From: Spirochaetota bacterium
Lineage (GTDB): Bacteria; Spirochaetota; JAAYUW01; JAOAHJ01
Length of the DNA stretch: 40,274 nucleotides
Assembly: GCA_026415295.1 (NCBI GenBank)
Contig: JAOAHJ010000029.1
Location: forward strand, 1 to 40,274
Direction of reading: 5' to 3'
The notes beneath the pieces are model-generated. The model was not told the origin of the DNA. It ran no database searches and saw nothing but the letters and a program-made list of their open reading frames with translations. Of the stretch, positions 1-40,274 are shown one piece after another. Made by a program: the position numbers and the translations under genes. The stretch's first letter is position 1. Every line of letters starts with the position of its first letter.

Positions 1-26
1 ATTTCTTTTTCCTGATGAAAAAGCCA

Positions 27-185
27 GTCTTAGTTTCCAAATGTGGGATTTAAAGTTTTAGGTAATCTCCTTAATAACTTGTTGATTACTGGTCTTAGTT
101 TCCAAATGTGGGATTTAAAGCCATACTTGGCAGATACTTGTTTTAGGAACTTCCTAGTCTTAGTTTCCAAATGTGGGATTTAAAG
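27..185 (+). CRISPR. 3' end of a CRISPR array (three repeats, two full spacers)
   Basis: Three identical 29-base repeats lie at 27-55, 92-120 and 157-185. Each begins GTCTTAGTTTCC and ends GTGGGATTTAAAG. They are separated by two unrelated 36-base spacers (56-91 and 121-156), so the period is exactly 65 bases. Bases 1-26 look like the end of another spacer, so the array continues beyond the left edge. The repeat end ATTTAAAG resembles the 8-base 5' handle (ATTGAAAG/C type) of type I and III crRNAs. This suggests crRNAs are read left to right and that the leader lies outside the window. The last repeat is not degenerate. No cas gene is present in the window, so the subtype cannot be assigned. 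Confidence 0.95.
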
Positions 186-271
186 TTATAAAGAATTCAT
201 ATGATGAAATCTTAGCTAAGAAATTAGCTAAGAAAGAGAATGATTTGAAGTTTGTTTATAAAAATGATTAA
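186..271 (+). pseudogene. Possible tail of a lost gene beside the CRISPR array
   Basis: Immediately after the last repeat one frame stays open to the TAA at 269-271 and reads like a normal lysine-rich protein end (ILAKKLAKKENDLKFVY). In that frame there is no start codon downstream of the repeat, and the frame runs back into the repeat before meeting a stop at 161. It may be the 3' remnant of a gene whose front was replaced by the array, or simply chance open frame in AT-rich DNA. The short direct repeat TTAGCTAAGAAATTAGCTAAG (210s-230s) is part of it. Confidence 0.25.
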
Positions 272-283
272 AATTTTTTAAAG

Positions 284-1012
284 ATGAAAAAAATAAAAAC
301 ATTTTTTGATAAAAATATTAAAGATTTAAATAAATTTTTAATTATAGGTTCTGGATTTTTTGGTTTTAAAGCATTAAAAAGGCTTAGTGAAAAATACAAT
401 AATTCAGAATTTATTATTGTTGATAAATCTCAAGAAAAAATAGTTGATTTAAGAAGAAATATTGATATTAAAAAGAATAAAATTGAATTTATTGTTGAAG
501 ATGCATTGGAGTTTCTATCAAAATCTAATTTATCTGATAATTTATGGATAATACCAGCAGTTCCTTTTCATTTAGCATATGAATTTTTACTTAAGAATCT
601 TTCATCAAGAAATATAAATTTCAAATTAAAAATTAATTATAAAGATATATTAAATATTTTACCTAATTACCTTAAGATTATTGAAAGAAATAATAATATT
701 TATTTAAGCATAGCAGACTTTATTTGTCCAGATGATTGTCCAGAACCAACTCAAAAATGTTATTATACTGGTAAAACTAGAGTAGGTAATTTATATGAAA
801 TAATTAATAAATCAATTCCAGAAAAATATTATGCAATAATATACAGAAGTTTTCAATTAGCACCTGGAGTTGGGGGTTATCCACTATCTAACTTTTATAG
901 TGGATTTAATTTTTTGATGGATTTGAGGTTAGAAAAAGAAGATGAAAAAAATATTATCATTGGAACTGCTTGTAGGTGTCACGGTGTATTAAGTTTTCTT
1001 AATTTAACTTAA
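284..1012 (+). CDS. Conserved protein with Rossmann motif and Cys cluster, function unknown
   Basis: 242 residues. The N-terminus has a dinucleotide-binding fingerprint, IGSGFFGFKAL at about 21-31, followed by an acidic residue at the end of the second strand (IIVDKS, 44-49), as in TrkA-N/Rossmann folds. The middle has WIIPAVPFHLAYEFLL (88-103). The C-terminal half carries CPDDCPEPTQKC (C148, C152, C159) and ACRCHGV (C230, C232, H233), which could hold a metal or an iron-sulfur cluster. QLAPGVGGY (191-199) is another conserved-looking block. I recall this combination from uncharacterised proteins of anaerobic bacteria, with no established function. The start ATG has only a weak AAAG before it. 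There is no sign of a link to the CRISPR array other than position. Confidence 0.8.
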   Translation: MKKIKTFFDKNIKDLNKFLIIGSGFFGFKALKRLSEKYNNSEFIIVDKSQEKIVDLRRNIDIKKNKIEFIVEDALEFLSKSNLSDNLWIIPAVPFHLAYEFLLKNLSSRNINFKLKINYKDILNILPNYLKIIERNNNIYLSIADFICPDDCPEPTQKCYYTGKTRVGNLYEIINKSIPEKYYAIIYRSFQLAPGVGGYPLSNFYSGFNFLMDLRLEKEDEKNIIIGTACRCHGVLSFLNLT

Positions 1013-1095
1013 ATTTAATATTTGAAAAATTAATATTAATATACTAAGATTAATTTATACTGTTAAAAAATATTAAATTTTAATAAGGAGTTATT

Positions 1096-1380
1096 ATGTT
1101 AATTTATTCTTTTATTTTATGGATTCTTGCAATTGTGATTAAAATTTTTGCTATAGTTTTTGCAGGTGGATTTAATTCTGTAATGTTATTTTATGATCCT
1201 CTATCAATTATTTTTGATTTTGGTATTACAATTTTGATTATTCTTACTTTTATAAGACCTGCAAAACTTATAGAATATATTAGGATAACAATAAAAGAGA
1301 AAAGTATAGAAAAAAATATTTTATTGGATGATTCCAATTATTACTTCGAGTGTTGCTTTCTGCCCTTTTATATCAATTGA
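1096..1380 (+). CDS. Small membrane protein resembling the N-terminus of MotA, probably truncated
   Basis: 94 residues with a clear Shine-Dalgarno (AAGGAG, 7 bases before ATG). There are two hydrophobic segments, about 4-24 and 37-54. The pattern IFAIVFAGGFNSVMLFYDP followed by LSIIFDFGITILIILTFIRP matches the first two membrane helices of MotA-type stator proteins (GG...FIDxPSxxIVxGGT...FP). The cytoplasmic and later membrane parts of MotA (normally about 250-290 residues) are absent. The last 20 codons run into the convergent lipoprotein gene, overlapping it by 60 bases, and give an unnatural Cys/Phe-rich tail. The natural stop was therefore probably lost. It may be a stator relic or a short paralogue; the MotA relation is an inference from pattern. 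Confidence 0.5.
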   Translation: MLIYSFILWILAIVIKIFAIVFAGGFNSVMLFYDPLSIIFDFGITILIILTFIRPAKLIEYIRITIKEKSIEKNILLDDSNYYFECCFLPFYIN

Positions 1381-2079
1381 TTCATCAGTTTCAGGATTAT
1401 AATTAGCAGGTGCATCTATTTTTATTCTTATCTTTATTACATCACTTTCATATGCTTCTGATTGTTCGGTAGCATTATTGTTAGAAGGGTTAAAACCTTT
1501 ACTTTTTAGAAATTCAGCAACTTTCTTTACTGCATTGTTAATATCTGTGTAGTCATTGGTTGATAACTCAATTGAAGTTTTTATAGATTTACCTTTTATT
1601 GTCATAACATCATTTTCATCACTATTCCAATTGAATTCAATATCTGAAGGATTAGAAAAGGTAAAACCTAAAGAAGACATTATTTCCTTTATTAATTCGT
1701 CCATTTTTTGAGTTGCAGTTTTAACTCTTTGGTACTGCTGTTCTCCTTTATTAAATGATAAAATTTGATTGACTACTGTTACATTTTTAAAAATTTCTTC
1801 TTCTCCTGTACTTAGTTTAATAATGATGTCACTTCCTTTAATAGACCAAGTTCCATCTGAAAAAGGTTTTCCATCGAGGTATGAATAAAATAGTCTTTCT
1901 TCTCCTTCTTTTTGAAAACTAATTTGTTGATAATAACCTTTTATAGCTTCCCAATCACCTAAAATTGATTCTTCATTTAAAGATGATTTTTTTGTACATG
2001 AATAAAATAGTAAAAAAATTAAAGATGAAATTGCTAGTATTAAAGAAAATAAAACAAATAGCTTATTAAATTTTTTCAT
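1321..2079 (-). CDS. Putative lipoprotein with lipocalin-like beta domain
   Basis: 252 residues. The start is backed by AAAGGAGA 6 bases upstream. A signal peptide ends in a spirochaete-type lipobox, LLFYSC, with the lipidated cysteine at C28. Residues about 40-118 read GDWEAIKG...DGTWSIKGSDIIIKL...EEEIFKNV, the pattern of lipocalin-like lipoprotein domains in which a protein is scored for size and error. Residues about 125-252 form a second alpha/beta part with no recognised family, including KKVAEFLKSKGFNPSNNN. It is probably anchored on the periplasmic or outer face. It faces the MotA-like gene and overlaps its 3' end. Function unknown. Confidence 0.75.
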   Translation of the reverse strand: MKKFNKLFVLFSLILAISSLIFLLFYSCTKKSSLNEESILGDWEAIKGYYQQISFQKEGEERLFYSYLDGKPFSDGTWSIKGSDIIIKLSTGEEEIFKNVTVVNQILSFNKGEQQYQRVKTATQKMDELIKEIMSSLGFTFSNPSDIEFNWNSDENDVMTIKGKSIKTSIELSTNDYTDINNAVKKVAEFLKSKGFNPSNNNATEQSEAYESDVIKIRIKIDAPANYNPETDESIDIKGQKATLEVIIGIIQ

Positions 2080-2155
2080 TTATTCTCCTTTATAAAATTA
2101 TTTTTTTATTAAACCTTATTTGAAAAAATAAATCAAGGAAAATATTTAAAAAATT

Positions 2156-3070
2156 TTACTCTTTATTGAAAATATTTCTTCTATAGTGACAATATGGAAC
2201 TTCATTAAGTTTTTGATAATAGTCTTGATGATACTCTTCTGCTTCAAAAAATTGAGAAGCTTTTCTTATTTCTGTTGCTACTTTATAGTTATTATTTATT
2301 AGTAAATATTTTATTTTTTCTGCAATTTCTCTTTGAAAATCAAATATATAAAATATAGCACTTTTATATTGCTCGCCAATATCAGGTCCTTGGCCATTTT
2401 CTTGTGAAAAATTATGTATTTCAAAAAAATATTTTATTAGATCCTCTTCTTTTATTTTAAAAGTATCATAAATTACCATAACAGTTTCAAGATGTCCTGT
2501 TATGCCTCTACAAACCTCTTCGTAAGTTGGGTTTATTTTATGGCCCCCCATATAACCAACTCTTGTATAAACAACCCCGTTAAGTTTTTTAAAAAGTTCT
2601 TGAACCCCCCAAAAACAACCAGCTGCAAAAAACATTCTATTTAATTTTATCTGATTATTCTCTTTTATACTATTTTGGTAAATAAAATTTAAAGAAACTG
2701 AATTTACACAATGCCTAGTATTTTTAGATGTGAAACCTTCTCCATAAAAAATATGGCCAAGATGAGAACCACAATAGGCACATAAAATCTCAGTTCTTCT
2801 TCCGTCTGCATCAGGTTGTTTTTTAATAGCTCCTGGTATTTCATCATCAAATGCAGGCCATCCACAACCAGATTTAAATTTATCTTTTGAAGTATAAAGG
2901 GGTATTCCACAATTTTTGCATATATAAATTCCCTCATCAAAAAAGTTTTCATAGATTCCACTAAATGGAGCTTCTGTCCACTTTTCAAACAAAACTTTTT
3001 TCTCAAAATCTGTAAGATTTTTGTTTATAATTTTTACATTTTGTTTATTATTTATTTTATTGTTATCCAT
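2156..3070 (-). CDS. msrBA: Bifunctional methionine sulfoxide reductase MsrB-MsrA
   Basis: Repairs both R- and S-methionine sulfoxide. In the 304-residue form the MsrB domain comes first (about 20-130). It has zinc-binding CKNC (C51, C54) and CAYC (C97, C100), the SGCGWPAF substrate block and catalytic C121 in RHCVNSVSL. MsrA follows (about 142-300) with catalytic GCFWG (C152), GYMGG, and QGPDIGEQYKSAIFY, and a C-terminal C294 that may resolve the disulfide. The start at 3070 is chosen because GGGAG lies 5 bases before this ATG. The open frame could extend to a TTG at 3214, adding a hydrophobic segment, but that start has no ribosome site. B-A order is the less common fusion order but is known. 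Confidence 0.93.
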   Translation of the reverse strand: MDNNKINNKQNVKIINKNLTDFEKKVLFEKWTEAPFSGIYENFFDEGIYICKNCGIPLYTSKDKFKSGCGWPAFDDEIPGAIKKQPDADGRRTEILCAYCGSHLGHIFYGEGFTSKNTRHCVNSVSLNFIYQNSIKENNQIKLNRMFFAAGCFWGVQELFKKLNGVVYTRVGYMGGHKINPTYEEVCRGITGHLETVMVIYDTFKIKEEDLIKYFFEIHNFSQENGQGPDIGEQYKSAIFYIFDFQREIAEKIKYLLINNNYKVATEIRKASQFFEAEEYHQDYYQKLNEVPYCHYRRNIFNKE

Positions 3071-3235
3071 ATTAACTCCCATATTTTTGATGTATAAAAT
3101 TATTTTAATTAAAACAAAAAAAAAGATTAAAATTAAAAGCAGTATGTAATATTTTTTAAATTGTAAAATGTACATATTTAAATAAAATATAATTAAAAAA
3201 TAAATAATATTCAACTTGTATTTATTTTTTTCATT

Positions 3236-3259
3236 TTAGTTATATAAATTAGTTATATA
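3236..3259. promoter_or_regulatory. Inverted/direct repeat between msrBA and purK, possible operator
   Basis: TTAGTTATATA occurs twice (3236-3246 and 3249-3259). Within it TATATAA/TTATATA forms a perfect 7-base inverted repeat around a 5-base centre. It lies in the 260-base divergent region between msrBA and purK. In DNA this AT-rich such repeats also arise by chance. Confidence 0.25.
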
Positions 3260-3331
3260 GTATCTATAAGTTTTTTAATTATAAATAAACAGGTTATAAA
3301 AAAAGAGAAAATGAAGATATAGGGGATTTGT

Positions 3332-4648
3332 ATGCTTAAAGTTGGAGTTGTTGGAGCAGGTCAATTATGTAGAATGTTTGGAGAAGAGATAAAAAATAAG
3401 AATTTGAATTTGCTTCTTTATGCTATAGATCCAAATGATAACCCACCTGCTAAAGAATTTCTTTCTCAACATATAAAGGCAGATTATAAGGATTTTGATG
3501 AAATTATTAAACTTGGTGAAAAGGTTGATGTTATAACATTTGAAATAGAACTTGCAAATTTTAAAGCTTTAGAACTTCTGGAAAGCCAAAATAAAAAAGT
3601 TTATCCTTCATCTTTTGTCCTTAAAAATATCCAAGATAAATTTATACAATATAAATTCTTAAAAGAAAATAGTATTCCTGTCCCAGAATCAATAGAAATA
3701 AAATCTAAAGAAGAGCATGATTTTGAAAATGAAATAAAAGATATTATAAAATATTTAGGAATTCCACTTGTATTAAAAGCAAGAAAAGATTCTTATGATG
3801 GTAGGGGGAATTTTATTCTAAAAAAAGAAGATGATATTAAAAGATCTTATAAATATTTTGAAAATAAAACAATAATGGCTCAAAAGTATGTAAATTTTAT
3901 TTTTGAAGTTTCTATTATAGGTTGTAGGTGGTATGATGGTTCTATAACTTTGTTCCCATTATCTTTTAATATACATGGGAAAGATTATAATATATTGGAT
4001 AAAACTTTTGTCTTAAATGATAATTTGATGGAGAATTTTTGTTATGAAAATTTTATTTATGACTTTTGTAAAATTCTTTCTAAAGAGGAAAGTAAAGAGA
4101 TAAAATATTTTGATATTAAAAAGGTTAAAGAGAAAGCATATAAAATAGCATATGATGTTATAAAAGCTTTTAATTCTTATGGAGTTTTAACTATTGAAAT
4201 GATGGTTGAAATTAATGATAATCATAAAAATGATAATATAAATATTTATGTAAATGAGATAGCTCCAAGAGTTCATAATAGTGGACATTACTCTATCGAA
4301 GGATGCAATATTTCACAGTTTGAAGCTCATTTAAGAGCAATTACATGGGAAAATAAAAAAGTACCTTTTCTTAAAAAAAATTTTGTATGTATGTTAAATA
4401 TTTATGGTAGTAAAAATGATTCTGGTAAGTTTAATATTATTTATGAAAATAATGGAGTAGAGAAAATAATAGAAGGGACTTTAAAAGTTGATGATAATAT
4501 CTTTGTACATAATTATATGAAAACAGAAGTTAGACCATATAGAAAAATAGGTCATATAACTATTTTAAGTTCTCCTAATGAGGATCTTCTAAATTTTTAT
4601 GAAAGAATTTTAAAAATAAAAGATAAAGTAAAAATAAAAATATTATAA
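3332..4648 (+). CDS. purK: N5-carboxyaminoimidazole ribonucleotide synthase PurK
   Basis: Catalyses the ATP- and bicarbonate-dependent carboxylation of AIR to N5-CAIR in purine synthesis. 438 residues. The N-terminal nucleotide-binding loop is GAGQLCRM (8-15). The ATP-grasp core has LVLKARKDSYDGRGN (146-160), MAQKYVNFIFEVSII (182-196) and the metal-binding/terminal block VNEIAPRVHNSGHYSIEGC (307-325), followed by ISQFEAHLRAI, all typical of PurK. It is longer than the usual 360-390 residues, mainly through an insertion around 230-265. purE follows after 19 bases, so the two are probably co-transcribed and work in sequence. Confidence 0.96.
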   Translation: MLKVGVVGAGQLCRMFGEEIKNKNLNLLLYAIDPNDNPPAKEFLSQHIKADYKDFDEIIKLGEKVDVITFEIELANFKALELLESQNKKVYPSSFVLKNIQDKFIQYKFLKENSIPVPESIEIKSKEEHDFENEIKDIIKYLGIPLVLKARKDSYDGRGNFILKKEDDIKRSYKYFENKTIMAQKYVNFIFEVSIIGCRWYDGSITLFPLSFNIHGKDYNILDKTFVLNDNLMENFCYENFIYDFCKILSKEESKEIKYFDIKKVKEKAYKIAYDVIKAFNSYGVLTIEMMVEINDNHKNDNINIYVNEIAPRVHNSGHYSIEGCNISQFEAHLRAITWENKKVPFLKKNFVCMLNIYGSKNDSGKFNIIYENNGVEKIIEGTLKVDDNIFVHNYMKTEVRPYRKIGHITILSSPNEDLLNFYERILKIKDKVKIKIL

Positions 4649-4667
4649 ATAAAATATTTGGTGGAAT

Positions 4668-5759
4668 ATGAAAATAGAGATAAGGACAGGTTCAGATTCT
4701 GATATATCTCATATTAAAGAACTTATTAATCTTCTAAAGTTAGTTGGTGTTGATTTTGATTTAAGGGTACTTTCAGCTCATAGAACACCAGAAAGAATGA
4801 TAAATGAAGCAAGAAAACTTGAAAAGAAGGGATTTATCTTATCTGTTGCAGTTGCAGGTGGTTCTGCACATCTTCCTGGGATGACAGCATCTGAGACTTT
4901 ATTGCCAGTTTTAGCCATACCAGTTTTGACAAAAAATTTTAATGGTCTGGATTCTCTTCTTTCAAGTTTACAGATGCCTGAAGGTGTTCCTTTAGGTGTC
5001 TTACCTATCAATGATTCTTATTCTACATTTTTATTTATTCTTAAACTTTTAAATTATTTAAGTAGCTATATTCTTTTCGATGGAAATATTTATGAAAAAT
5101 TAGTTAAAAATCTATTTGTTGAAAAAAGTGATCTTTTTCTAAATATTAGAAAAAATTTAGAAAAATTATCTAAAAAATTTAATTATCTTAAAAAATATAA
5201 TGTTTCAGAAAAGATAATAATATTAATTGATGATAAGATAAAGAATAAATGTGAAAGTTATTATAAAAAAATTATTCAACAAAAGATTGATCTACAGATT
5301 AAGTTAGGAATTGAATTTTTTGTCTATCATTTTGATCCTGATAATATAGAAGATCTCCTCCTTGATATAAAGGAAAATAATGATAAATCATCTATAATTG
5401 TTTTTGAATATTTTTCTTATAATCCTTTAATTTGCAAAATTTCAAGTTCGTTGGCTAATTTAGTTGTCCATTCATTTGTATTAGATAAAGAAGAAAATAT
5501 AGATTTTAATTTGCTTCTAAATATTTTTAATAAAAAAAATAAATTTGATAATGTTACAGAAAATCTATTTCCAAATGTTTTTACAGGAGTTAATAGAATA
5601 GAAAACTGTTTTCTTTTTTTACTCAAAATTATTGCTACTAAAAATAGTAAAATAAAAAACTTTCTTAAAAATTATAAAAAAGTGATGAAAAAAAAGGTAG
5701 TAAAGATAGATAAAGAAGTAAAGTTAAAAACAAAAATTAATAACTTTTTATTTTTATAG
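4668..5759 (+). CDS. purE: N5-CAIR mutase PurE with a second, degenerate PurE-like domain
   Basis: Converts N5-CAIR from PurK to CAIR. 363 residues, about twice the usual 160-170. Residues 1-135 are a class I PurE: GSDSD (8-12), SAHRTPERM (36-44), GGSAHLPGM (64-72, normally AGAAHLPGM), NGLDSLLSSLQMPEGVPLG (92-110). Residues about 180-325 repeat the same order of secondary structure: IIILID, then GIEFFVYHFDPDN, IIVFEYFSYNPL, ANLVVHSFVLDKEENIDFNLLLNIF and FLFLLKIIA. The active-site motifs are lost there. The second half therefore looks like a pseudoenzyme copy, perhaps structural in the octamer; this is my alignment by eye. A lysine-rich tail ends the protein. Shine-Dalgarno GGTGG precedes ATG. 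Confidence 0.93.
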   Translation: MKIEIRTGSDSDISHIKELINLLKLVGVDFDLRVLSAHRTPERMINEARKLEKKGFILSVAVAGGSAHLPGMTASETLLPVLAIPVLTKNFNGLDSLLSSLQMPEGVPLGVLPINDSYSTFLFILKLLNYLSSYILFDGNIYEKLVKNLFVEKSDLFLNIRKNLEKLSKKFNYLKKYNVSEKIIILIDDKIKNKCESYYKKIIQQKIDLQIKLGIEFFVYHFDPDNIEDLLLDIKENNDKSSIIVFEYFSYNPLICKISSSLANLVVHSFVLDKEENIDFNLLLNIFNKKNKFDNVTENLFPNVFTGVNRIENCFLFLLKIIATKNSKIKNFLKNYKKVMKKKVVKIDKEVKLKTKINNFLFL

Positions 5760-5881
5760 AAAAAAATATTTTATAATTTATAATATTATTGAAATTAAAT
5801 ATTTTATTTTTAATAATTTTATTTTTATTTAAGATTTTTGTATTAATTGTTCTATAAAAAAAATTTTTAGGTTAAACAAAA

Positions 5882-6487
5882 ATGAGAAAAATTTTAAAAT
5901 TTTTAATATTAAGTCTTTCTATAATATTAATTGTAGCTTTTATATTCTTTTTTCATGAGTTTTTTATTTATATTGGTCAGAAATTATTAATAAAAGAAAT
6001 AGAACTAAAATCAGAAATTAATCCGTTGGTTATAAAAATTGAGAAGATAGAGAATGGAAATGTATTCTTTATAGCAAAGTTTCTCGATATTGATGGTAAT
6101 GTTGTATATTTTCTTCAGGATTCTATTGTAGGGCAATATTTATTTGTAGATTTTCTTGTTTATAAAGAAGGTTCTAACTATTTTTTCTTTCCATATCTTG
6201 TTTTTTCAGATGTTGTTCCTTCTGATTATGGAAAAGACTTAACTAAAGCATATTTAAAAGATGGATTTCCTGAGATTTATAGAAAAAAAAATATGGATGA
6301 ATTTTACATCAACAAATTGATCGAAATTTATTCAAAAGCTTTTAATAGGGCAAACTTTAAAGAAGGTTCAAAAAGTTTTGGAAATGCTCTTCATATTATT
6401 AAAAAGGTTGAGAGTATTGATTTTTCATCATATATTTACTATATATGTAATATAAAAAAAGGTGGCATAGAAGTTATAACCAAGTAA
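5882..6487 (+). CDS. Membrane-anchored protein, unknown, paralogue of the next gene
   Basis: 201 residues. One N-terminal membrane helix (about 6-28) is followed by an extracytoplasmic domain with alternating beta pattern: FIAKFLDIDGNVVYFLQDSIVG, then YLFVDFLVYKEG, then a C-terminal helix-rich part ending FKEGSKSFGNALHII. The following gene repeats this layout with recognisable sequence similarity (FVDFxV...DGxDLKxxY...EGxKxSFGxxLxxI), so the two arose by duplication. They are 15 bases apart and probably form one operon. No known domain is recognised. It could be a lipid- or envelope-associated protein, but the sequence gives no specific role. Confidence 0.7.
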   Translation: MRKILKFLILSLSIILIVAFIFFFHEFFIYIGQKLLIKEIELKSEINPLVIKIEKIENGNVFFIAKFLDIDGNVVYFLQDSIVGQYLFVDFLVYKEGSNYFFFPYLVFSDVVPSDYGKDLTKAYLKDGFPEIYRKKNMDEFYINKLIEIYSKAFNRANFKEGSKSFGNALHIIKKVESIDFSSYIYYICNIKKGGIEVITK

Positions 6488-6502
6488 AAAATCTTAATTA
6501 AG

Positions 6503-7363
6503 ATGAATTTTTTAAATATATTTAAATTTCTTGATTTTAAATATTTTGATTTAAGATTATCTGATTATATAAAATTCAGTGGTTTTAATATTAATTTTAA
6601 ATTTATAATTTTTATAATAATTTTAACTTTTTTTTTGTTTTTATTTGTTTATATCTTTTTTGAATTAAGAATATTTAAAGGTAAAAAAACTTCTATTGAT
6701 GTAGCTTATATATTTATAAAAAAAACAATAAATTATATTAAAAATTTTTTTGTTTTTATTTTATTTGTTTTTTTTATTACTATTCTTGCATTTTTATTTA
6801 TTAGAATAAATCAATTTATTGAAAGTATTAATTTTAATAATAATCTTATAAAAGCTATAAAAAATCTTTCATATTCAAGAGTTATATGTGAAATAGAAAT
6901 ATTAAAAATAGATAAATTTAATGAAAATATTGATTTAAAAATAAACTACCTTGATTTTAATAAAGATTTAATAGAATCAAAAGAATTTAATGTTTATGGT
7001 AGAGAAGTATTTGTTGATTTTATTGTAGTTGACTTTCAGTTTAAATTAATAGAAAGTGGTGAAAAGAGCAATCTTGCTGTATTAAATAAACTTTATACAA
7101 ATAAAATTTCTCCAAAAGATGGAATAGATTTAAAAAATTTTTATTTTTATTCAAAGAAACCTGAAGGTATAGAAAATAAAGATTTTGTAAGAATAATAGA
7201 ATATATCGATAAGATTATAAATGATGAATATTTTGCAAAAAAAGAAGGAGTTAAAGCTTCTTTTGGCTCAAGTTTATCATTTATTCCTAAAAGTGAAGGA
7301 GACATTTTTAGAATATATGTAAATAATACGGGAGGAATAGTTTTACAAAAAATAAACTTTTAA
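6503..7363 (+). CDS. Two-helix membrane protein, unknown, paralogue of the preceding gene
   Basis: 286 residues. There are two hydrophobic helices (about 33-53 and 77-100) separated by a short charged stretch, then an extracytoplasmic domain (about 120-286). That domain matches the preceding protein in order and sequence: DLKINYLDFNKDLIESKEF, REVFVDFIVVDFQF, SPKDGIDLKNFY, KKEGVKASFGSSLSFI, GDIFRIYVNNTGGIVL. The N-terminal extension with an extra helix distinguishes it. The start has only a weak AAG before ATG and may rely on coupling to the gene before it. Function unknown. Downstream lies a terminator at 7496-7537. Confidence 0.7.
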   Translation: MNFLNIFKFLDFKYFDLRLSDYIKFSGFNINFKFIIFIIILTFFLFLFVYIFFELRIFKGKKTSIDVAYIFIKKTINYIKNFFVFILFVFFITILAFLFIRINQFIESINFNNNLIKAIKNLSYSRVICEIEILKIDKFNENIDLKINYLDFNKDLIESKEFNVYGREVFVDFIVVDFQFKLIESGEKSNLAVLNKLYTNKISPKDGIDLKNFYFYSKKPEGIENKDFVRIIEYIDKIINDEYFAKKEGVKASFGSSLSFIPKSEGDIFRIYVNNTGGIVLQKINF

Positions 7364-7439
7364 TTTAAAAATTTTAAGTAACAAATAATTAAATTTAAAA
7401 TTAAAATTTTAGTTAAGAAATTATTTAAAAATTAAATTT

Positions 7440-7537
7440 GATTGTCGATAATTAAGTTGAATCTTCCTCCCTATAAAACATAAAGCGGACATGATAGGAT
7501 AGGTTATTTGATCCCCCAAATAATCTATCCTTTTTTT
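7440..7537 (+). ncRNA. Possible small RNA with C-rich single-stranded segments
   Basis: Within the 343-base gap before lysS, bases from about 7440 to 7537 are richer in G and C than the surrounding sequence. They contain TCTTCCTCCCTAT and AAAGCGGAC and end in a strong intrinsic terminator whose loop is ATCCCC. No open frame is evident. C-rich unpaired segments beside and inside a terminator hairpin are typical of Gram-positive small RNAs that pair with Shine-Dalgarno sequences (GGAGG). The segment could instead be just the trailer of the preceding operon. The 5' end is a guess; I see no convincing promoter. The rest of the gap (7364-7439 and 7538-7706) is featureless AT-rich DNA. Confidence 0.35.
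7496..7537 (+). terminator. Strong rho-independent terminator
   Basis: GGATAGGTTATTTG (7497-7510) pairs with CAAATAATCTATCC (7517-7530) with one G-U pair. A flanking A-T pair extends the stem to 15. The loop is ATCCCC and seven T follow. It ends the transcript from the 5882-7363 operon or from a small RNA. Confidence 0.88.
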
Positions 7538-7706
7538 GTTTTAAAATTTTTCTTTACTATTTTTAATAATCTTATTTATTTTACAAAAATAATTGTATTT
7601 CTTTAATTTTATTTGTAAAATATTTAATCCGCTTTTATATTTTTAAATTTTTAAAATTAAAAATTATAAAGTACAAAATTTATTAATAAAAGTTTAGGAG
7701 TGATGT

Positions 7707-9770
7707 ATGATAGAGATACCAGATATGAATGAACAAGTTAAAGCAAGATTACAAAAACTTGAAGAATTAATAAAGATTGAGAAGATTGTATATAAAGAGA
7801 GATGGGATAAAGAAGATATTATTGCAAATATATTAAAAAAAGAAGAAAATGAAGAAGTTTCATGTGCAGGAAGAATTATAGCAATAAGAGAGTTTGGAAA
7901 ACTTATATTTGGTCATATAAATGATTATTCAGGAAAAATTCAGTTTGCTTTTGATTTACAGAATATTGGAGAGGATAGATTTGAATTTTTTAAAAAATAT
8001 GTTGATATAGCTGATTTTATTGGTATTAAAGGAAAAATATTTTACACAAAAACTAAAGAAAAAACTATTCTTGTTAAAGATTTTGTTTTACTTTCTAAAA
8101 CTTTAAGACCTCTTCCTGAAAAGTGGCATGGTATAACTGATACTGAGATAAAATATAGACAGAGATATCTTGATCTAATAATGAACCAGGATACATGTGA
8201 TAGGTTTGTTAAAAGAGCTAAAATGATAAAATTATTTAGAGAATATTTGGATAACCATGGTTTTATAGAGGTTGAAACACCTATATTACAAACAAAAAAA
8301 TCAGGAGCTCTCGCAAAACCCTTTATTACTCATCACAATGCACTTGATATAGATGTTTATTTAAGAATAGCACCTGAAACTTATTTAAAAAGGCTTGTTG
8401 CAGGTGGGCTTGATAGAGTTTATGATTTAGGAAAATGTTTTAGAAATGAAGGTATAGATCCCTCACATTTACAGGAATTTACAATGTTAGAATTTTATGC
8501 TGCTTATTGGAATTATAAGGATCTTATGAAATTTACTCAAGACTTGATAAAATATGTTGTTGAGAATCTACTTGGGACTTTACAATTTGAGTATAAAGGA
8601 GTTAAAATTGACCTTTCAGGTGATTGGCCAGCTTATTCTTTTAGGGAATTAATTTTAAACAATTGTGGAATAGATATTAATAATTTTAAAAGTGCTGATG
8701 AATTAAGGAAAGAGATAAAGAACAAAGGTATACAGCTTGAAGATGTTGAAAATTTAGGGCTTGGGAATCTTATTGATGCACTTTATAAAAAAGTAGCAAG
8801 ACCAAAAATGATACAACCTCAATTTTTAATACACCACCCAATAGATTTATCTCCTCTTGCAAGAAGAAATGATGAAAATCCAGATGTTGTTGATAGGTTC
8901 CAACTAGTTATAAATGGTTGGGAAGTTATAAATGCATATTCAGAGCTTGTTGACCCTATCGACCAAAGGGAAAGATTCATGAAACAAGCAGAAGCATATA
9001 GTAAAGGTGATGAAGAAGCTTTAGAAATGGATGAAGATTTTCTTTTATGTATGGAACATGGTATGCCTCCTATTGCTGGTTGGGGAATGGGGATTGATAG
9101 GTTCTTAGCACTTTTAACATCACAGGATAACTTAAAAGATGTTATTCTTTTTCCGTTGATGAGACCACTTAAAGAGGAAAAAGTTAAAGTTGAATCTTAT
9201 GATCTTACAAAACTTAATTTAAGCAAAGAAGATGCTTTAAAAATAATGAAAGAGTATTTAAAAAAAGAGCATATGATAAAACATTCTTTAGCTTCTGCTA
9301 AAGTAATGGAGGGACTAGCAGAGTATTTTGGAGAAGATAAAGATAAGTGGTATATTTTAGGTTTACTTCATGATATAGATTATGAACTAACTGAAAATGA
9401 ACCTGAAAAACATGGAATACTTACAAAAGAACTTCTTTTAAAATATAATATTCCTGAAGATATTATTAGAATAATACAATCTCATAATGAGATGACTGGT
9501 GTAAGAAGAGAATTAAAAATTGATTATGCCTTAGCAGCAGCTGAAACTATAACTGGACTTATTGTAGCAACAGCTTTGGTTTATCCAGATAAAAAGTTAG
9601 AATCTGTTTCTGTTGATTCGGTTCTAAAAAGAATGAAGAAAAAAGACTTTGCTAGAAATGTTTCAAGGGAAACAATTATGGAAATTGAAAAAGCTGGACT
9701 AAATCTTGAAAAGTTTATAGAAATAGCTTTAAATTCTATGAAGAAAATTTCACTTGAGCTTGGACTTTAA
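7707..9770 (+). CDS. lysS: Lysyl-tRNA synthetase (class II) fused to a C-terminal HD domain
   Basis: Charges tRNA-Lys with lysine in the cytoplasm. 687 residues; bacterial LysRS is usually about 490-510. Residues 1-487 are a complete LysRS: OB-fold anticodon domain (about 50-130), KYRQRYLDLI (149-158), motif 2 FRNEGIDPSH (245-254), the FLIHHPIDLSPLAR block (373-386) and motif 3 GWGMGIDRFLALL (458-470). From about 505 a HD-type phosphohydrolase domain follows: H526, LLHDIDYE (H555, D556), H593 and D606, then KRMKKKDFARNVSRETI. All HD ligands look intact. Shine-Dalgarno AGGAG. Standalone proteins of this HD family are common; the fusion is the odd feature. pgeF follows after 24 bases. Confidence 0.95.
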   Translation: MIEIPDMNEQVKARLQKLEELIKIEKIVYKERWDKEDIIANILKKEENEEVSCAGRIIAIREFGKLIFGHINDYSGKIQFAFDLQNIGEDRFEFFKKYVDIADFIGIKGKIFYTKTKEKTILVKDFVLLSKTLRPLPEKWHGITDTEIKYRQRYLDLIMNQDTCDRFVKRAKMIKLFREYLDNHGFIEVETPILQTKKSGALAKPFITHHNALDIDVYLRIAPETYLKRLVAGGLDRVYDLGKCFRNEGIDPSHLQEFTMLEFYAAYWNYKDLMKFTQDLIKYVVENLLGTLQFEYKGVKIDLSGDWPAYSFRELILNNCGIDINNFKSADELRKEIKNKGIQLEDVENLGLGNLIDALYKKVARPKMIQPQFLIHHPIDLSPLARRNDENPDVVDRFQLVINGWEVINAYSELVDPIDQRERFMKQAEAYSKGDEEALEMDEDFLLCMEHGMPPIAGWGMGIDRFLALLTSQDNLKDVILFPLMRPLKEEKVKVESYDLTKLNLSKEDALKIMKEYLKKEHMIKHSLASAKVMEGLAEYFGEDKDKWYILGLLHDIDYELTENEPEKHGILTKELLLKYNIPEDIIRIIQSHNEMTGVRRELKIDYALAAAETITGLIVATALVYPDKKLESVSVDSVLKRMKKKDFARNVSRETIMEIEKAGLNLEKFIEIALNSMKKISLELGL

Positions 9771-9794
9771 CATTTGTTAGGTTATTAAAAAATA

Positions 9795-10658
9795 ATGAAG
9801 ATTAATGTAATTCAAAATATAGAAACATTTATAGTTGAGTTAAACCATCAAAACAGAAAGTATTTTGCTATTTTTACAAAAAAAGTTGTTGGTAATTTGT
9901 CATTTTCAAATACTCTTTATAGTAAAGAAGATACAATAAAAAATATAGATAATTTTACTGAAAAATATAGTTATTATTTTTATGACAAGCAGATAGTTGG
10001 GGTTAAACTTGAACATAAGGATAACTTTATTTTTTTTGAAAAGAGGATTAATGAAGATTATTTTGAAGATAAACTAATAAAAGTTAATGAGAAATTCTTT
10101 TTCATTAAGTTTGAGCTTGATGCTATTGGAGCTAAAAATAATGATATTATCCCACTCATAACTTTTGCAGATTGTATTCCTGTTGCACTTTTTGATTTAA
10201 AAAATGGTATATTTTTTTCCATTCATTGTGGATGGAAAACAACATGTTTAAATATTATTAATAAAATATTAAATTATTTGATAGAAAAATTAGGTTCAAA
10301 TAGAGATGATATAAAAGTTATTGTTGGTCCTTCTATATTTTACGATTCATATGAATTTGGAGAGGGTGAAATTTCGAATTTTTATGAACAAATTTCTAAA
10401 AATATTTCAAAAGAGCAGAAAGAGTTATTAAATTTAAGGGAAAATTTTATAAAAGAAAACTTTATGATAAAAAAAGGGGACAAAAATTATTTTGATTTTA
10501 GAGGGCTTCTTTTTTATGATATAAAAAAAGAGAATATTGAGATAGTTTATTCTATTGATAAAGATGTTTTTAAAGTAAAAGAGTTTTCCTCTTTTAGAAG
10601 AGATAAAGATAAATTTATAGCTCAAGGACTTTTTACTGGGGTAAAAGATATAACTTAA
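9795..10658 (+). CDS. pgeF: Purine nucleoside phosphorylase / laccase-domain protein (PgeF, YfiH/YlmD family)
   Basis: Members of this family cleave purine nucleosides and remove misincorporated L-Ser from peptidoglycan precursors in some bacteria. 287 residues. Zinc-site and catalytic residues are visible: H74 (KLEHKDN, where the family has QVHG), C127 in FADCIPVALFD and H144 in HCGWKTT, followed by VIVGPSI (176-182) and YEFGEGE. The C-terminus SSFRRDKDKFIAQGLF matches the family's SYRRDG...GR block. The Trp/Arg of the usual AGWRGT is replaced by CGWKTT. It lies between lysS and galE in a tight operon without a strong ribosome site of its own. Confidence 0.88.
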   Translation: MKINVIQNIETFIVELNHQNRKYFAIFTKKVVGNLSFSNTLYSKEDTIKNIDNFTEKYSYYFYDKQIVGVKLEHKDNFIFFEKRINEDYFEDKLIKVNEKFFFIKFELDAIGAKNNDIIPLITFADCIPVALFDLKNGIFFSIHCGWKTTCLNIINKILNYLIEKLGSNRDDIKVIVGPSIFYDSYEFGEGEISNFYEQISKNISKEQKELLNLRENFIKENFMIKKGDKNYFDFRGLLFYDIKKENIEIVYSIDKDVFKVKEFSSFRRDKDKFIAQGLFTGVKDIT

Positions 10659-10687
10659 AAAATAATTTAATTGAGGGGTAAAGTTTT

Positions 10688-11722
10688 ATGAATATTTTAA
10701 TAACTGGTGGGGCAGGCTATATAGGTAGTCATGTTGCAAAACAGTTGCTTGAGGATAAAAACCTTAAGATTAAAGTTGATGGTCTTACTATTATAGATAA
10801 TCTTTCTACTGGTAACATGTATGCTATAAATACATTAAAAAATATAGCTCAACAAAATAATGTAAGCTTTAAGTTTATTAAAGCAGACTTAAAAGATTTT
10901 CTTCTTATAGAAGGAATATTTCAAAGTATTAATTTTGATGCTATAATTCATTTTGCTGCAAGTATAGTTGTACCTGAAAGTGTTAGAGATCCTCTAAAAT
11001 ATTATTTGAATAATACAGTTAATACAACCAATCTTATAAACCTATGTATAAAATATGGTGTAAAATATTTTATTTTTTCATCAACAGCTGCAGTTTACGG
11101 GGAACCTGAAATTATTCCTATAAAGGAAGGCTTTTCACCATCACCGATTAATCCTTACGGTAGAAGTAAACTTATGAGTGAAACCGTCTTAATTGATGCT
11201 GGTAAAGCATATAAAGATTTTAAATATGTTATTTTAAGATATTTTAATGTTGCAGGTGCAGATCCAGAAATAAGATTAGGTCAAGCATTTCCAGATGCTA
11301 CTCACCTTATAAAAATTGCATCAGAAACAGCAGTAGGTAAAAGAGAGAAGATGTTTATTTTTGGAACAGATTATGATACTCCTGATGGGACTTGTATAAG
11401 GGATTATATTCATGTTGATGATCTTTCATCAGCTCATTTAAGAGCTTTAGAATATTTGCAAGAAAATGATAGTGATATATTCAATTGTGGTTATGGACAG
11501 GGATATTCAGTTAAGGAAGTTATCGATGTTGTAAAAAAAGTGACTAATATAGATTTTAAAGTTGAAATAACAGGGAGGAGAGAAGGGGATCCAGCGAAAC
11601 TTGTTGCAGATAATAGTAAAATTACTCAAAAAATGGGATGGAAACCTATTTATAACAATTTAGAGTTTATTTGTAAAACTGCTTATGAGTGGGAAAAGAA
11701 ACTCCTTAGCATTAAACTTTAA
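10688..11722 (+). CDS. galE: UDP-glucose 4-epimerase GalE
   Basis: Interconverts UDP-glucose and UDP-galactose using tightly bound NAD, supplying galactose for surface polysaccharides. 344 residues, normal family length. NAD loop GGAGYIG (7-13), HFAASIVVPESV (88-99), SSTAAVYGEP with the catalytic Ser/Thr (131-140), and YGRSK with catalytic Y157 and K161. Further typical blocks are RYFNVAGADP, CIRDYIHVDDL and GRREGDPAKLVAD near the C-terminus. Shine-Dalgarno GAGGGG. Last gene of the lysS-pgeF-galE run. Its stop overlaps that of the convergent protease gene by 4 bases. Confidence 0.96.
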   Translation: MNILITGGAGYIGSHVAKQLLEDKNLKIKVDGLTIIDNLSTGNMYAINTLKNIAQQNNVSFKFIKADLKDFLLIEGIFQSINFDAIIHFAASIVVPESVRDPLKYYLNNTVNTTNLINLCIKYGVKYFIFSSTAAVYGEPEIIPIKEGFSPSPINPYGRSKLMSETVLIDAGKAYKDFKYVILRYFNVAGADPEIRLGQAFPDATHLIKIASETAVGKREKMFIFGTDYDTPDGTCIRDYIHVDDLSSAHLRALEYLQENDSDIFNCGYGQGYSVKEVIDVVKKVTNIDFKVEITGRREGDPAKLVADNSKITQKMGWKPIYNNLEFICKTAYEWEKKLLSIKL

Positions 11723-12675
11723 CTATATTCACTTAATTTTTTAATTCTTTTTAATACATTGGGATGAGTTGTAAAAATTTCTGATAATTTTTCAATTAAA
11801 GATATTTTAATTTTTGATTCTTTCAAATTCTGTAATTCTGAAAAATCGATTGAAAAATCCTTGTTCAAATCAATTTCTTTCAATGATCTAATTTCATTCA
11901 TGGCATTATTAGGATCATTTAGAAATAAAGCTTTAAATCCAGTAACAGAATCCAATGTATAATCATCTAGTTTAGTACTATAATACACTATTTTATAAAG
12001 AGCTGAAGCTAAATGTTCTGGTGAATTCCCAAATTTGATGGAGTAATAATCTGCAAAAAATTCTCTAACTCTTGATATAGCTAAAACTAATAAATTTGAT
12101 ATAAAATATAAAATTAGAAATAGAAAAGAAAGAGAAATTCCACCTGAAGAATCATTATTTCTTTCGCTAGAAGATCTACTACTAAAAGAGAAAAATCTAA
12201 ATAGATAGTATAACAATGTAGGGATAAATGATACTAATATAGTGACTACAGAATCTCTATTTTTAATATGAGCCAATTCATGACCTATAACTGCTTTCAA
12301 TTCATTCTTGTTAAGAAGATTAATAAGATTTTTTGTAAGACAGATTCTTCCATCTTTTATACTTCTTCCAAATGCAAAAGCATTTGCAATATTTATTTCA
12401 GATACACCTATTTTTGGTTTAGGTATACCAGCGTTAAAGCACATCTCTTCAACCATAGCATGTATTTCAGGGGCTTCCTCTTCTGAAAGGTATTTAATTT
12501 TATAAAAAGCTTCTATTAAATATGGAGAGATTAAGTATTGAATTAATAAAATTGCAAAAGCTATAATTGAATTAAGAATAAGTGTTTCTTGTGAGATAAG
12601 GGTAATTATTAAAAATATTATTCCAAAAAGAATACCAATTATTAAATAGAGTCTGAAAGTTAGGGACCCTCTCAT
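11719..12675 (-). CDS. htpX: HtpX-like M48 membrane metalloprotease
   Basis: A zinc protease of membrane-protein quality control. 318 residues. Two N-terminal helices (about 8-28 and 31-54) are followed by the cytoplasmic catalytic part with GHELAHIKNRD (H132, E133, H136) and third ligand E205 in SRVREFFADYYS. Two more hydrophobic segments (about 142-160 and 180-200) lie between them, as in HtpX. A Ser-rich loop (about 163-182) interrupts. The C-terminal FTTHPNVLKRIKKL resembles the family's STHPP...RI. Very strong Shine-Dalgarno AAAGGAGGGGG. Single gene, convergent with galE. Confidence 0.9.
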   Translation of the reverse strand: MRGSLTFRLYLIIGILFGIIFLIITLISQETLILNSIIAFAILLIQYLISPYLIEAFYKIKYLSEEEAPEIHAMVEEMCFNAGIPKPKIGVSEINIANAFAFGRSIKDGRICLTKNLINLLNKNELKAVIGHELAHIKNRDSVVTILVSFIPTLLYYLFRFFSFSSRSSSERNNDSSGGISLSFLFLILYFISNLLVLAISRVREFFADYYSIKFGNSPEHLASALYKIVYYSTKLDDYTLDSVTGFKALFLNDPNNAMNEIRSLKEIDLNKDFSIDFSELQNLKESKIKISLIEKLSEIFTTHPNVLKRIKKLSEYS

Positions 12676-12768
12676 TTTCCCCCTCCTTTAAAAAAATTAT
12701 TTCAAATATAAAAATAATAAATTTAAAAATAAAAATAAATAATAATTTTTATGTAAAAATTAATTACC

Positions 12769-13575
12769 TTAAAGGATATTCTCATCATTATAAAAATAAG
12801 TTTCTACTTCAAAATTATTTTGAGTTATTTCTTTAAGATTTATTATACCAAAAATTTCTGAATAGTAGTGTCCAAGTGATATTAAATTTAGCCCTGTTTC
12901 GTAACAAAAGTCAGAAACATGGAGTTTTAATTCTCCACATATATATAAATCGCAACCTTTTTCATAAGCTTCTTTTGCATATTCTGCTGACCCTCCAGAA
13001 ATAATACCAATTTTTTCAGGTATTTTTTCATTGTTTAATAAAACATTAAAACCAGAAATTTTGAAATGATTTAAATTTTTATTTATTTGTTGATCTTTTT
13101 TCTCAATTAATTTTAAATCAATAAGTGATGCGATTTTTTCATAAATTAAATCACAAATTGTTTTAATAGAATAATTTTTTACATTTATTCCACAATAACC
13201 AATATTTAGTTCATCAATATTTTCAAGATCTAATATTTTCGCAATAGTAATATTGTTGCCTATCTCTCTATGTTTATCAAGTGGTAGATGGAATGAAAAA
13301 AGAGATATATTTTTTGTAATAATATCTTTTATTTTTTGAGATTGTATTCCTGTTATTTCAAAAAAGCTTTTTCCAAAAAGACCATGATGAGTAATAATAG
13401 CATCAAAATTATTTTTAATAGCAAATTCAGCTATCTTTTTATTAAAAGAGACTCCAAATAAAATTTTTTTAATATTATCTTTCCCTTCTATTTCAAGTCC
13501 ATTTTTTAAGTAATCATCAATAATATAGTCTTTAAATATTTCATTAAAAAAATTTTTTAATTCTTTTAATCTCAT
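12769..13575 (-). CDS. Nif3-like dinuclear metal centre protein (YbgI/YqfO family)
   Basis: Widely conserved hexameric protein with two metals per subunit; the cellular role is unsettled (GTP cyclohydrolase type 1-like has been proposed in annotation). 268 residues. Metal ligands are H63 and H64 (ITHHGLFG), D100 (LPLDKH), H236 and E240 (GHYYSE). GIISGGSAEYAKEAYEKGCDLYICGELKLH (residues about 189-219) is the conserved central block; the usual TGD.KHH is here CGELKLH. Short form without the PII-like insertion seen in some relatives. Shine-Dalgarno AAGGTGAT. Divergent from the following hydrolase gene. Confidence 0.92.
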   Translation of the reverse strand: MRLKELKNFFNEIFKDYIIDDYLKNGLEIEGKDNIKKILFGVSFNKKIAEFAIKNNFDAIITHHGLFGKSFFEITGIQSQKIKDIITKNISLFSFHLPLDKHREIGNNITIAKILDLENIDELNIGYCGINVKNYSIKTICDLIYEKIASLIDLKLIEKKDQQINKNLNHFKISGFNVLLNNEKIPEKIGIISGGSAEYAKEAYEKGCDLYICGELKLHVSDFCYETGLNLISLGHYYSEIFGIINLKEITQNNFEVETYFYNDENIL

Positions 13576-13715
13576 TTTTTAAATCACCTTTTTTTTTAAA
13601 TTAATCCTTTTTTCAAATAAATTCAAATAAATAATTTAAATCATACAAAAGTATTATTTGAAAATTAAAATAAATTAAATAAAATAAAAATATTAAATTA
13701 ATGAAAGGATTAAAT

Positions 13716-15668
13716 ATGAAGATAAGATTTATATTATTTATAATATTTTTTTGTATTTTAATACTCCTTTTTTCATGTAATATTGTAAATCTAGAAGTTA
13801 AGTTATATCAAGGTGATAAATTGAATCTTAAAAGGAACTTGGATAAAATATATAATGATTTTTATAATAAATTTAAAGAAGGATCATTTACTTTTTCTTT
13901 AGTTGATGAAAACGGTATTCTTTATTCAGAAAGCTTCGGTTATAAAGATTATGAGAAGAAAATTAAAGCAGATAATACAACAGGTTATAGAATAGGTTCA
14001 ATTTCTAAACTTTTTACTGCGATAGCAATAATGCAATTACAAGAAAGAGGACTTCTTAACATAGATGATCCAATTAAAAAATATATTCCAGAATTTTCTA
14101 TAAAATCAAGATATAAAGATGATTCCGATATTACTATAAAATCTATTATGACTCATCATTCAGGGTTACCTTCAGATTACTATTATGGGTTTGTAAAAAG
14201 TAAAGATGATGATGAAAAATTTAACTTAAGTATTTTATTTGATCTTATTAAAAGTGAATATAAGACATATCCTACAAATTTTATTTTTTCTTATTCAAAT
14301 TTAGCTATATCTATTCTTGGAGAAATAATAAAGAGAGTTTCGAAAATCGAATTTAATCAATATATGGAAGAAAATATATTCAAACCATTGAATATGAAAA
14401 ATACAAGTTTCTATCTTGACAATAAAACAAAAAATATTTTAGCTGATGGAATTTCAAAAGGGAAGTTAGTACCATATTATACTATAAGGGATATACCTGC
14501 TGGTAACCTTATATCTACTTCATCGGATATGGCGAATTTTATGATTATGTTACTTAATAAAGGAAAATATATTAATAATGTGATTTTGCCTGAAAAATAT
14601 TTTAATAGTATGATTATAAAACAAAATGAAAATATTAAACTCGATGGAGATGTAAATATTGGATTAAATTTTTTCTTAAATAATTTTAGTTTTATAAATT
14701 ATGATTTTAATAATTATGGGCATGAAGGTTATATTCCTCCTTTCTATTCACGAGTAGTTATTTTTAAAGATAAAAGAATTGGTTTATTTTATTCTTTTAG
14801 TGATGATATTTATTCTGATCAAAATAATGTAAATTATTTTAATAAAATAATTAATAATACAGTTGAAGTTGCATTTCAATATAAAGGGGATAATCTTGAG
14901 AATATAAAGAAAGTTTATGAAAAAAGATTTAATAAAACTTTTTATCCTTTTAATTATTTTTATGTTTCAAAGAATATAGAAAGAATAAAAGAGAAGGATA
15001 TTAAAGAAAAAGGAGATATTTTAGATAAATTATCGGGTAATTATTTTACATTAATAGGAAAAATGAAAATTTATTTAAAAAATAAAAAATTATTTATGGA
15101 GTTTCAAAATAATCTTTTTCATTTATATCCTGTAACTTTTAAAGATGGAGATAAAAAATTATATGAGAATTTAAATTTAGAAGAGGGTATTTTATTAAAA
15201 GCAGATGTTGTTATAGGAGGTATTTTTTATATTTCAGGAAATAAAGCAGGAGTTCCTCTATTTAAGATATTTGTTAAAGATGGAGTTAAATATTTATCAA
15301 TTTGCTCTATTGTAGATGATAAGCTTTATTGTGATACTGCAGTTGGAAGAGAATTTGAGAAAAAAGAGATTCCTAATTTTGTTAAAAATTATTTAGGTTT
15401 ATATGATCCTGTTGTTTCAAATGAAAATATGAAAACATTTTTTTCAGAAGATAAAAATGTTAAAAATATTTTGGTGATAGAGGATGGTTATTTGCTTTTT
15501 AAATTTAACTTTATGGGGCAAAAATTCAATTTTTATCTTTATCCTGTTTCTGAAAATGAGTTTATAGTAATGGGTGCTGGCAGAATGTCTATGGATACTT
15601 TATTTTTATATGAAAAAGATGGTAAAAAGTTATTAAGGTGGAGTGGTCTTGAATTTATTAAAAAATAA
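13716..15668 (+). CDS. Serine beta-lactamase-like hydrolase, lipoprotein
   Basis: 650 residues from the second ATG, chosen because GAAAGGATT lies 6 bases before it; an in-frame ATG at 13701 has none. A signal peptide ends in LILLFSC with lipidated C21. The beta-lactamase/class C fold has SISK (Ser95, Lys98), the YSN triad (Y193 in FSYSNLAI), THHSGLP and YGHEGYIPPF as the third motif. About 230 C-terminal residues form beta-rich repeats (YFTLIGKMKIYLKNKKLF; YLGLYDPVVSN), like the lipocalin-type tails of such enzymes. It probably acts on peptides or peptidoglycan outside the inner membrane. Substrate unknown; a D-Ala-D-Ala peptidase or esterase is equally possible. Confidence 0.88.
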   Translation: MKIRFILFIIFFCILILLFSCNIVNLEVKLYQGDKLNLKRNLDKIYNDFYNKFKEGSFTFSLVDENGILYSESFGYKDYEKKIKADNTTGYRIGSISKLFTAIAIMQLQERGLLNIDDPIKKYIPEFSIKSRYKDDSDITIKSIMTHHSGLPSDYYYGFVKSKDDDEKFNLSILFDLIKSEYKTYPTNFIFSYSNLAISILGEIIKRVSKIEFNQYMEENIFKPLNMKNTSFYLDNKTKNILADGISKGKLVPYYTIRDIPAGNLISTSSDMANFMIMLLNKGKYINNVILPEKYFNSMIIKQNENIKLDGDVNIGLNFFLNNFSFINYDFNNYGHEGYIPPFYSRVVIFKDKRIGLFYSFSDDIYSDQNNVNYFNKIINNTVEVAFQYKGDNLENIKKVYEKRFNKTFYPFNYFYVSKNIERIKEKDIKEKGDILDKLSGNYFTLIGKMKIYLKNKKLFMEFQNNLFHLYPVTFKDGDKKLYENLNLEEGILLKADVVIGGIFYISGNKAGVPLFKIFVKDGVKYLSICSIVDDKLYCDTAVGREFEKKEIPNFVKNYLGLYDPVVSNENMKTFFSEDKNVKNILVIEDGYLLFKFNFMGQKFNFYLYPVSENEFIVMGAGRMSMDTLFLYEKDGKKLLRWSGLEFIKK

Positions 15669-15790
15669 GATAATATAAAAATAAAAGAAACAATATAAAA
15701 TGAGCTATAATAAATAAATTAAAATTTATAAAATTAAAACTTTAAATTAAAGATATTTATTAAAAAATTTTGAATGGAGGTGATAAATTT

Positions 15791-16333
15791 ATGTATCTTT
15801 TTATAGCAGGTAATGGTTTTGAGGATATTGAAGGCCTTGCAATTATTGATGTTTTAAGAAGAGCTGATATTGCTATAGAAACTTATGGGGTTGGAGATAA
15901 TAAAATAAAAAGTAGAAGCAATGTTGTATATTTATTTGAAAAAACTTTTAAAAAAGTTGAAGATGTAGATATTAATAAATATGAAGGTATACTACTTCCA
16001 GGTGGTCCTGGTACTAATGATTTAGTAAATAATGAAGAGATAATAAAACTTATAAAAAATTTCTATAAAGAAAATAAACTTATATATGCTATATGTGCAG
16101 CTCCAATTTTACTTGATAAAGCAGGAATCTTAAATAATAGAAAATTTACTTCATATCCAGGTGTAGATATTAAAAATGGGACTTATATTGATGAAAAAGT
16201 TGTAGTTGATGGGAATATAATTACTTCAAAAGGAGTTGGTACCGCTATTGATGGTGCCTTAAAGCTTGTTGAAATAATAAGATCAAAGGAAATTGCAAAA
16301 GAGTTAGCAAAAAAAATGGTATATTATTATTAA
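15791..16333 (+). CDS. DJ-1/PfpI family protein (glyoxalase/deglycase-like)
   Basis: 180 residues, standard for the DJ-1 subfamily. The start at 15791 is set by GGAGGTGAT 6 bases before ATG; an earlier in-frame ATG at 15770 overlaps this site and is rejected. Nucleophile elbow AICAAP with C102, the acidic partner E11 in GNGFEDIE, LLPGGPGTNDL (69-79), and SYPGVD and TSKGVGTAIDGAL near the C-terminus, as in DJ-1/YajL/ThiJ. These proteins act in oxidative or carbonyl stress; exact activity is disputed. The gene stands alone and ends at a bidirectional terminator. Confidence 0.9.
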   Translation: MYLFIAGNGFEDIEGLAIIDVLRRADIAIETYGVGDNKIKSRSNVVYLFEKTFKKVEDVDINKYEGILLPGGPGTNDLVNNEEIIKLIKNFYKENKLIYAICAAPILLDKAGILNNRKFTSYPGVDIKNGTYIDEKVVVDGNIITSKGVGTAIDGALKLVEIIRSKEIAKELAKKMVYYY

Positions 16334-16360
16334 TCAAGTTCTTTTATAAACTATAAATTA

Positions 16361-16391
16361 AAAAGCTTCCCCTAAAAGGGGAAGCTTTTTT
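16361..16391. terminator. Bidirectional rho-independent terminator
   Basis: AAAAGCTTCCCC (16361-16372) and GGGGAAGCTTTT (16378-16389) form a perfect 12-base stem with loop TAAAA. T runs follow on both strands, so it serves both the DJ-1 gene and the converging M16 operon. Confidence 0.92.
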
Positions 16392-16451
16392 ATTAGAGTT
16401 TTTTAATCTTTTGGATTTTTGAATTTTTAATTTATTTTTGTTGCTTAAAGT

Positions 16452-17972
16452 TTATTTTTTAAGTAAATCCTCTTTTGTAAATATTTTATAAATATCTGGT
16501 TTAAAATTCTTCATTACATCTTCAGAACCTAAAACTGACCATAAAATTTTATTATCATAGAGGTATTTCTTAGCAACAGCTATTATTTGATCAGCAGTTA
16601 TTGCTCTAACTTGATCCATAAATAAGAGGTAATTTCTATAATCGCCATTTAACAATATGGATTGTGCTATTTGAGAAGCAATTGCTGCATTTGTTTGTTG
16701 ACTTTCAAAGAAAGAGTTAATAAAAATGTTTTTGTATGTTTCTAAAACTTCGTTAATTGAAACAAGAGAAATGGACATTTTTGAAAGATCAACTTCTTGA
16801 CCCATTCCACCTTTACCTTCAGCAGAAACTGATGCTTTTGGAGCAATAACTTTACCCATTAAAAGGTAAGCTATAGCTTCGTCAATATAATATTTTACTT
16901 TGTCAGGAACAGTTGTTTTATAAACAACAATCGATCCGTAGTTTGCTTTAAAGATTCTAACTTGAGTCCATGCAGAATAACAAGCAGAATTTTGTGTTCT
17001 AACTATTTCAAAAAGCATATCATCAAGTATAGCAAGAGCTAGTCTTAAAGGCATAAAGTCAGGGTGAGAAGCTTCTGGAATTGCAAAATCACCTCTAACA
17101 TAAGCTACACCACCACCTATTGCATTAACTTCATAAATAACATCAGATTTAACTTTTCCTAAAAAATTTGAAACGGATGGTATTCCAATATTTTTATTTG
17201 GAATTTTTCCAAAAGTATCATTTAATTTATTAAATAATTTATCATTATTAAAATTTCCAACTGCAACTATGAATAATCTGTTAGATGAGATTGTTCTTTT
17301 ATAATAATCTACAACATCTTTATATTTTAAATTCTTTATTGATTCTTCTGTTCCGTCCCATGAAGCTTCATAAGGATGTCCTTTAAAAAGTGCTTTATTT
17401 AAATTATCTACCATTTTTGAATAAGGATCATTTGCTTTTTTATCAAGATTTCTTAAAAACTCGTCTTTTGTTGTGTCGAATTCGTATTCAGGGAATGTTG
17501 GATTTGTAAAGCAATCAACATAAATATCAAATACTTTGTCAAAATAGTAATCAAGTGTATTTAAAGAATATTCTGAATAATCAAAGCCTGTAGAAGTAGA
17601 AATTGAAGATGATGTATCTGATAAAATCTTTTTAATATCATCGTAACTGTAATTTTTAGAACCTTTAGTTAAAAGTGAAAGCATAACATTTTCAATTCCA
17701 GCATTTTTTACATTTGATAATAAAACACCACCATTAATAATTACTTTAATATGTTGAATTCTATTGTATGGATTATTCTTAATAATAACTGGGATTCCAT
17801 TTGAAAGTGTTTTTACTGTAAAGGTTGGCAAATTAGTTTTAGCAAAATTATTAATATTTCCTGAAGAAATTACACTTTCTTTTGAATAAAGACTAAATTG
17901 TGCAGAAGTACCACAAGAATAGAGAGAAAATAAAATAAAGAAAAATAAAACGAATATTTTTATTTTTTTCAT
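16452..17972 (-). CDS. M16 peptidase-like lipoprotein, non-catalytic subunit
   Basis: 506 residues. A signal peptide ends in FSLYSC with lipidated C20. The body is a two-domain M16 fold starting at FTVKTLSNGIPVIIKNN. The zinc motif HxxEH is replaced: where it should stand the protein has GIENVMLSLLTKGS. FKGHPYEASWDGTEESIKNL and VAVGNFNNDKLF are typical M16 blocks. Such inactive partners pair with a catalytic M16 protein, as in mitochondrial processing peptidase or bacterial two-gene M16B systems. The catalytic gene lies 28 bases upstream, in the same direction. Shine-Dalgarno AGGAGG. The pair presumably works in the periplasm. Confidence 0.9.
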   Translation of the reverse strand: MKKIKIFVLFFFILFSLYSCGTSAQFSLYSKESVISSGNINNFAKTNLPTFTVKTLSNGIPVIIKNNPYNRIQHIKVIINGGVLLSNVKNAGIENVMLSLLTKGSKNYSYDDIKKILSDTSSSISTSTGFDYSEYSLNTLDYYFDKVFDIYVDCFTNPTFPEYEFDTTKDEFLRNLDKKANDPYSKMVDNLNKALFKGHPYEASWDGTEESIKNLKYKDVVDYYKRTISSNRLFIVAVGNFNNDKLFNKLNDTFGKIPNKNIGIPSVSNFLGKVKSDVIYEVNAIGGGVAYVRGDFAIPEASHPDFMPLRLALAILDDMLFEIVRTQNSACYSAWTQVRIFKANYGSIVVYKTTVPDKVKYYIDEAIAYLLMGKVIAPKASVSAEGKGGMGQEVDLSKMSISLVSINEVLETYKNIFINSFFESQQTNAAIASQIAQSILLNGDYRNYLLFMDQVRAITADQIIAVAKKYLYDNKILWSVLGSEDVMKNFKPDIYKIFTKEDLLKK

Positions 17973-18000
17973 AATAATAACCTCCTAGAGTAAAATAAAA

Positions 18001-19449
18001 CTATTTCCACCAGTATGCATTATCTTCTGTTATTAGAGTAAAACCAGCTTTTGCAAAAGCATCTTTATCTTTTTCAAAATCTTTGGAGTTCATTCTAACA
18101 GCTAATACATAGTTTTTATTCAAAACATATTTTTGTAAAAATTTAACTATATCTTCATATTTAACTTTTTTACAGTTATCAAGGTAGTTGAAATAATAAT
18201 CTGTAGAAGCTGATGCCCACCAAAAAGATATATTTGAGATTAGTGATGAAGGTTTTTCAGAGTTAATAACTCTCTCATCATCAAGTTTTCTTTTTGCAAG
18301 TTCAAATTCTTCTTTTGTGAAATAATTTGGATCTGTTGCCATTAATTGAATTTCATCTAATACAATTTTTTCTAATTCTTTTACTTTATCAGGTGTAACA
18401 ACACCTGCATTATATGTCATATAAGTATAAAAGGTAATTTCCCCGCCATCTCTTTGTGTAAAATAATACATTACAATATAATCTTTTTTATATAGTGAAC
18501 CTTTCAATTTCTTATAAATATTATTTCTAAATTTCCCGTTTGGGTTATCAAGAAGAGTTCCCCAAACATCTGCAGCATAAGTTGCTTCAGGATCATCAAG
18601 TACATCTGGTCCTCTAAATTGCATAGTAAAAAATATAAAATTTTTGTAGAAAGTTGAGTCTGGATATATGATGTAACTTTTCTGAGTTAAATCAGGATGC
18701 TTTGGGAAATCAGGGATTGGATTTTTAGATTTTTCCCATGTTCCAAAATATTTTTTTGTATATTCAAGTATCTTTTCAGGATTTACATCTCCTCCAACAA
18801 AAAGAGCAGCATTATTTGGTACATAGAAAGTGTCCTTTATCATTTTCATTTGATCTATAGTAGCAGCTTGTATGTGTTTTGGTGCACCACCAACATCTTT
18901 TCTCCATGGGTATTTATACCACAAATATTTATCTAAAGCTCCATAAAATATGTGACCTGGATCAGAGTTATATCCTTTTATTTCATTTATAACAACTCCT
19001 TTTTCAGCTTCAAACTCTTTTGAATCAAATAAAGGATATCTTACTGCATTTGCCCAAAATTCAATTCCCTTCTCAACTTTATCAGATGGGACTGAAAAAT
19101 AGTAAGTAACATATTCTCCTGAAGTACCACCATTCCAAGTTGTGACACCAAGTTCCTTCATTGCGTTTGAGAAACTTGTTTGATCTTTATAAACAGCATT
19201 TCCTTTAAATAACATATGTTCATATAAGTGGAATAAACCTGTTGTTTCAGGAGTATGAGTTCTAGCACCACATCTAAAAGTAATTTGAATCCATGCTAGT
19301 GGTACTGTATGGTTTTCAATTACAAATAATTCAAGACCATTGTCAAGAACATATCTCTTGATTAGTTCATTTGTAGAAGCAGTAAATAGAATGAATAAGA
19401 AAAAAATGACAAAGAAAAGGCTCAAAATCCTTAAAGATTTTTTAAGCAT
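18001..19449 (-). CDS. M16 zinc peptidase, catalytic subunit, secreted
   Basis: 482 residues. The N-terminal hydrophobic signal (about 5-24) lacks a convincing lipobox, so the protein is probably periplasmic or anchored by the signal. The zinc motif is H74-L-Y-E77-H78 in TGLFHLYEHMLFKGN, with the third ligand E156 in KGVVINEIKGY, about 78 residues downstream, as in the family. VGGDVNPEKILEYTKKYFGTW is the conserved block before the second domain. It forms an operon with the inactive M16 subunit. Its ribosome site AAGGAGGA lies inside the end of the HAD gene, which it overlaps by 19 bases, suggesting coupled translation. Confidence 0.93.
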   Translation of the reverse strand: MLKKSLRILSLFFVIFFLFILFTASTNELIKRYVLDNGLELFVIENHTVPLAWIQITFRCGARTHTPETTGLFHLYEHMLFKGNAVYKDQTSFSNAMKELGVTTWNGGTSGEYVTYYFSVPSDKVEKGIEFWANAVRYPLFDSKEFEAEKGVVINEIKGYNSDPGHIFYGALDKYLWYKYPWRKDVGGAPKHIQAATIDQMKMIKDTFYVPNNAALFVGGDVNPEKILEYTKKYFGTWEKSKNPIPDFPKHPDLTQKSYIIYPDSTFYKNFIFFTMQFRGPDVLDDPEATYAADVWGTLLDNPNGKFRNNIYKKLKGSLYKKDYIVMYYFTQRDGGEITFYTYMTYNAGVVTPDKVKELEKIVLDEIQLMATDPNYFTKEEFELAKRKLDDERVINSEKPSSLISNISFWWASASTDYYFNYLDNCKKVKYEDIVKFLQKYVLNKNYVLAVRMNSKDFEKDKDAFAKAGFTLITEDNAYWWK

Positions 19450-20123
19450 AATTCCTCCTTCTTAAAATTTATAATAAAAGGGACTGCTTCCCTTAAATTA
19501 TTAACTACAATATTAGCATCTTTTAATTCATCCTCACTCCCATGTCCTGATATACCAATAAAGAGACAGTTAACTTTTTTTGCAGCATTAACATCAGCAA
19601 GTCTATCACCAATAAAAAGGAGTTCATCATTTTTTAAATTATATTTATCTATATAATAATCCAATATATCAGCTTTATCATTAAAATTTATGAAATCCAC
19701 ATAAACTCTTTCATTAAAATATTTAGAAATATTGTATGTTTCTAAAACTGCTTCACAGTATGTACTAGAACCATTTGAAGCTGTACCAATTAAATATTTA
19801 TTTTCTGTAGAAAATTTTAAAAATTCATAAACTCCTTCTAATAGAATTCCTTTTTTATTTGAAATAAGATTCACTAAAGCATCAAGCACATAATTCCTTA
19901 AAACTATTTTTAATTCTTCTTCTAGATCTGGAAATAAAGTGGAAATTATAATTTTATAAGTTTGTCCAACTAGATTTATTATATCTTTTAATTGAGGGAT
20001 TTTAATATCTTTAATATTATAATCTTTAACAAAATTCTTTATACCAATTTGATAAGCTTCATGAAGAAAGTTTTCTGAGGAATAAATAACACCATCAATA
20101 TCAAGTGCTATAAATTTAATCAT
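19431..20123 (-). CDS. HAD-superfamily phosphatase (phosphoglycolate phosphatase-like)
   Basis: 230 residues. HAD motif I is LDIDGVI (nucleophile D8, acid D10), motif II TASNGS, motif III the Lys of NDKADIL, and motif IV FIGDRLADVNAA. A helical C1 cap sits between motifs I and II (about 15-95), as in phosphoglycolate phosphatase and beta-phosphoglucomutase. The substrate cannot be told from sequence. First gene of an operon with the M16 pair. It has no Shine-Dalgarno; a TTGACA/TAATAT promoter places the likely transcript start at or next to the ATG, so the message may be leaderless. Confidence 0.88.
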   Translation of the reverse strand: MIKFIALDIDGVIYSSENFLHEAYQIGIKNFVKDYNIKDIKIPQLKDIINLVGQTYKIIISTLFPDLEEELKIVLRNYVLDALVNLISNKKGILLEGVYEFLKFSTENKYLIGTASNGSSTYCEAVLETYNISKYFNERVYVDFINFNDKADILDYYIDKYNLKNDELLFIGDRLADVNAAKKVNCLFIGISGHGSEDELKDANIVVNNLREAVPFIINFKKEELCLKNL

Positions 20124-20129
20124 TTAAAA

Positions 20130-20159
20130 ATATTAAATAAAAAAAATTTTTTTTGTCAA
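20130..20159 (-). promoter_or_regulatory. Likely promoter of the HAD-M16 operon
   Basis: On the minus strand a consensus -35 TTGACA (20154-20159) is followed after 18 bases by TAATAT (20130-20135), which lies 6 bases before the HAD ATG (20121-20123). Transcription would begin about at the start codon. The spacer is an A-tract followed by a T-tract. Confidence 0.55.
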
Positions 20160-20274
20160 ATAAAAATATATGATTAATCGTTCAAAAAAATAAAAATAAT
20201 TATTCTTTACATAAAATTAATTTACTTGATATTTTTAAAAAATTATTTTATTATTAATCAAGAAGGAGTTTAGC

Positions 20275-20556
20275 TTGGGTTTTTTTGAAAGAAGGAAAAG
20301 TCCTAGATTTTCTATAAATAAAAAAATTGAGTTATTAATAAATGAAAATTTAAAAAAAGAGGGAATTCTAGACAACATATCTGATACAGGTTGTTTAATA
20401 ATATTTGATGAAAATATGAGCTTAAACTTAAAAGATAAAGTTAAGTTTAATCTGAGAAGTGAAACTTCTTCAATGGAATTTAGAGGTACTATAATTAGAA
20501 TCGAAAAGTTTTTAGGAAAAACAAAAATTGCAATTTATTTTGATAATTATTATTAA
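20275..20556 (+). CDS. PilZ domain protein (c-di-GMP receptor)
   Basis: 93 residues, a single PilZ domain. Both c-di-GMP motifs are present: RRKSPR (6-11, the RxxxR motif) and NISDTG (34-39, the (D/N)xSxxG motif), followed by beta strands ending TKIAIYFDNYY. The start is TTG, well supported by AAGGAG 6-7 bases upstream; no ATG is available. It lies 13 bases before a thioesterase gene, on which its sense of function throws no light. It probably switches motility or envelope functions in response to c-di-GMP. Confidence 0.88.
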   Translation: MGFFERRKSPRFSINKKIELLINENLKKEGILDNISDTGCLIIFDENMSLNLKDKVKFNLRSETSSMEFRGTIIRIEKFLGKTKIAIYFDNYY

Positions 20557-20569
20557 AAAAGGAATGATT

Positions 20570-20986
20570 GTGAATATTACCCCTTATTTCCATATTGTAA
20601 ATTATTGGGAAACTGATCAAATGGGAGTAGTGCATCACTCGAATTATATCAAATGGCTGGAAGAAGCAAGGTGTCACTTTCTAAGAGAAATAGGGTATCC
20701 ATACAAATGGATAGAAGAAAATGGATATATGCTCCCTGTTTATGAGATTAAAATAAAATATAAAAATTCAGCAAGATTTGAAGATAAAATTAGTATTATT
20801 ACTAATATTGACTTATTAAATGAATTTAAAATGGTTTTATCATATAAAATTTTTAATGAGAAATTATTACTATGCGAAGCTATAACTATTCACCCATGGA
20901 CTGATAGAAATTTGAAACTTAAGAAGCTTGAGAAAACTTTATTAGAAACATTAAAAAGATATGAAAATCTTAAAGAAAAAAGATAA
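20570..20986 (+). CDS. YbgC/4HBT-family acyl-CoA thioesterase
   Basis: Hotdog-fold thioesterase that hydrolyses acyl-CoA (YbgC-like). About 138 residues from the GTG at 20570, chosen because AAAAGGA lies 6 bases before it; an ATG two codons earlier (20564) abuts that site and is the alternative. The signature is YWETDQMGVVHHSNYIKW with the catalytic Asp, followed by EEARCHFLREIGYPY. The remainder, IKYKNSARFEDKISIITNI, is typical of the central beta sheet. Co-directional with PilZ. Confidence 0.82.
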   Translation: MNITPYFHIVNYWETDQMGVVHHSNYIKWLEEARCHFLREIGYPYKWIEENGYMLPVYEIKIKYKNSARFEDKISIITNIDLLNEFKMVLSYKIFNEKLLLCEAITIHPWTDRNLKLKKLEKTLLETLKRYENLKEKR

Positions 20987-21142
20987 TCAAATTTTATAAA
21001 AAATGGATCGTAAAATAATTATAAAATTATAAATTATAAAATAATTGTTAGAATTTAAAAATAATATTATTTTGAATTTTAATTAAATCTTTAGGATTTT
21101 AACAAAGTTAATAGTTAATATTATTAAAATTTGATTATTAGT

Positions 21143-21655
21143 ATGGAAAATAATGGAGAAAAAAATAAATTTTTAATTATAAACGGACCAAATTTATCTA
21201 TGCTTCAATATAGAGAAAAATTTTATGGAGGCTATAATCTAAATGAAATAGAGAATAAAATTAAAGAGAGGTTTGAATTAAAAATTGAACATATAACTTC
21301 AAGTACTATTAGTAATAATAATATAAATAATAAAAAAAAGAGGCCAGAAATATTATTTTATACAACTAATATAGAAGGAGAAATTTTAAATAAAACATAT
21401 GAACATATAGAACAAACATTTGGTCTAATAATAAATCCAGGAGCATTGACTCATTATTCTTATTCAATACTAGATCTTTATAATACTTTAAGAAATAATA
21501 GAATTTATATTATAGAAGTTCATATAACAAATCCATTAATTAGAGGAAGAAATAATTTGTTAACAACAACAGCTGCAGATTCTTGTATAATGGGATTTGG
21601 TATTGATTCATACTTTTTAGCATTGGATTATTTGTTAGAAATGTACTATAAATAA
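21143..21655 (+). CDS. aroQ: 3-dehydroquinate dehydratase, type II, divergent
   Basis: Third step of the shikimate pathway. 170 residues from ATG 21143 (a TTG at 21131 would add four). Family landmarks: INGPNLSMLQYREKFYGGYNL (lid with catalytic Tyr and Arg, within residues 11-35), NIEGEIL (normally NxEGELI), IINPGALTHYSYSILD and EVHITNPLIRGRNN (normally EVHxSNxxxREEFR). Differences: about 15 extra Asn/Lys-rich residues before NIEGE, and RGRNNLLTTTAAD in place of REEFRHHSYTS. The substrate-binding region is thus less conserved than usual, though the His and Arg positions can be matched. No Shine-Dalgarno. Confidence 0.82.
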   Translation: MENNGEKNKFLIINGPNLSMLQYREKFYGGYNLNEIENKIKERFELKIEHITSSTISNNNINNKKKRPEILFYTTNIEGEILNKTYEHIEQTFGLIINPGALTHYSYSILDLYNTLRNNRIYIIEVHITNPLIRGRNNLLTTTAADSCIMGFGIDSYFLALDYLLEMYYK

Positions 21656-21792
21656 AATTTAGTTATTTGTTATCTTTAAATATTTCAAGTATTTATTTTA
21701 ATAAATTATTGTTTTAATAAAGATTAATATTAAAAATTATTTTTATAATTTTTTAACATAAATATTGTTTTTGAAATTTATACTCAATTTTT

Positions 21793-23556
21793 ATGATTGA
21801 AAAAGAGAATTATTTATCTTTGCCCAATAATCCAGGGGTTTATATTTTTTATGATAAAAATAGGAAGATTCTATATATTGGGAAAGCTAAATATTTAAAA
21901 AAAAGGGTATCCCAATATTTTAATAGTAAATACAAAGATTTAAAAACTATTAATCTTACTAAAAAAGTAAAGTTTATAGATTATCTAATTACAAAATCAG
22001 AAAAAGAAGCTATATTAGTTGAGCAGAATCTTATATCTGTAAATAATCCTCCATATAATATTCAATTAAAAGATAATAAATCTTTTCCTGTTATTGTTTT
22101 AACAGAAGAGAGATTTCCAGCAGTTCATCTATCAAGGCAATATAATTGTGAAAAAGGATTTATTTCAGGACCATATCTTTCATCCCGAACAGCAAAAACA
22201 GTTTATAATTTTGTACTTGAAAATTTCAAGATTAGGAGTTGTTCAAAAAAGCTAAATAAAATTTCAAAACCATGTTTAAATTATCATTTAAAGTTATGTT
22301 GCGCTCCTTGTGGTAATTTTATAGATGAAGAAAGTTATAAAGGGCTTGTTGAAAAAGCTAAAAATTTTTTAAGGGGTGCTTACAATGATTTATTAAAAAA
22401 GTTGAAAGAAGAGATCAATAAATATTCAGAAAACCTTGAATTTGAAAAGGCGTTAGAATTAAAAAATATTTATGAAAAAATTGAAAATTTTAAAAAAGAT
22501 TTTTCTTATAATTATTTCACAGAAAAGGTTGTAGATTTTATTGGATTTTATTTTGGTAAAAATTATGGAATTATTGCAATTTTAAGAATGAGTAAAGGAA
22601 GAAAGATTTTGCCTTATACAAAATATTTTAAATATTATGATTATCCAAAAAATATTTTTGAAGAAATTGTTATAAAACTTTATGAAGATTTTCTAAAATT
22701 TCAAAATTTTATTTTACCTGAAGAAATAATTTCTCTTTACCAAACAGGGGAGATATTTTTAGAAAATATTAAAGCAAAAAATGATAAGATAAACTATATT
22801 ATTCAAGACTTTTTAATAAGCAATTTAAATGTAGCTGAAAATAATGCAATTTATAAGCTTGACAATCAAGCTGTAGAAACAACCAAAAATAATAATCCTA
22901 ATTTCGAAAACTCTAATTCTAATAATAAAATTTTATTTGTAAGAAAATATAAAAATAATAAAGAATTAGATATTTTAAAAAATTTAGTTAAACATTGTAA
23001 AACTTTTTATTTTGAGACATTCCCCGAAGAAAGTAAAGCAAATATAAGTTTACTAAAAAGTATAAAAAATAAGTTAGGTTTAGAAAAATTTCCAGAAATA
23101 ATAGAAGGATATGATATATCAAATTTAGGAGATAAATATATAGTAGGAGCTGAAGTTAATTTTATAAATGGTATTAAAAATAAAAAAGAATATAGACATT
23201 TTGCTATTAAATTAATTGATTATCAAAATGATGTTGAAGCTATAACTGAAATAGTTTTAAGGAGGATTATTAGACTACAAAATGAAAATAAAAGATTACC
23301 AGACCTAATATTAATAGATGGTGGTAAACCTCAAACAAATTCAGTTTATGAAGCTTTAAAAAAATTGGGATTTAATAATGATATAATAGGACTTGCTAAA
23401 AAGGAAGAGCTTATTTATATCCCAGCAAGAAATGAATTAATAAAGCTTGATATTAATTTACCAGAAATGAGAATGCTTATATATATAAGAGATGAAGCGC
23501 ATAGATTTGCTAATAGACTAAGAAAAATTAAAATAAAGAAAAAGTTTAATTTTTAA
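21793..23556 (+). CDS. uvrC: Excinuclease ABC subunit C, lacking the C-terminal HhH domain
   Basis: Makes both incisions in nucleotide excision repair. 587 residues. GIY-YIG nuclease: GVYIFY (15-20), LYIGKAKYLKKRV (27-39). Cysteine cluster C150, C161, C169/C170, C173. UVR motif about 205-240. RNase H-like nuclease with D441 (GYDISNLG), D480, D509 (LIDGG) and H570 (DEAHRFANRLR). The protein stops right after this, so the usual tandem helix-hairpin-helix domain (about 50-60 residues) is missing. An Asn-rich insertion lies at about 345-380. There is no Shine-Dalgarno; TATACT lies 8 bases before ATG. No HhH remnant is seen downstream. Confidence 0.94.
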   Translation: MIEKENYLSLPNNPGVYIFYDKNRKILYIGKAKYLKKRVSQYFNSKYKDLKTINLTKKVKFIDYLITKSEKEAILVEQNLISVNNPPYNIQLKDNKSFPVIVLTEERFPAVHLSRQYNCEKGFISGPYLSSRTAKTVYNFVLENFKIRSCSKKLNKISKPCLNYHLKLCCAPCGNFIDEESYKGLVEKAKNFLRGAYNDLLKKLKEEINKYSENLEFEKALELKNIYEKIENFKKDFSYNYFTEKVVDFIGFYFGKNYGIIAILRMSKGRKILPYTKYFKYYDYPKNIFEEIVIKLYEDFLKFQNFILPEEIISLYQTGEIFLENIKAKNDKINYIIQDFLISNLNVAENNAIYKLDNQAVETTKNNNPNFENSNSNNKILFVRKYKNNKELDILKNLVKHCKTFYFETFPEESKANISLLKSIKNKLGLEKFPEIIEGYDISNLGDKYIVGAEVNFINGIKNKKEYRHFAIKLIDYQNDVEAITEIVLRRIIRLQNENKRLPDLILIDGGKPQTNSVYEALKKLGFNNDIIGLAKKEELIYIPARNELIKLDINLPEMRMLIYIRDEAHRFANRLRKIKIKKKFNF

Positions 23557-23743
23557 AATTTTAAATTAAAATTGAAATAAGTTACAATTTAGTTTATATT
23601 TTAATGATTTTTAATTTTTATTTTTATATATGAGATTGACGATATTTTAAAATAAGATTTTTTTTTATTTATAAATTTTTTAAATAGTATAAAAATTTAT
23701 TTGTATAACAAAAGATAAAATTTAATTTTAAGGGATAACCTAT

Positions 23744-25894
23744 ATGAGTAAAGATAAAATTGTTAAAAAAAGACTGAAAAAGGGAACATCTTTTCTTGAT
23801 AAAAAAAAGCAAATGTATGTTTATAAAAACAAAAAGAGTAAAGTCAGAGAAAAGTTTCAATCTTATGAAGAAGGATATATTAACTTTAACTCTTTTGCTT
23901 TCTTTTTAAGTGAGTTTTTCTTTCCTTTAACTATATTGCCTTTACTTTTGTGGACTTTTTCACTCTTACCTGCAAGAGGGTTGATGACTTTATCTACTGA
24001 ATTTCTTAGAGCAGTCATTGCTTTTGAGTTTTTTTCTATTTTGAATGCTTTGATTGGTTTAATAATAAATTATTTTATATTAAAAAATATATTTGAATAT
24101 TTTAATATCTTTAATATAACAAATTTTATGGACCCTTATGACTTTTTAAAGTATAGAGCAAGGATTTTAAATTTTCCATTAAATAATATGATTTTTTATT
24201 TTTTTAGGTCTTTTATAGTTTTAATAATTCCTTTATACTATTTTATAAATACTGATTTATTTTTAAAAAGTAACTTTTTTTTGATGGTTTTACTATCTTT
24301 GCTTACATCAATAAATTCAAGTGTAATGAACTATTATTTTAACCTTTTTACAATAAATAAAATACAAAAAATATTAATTAAAGTTAAAATTCAAAGTGGA
24401 GATACACCTTTCAAGATTTATATTTTTAATATTCCTGTAAAAACAATATTTACTATTTTGCTTCCTGCAATATTAGCTAATTTAATTTTGATTCTATTTA
24501 TAAATACTACATTTAACTTTTTTAAATTTAAACCATCTTCTGCCTTAATTAAGGCATTTTCAGGAATAGTTACTATATCAGCTTTTTCACTTGTCTCTTC
24601 ATCTTTAATTTTTGCATTTTATCTTTCTGATTACATTAGAATTTTAAGAAATTCTATAGAAACTTTACAAAAAGGAGACTTCACAATATCAGTTCCTGTT
24701 AGAACAACAGATGAAATGGCAGATTTTGCACATAGACTTAATGTAACATCTTTAGAACTAAATAATCTTGTTTTACAAGTAAAAAATTTTTTTGATGTTA
24801 TTTCTGATAAGACAAATGTTAATTTTGAAATTGCAAAAAAGATAAGTGATTTTTCAGATAACCTTAATAAATCATTATTAAAGGTTACTGAATCAATTGG
24901 AAAAATTACAGATTCTACTAAAATTATTGAAAAAGTTTCAGATAATGCATCACAAGCTATTACTGATTCAATAAAGAGATTAAGAGAACAAATTGAACTT
25001 TTTGAAAAATCTTTAAGTGCTATGAGTGAAATTGATGAGATTTCTCAGAAAATGGTTGATTCATTAAAGTTAATTATTGATATATCTTCGCATACTAAAT
25101 TACTTGCTTTAAATGCTTCAATAGAAGCTTCCAGAGTTGGAGAGTCAGGTAAAGGTTTTGCTGTTGTTGCTATGGAAATTAGAAAACTTGCAGAAAATGC
25201 ATCAAATGTTTCAGATGAGATAAAAAATTTTATCGGAGTAATAAATAATAAAGTTAATCAAAGTATGCAAGGATCAAATATAATAAAGAGTGCAGTTTTA
25301 AATATAATGCAAGAAGTTAGTGATATTGATAATCAAGTAAAATCAATAAAAGAAGAAGCAATTAAAGAGGTTAAATTTACAGAAGATCTTTCAATGATAA
25401 AAGATAATTTTGAAAAGGTTGTAAAAGAAAATAATCTTATATCTGGTGAAATTACAAAAAATGCAGAAGAACTCAAAAATAACTCTGATCAATTGATTAA
25501 AATCTTAGGAAAACTTAAAAGTATTGAAACAGGATTAATAATAAAAGAAGATCAAATAGAAAAAGTTAAAATTAAAATATTAGAAAACACTAAATTAAAA
25601 AAAGAAAAAAAGGTAAAAAAAGAGGAGAAATTATATCTTTTAGAAGAAAAAAAAGAGAAAATTGAAAAAGAAGAACAGATTGTTGTTAAAGATCAATTGA
25701 CTAAAAAAGAATTTGAGGAGATTCCTGATTTACAAAGTAAAGAAGAGTTAGAAAGTTTACCTGAAATAAAAGAAGAGATTAAAAAAGGTAATTTAAATTT
25801 AGAATTTGAGTATGATTTAATTCAAGAAGGAGAAAATATAAAAATTAATGAAGAAACAGGAATAATTGAATTAGCAGATGAGTCAAAAAAATAA
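23744..25894 (+). CDS. Methyl-accepting chemotaxis protein with six-helix membrane sensor
   Basis: 716 residues. A basic cytoplasmic start (1-45) is followed by six membrane helices (about 52-74, 90-115, 148-168, 176-198, 235-255, 275-295) with short loops and no periplasmic ligand domain. HAMP linker about 296-345 ([18 protein letters not shown]). The signalling coiled coil has the hairpin tip [34 protein letters not shown] within 451-484. The last 110 residues are Lys/Glu-rich and end without a CheR/CheB pentapeptide. It probably senses membrane or internal energy signals. Shine-Dalgarno AAGGGAT. Single gene; no che genes nearby. Confidence 0.93.
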
Positions 25895-26015
25895 AGTAAT
25901 TATAATATTAAAAAAAGTAAAAATATTATAAATAAAATATTAAAAATAAAGATTAATATATTTTTAGAAATTATAAGAACAATAATTATTAATATTTATT
26001 TTTTTGGGAGGAGAA

Positions 26016-26438
26016 ATGAAAATTAATACTAAATGGCTTGGTGGGATGGCTTTTGAAAGTGTTCTAAATGGACATAAGATAATAATGGATGCTGATAAGG
26101 ATTTCGGGGGCGAAGATAGGGGCCCAAGACCTAAAGGGCTATTATTAGTAGCTTTAGCTGGTTGTACTGGTATGGATGTAGTTTCTTTGCTTAATAAAAT
26201 GCAAGTACCAATTTCTAGGTACGAAATGGATATTGAAACAGAAACTACAGAGGATCATCCAAGAGTTTTTAAAGATATAAAAATAGTCTATAAATTTTGG
26301 GGGAATGAGTTAAAAAACTATAAAGATAAAATTGAAAAAGCTATTAATCTCTCTCAAGAAAAATATTGCGGGGTTTCTGCCATGTTAAAGAAAAACTCAA
26401 ATATAATATTTACTTATGAAATTCTTGAAGATTTATAA
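26016..26438 (+). CDS. OsmC-family peroxiredoxin-like protein
   Basis: 140 residues. The ATG at 26016 is chosen because GGGAGGAG is directly upstream; a TTG at 26004 is formed by that same site. The two redox cysteines are C50 (LAGCTGMDVVSLLNKM) and C116 (LSQEKYCGVSAML). GPRPKGLLLVAL and EDHPRVFKDIKIVYKFWG are typical OsmC/YhfA blocks. These enzymes reduce organic hydroperoxides with thiols; the CTGMDV subtype is the YhfA-like branch of less certain function. Its end is 3 bases from the end of the convergent DUF5685 gene. Confidence 0.9.
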   Translation: MKINTKWLGGMAFESVLNGHKIIMDADKDFGGEDRGPRPKGLLLVALAGCTGMDVVSLLNKMQVPISRYEMDIETETTEDHPRVFKDIKIVYKFWGNELKNYKDKIEKAINLSQEKYCGVSAMLKKNSNIIFTYEILEDL

Positions 26439-26441
26439 AAT

Positions 26442-27476
26442 TTAATAAAGAACTCTTTTTATTATCTTTTCAAAACCATAATAAAAGTAATTATCAAGCA
26501 ATTCTTCATTATAAAGATTTTTATATGGTGATATTGATTTTATTTTAATATAACTCTCCCTTATATTATCTAAATATAATTTTAATAGAGGTGAAAATAT
26601 TTCTTTTACCTTATTAAAGGTTTCACTAAAATTTTTATCTTTTAAGTTATTTTTTAATATAAGAAAAGGGTAATTAAAATTAATATTTTTTATTTTTAGT
26701 TTTTTATTAGTTTTGTTATATATATTTTTATTTGAGTTTTGAAAAAGCTTTATAATAATTGGAAATAAAATATTTTCTTGAGATTTTCTTACATCTTTTT
26801 TTATATCATCCAAAGAATCTATAATTGTTATAATCTTCAAAACATTTTTTGTTATTATTTGATAATTTTCTGATATTTTAATATCGATGTATTCAAGGGG
26901 TAAGAATTTTTTAAAAAGCTCGTAAAAATTATCATGATATTTTTCAAGGATTAAAAAATAATTCTGTAAACCTTCATTAAAATTTTCAAAATTATTAAAT
27001 GAGTTATTTAGAGTTTTATAGATTTCCTTTTCTTTTCTATAATAATTATTAATATGTTCAAAAGGGTCTTGAAAATAGACATAAATATATCTTAATCTTT
27101 TTAATAATTTTTTAATGTAAGATTTAATCAATTTTTTTAAAATTATATTTTTATTATCATAAATTAGATCGAAAAGTTTTAGAATAATAATTAAAATTGA
27201 AATTTCAGAAAAAAGAGGTAAAAATTTTTTTTCAACATAGATATCTACCTTTTTAAAAGGATTTAATGGACATTTCCTTTTTATAAAAGAATAATCTATT
27301 TTCTCTAAGTTAGATATAAATAAAAGATAGAAAAAAATAGAATCCTTAGACAAAAATAATCTACAGAAATTTGAATATGACTTAATATTGAAGCATAAAG
27401 AACAATAAATGGAGTTATAAAAATTAAAATGCTTTACTTTTAGCTCTTTTTTATCAGGTTCAATATAGCCTAACAT
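26442..27476 (-). CDS. DUF5685 family protein, function unknown
   Basis: 344 residues. The start MLGYIEPDKKELKVKHFN, then YCSLC (C25, C28), a Cys/Arg segment NFCRLFLSKD, and KRKCPLNPFKK (C69), match the DUF5685 signature (FGYVRPxKPELKVxEYxxYRxxYCGLC ... RC..HP). The remainder is helical and Lys/Asn-rich with few other landmarks. The cysteines suggest a metal site. Its ATG overlaps the stop of the receiver-like gene as TAATG, so translation is coupled. The family's role is not known to me; identification rests on the N-terminal third. Confidence 0.75.
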   Translation of the reverse strand: MLGYIEPDKKELKVKHFNFYNSIYCSLCFNIKSYSNFCRLFLSKDSIFFYLLFISNLEKIDYSFIKRKCPLNPFKKVDIYVEKKFLPLFSEISILIIILKLFDLIYDNKNIILKKLIKSYIKKLLKRLRYIYVYFQDPFEHINNYYRKEKEIYKTLNNSFNNFENFNEGLQNYFLILEKYHDNFYELFKKFLPLEYIDIKISENYQIITKNVLKIITIIDSLDDIKKDVRKSQENILFPIIIKLFQNSNKNIYNKTNKKLKIKNINFNYPFLILKNNLKDKNFSETFNKVKEIFSPLLKLYLDNIRESYIKIKSISPYKNLYNEELLDNYFYYGFEKIIKRVLY

Positions 27477-27805
27477 TATAATCTATCATTTTTATAAAAA
27501 AAATATTCTTGTAAAGGCTTAAAAAGAATATTCAAATCATTTTTTAAAAAATACCTAAATTCTTCATAGTCAAAATATTGGGAAAGATAAATTATTTTCT
27601 CTTTTCTTGTTAATTGAATTAAATCATAAAATATAAATGGATCAATAGTTGAAGAATCAAATATTATAAAATCAAAATGGTCTATAATACTAATGAAATC
27701 ATCCTTATTTTTATAAAAATAAATTTCGAATTTATTTTTATCTATGTTATTAACGAACTTTAAAAAATGATCTTTTCTTTTTGTTAATATAGCTATTTTT
27801 AACAT
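27476..27805 (-). CDS. Degenerate response-regulator receiver domain
   Basis: 109 residues, one CheY-like domain. The beta1 start LKIAILTKRKDH lacks the acidic pair used to bind Mg. The strand-3 Asp is kept (FDFIIFDSS, D50), as is a Ser in the Thr position (IIYLSQY) and the Lys-Pro of strand 5 (LFKPLQE, K96-P97). It has lost metal ligands, so it is probably not phosphorylated normally. It may serve as a protein-binding module. It is translated just before, and coupled to, the DUF5685 gene, suggesting the two products act together. No Shine-Dalgarno. Confidence 0.65.
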   Translation of the reverse strand: MLKIAILTKRKDHFLKFVNNIDKNKFEIYFYKNKDDFISIIDHFDFIIFDSSTIDPFIFYDLIQLTRKEKIIYLSQYFDYEEFRYFLKNDLNILFKPLQEYFFYKNDRL

Positions 27806-28003
27806 GTCTATAAATTAATAATATAAAATTAAATTAAGTAAATAGTTAAAGATTGAAAATTATAAAAAAGTTAATAATTGAATTTAAATAATAAAGTATT
27901 AGAATTAAATAGATAGATAGAATAGAATTATATTGATAAAATAAGATAAATAAAGTTAAAGAAACATAAAAATTAGAAATAATTAGATTAGGAATAGACT
28001 TGT

Positions 28004-28540
28004 ATGAAGTTTAAAATATTAATACTATTTTTTATTTTATTTATTTTTTTTGAAGTTATTAATTTTGATTTTATATATGGTGATGAAGATGAAAATAATT
28101 ATAGAATATATTCTATTTGTATTGATTTTAAACCTCTTTTTTTATCAATTCAGACTGAAGGTTTTGGTTATGGTTTCTTTTTTGAATATTTTCTTAACCA
28201 AAAATTATCATTATTATTAAGAAATGAATATATGAATTTTATATCTTTGAATATTTGGTTAATTGATTTAATGTTTGGAGTAAGATTGTATTTTAGGAAT
28301 GCATATTCTGGATTATTTTTTGGTACATATTTTATAATATTTTATGGTTCAAAGCCAAATTTAAATACTTTTACTTGGGGATTTAATGTAGAATTAGGAT
28401 ATAGATTTTTATTATTAAAAGAATTTTTTAAAAAAAATATTAAAGTTTTTTTAGAAATTTATTTAGAGTTCAATTATTTGTATAAAGAAGAGATTATTTA
28501 TGGAATTTCACCTGGTTTTTGTATAGGATTTAATTTCTAA
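28004..28540 (+). CDS. Putative outer-membrane beta-barrel protein
   Basis: 178 residues. A long signal peptide (1-26, ILILFFILFIFFEVINFDF) probably ends before DEDENNYR. The mature part alternates aromatic and hydrophobic strands, for example GFGYGFFFEYFLNQKLSLLLRNEY (about 53-76), GVRLYFRNAYSGLFFGTYF and WGFNVELGYRFLL. It closes with GFCIGFNF, a C-terminal aromatic as required by BAM. This fits a small 8-strand barrel of the kind annotated as OMP_b-brl. The role cannot be told. The 198 bases before it hold only purine-rich AT DNA. Confidence 0.65.
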   Translation: MKFKILILFFILFIFFEVINFDFIYGDEDENNYRIYSICIDFKPLFLSIQTEGFGYGFFFEYFLNQKLSLLLRNEYMNFISLNIWLIDLMFGVRLYFRNAYSGLFFGTYFIIFYGSKPNLNTFTWGFNVELGYRFLLLKEFFKKNIKVFLEIYLEFNYLYKEEIIYGISPGFCIGFNF

Positions 28541-28556
28541 AAAAATTATAATACTT

Positions 28557-28582
28557 TTAATTGTTGTTTTAACAATAATTAA
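28557..28582. terminator. AT-rich hairpin after the barrel gene, possible terminator
   Basis: TTAATTGTTGTT (28557-28568) pairs with AACAATAATTAA (28571-28582) with one G-U pair. A T run follows about 8 bases later rather than directly, so termination is uncertain. The rest of 28541-28843 holds no gene I can recognise. Confidence 0.4.
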
Positions 28583-28843
28583 AAAATATTTTTTTACTAA
28601 AAATTTAGGTGAAAAATTGCGATAGTTTATTACATTTAAAAAAGAAGTTAATTTTGTTAACAATATTATGTCTATTAATCTTTTATTTCTATAATTAAAT
28701 CGATATGAAAATACTATAAAATCTTTGTATATTTGTTGAAAGTGGAAAATATTTATCTAAAAAAATATAGGGTGTAATTAATGTTATTTATAAAATAAAA
28801 TTAAATTTTTGAAATAATTAGAAAATATAAATTAATATTTTAA

Positions 28844-29530
28844 TTTTTTATTTTTAGGATTTTTATTTTTTATTGTAACAATCCTGTTAATAATATTTCC
28901 CCAACAAATAATCATCAAAAAAATGAACCTCCAAAAACTAAAATAGAATTACAATTTAATTATGATGAAGGAACTTATGATAATTATATTAATTTAAGCA
29001 TAAGTAGTAATTTAGATAAAATCATAATAAAATATATTGTTGATGGTTCAAATCCTTCAATTTCAATTGGATTATTTTATACTGGGCTTATATTAATTGA
29101 TAAAACTATAACATTGAAAATATAATACAGGCCAATACACATAAATAAAAAGAGATTCAAATGGTATTGTTCATATAGCATATTATGATGAACTAAATGA
29201 AAAACTAAAATATGCAAATAATAGTTCAGATGCATTGCAAACATTAAATAAAAATGGTAGTTTTCAAGTTATTACTGTTTTAATTTCAGGTAATATTGGA
29301 AAGTTTTCAGATATTGTTTTAGACAGTCAAAATTATATCCATATTGTATGTTATAATGAGAAAAATGAAAAAATTATTTAAATAATAAAAATAAGAATTT
29401 TAAATCAACTATAATAGATAATGAAACAAGTAATATGTTTACATCAATTGATATTGATAGTTTTGGAAGAGTTTACATATCCTATTATGATGCAACTAAT
29501 AAGAAATTAACAATACAGTATAATAAATAA
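28844..29530 (+). pseudogene. Decayed lipoprotein gene (chitobiase-like domain plus propeller-like repeats)
   Basis: Three fragments in different frames look like one ruined gene. Fragment 1 (28844-29125) has a hydrophobic start then Cys (IFIFYCNNPVNN), then YDEGTYDNYINLSISS and IVDGSNPSISIGLFYTG. This is the pattern of CHB_HEX_C_1 domains (G.Y...V.L...TDGS.PS...Y.G). Fragment 2 (about 29148-29381) has DSNGIVHIAYYDELNEKLKY and DSQNYIHIVCYNEKNEKI. Fragment 3 (29381-29530) has DIDSFGRVYISYYDATNKKL. These are tandem beta repeats of the type D.G..HI.YYD..N..LKY. No start codon lies at the front, and at least two frame changes and a stop separate the pieces. The remnant is convergent with the DUF72 gene. 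Confidence 0.75.
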
Positions 29531-29585
29531 TATTTTTATAAGTTTTGTTTGTTTCTTATTTTTTTAAAATATTAATATTATAATT

Positions 29586-30566
29586 TTATTTAGTTTTTAG
29601 TAATGTTGTAAATTCATCTATTTGTTTGGAGTAATATTTTAATAAGTTTGTGATGCTATTTAATTTTATAAAAGAATTGTTTTCTTTATCAGGGTTTATA
29701 GCTTTATTAAATAAAATCTCAAACTGGAAAGCATTGAGAATAGACTTTGCTTTATAATGATTATTCATTGTTAGAATAAAATTATTTTCACTATTATTAA
29801 CTGAGCTTTTTATGTAATTATTTAATTTGTAATTAATAGAATTAAAAATTTCTATTATTTCTTGTGCTTTGTATAGATAATTGTATCTTTCGAAAGGTTC
29901 TGTATTTTCTTTAAACCAATTTTCATAATTTCTTCCATGTAATCTAAAATACATGAAATTTTTTGATGATTTAATAAAGGTTAATGGTATAGAGCTTGAA
30001 ATTAATGGTTGATCAATATTAACAAAAACTAAATTGTTTTTATTTAAATAATTCAAAAAATCCTTATTTATAAATGTTTTGTTTCTAACTTCTATTGCAA
30101 AATTAAAGAGATTTGATTTTTCTTTGTTAGATTTAATCTTAAATTCATTAATTTTCTCAAGGATAATATTAAAATTATAAATAAAATTTTGATTAAATTT
30201 TACTGAGTATGGAAATTGAAAAAGAATTAGTAATACATTATCTTCTATTTCAATTAATGGATAGAAAAAATCTTCGAGTTTTTTTATTATTAAAAAAGAA
30301 TCTGTTTTGTTAATTTCATTAAAATTTTGATGTGTAAAAAAACTGTTTATTTTAAATATTAATTTTTTGCCAGAAAAATCTTTTAATAAAAATATTTTTT
30401 TTAAATAATTGATAAAAAAATTTTGAGGATTGTTATAAAAAGTAGAATCTATTTCAACTAAATCAAAAAAGTTAAAATATTTTTCAAGTTTATTTTTTTC
30501 ATTTTTTGTGTAAAAAATATCTTCCCAATCTTTATAAGAATAACCACATGTTCCAATATAAATCAT
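29586..30566 (-). CDS. DUF72 (YecE-like) TIM-barrel protein
   Basis: 326 residues. The start IYIGTCGYSYKDWEDIFY and LEKYFNFFDLVEIDSTFYNNP match the DUF72 family (GTSGWSY.DW...FY; YF..VEINSTFY..P). Further matches are FAIEVRNKTFI, VFVNIDQPL and FMYFRLHGRN. A long Lys/Asn-rich linker around 130-150 and a 20-residue insertion near the C-terminus are typical of this genome. DUF72 proteins have a TIM-barrel fold and no settled biochemical function. The gene stands alone; the divergent gene is mltG. Confidence 0.88.
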   Translation of the reverse strand: MIYIGTCGYSYKDWEDIFYTKNEKNKLEKYFNFFDLVEIDSTFYNNPQNFFINYLKKIFLLKDFSGKKLIFKINSFFTHQNFNEINKTDSFLIIKKLEDFFYPLIEIEDNVLLILFQFPYSVKFNQNFIYNFNIILEKINEFKIKSNKEKSNLFNFAIEVRNKTFINKDFLNYLNKNNLVFVNIDQPLISSSIPLTFIKSSKNFMYFRLHGRNYENWFKENTEPFERYNYLYKAQEIIEIFNSINYKLNNYIKSSVNNSENNFILTMNNHYKAKSILNAFQFEILFNKAINPDKENNSFIKLNSITNLLKYYSKQIDEFTTLLKTK

Positions 30567-30666
30567 AAATTTTCTTTCTTACAAAATTTATTGTATAAAC
30601 ATTTATTAAAAAATAAATATTAAATTATAATTATTATTTAATTTCTATTTAATATATATTTTTATG

Positions 30667-30693
30667 TAATATTTTAAAATAATTAAAATATTA
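30667..30693. promoter_or_regulatory. Perfect palindrome between DUF72 gene and mltG
   Basis: TAATATTTTAA (30667-30677) and TTAAAATATTA (30683-30693) form an 11-base perfect inverted repeat around 5 bases, in the 212-base divergent region. It could be an operator or a chance AT palindrome. Confidence 0.25.
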
Positions 30694-30778
30694 AGTTATT
30701 TTTTACTTGGATATATAATTAAATTTAACATAAAATTTGAATATTTGAAAATAATTTTAAATATGCTTTTCTTAAAGG

Positions 30779-31807
30779 GTGAAAAAAGAAAAATTTAACA
30801 AAAATCAATTTAAAACTTCGTTTAAAACTATTTTTATTTCCTTCACTCTTATTCTTATTCTTTTTTCTTTTTTGATATTTTATATAAGTTTTAATGTTTT
30901 CTTTTTTAAATTAAGTGATGACTTTTTTATTGAAGTATATCCTGGAATGACCTTAAAATTTTTTATTGAGAAACTTGTAAATAATGGTTTAAGTGGAAAT
31001 AAAAATGTTTATTATTTTTATGCAAGATTTTTGAAACCGGGTTTTGTTCTAAAAAAAGGTAAATATAATTTTAAGAAAGGTAGTAATTTTTATAATATAA
31101 TTGAAGTTGTTGGAAAAGGTGTTTCTGAATTAAAAAAAGTCACTATTCCACCTGGTCTTAAAATTAAAGAGTTAATAGAATATTTAAATAAAAATAAAAT
31201 AATTCCAGAAAAAGATTTTATAAAGCTTATATCAAATAAAGATTTTATGAAAAATTGGCCTATAATTGAGGCTTATAATTCTTTTGAAGGTTTTATTTTT
31301 CCAGAAACATATTTTTATTCACCAGACATAAAATATGAAGAAGTCCTCAAAATCTTTGTAGATGAATTTTTTAGACAATTAAATAAAATTATTAACATTA
31401 ATGATTATTCTTTTAAAGAAATTTATGAAAGAATAATAGTAGCTTCTCTTATAGAAGAAGAAGCTTTTATTGAGAGTGAGAAAGAAATTATAGCTTCAGT
31501 AATATATAATAGACTTAAAAAGGGCATGAGATTAGAATTATGTCCAACAGTAGAATATATTTTGCCAAAACACAAAAAGTTCCTTACTTATGAAGATCTA
31601 CTTATTAAATCCCCATATAATACTTATATTAATAAGGGGTTACCTCCAACTCCCATATGTAATCCATCTTTATCTTCATTGAAAGCTTCTTTTTATCCTG
31701 CACAAACTGAGTTTCTTTTTTATGTTTCTAAGGGTGATGGAACTCATTTTTTTTCAAAGTCTTTTGAAGAACACCTTAGATATAAAAGAAAGTCAAATTA
31801 TTATTAA
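30779..31807 (+). CDS. mltG: Endolytic murein transglycosylase MltG
   Basis: Inner-membrane enzyme that cuts nascent glycan strands. 342 residues. One N-terminal helix (about 18-43), then a LysM-like part (VTIPPGLKIKELIEYL, 121-136), then the YceG catalytic domain: EGFIFPETYFY (170-180), VASLIEEEAF with the catalytic Glu near E226 (normally ASIVEKE), VIYNRLKKGM, SPYNTYINKGLPPTPICNPS, and the end GDGTHFFSKSFEEH. The start is GTG, directly adjacent to AAAGG; spacing is too short for a good site and the next ATG is far inside, so the start is uncertain. Confidence 0.94.
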   Translation: MKKEKFNKNQFKTSFKTIFISFTLILILFSFLIFYISFNVFFFKLSDDFFIEVYPGMTLKFFIEKLVNNGLSGNKNVYYFYARFLKPGFVLKKGKYNFKKGSNFYNIIEVVGKGVSELKKVTIPPGLKIKELIEYLNKNKIIPEKDFIKLISNKDFMKNWPIIEAYNSFEGFIFPETYFYSPDIKYEEVLKIFVDEFFRQLNKIININDYSFKEIYERIIVASLIEEEAFIESEKEIIASVIYNRLKKGMRLELCPTVEYILPKHKKFLTYEDLLIKSPYNTYINKGLPPTPICNPSLSSLKASFYPAQTEFLFYVSKGDGTHFFSKSFEEHLRYKRKSNYY

Positions 31808-32007
31808 TTATATAATATTAATAATTTATAATGGTATTTTCTTAAATAATAGAGAAAAAAAATTAGAAAAGTTTTATAAATAAAAAAGGAATAAAAAAAA
31901 TAGAATAAATTATAAAAATTTTACAAAGATTAAGAATGATTTGCTTATATTGTAAAATATATAACTATATGTGAGTTAGTATAATTTTTAAAAAAGGTAT
32001 AAAAATT

Positions 32008-32892
32008 ATGAGCAAAGAAAAAGCGAATAAGATCCATTTGTTAAATTTATTTAATACAATAAAAACCTACTTTATTATAATTTGTGGTTTATTTATAAAT
32101 TCATTTGGTTGGACTGCTTTTCTTATTCCTTCTGGCATAATTGGGGGAGGAGTTTCTGGTATCTCAACTCTTATTTATTATTCCACAGGTATTTCTGTAG
32201 GGTTTTTTTATTTTATAATTAATATTTTTTTAATTTTAATTGGTCTAAAAATTTTAGGTAAAACTTTTGGTTTTAAAACAATTTTTGGAATTTTTGTTAT
32301 TTCTTTCTTTTTTTCATTATTACAATCAGTATTTAAAAAACCTATTGTTTCAGATCTTTTTATGTGCTCAATTATAGGAGGGGCATTAGCTGGGATTGGT
32401 ATTGGTATCATTTTTACTCAGGGGGGAAGTACAGGAGGAACAGATATTATAGCTTTAATAATAAATAAATATAGAGATATAAGCCCTGGTAAAATTATTT
32501 TATTAATAGATGTTTTGATAATAGCATCTTCTTATCTATTTTTTAAATCAGTTGAAAAGTTAGTTTATAGTTATGTTACAATGTTTGTACTTTCATATTC
32601 TATTGATCTTATTATAGAGGGTTCAAAGCAATCAGTGCAAATGTTTGTATTTTCTAATGAACATAAAAAAATTGCTGATGAAATAGGAAATGTTCTTAAA
32701 AGAGGTGTTACTATATTGAAAGGGGAAGGGTGGTATACCAAAAAAGAGATAATGGTTTTAACAATTATAGTTAGGAAATATCAAATTCAAGATGTTTTAA
32801 GAATAATACACAAGTATGATAGACAAGCTTTTGTTTCTATTGCTTCGGTAGTTGGTGTATATGGAAAAGGTTTTGAAAGTATAAAATTTTAG
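32008..32892 (+). CDS. YitT family membrane protein (DUF161 + DUF2179)
   Basis: 294 residues. Five or six helices in the first 200 residues (about 20-40, 58-78, 84-104, 115-132, 158-175, 188-203), with GGGVSGISTLIYYSTGISVGFFY and TQGGSTGGTDIIALIINKY, the YitT signature. The C-terminal cytoplasmic DUF2179 (about 215-290) is KRGVTILKGEGWYTKKEIMVLT, then DRQAFVSIASVVGVYGKGF. Transport or sensor roles are proposed but not settled. cobT follows after 9 bases, so they are probably co-transcribed; no direct relation to cobalamin is known to me. Confidence 0.92.
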   Translation: MSKEKANKIHLLNLFNTIKTYFIIICGLFINSFGWTAFLIPSGIIGGGVSGISTLIYYSTGISVGFFYFIINIFLILIGLKILGKTFGFKTIFGIFVISFFFSLLQSVFKKPIVSDLFMCSIIGGALAGIGIGIIFTQGGSTGGTDIIALIINKYRDISPGKIILLIDVLIIASSYLFFKSVEKLVYSYVTMFVLSYSIDLIIEGSKQSVQMFVFSNEHKKIADEIGNVLKRGVTILKGEGWYTKKEIMVLTIIVRKYQIQDVLRIIHKYDRQAFVSIASVVGVYGKGFESIKF

Positions 32893-32901
32893 GAGGTTCT
32901 T

Positions 32902-33972
32902 ATGGATATATTAAGAAGTAAAGAAAAAGAAAAAAAAGAATTAATTAAAAAAGAAATGCTTGCACATCTTGATAACTTAACAAAACCAAAAGGTAGTCTA
33001 GGAAAGCTTGAAGAAATTTCTTTAAAACTTTCATTAATTAAAGAAGAAGTTCCACCTAAAATTAGTAAAAAAGCTCATTTTATTTTTGTAGGAGACCATG
33101 GGGTTGTTGAGGAGGGTGTTTCTCTTTATCCACAAGAAGTAACTTCTCAAATGGTATACAACTTCTTAAATGGTGGTGCTGCAATAAATGTTTTTGCTAG
33201 GTATTATAGTTATGACCTTTTTTGTATTGATTGTGGTGTTAAAAAAGATTTTGAAGAAAATATTAAAAAAAGAAATGATTTTTTTGATATGAAAGTTAAT
33301 AATGGTACAAAAAATATTCTTAAAGAGCCTGCAATGAATGAAGAAGAATATGAAAAGGCTTATAAATATGGTGAAAAGCTCGCAAATTTTGTAATAGAAA
33401 AAGGTTATGATTTGATATCTTTGGGTGATATGGGAATCGGAAATACTACGATAGCATCAACTATACTAATAGCTTTAGGTTTTAATCCTGATGATATTGT
33501 TGATAAGGGAACAGGTATAGATGAGGAGATGTTAAAACATAAAAAAGAGGTCATAGTAAAAGCTGTTGAAAAGCATAAACCATATAAAGATACTAAAGAT
33601 ATATTAATAAAAGTTGGAGGATACGAATTTGTTGTTATAAAATCTTTTGTTGAGAATCTTATAGATAAAAAAATAGCAATCATTTCTGATGGTTTTCCTA
33701 TTACTTCTGCTTTATATCCAGTTTTTGTAGATATTCCTGATTCTATTGACTTTTTGTTTGCAGGGCACCTTTCAAAAGTAAAGGGTCATAAAAATGTATT
33801 AAATAAAATGGGGTTAGAACCAATTATTAATCTTGAAATGAGGCTAGGAGAGGGAACAGGTGCAATAATTGGAGGTTCAATAGTAGAACTTTCTTCCAAA
33901 ATGGCTTGTGAAATGGCTACATTTAGTGGTGCAAATGTAAGTAAAAGTATAAAAGAAGAAAAGAGATATTAA
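32902..33972 (+). CDS. cobT: Nicotinate-nucleotide:dimethylbenzimidazole phosphoribosyltransferase CobT
   Basis: Makes alpha-ribazole phosphate for the lower ligand of cobalamin. 356 residues, normal. LDNLTKPKGSLGKLEEI (23-39), FVGDHGV (DMB pocket), EGVSLYPQEVTSQMV, GDMGIGNTT, and the C-terminal EMRLGEGTGAI with the catalytic Glu (E317 in the Salmonella enzyme). Strong Shine-Dalgarno AGGAGG 6 bases before ATG. With cobS downstream it forms a minimal nucleotide-loop module; other cob genes are not in the window and no cobalamin riboswitch is seen upstream. Confidence 0.96.
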   Translation: MDILRSKEKEKKELIKKEMLAHLDNLTKPKGSLGKLEEISLKLSLIKEEVPPKISKKAHFIFVGDHGVVEEGVSLYPQEVTSQMVYNFLNGGAAINVFARYYSYDLFCIDCGVKKDFEENIKKRNDFFDMKVNNGTKNILKEPAMNEEEYEKAYKYGEKLANFVIEKGYDLISLGDMGIGNTTIASTILIALGFNPDDIVDKGTGIDEEMLKHKKEVIVKAVEKHKPYKDTKDILIKVGGYEFVVIKSFVENLIDKKIAIISDGFPITSALYPVFVDIPDSIDFLFAGHLSKVKGHKNVLNKMGLEPIINLEMRLGEGTGAIIGGSIVELSSKMACEMATFSGANVSKSIKEEKRY

Positions 33973-34049
33973 AAGATAAGGTGATAATAGTAGAAATTTT
34001 AAAATATTAAAATTTTATTTTAATTTTTAGAATTGAGGAATCCATTTTT

Positions 34050-35042
34050 GTGAGAAATAAAATTATTTTAAAAATAAAAGAAAATTTTGATTCTTTTCTA
34101 ACAACTTTAGCTTTTTTTTCAAGATTTAAACTAAAATTTAATTTTATTTATGATAATTTCTCTTTTTATTTACCGGCTGTTTTTTTTATTGGGAATATTT
34201 TTTATATAATAGGTTTAATTTTATTAATTCTAATAAAAATAGAACCATTATTATTAAATTTTTTTATATTTATTTTTTCTTATTATTTTTTTAATCTATT
34301 TCATTTTGATGGATTTGTTGACTTTATAGATGCAGTTTTTTCGCAAAAAGATAAAGAAAAGAAAAAAGAGATTTTAAAAGATGTTCATAAGGGAAGTTTT
34401 GCTATTTTTTTCGGTTCTTTATATGTTTTATGTAAATTTATTCTAACACTAAAAATATATGAATTTTTTTATAATAATTTTTATATTAAAATTAGAGATA
34501 GAAGTGTTAATTTAGAATTAATAATAATTGCTTATTTATTTACTTTTTTTATAAGTTTTTTCTCTAAATTAAGTTCTTTTTATCTTGGAATAAATACTAG
34601 AATTATTAATACAAGTAAATCATTTAGCTATTTTCAAAGTTTATTAAATAAAACTAAATTTTTGAAAGGATTGATTGCGTTTTACCCAATATTCTTAGTT
34701 TTTTCATTTTTAATATTTATTTTGGTATATTTAAAAATATTTTATCCATTTTTTGAATTTAAAAAAAATTTTTCTAATTTTTTTTATAATTCTGGCTTTT
34801 TAATTATTAATAATGGGAATTTATTTTTAATGTTATTTAATTTATATTTTTATTATTTTACTATTTTTTATCTTTTATCCATAATTATTAATTTAATTTT
34901 TAGAAATATTTACCTAAAAATATGCTATGTTAATTTTGATGGAGTTAATGGAGACTGTGCAGGTTTTTTTATAGAGGTAAATGAATTGATACTTTTATTT
35001 TTTTGTAATTGTTTATTAAATAATTTGAATTTTAAAATCTAA
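34050..35042 (+). CDS. cobS: Adenosylcobinamide-GDP ribazoletransferase CobS
   Basis: Joins adenosylcobinamide-GDP and alpha-ribazole, completing cobalamin. 330 residues, longer than the usual 250-260 through Phe/Lys-rich inserts. LTTLAFFSRFKL at the start, FHFDGFVDFIDAVF (84-97, the lipid-facing HxDGxxDxxD motif), KEILKDVHKGSFAIFFG, and the end GVNGDCAGFFIEVNELI, which fits the family's GxTGDxxG...E. Many hydrophobic helices. The start is GTG with only a distant GAGG. It lies 77 bases after cobT. Confidence 0.88.
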   Translation: MRNKIILKIKENFDSFLTTLAFFSRFKLKFNFIYDNFSFYLPAVFFIGNIFYIIGLILLILIKIEPLLLNFFIFIFSYYFFNLFHFDGFVDFIDAVFSQKDKEKKKEILKDVHKGSFAIFFGSLYVLCKFILTLKIYEFFYNNFYIKIRDRSVNLELIIIAYLFTFFISFFSKLSSFYLGINTRIINTSKSFSYFQSLLNKTKFLKGLIAFYPIFLVFSFLIFILVYLKIFYPFFEFKKNFSNFFYNSGFLIINNGNLFLMLFNLYFYYFTIFYLLSIIINLIFRNIYLKICYVNFDGVNGDCAGFFIEVNELILLFFCNCLLNNLNFKI

Positions 35043-35073
35043 TAAATAAAAATAAATAATAAAATTTGATTTT

Positions 35074-36522
35074 TTATTTTAAAAGTTTGATAAATTTATC
35101 AAGTATGTTTATAAATTCTGGTTCAGGATAAATAGATAGGGAATTATTAATAATAGTCCTTTCATTGTTTGCGTTTGAAAAAAAGGAATTAAGATTATTA
35201 AATAAATATTTATTAATAAGATATTGATTTTTAGTATCTATTTTATCAAAAAATTCTTTATAAAACTCCTCTTTTTCTATATTTAAAAAGTAATTTTTTT
35301 CTGAGAAAAAAATTATAAATGGATTTTTATATTCAATGATCTCTTTTAATAGATTTGTTTTAAATAATAATGCCCATAATTCATTGTTGTAATAGAATTC
35401 ATTTGATATAATTTCTTCGTTGGTTAAATTAGAAAAATAATCTAAGAAATTTTTTTCAAAGTTTGTCAAATAATTGTCATGGTTAAAATAATAGGTTAAG
35501 TAATTTTTAAAAACTTCTTTAATATCTATAAAAAGTGGATTTAAAAATATAGTTCCTTTTAGTTCAATTTTATTGTTTTTTGATAAAGATAAAATTGTTT
35601 TTATATAAGGTATATAATAATTTGAACATTGGAATCCTAAGATTATTAATTTATTTTCATCAATATAATTCTTATTTTTTAATATATATTGAGCAAAAAG
35701 AGAAGATAAATTTAGTAAAGTTTCATATGAGAAGAATTTATTTATTAAGTTTTTATTATTAAAGTTTATAACATAAGTTAGGACAATAAAATCTCTTGAT
35801 ACAAAAAAATTAATTAAGTTATTTTGAAAATTTTTAGCTTCTCTAAATTCTAAGTCAATAGTAATATCATTAATAATTAAAATTAAAGGATATTTTTTTT
35901 GCTCTTGGATGTCGATATTCATTTTTCTATATTCTATAAATTTAATATTATAATTAGAGTAGTTTATTTCTTTTCTTACAGATTGAACATTTTTGAAATC
36001 AGGGGTTTTAAAATTTAAATTATTATAACTAAAACTTTCTAAAGAAAAAAAGTCAATTTTGTAAGATTGATTCCAAAAAATAAAAAAATTTGTTATATAA
36101 GATTGGTGGTAGACTTGGAGAGAGATTTTATATATATTATTAATTTTTTCGATATTATTAATTTTAATATATATGATTTCACCAAAATTATTTTGCCATT
36201 TAGTGACAGTTTCTCTAAAATTACTTTTTTTGATCTGATTTTTAAGGTTTTGAGAAAAAAGATTATCATATAAAAAATCAATATTTGAAAAATTAAATAA
36301 ATTTATTAAAGAACTTTTAGTTTTTTCAATTAATACATCTTCATCTGATTTTGTAAAATTCAAATTTGTATTTTCAATAGTAAAAATATTATTGCTTTTT
36401 TTAAGGTTGTTATTTCCCATACATGAAAGAAATAAGTTGATTAAAATTAAAAAAATAAAAATTAGAGAAATTTTTTTATAAAATGTCTTATTTTTATTTA
36501 ATTTTATTTTATTTAGTTTCAT
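35074..36522 (-). CDS. Lipoprotein with DUF3887-like and alpha/beta-hydrolase-like domains
   Basis: 482 residues. Lipobox LINLFLSC with C34. Residues about 60-160 (SLINLFNFSNIDFLYDNLF, KWQNNFGEIIYIKI) look like DUF3887, which is found before hydrolase domains. From about 205 there is an alpha/beta-hydrolase fold pattern: PLILIINDITIDLEF, IVLTYVINF, LIILGFQCSNYYI, PFIIFFSEKNYF. The nucleophile elbow, normally GxSxG, is G295-F-Q-C-S299, so the Ser is absent. It is probably an inactive or non-hydrolytic surface protein. The fold assignment is by pattern. A short leader with a TAAATT box is seen before its ATG. Confidence 0.6.
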   Translation of the reverse strand: MKLNKIKLNKNKTFYKKISLIFIFLILINLFLSCMGNNNLKKSNNIFTIENTNLNFTKSDEDVLIEKTKSSLINLFNFSNIDFLYDNLFSQNLKNQIKKSNFRETVTKWQNNFGEIIYIKINNIEKINNIYKISLQVYHQSYITNFFIFWNQSYKIDFFSLESFSYNNLNFKTPDFKNVQSVRKEINYSNYNIKFIEYRKMNIDIQEQKKYPLILIINDITIDLEFREAKNFQNNLINFFVSRDFIVLTYVINFNNKNLINKFFSYETLLNLSSLFAQYILKNKNYIDENKLIILGFQCSNYYIPYIKTILSLSKNNKIELKGTIFLNPLFIDIKEVFKNYLTYYFNHDNYLTNFEKNFLDYFSNLTNEEIISNEFYYNNELWALLFKTNLLKEIIEYKNPFIIFFSEKNYFLNIEKEEFYKEFFDKIDTKNQYLINKYLFNNLNSFFSNANNERTIINNSLSIYPEPEFINILDKFIKLLK

Positions 36523-36630
36523 ATAATTAAATTTAAGTTAAAAAATAAAAAAATTCAAATAAAATATGGATAATATTTTTTATTTTTATTATTTATTTTA
36601 AGTTTATGAGTTGTAAATTTAATATTTTTT

Positions 36631-36636
36631 TATAAT
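36631..36636 (+). promoter_or_regulatory. -10 box 8 bases before the start codon
   Basis: A perfect TATAAT lies 8 bases upstream of the ATG at 36645, with no Shine-Dalgarno between. It suggests a leaderless or nearly leaderless message. The -35 region is poor. Confidence 0.35.
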
Positions 36637-36644
36637 TTTAATTT

Positions 36645-37502
36645 ATGAAATATAAATTTAAGGATTACTGCCTTGCTTCTTTGCTATTTCCAGGGACGCT
36701 TTATAAGTTTAATTTTAAAAAATTTATTAAAGAATTTTCAAAAGAAAATTTTCTTTATCTAGGTTTTTCAGAATATTTAAATTTAAGTAGTCCCTTTTTT
36801 TATAATTTATATAATATTAAAATTTTTAAACCAATTTTTGTTGAATCCTTTATTAATTTAGGTAATAATTACATACCTTTCCTTGTTTCATTGGTAGCCA
36901 AAAAAGAAAAGAAAGAAGAAGTTTATAAAAATATTTTAGATTATAGAAGATATTTCAAAACCAAGATTAGGAAGCAGTGCAAAACAATAGATGTTATATA
37001 TGAAGATCTTAATAATTTAGGTATTAAAATAAACTTTAAGGAAGGTAAAAATTATTCAAGTTTTGATTTGATAAAACTTATATTAACTAATGAAGAAAAT
37101 GTAATAAATTCAAAAATAGATCAGTTTCTTTTATCTTATAAATCAACATTTTTGATTAAAAATGTGTTGGTATGGTTTTTAAATTTAAGAATAAATTCTT
37201 TTACATATTATTTTATTCCTTATAATGAAATTTTAGAGATATTTAGTAATAATTTCGAAATTTTTATACATACTCTTAATTTAAATATTAAAGAAATAAA
37301 TTTAATTTCCCAAAACTTAGTTTTAGATGGATTTATACTTTCTAAATTCGAATATTATGATTTGATTAAAGAAAAAGATAAAAAATCTTTTTTAAATAAT
37401 TATCTAATTAGAAATAAAAATAGAATAAAAATAAGGTATGGCTCTTATTATATAGATGAAGAAATTAGTCTAACTGAATCACCAGGTTATTTAATATTTT
37501 AA
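36645..37502 (+). CDS. Protein of unknown function
   Basis: 285 residues, no signal peptide or membrane helix. It begins MKYKFKDYCLASLLFPGTLYKF and is rich in Lys, Asn, Phe and Tyr. Predicted to be mostly helical, with basic segment KKEKKEEVYKNILDYRRYFKTKIRKQ (about 86-111). A single block, SPGYLIF, ends the chain. I recognise no domain. It lies between the lipoprotein gene and the membrane pair; its 3' end is 2 bases from the end of the convergent TPR gene. There is no ribosome site, but a TATAAT box precedes the ATG. Confidence 0.65.
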   Translation: MKYKFKDYCLASLLFPGTLYKFNFKKFIKEFSKENFLYLGFSEYLNLSSPFFYNLYNIKIFKPIFVESFINLGNNYIPFLVSLVAKKEKKEEVYKNILDYRRYFKTKIRKQCKTIDVIYEDLNNLGIKINFKEGKNYSSFDLIKLILTNEENVINSKIDQFLLSYKSTFLIKNVLVWFLNLRINSFTYYFIPYNEILEIFSNNFEIFIHTLNLNIKEINLISQNLVLDGFILSKFEYYDLIKEKDKKSFLNNYLIRNKNRIKIRYGSYYIDEEISLTESPGYLIF

Positions 37503-37504
37503 GT

Positions 37505-39199
37505 TTAATCTGAGTGTCTATTCTCATTAAACATAAATAGAAAGAATATTAATAAAATTGAGAAAATAACTATTGAAATAAGATTTAATGGAAATTTCAA
37601 AAATATTGATACAATAAAGTATAACTTATATAAAGATTCTTTCATAACAGGATATAAAAAACTGCCAATAAAAATAGTAATAAAAATAAATAAAAATAGT
37701 TCAATTAAATTATAGTTATCTTCAATTTTTAAAAGTCTGGTTGAATATGAGTAGTTAAAAATAAAAACACTAAAAAGTATAAAAAAGATATAGAAAATTA
37801 TTCTTTTTGAGAAAATTGTATCAATTATTTCTATTGAATAACCTGAATTTATAATAAAATTTCTTAACAATGGATAAATAATAATTGAGAATGTATTTTC
37901 ATTTCCATAATTTAGGAAATTTTTTAAGTTGGAATAACTTAAATCGTATTTGAATATTATTGACTGATTTTCATAATTTTTTAATATAAAATAATTATTT
38001 ATTTTTTTGCCCCACTTATAAGTGATAAGATTCTTGTTTTGAATATCATATAAAGTGGTATTATATATGTATATTTCATTATACATTTCAACAAGTTTAT
38101 CTATATAAACAATATATTCTTTATTTTTTTCATCATTAGCTTTAATTAATATTTTATAAATTCCAGGATAATTTATATATTTTTCAGCATCAGAAATAAA
38201 AAAATCAAGTTTTTTATAAAGGTTTAGAGCTTCTTCATAATATGGTAATATGGATTTTTCTTCAGGATATTTTTCCTTAAGGTTTTTAAATGTATAATAA
38301 GCTTCAACATATTTTTTATTATTTAATTCATTTATACCTTTTATTTTTGTTTCAAATATTTCTTTGTTTTTCTTGTTAATTTTTGTTTTTTCTTCTTCAA
38401 CTTTAAGTTTTGCTATTTCATATATTCTATTTGCATCTTCATTATTTTTAATAAAGTACCTATATTTTTCGATGTAATATATTGTTAGAATATATTCATT
38501 TTTATTGTAATGATATAAAGCTTTTTTATAATAAGATTCTATATCTTTGGGATCTAGTTTATCTTCCTTTTCTTTTTCTTTAATTGATGTTCCTGTTGTC
38601 TGCCTGAGGTTTAATTCATTAATTAATTCTATAACTTTTTGGTTTTTTGGTTCAAAATATAAATATTTTTTATAATATTCAAGAGATATTTTATAGTATT
38701 CACCAGCTGCTTTTGGATTAATAGTTAAATTTTTATTCCCAAGCTCTCTATATTTTTCAGCTTCTTCTAAATATTTATAAGATAATATTGTTTTTGATTT
38801 AAAATCATTAATCATTTTAGAAAAATATGGAATTAAAAATTCATGGGATAATAAAATTAAAGCAAAAAATATTATAAGAGCTTTAGAAAAAAATTTTGTA
38901 TATGTTCTATAATTAGTTTCTGGATATTTTTCTTTTAATTTTGCTTGTCTTGACAAAAGATTTACAATTACTATTAAACTTAAAATAAAATAAATATCTA
39001 CATTTTTAAGATAATTTATTAAAATAGAAAAAAATATATAATTATTTCTATAGTTGTTTAATATAATTTTTTCTTTAACAAGTTTATTTGTTTCTATGCT
39101 TATTTTGATAAGAAAAAAACATATTAAAAATATAGAAATTATAAGAAAGAAATTAATAAAGTTTGTAAGTAATTTTTTATCTGTTGATATTTTTGCCAA
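37505..39199 (-). CDS. Membrane protein with TPR-like central domain, 3TM-domain-3TM
   Basis: 564 residues. Three hydrophobic segments near the N-terminus (about 11-31, 52-71, 90-106) and three near the C-terminus (about 457-478, 490-512, 528-558). Between them is a domain with tetratricopeptide-like helices (ISLEYYKKYLYFEPKN; YYKKALYHYNKNEYILTIYYIEKYRYF; AYYTFKNLKEKYPEE), then a beta region. The segment LILLSHEFLIPYFSKMIND after the third helix resembles the end of the third helix in LptF/LptG. The start is TTG with GAGGA 7 bases upstream, inside the preceding gene, which it overlaps by 23 bases. The LptF/LptG idea is a weak inference. Confidence 0.65.
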   Translation of the reverse strand: MAKISTDKKLLTNFINFFLIISIFLICFFLIKISIETNKLVKEKIILNNYRNNYIFFSILINYLKNVDIYFILSLIVIVNLLSRQAKLKEKYPETNYRTYTKFFSKALIIFFALILLSHEFLIPYFSKMINDFKSKTILSYKYLEEAEKYRELGNKNLTINPKAAGEYYKISLEYYKKYLYFEPKNQKVIELINELNLRQTTGTSIKEKEKEDKLDPKDIESYYKKALYHYNKNEYILTIYYIEKYRYFIKNNEDANRIYEIAKLKVEEEKTKINKKNKEIFETKIKGINELNNKKYVEAYYTFKNLKEKYPEEKSILPYYEEALNLYKKLDFFISDAEKYINYPGIYKILIKANDEKNKEYIVYIDKLVEMYNEIYIYNTTLYDIQNKNLITYKWGKKINNYFILKNYENQSIIFKYDLSYSNLKNFLNYGNENTFSIIIYPLLRNFIINSGYSIEIIDTIFSKRIIFYIFFILFSVFIFNYSYSTRLLKIEDNYNLIELFLFIFITIFIGSFLYPVMKESLYKLYFIVSIFLKFPLNLISIVIFSILLIFFLFMFNENRHSD

Positions 39200-40175
39200 T
39201 TTTCATCCTCATATTTCTTTGTAAAGTTTTAATAGAAGCTATTAAAATAACAAAAATGTCAATAATTATTGCTACAATTGCGGGAAAATAAAAAATATAG
39301 CTTTTCAAACTTTTTAAATCTATAAGATATAAATTTGTAAATTTAAAAGTAAAAAGAAATAGTATTATAAAAAATATACATATAATAATTCCGATAAAAA
39401 AAGTAAAAAATTGCCAATGATCATTAAAAATTATTGGAGGGATGAATAGAAAAAATAAAATTAGAGAGAAAAAATATATAAAAAAAAGAGGGTTATAATT
39501 TTTTATTATGTAATTATGATATATATTTAAATATGCATTAAAATTATTGTAATATTTCTTTACTATTTTATCTATATATGGAAAATTAAATTTTAATTCT
39601 TCTCCAAAAATATTAATTTTCAAATTATTTTCAAAGACAATTTGAAAGTTTTTATAATCATAATAGTAATTATAGAAAGATAATTTATTTTCCTCAAGTA
39701 ATATAGCCCTATTACTATTTTCTAGATAAAAAAAAGTGTTATCTTTATTTATTATTTTTCTAGAAGGAAAAAATGAAGCTTCTTTTTTTGTGTTAAAACT
39801 AATACTTTTAGTTATTTTGATAATTTTTATTGGAGAATTAAAAAGAGCTCCAAATAAAATAAAAAATATAATAGAAATAACTATACATGAAGTTAATATA
39901 AAGATAAAATAGTTTAATGAACCTTTATTAATATAATAGAAACTAAGGGTATAATATGTAAAGAAAAATATTAAAGGTATTATTTCAAAAAGTATATAAT
40001 CAAGTTTAAGTATAATATATTTTATAATATTGAAATTAGTAGATACTTTTGATAATATGAAAATGTTTTTATACTCCAATATTATCCAAATAATAAAAAA
40101 TAATATAGAAAATGAAATTATATAGATTAGAAAAAAAAGTGTGTATTCAAATATATTTTTTAAAATATTTTTCAT
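39177..40175 (-). CDS. Six-helix membrane protein, partner of the TPR membrane protein
   Basis: 332 residues. Three N-terminal helices (about 10-34, 52-76, 88-113), an extracytoplasmic domain (about 115-232) with beta character (FFYLENSNRAILLEENKLSFYN), and three C-terminal helices (about 232-250, 255-280, 296-318), ending in a basic tail RNMRMKIGKNINR. The same layout as its neighbour, and as LptF/LptG permeases, but no family motif is certain. Its end overlaps the start of the TPR gene by 23 bases, so the two are translated together and probably form one complex. TATTAT lies 6 bases before the ATG. The remaining bases to the right edge hold nothing I can identify. Confidence 0.65.
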   Translation of the reverse strand: MKNILKNIFEYTLFFLIYIISFSILFFIIWIILEYKNIFILSKVSTNFNIIKYIILKLDYILFEIIPLIFFFTYYTLSFYYINKGSLNYFIFILTSCIVISIIFFILFGALFNSPIKIIKITKSISFNTKKEASFFPSRKIINKDNTFFYLENSNRAILLEENKLSFYNYYYDYKNFQIVFENNLKINIFGEELKFNFPYIDKIVKKYYNNFNAYLNIYHNYIIKNYNPLFFIYFFSLILFFLFIPPIIFNDHWQFFTFFIGIIICIFFIILFLFTFKFTNLYLIDLKSLKSYIFYFPAIVAIIIDIFVILIASIKTLQRNMRMKIGKNINR

Positions 40176-40274
40176 AATTTAATAATATTTAGTTAAAAAA
40201 TTAATTATTCAATTAATTTTTATCTTTAAAATATTAAAAAAATTTTCAATAAATAAACAAAAATAATGAAATAA

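Follow-up and report, generated by a model that had tools for sequence, protein, structure and literature searches.

Tandem PurE proteins in Methanobacteria

Four Methanobacteria have been described in which purK is absent and two PurE-like domains are fused (Brown et al. 2011, PMC3261824). Two of the fused genes complemented E. coli strains with purE and purK deletions, and the passage of that paper that cites Hamilton and Reeve (1985) states that a deletion in the second domain, purE', abolishes complementation (PMC3261824). A structural role for PurE' is also raised by these authors (Brown et al. 2011, PMC3261824). We found the tandem PurE-PurE' arrangement in 59 out of 60 Methanobacteria genomes; the catalytic histidine of their PurE' domains is replaced, mostly by Ile or Thr, and the domains still score 106-165 bits as PurE. 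Among PurE proteins in general, the histidine of the SAHR motif is conserved in all and required (PMC9376930), and the N5-CAIR mutase of E. coli forms a homo-octamer in which active sites lie next to one another (PMC11451730).

A two-domain PurE frame downstream from purK

The window, by which we mean the whole stretch of DNA analysed here (40,274 nucleotides from a Spirochaetota bacterium; contig JAOAHJ010000029.1), encodes a PurE-related protein of 363 amino acids whose two halves we call copy 1 and copy 2 (Table 1). The purK gene lies directly upstream, at a distance of 19 bases. The 363-aa frame is the sole match to the AIRC family in a 2.1-Mb, 96% complete genome that also encodes PurC. 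Three genomes of the same order (G001-G003) all have an ordinary single-domain PurE of class I type, in frames of 176-191 aa, and PurK is detectable in only one of the three (G002). Elsewhere in the phylum, one genome (G020) carries a PurE almost identical to that of Treponema denticola (3rg8).

Table 1. Coordinates of the PurE-PurE' gene, its parts, and purK in the window
Feature	Position	Strand	Evidence
Whole gene, PurE-PurE' two-domain protein, 363 aa	4668..5759	+	single ORF
PurK (N5-CAIR synthase), metabolic partner of PurE	3332..4648	+	NCBIfam PurK 1.7e-85; ATP-grasp and PurK_C matched
Copy 1 core, residues 1-112, class I PurE (beta1-beta5)	4668..5003	+	106 bits, core sub-profile
GSDSD motif, residues 8-12	4689..4703	+	sequence; near-invariant columns
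SAHRTP motif, residues 36-41, with catalytic His38	4773..4790	+	invariant in 98 PurE sequences
GGSAHLPGM loop, residues 64-72	4857..4883	+	sequence; PurE alignment
Copy 1 tail, residues 113-160, two predicted helices at the place of PurE alpha5-alpha6	5004..5147	+	
Copy 2 core, residues 172-305, degenerate and PurE-like, without catalytic motifs	5181..5582	+	
Copy 2 tail, residues 306-352, conserved PurE alpha5-alpha6 with Asn313	5583..5723	+	

The second part of the frame, 210 codons long, contains no in-frame stops, while the other five frames contain 8-42. At its own composition the probability that it is open by chance is ~3e-11, which rules out both a fortuitous open frame and read-through into DNA between genes. 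In the copy 2 core, GC content drops from the first to the third codon position, as in the other genes of the window. The open frame and the codon-position GC together indicate that the second part is a maintained part of the protein and not debris. The PurE-PurE' ORF is genuine, and its open frame is under selection.

The neighbouring genes have features of their own. The PurK protein is divergent and 438 aa long, with ~40 residues (224-263) separating its two matched stretches. Downstream from the PurE-PurE' gene, two neighbouring plus-strand ORFs (5882-6487 and 6503-7363) have hydrophobic N-termini and no Pfam match; their end stretches are similar (SFGNALHIIKKVE and SFGSSLSFIPKSE), and they may be paralogues. 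They are followed on the same strand (7707-9770) by a lysyl-tRNA synthetase (class II, OB fold and core) with a C-terminal HD domain at residues 524-598. On the minus strand, positions 2156-3214 hold an apparent MsrB-MsrA methionine sulfoxide reductase fusion, recognized by motifs only, with a TTG start and a hydrophobic N-terminal extension.

A class I catalytic core with a worn tail

The original prediction placed the GSDSD, SAHRTP, and GGSAHLPGM motifs in the first half of the protein and none of them in the second. Both statements hold: The three motifs lie at the residues given in Table 1, and GSxSD, SAHR, and the AGGxAHLPG loop are all absent from copy 2 by sequence and in the PurE alignment. 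Copy 1 matches Pfam AIRC over residues 3-125 (E = 3.3e-42; 143.9 bits against a cut-off of 30) and retains 29 out of 44 near-invariant PurE residues, compared with nine out of 44 in copy 2. Its motifs are those of class I (GSxSD, SAHRTP, AGGxAHLPG), and a PurK partner is present in the genome; class II PurE is ruled out since its motifs (SAHKT and AGRSNALSG) differ. Copy 1 falls below the cut-off of the NCBIfam purE equivalog TIGR01162 (137.7 vs. 149.6 bits). Copy 1 is fast-evolving, with a long end branch (length 2.83) in the tree, and its tail is degenerate.

We scored core and tail separately, using sub-profiles built from 98 PurE sequences. The core of copy 1 reaches 106 bits (maximum in shuffles, 7.1), and AlphaFold2 (AF2) models residues 1-90 with pLDDT values mostly of 84-96. 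The tail of copy 1 scores 0.7 bits against the PurE tail sub-profile, and 30 shuffles do equally well; AF2 predicts helices at residues 117-134 and 139-149 with low confidence.

The conserved tail of copy 2 and reciprocal decay

That the second half is PurE-like, as had been proposed, stands for its tail; the copy 2 core gives no significant score. Against the PurE tail sub-profile, residues 300-363 reach 32 bits (maximum in 2000 shuffles, 7.7), and residues 306-352 score 21-32 bits by PurE profile, varying with the stretch and the profile used, where shuffles reach at most ~8. An hhalign comparison of the tail with PurE gives 89% probability (2e-6) over 51 columns, and when residues 160-363 are searched against the PDB, the first match is Methanocaldococcus jannaschii PurE (2ywx, E = 3e-4), on the tail stretch. 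At the level of sequence, these matches demonstrate a PurE origin for the last ~50 residues; about the last quarter of the claimed repeat is all that sequence alone proves.

The asparagine at the start of alpha5 occurs without exception in the 98 PurE sequences and in the 20 Methanobacteria PurE' sequences examined. In copy 1 this residue is Ser119, and in copy 2 it is Asn313. Between them, the two halves retain nearly one complete set of the conserved features of PurE, a pattern that looks like a partition of conserved parts between the copies and not like one-sided decay. Such reciprocal decay does not appear in the original prediction, and it would be a clean case of subfunctionalisation within a single chain. 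In a mixed particle, the helices of copy 2 may form the packing surface; alternatively, the cores may have exchanged tails. The sequence is compatible with either. A search of the open literature for work on the C-terminal helix of PurE within the octamer found nothing.

A full exchange of tails is an unlikely reading of these data. It would combine the copy 1 core (residues 1-112) and the copy 2 helices (306-352) into one canonical PurE subunit, leaving residues 113-305 as a degenerate, circularly permuted pseudo-PurE, with decay tracking these hybrids and not the sequence halves. The core and tail scores (106 and 0.7 bits in copy 1 vs. 3-5 and 32 bits in copy 2) and the invariant asparagine, lost from the first tail and kept in the second, fit such an arrangement, as does the phmmer alignment with 2ywx, which jumps from query residue 113 to 306 and leaves the PurE chain ungapped. 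However, the Foldseek alignment of the full-length model with PurE runs through 149 columns almost without gaps. This suggests, with low confidence, that the copy 1 helices are placed canonically, and the exchange would depend on the geometry of the linker. If it were true, the functions of one fold would be divided between the halves of a single chain.

Is the core of copy 2 derived from PurE?

Residues 172-305 score 3-5 bits by PurE profile in HMMER, which is not significant, and hhalign gives residues 172-306 alone a 1% probability of matching the PurE family. A direct match between the two halves, which had been suggested as a check, failed to appear (hhalign probability, 0.3%). A global profile alignment of the copy 2 core reaches z = 3.0 relative to shuffles; we do not rely on it, since five out of 121 unrelated natural windows score higher. 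Neither genome nor viral collections yielded relatives of copy 2 or, with the whole protein as query, close relatives of the 363-aa protein, and a viral structure search returned nothing useful.

Significant PurE similarity is thus confined to residues 1-112 and 306-352, which jointly make one complete PurE, and Pfam and NCBIfam give no further PurE segment. These results could be taken to indicate a single PurE interrupted between beta5 and alpha5 by an unrelated domain of ~190 residues, without any duplication. We consider this improbable, because several lines of evidence point to a repeat. The hydropathy profile of residues 1-112 matches the second half best at an offset of 186 (r = 0.44), with 185 and 187 next, and only one out of 7789 windows from other proteins in the window matches as well. 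Self-alignment of the two tails gives P = 0.014. The inserted region would have to open with two helices at the place where PurE has its own two and continue with a PurE-like strand-helix-strand-helix order, and it matches no other family.

The hydropathy repeat lends weak support to the proposal that residues 172-305 repeat the order of PurE elements, and its offset agrees with that of the block originally aligned (residues 263-287 with 79-101, offset ~185). Structural models point in the same direction. AF2 applied to the full protein predicts a strand at 182-188, a helix at 196-213, a strand at 216-222, and a helix at 224-237, the opening of the PurE fold, with pLDDT values of 41-64 over most of copy 2 and an alignment whose relatives covered the copy 1 core only. 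Given a PurE alignment, AF2 models residues 172-363 in the PurE element order (pLDDT 74, pTM 0.65), and the first 20 PDB matches of this model are all PurE or PurE-containing PAICS, with TM-scores of 0.65-0.71 as normalized by the single-domain targets. There is some circularity in this last model, because the alignment given to AF2 contained PurE rows. From the hydropathy repeat and the models we infer a PurE fold for residues 172-305.

The best reading is therefore that the protein arose by internal duplication, or by the joining of two PurEs, and that copy 2 lost the catalytic motifs. The duplication and the motif loss in the second half agree with the original prediction of duplication followed by decay; the decay is not one-sided, since the tail signature of copy 1 has also been lost.

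Proposed function and assembly

Our preferred account, which we think probably correct, is that the tandem PurE-PurE' protein combines a catalytic mutase, copy 1, with a PurE-derived pseudo-subunit, copy 2, that is kept for assembly. PurK, encoded next door, would make N5-CAIR, and copy 1, in which alone the catalytic motifs are complete, would turn it into CAIR; this N5-CAIR mutase activity is suggested by motifs and context. Copy 2 is presumably inactive: Since the SAHR histidine is conserved and required in PurE and is absent here together with its motif, copy 2 should not catalyse. It would instead replace every second subunit in a particle of PurE type, where its conserved helices at the C-terminus would provide the packing that copy 1 gave up. 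Given the homo-octamer of E. coli, two-domain chains would most simply assemble as four, giving a particle that resembles the octamer and has four active sites. Such a tetramer in place of a homo-octamer, as first envisaged, is plausible.

It is highly improbable that copy 2 has lost any role in the particle and acts instead in regulation or docking, with PurK or a nucleotide as its partner: The adjoining purK, its divergence, and the extra residues between its matched stretches would suit such a role, as would the freedom of the former ligand loops of copy 2 to change, but copy 2 matches no known ligand domain, and its conserved part consists of the helices and not of those loops.

Origin and comparison with known PurE systems

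In the best tree, copy 1 groups with its own phylum (95/85), and for this reason we favour an independent origin of the tandem. Gain from Methanobacteria is disfavoured by this tree; forcing copy 1 to join copy 1 of the Methanobacteria gives a tree that is not rejected (p-AU, 0.124). Among the groups compared, Methanobacteria PurE' is on average the least similar to the copy 2 tail. We saw no further tandem PurE among the matches listed for 393 genomes of the phylum, in a search that detects a second core this decayed only by frame length and that left out a few frames of 260-313 aa. The long frames inspected fall into two kinds: PurD-PurE fusions, and a lone PurE preceded by an unrelated frame.

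Copy 1 has the motifs and fold of class I PurE from E. coli (1qcz) and Thermotoga maritima (1o4v), whose chains have a single domain of ~160-180 aa, in contrast to the two-domain chain of 363 aa found here. In PAICS (2h31) and in PurD-PurE, as here, PurE lies within a longer chain, but the partner is a different enzyme and not a copy of PurE. The same is true of yeast ADE2, a PurK-PurE fusion. PurD-PurE fusions of ~600 aa are present in the same phylum (L025 and L026, from genomes G012 and G024), and similar fusions in other bacteria (L081, L128, and L140).

The tandem layout is already published for Methanobacteria; the present case is bacterial, accompanied by PurK, and much more diverged. 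In both, a single chain of 330-370 aa contains two domains of PurE type: a copy 1 that is presumably the catalytic one and a copy 2 that lacks the SAHR histidine. They differ in that purK is absent from the Methanobacteria (PMC3261824) and adjacent here, and in that the copy 1 tail is complete in the former and degenerate in the latter. In Methanobacteria, copy 2 scores 106-165 bits as PurE, whereas here the score of its core is 3-5 bits and conservation lies in its tail. If our reading is correct, this protein is probably an independent and more extreme counterpart of the Methanobacteria fusion in a PurK-bearing bacterium, and comparison of the two cases tests whether PurE' serves assembly or the replacement of PurK. 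That PurE' has been retained beside PurK speaks for a role in assembly. The PurE-PurE' protein of the window is ordinary in function and unusual in anatomy.
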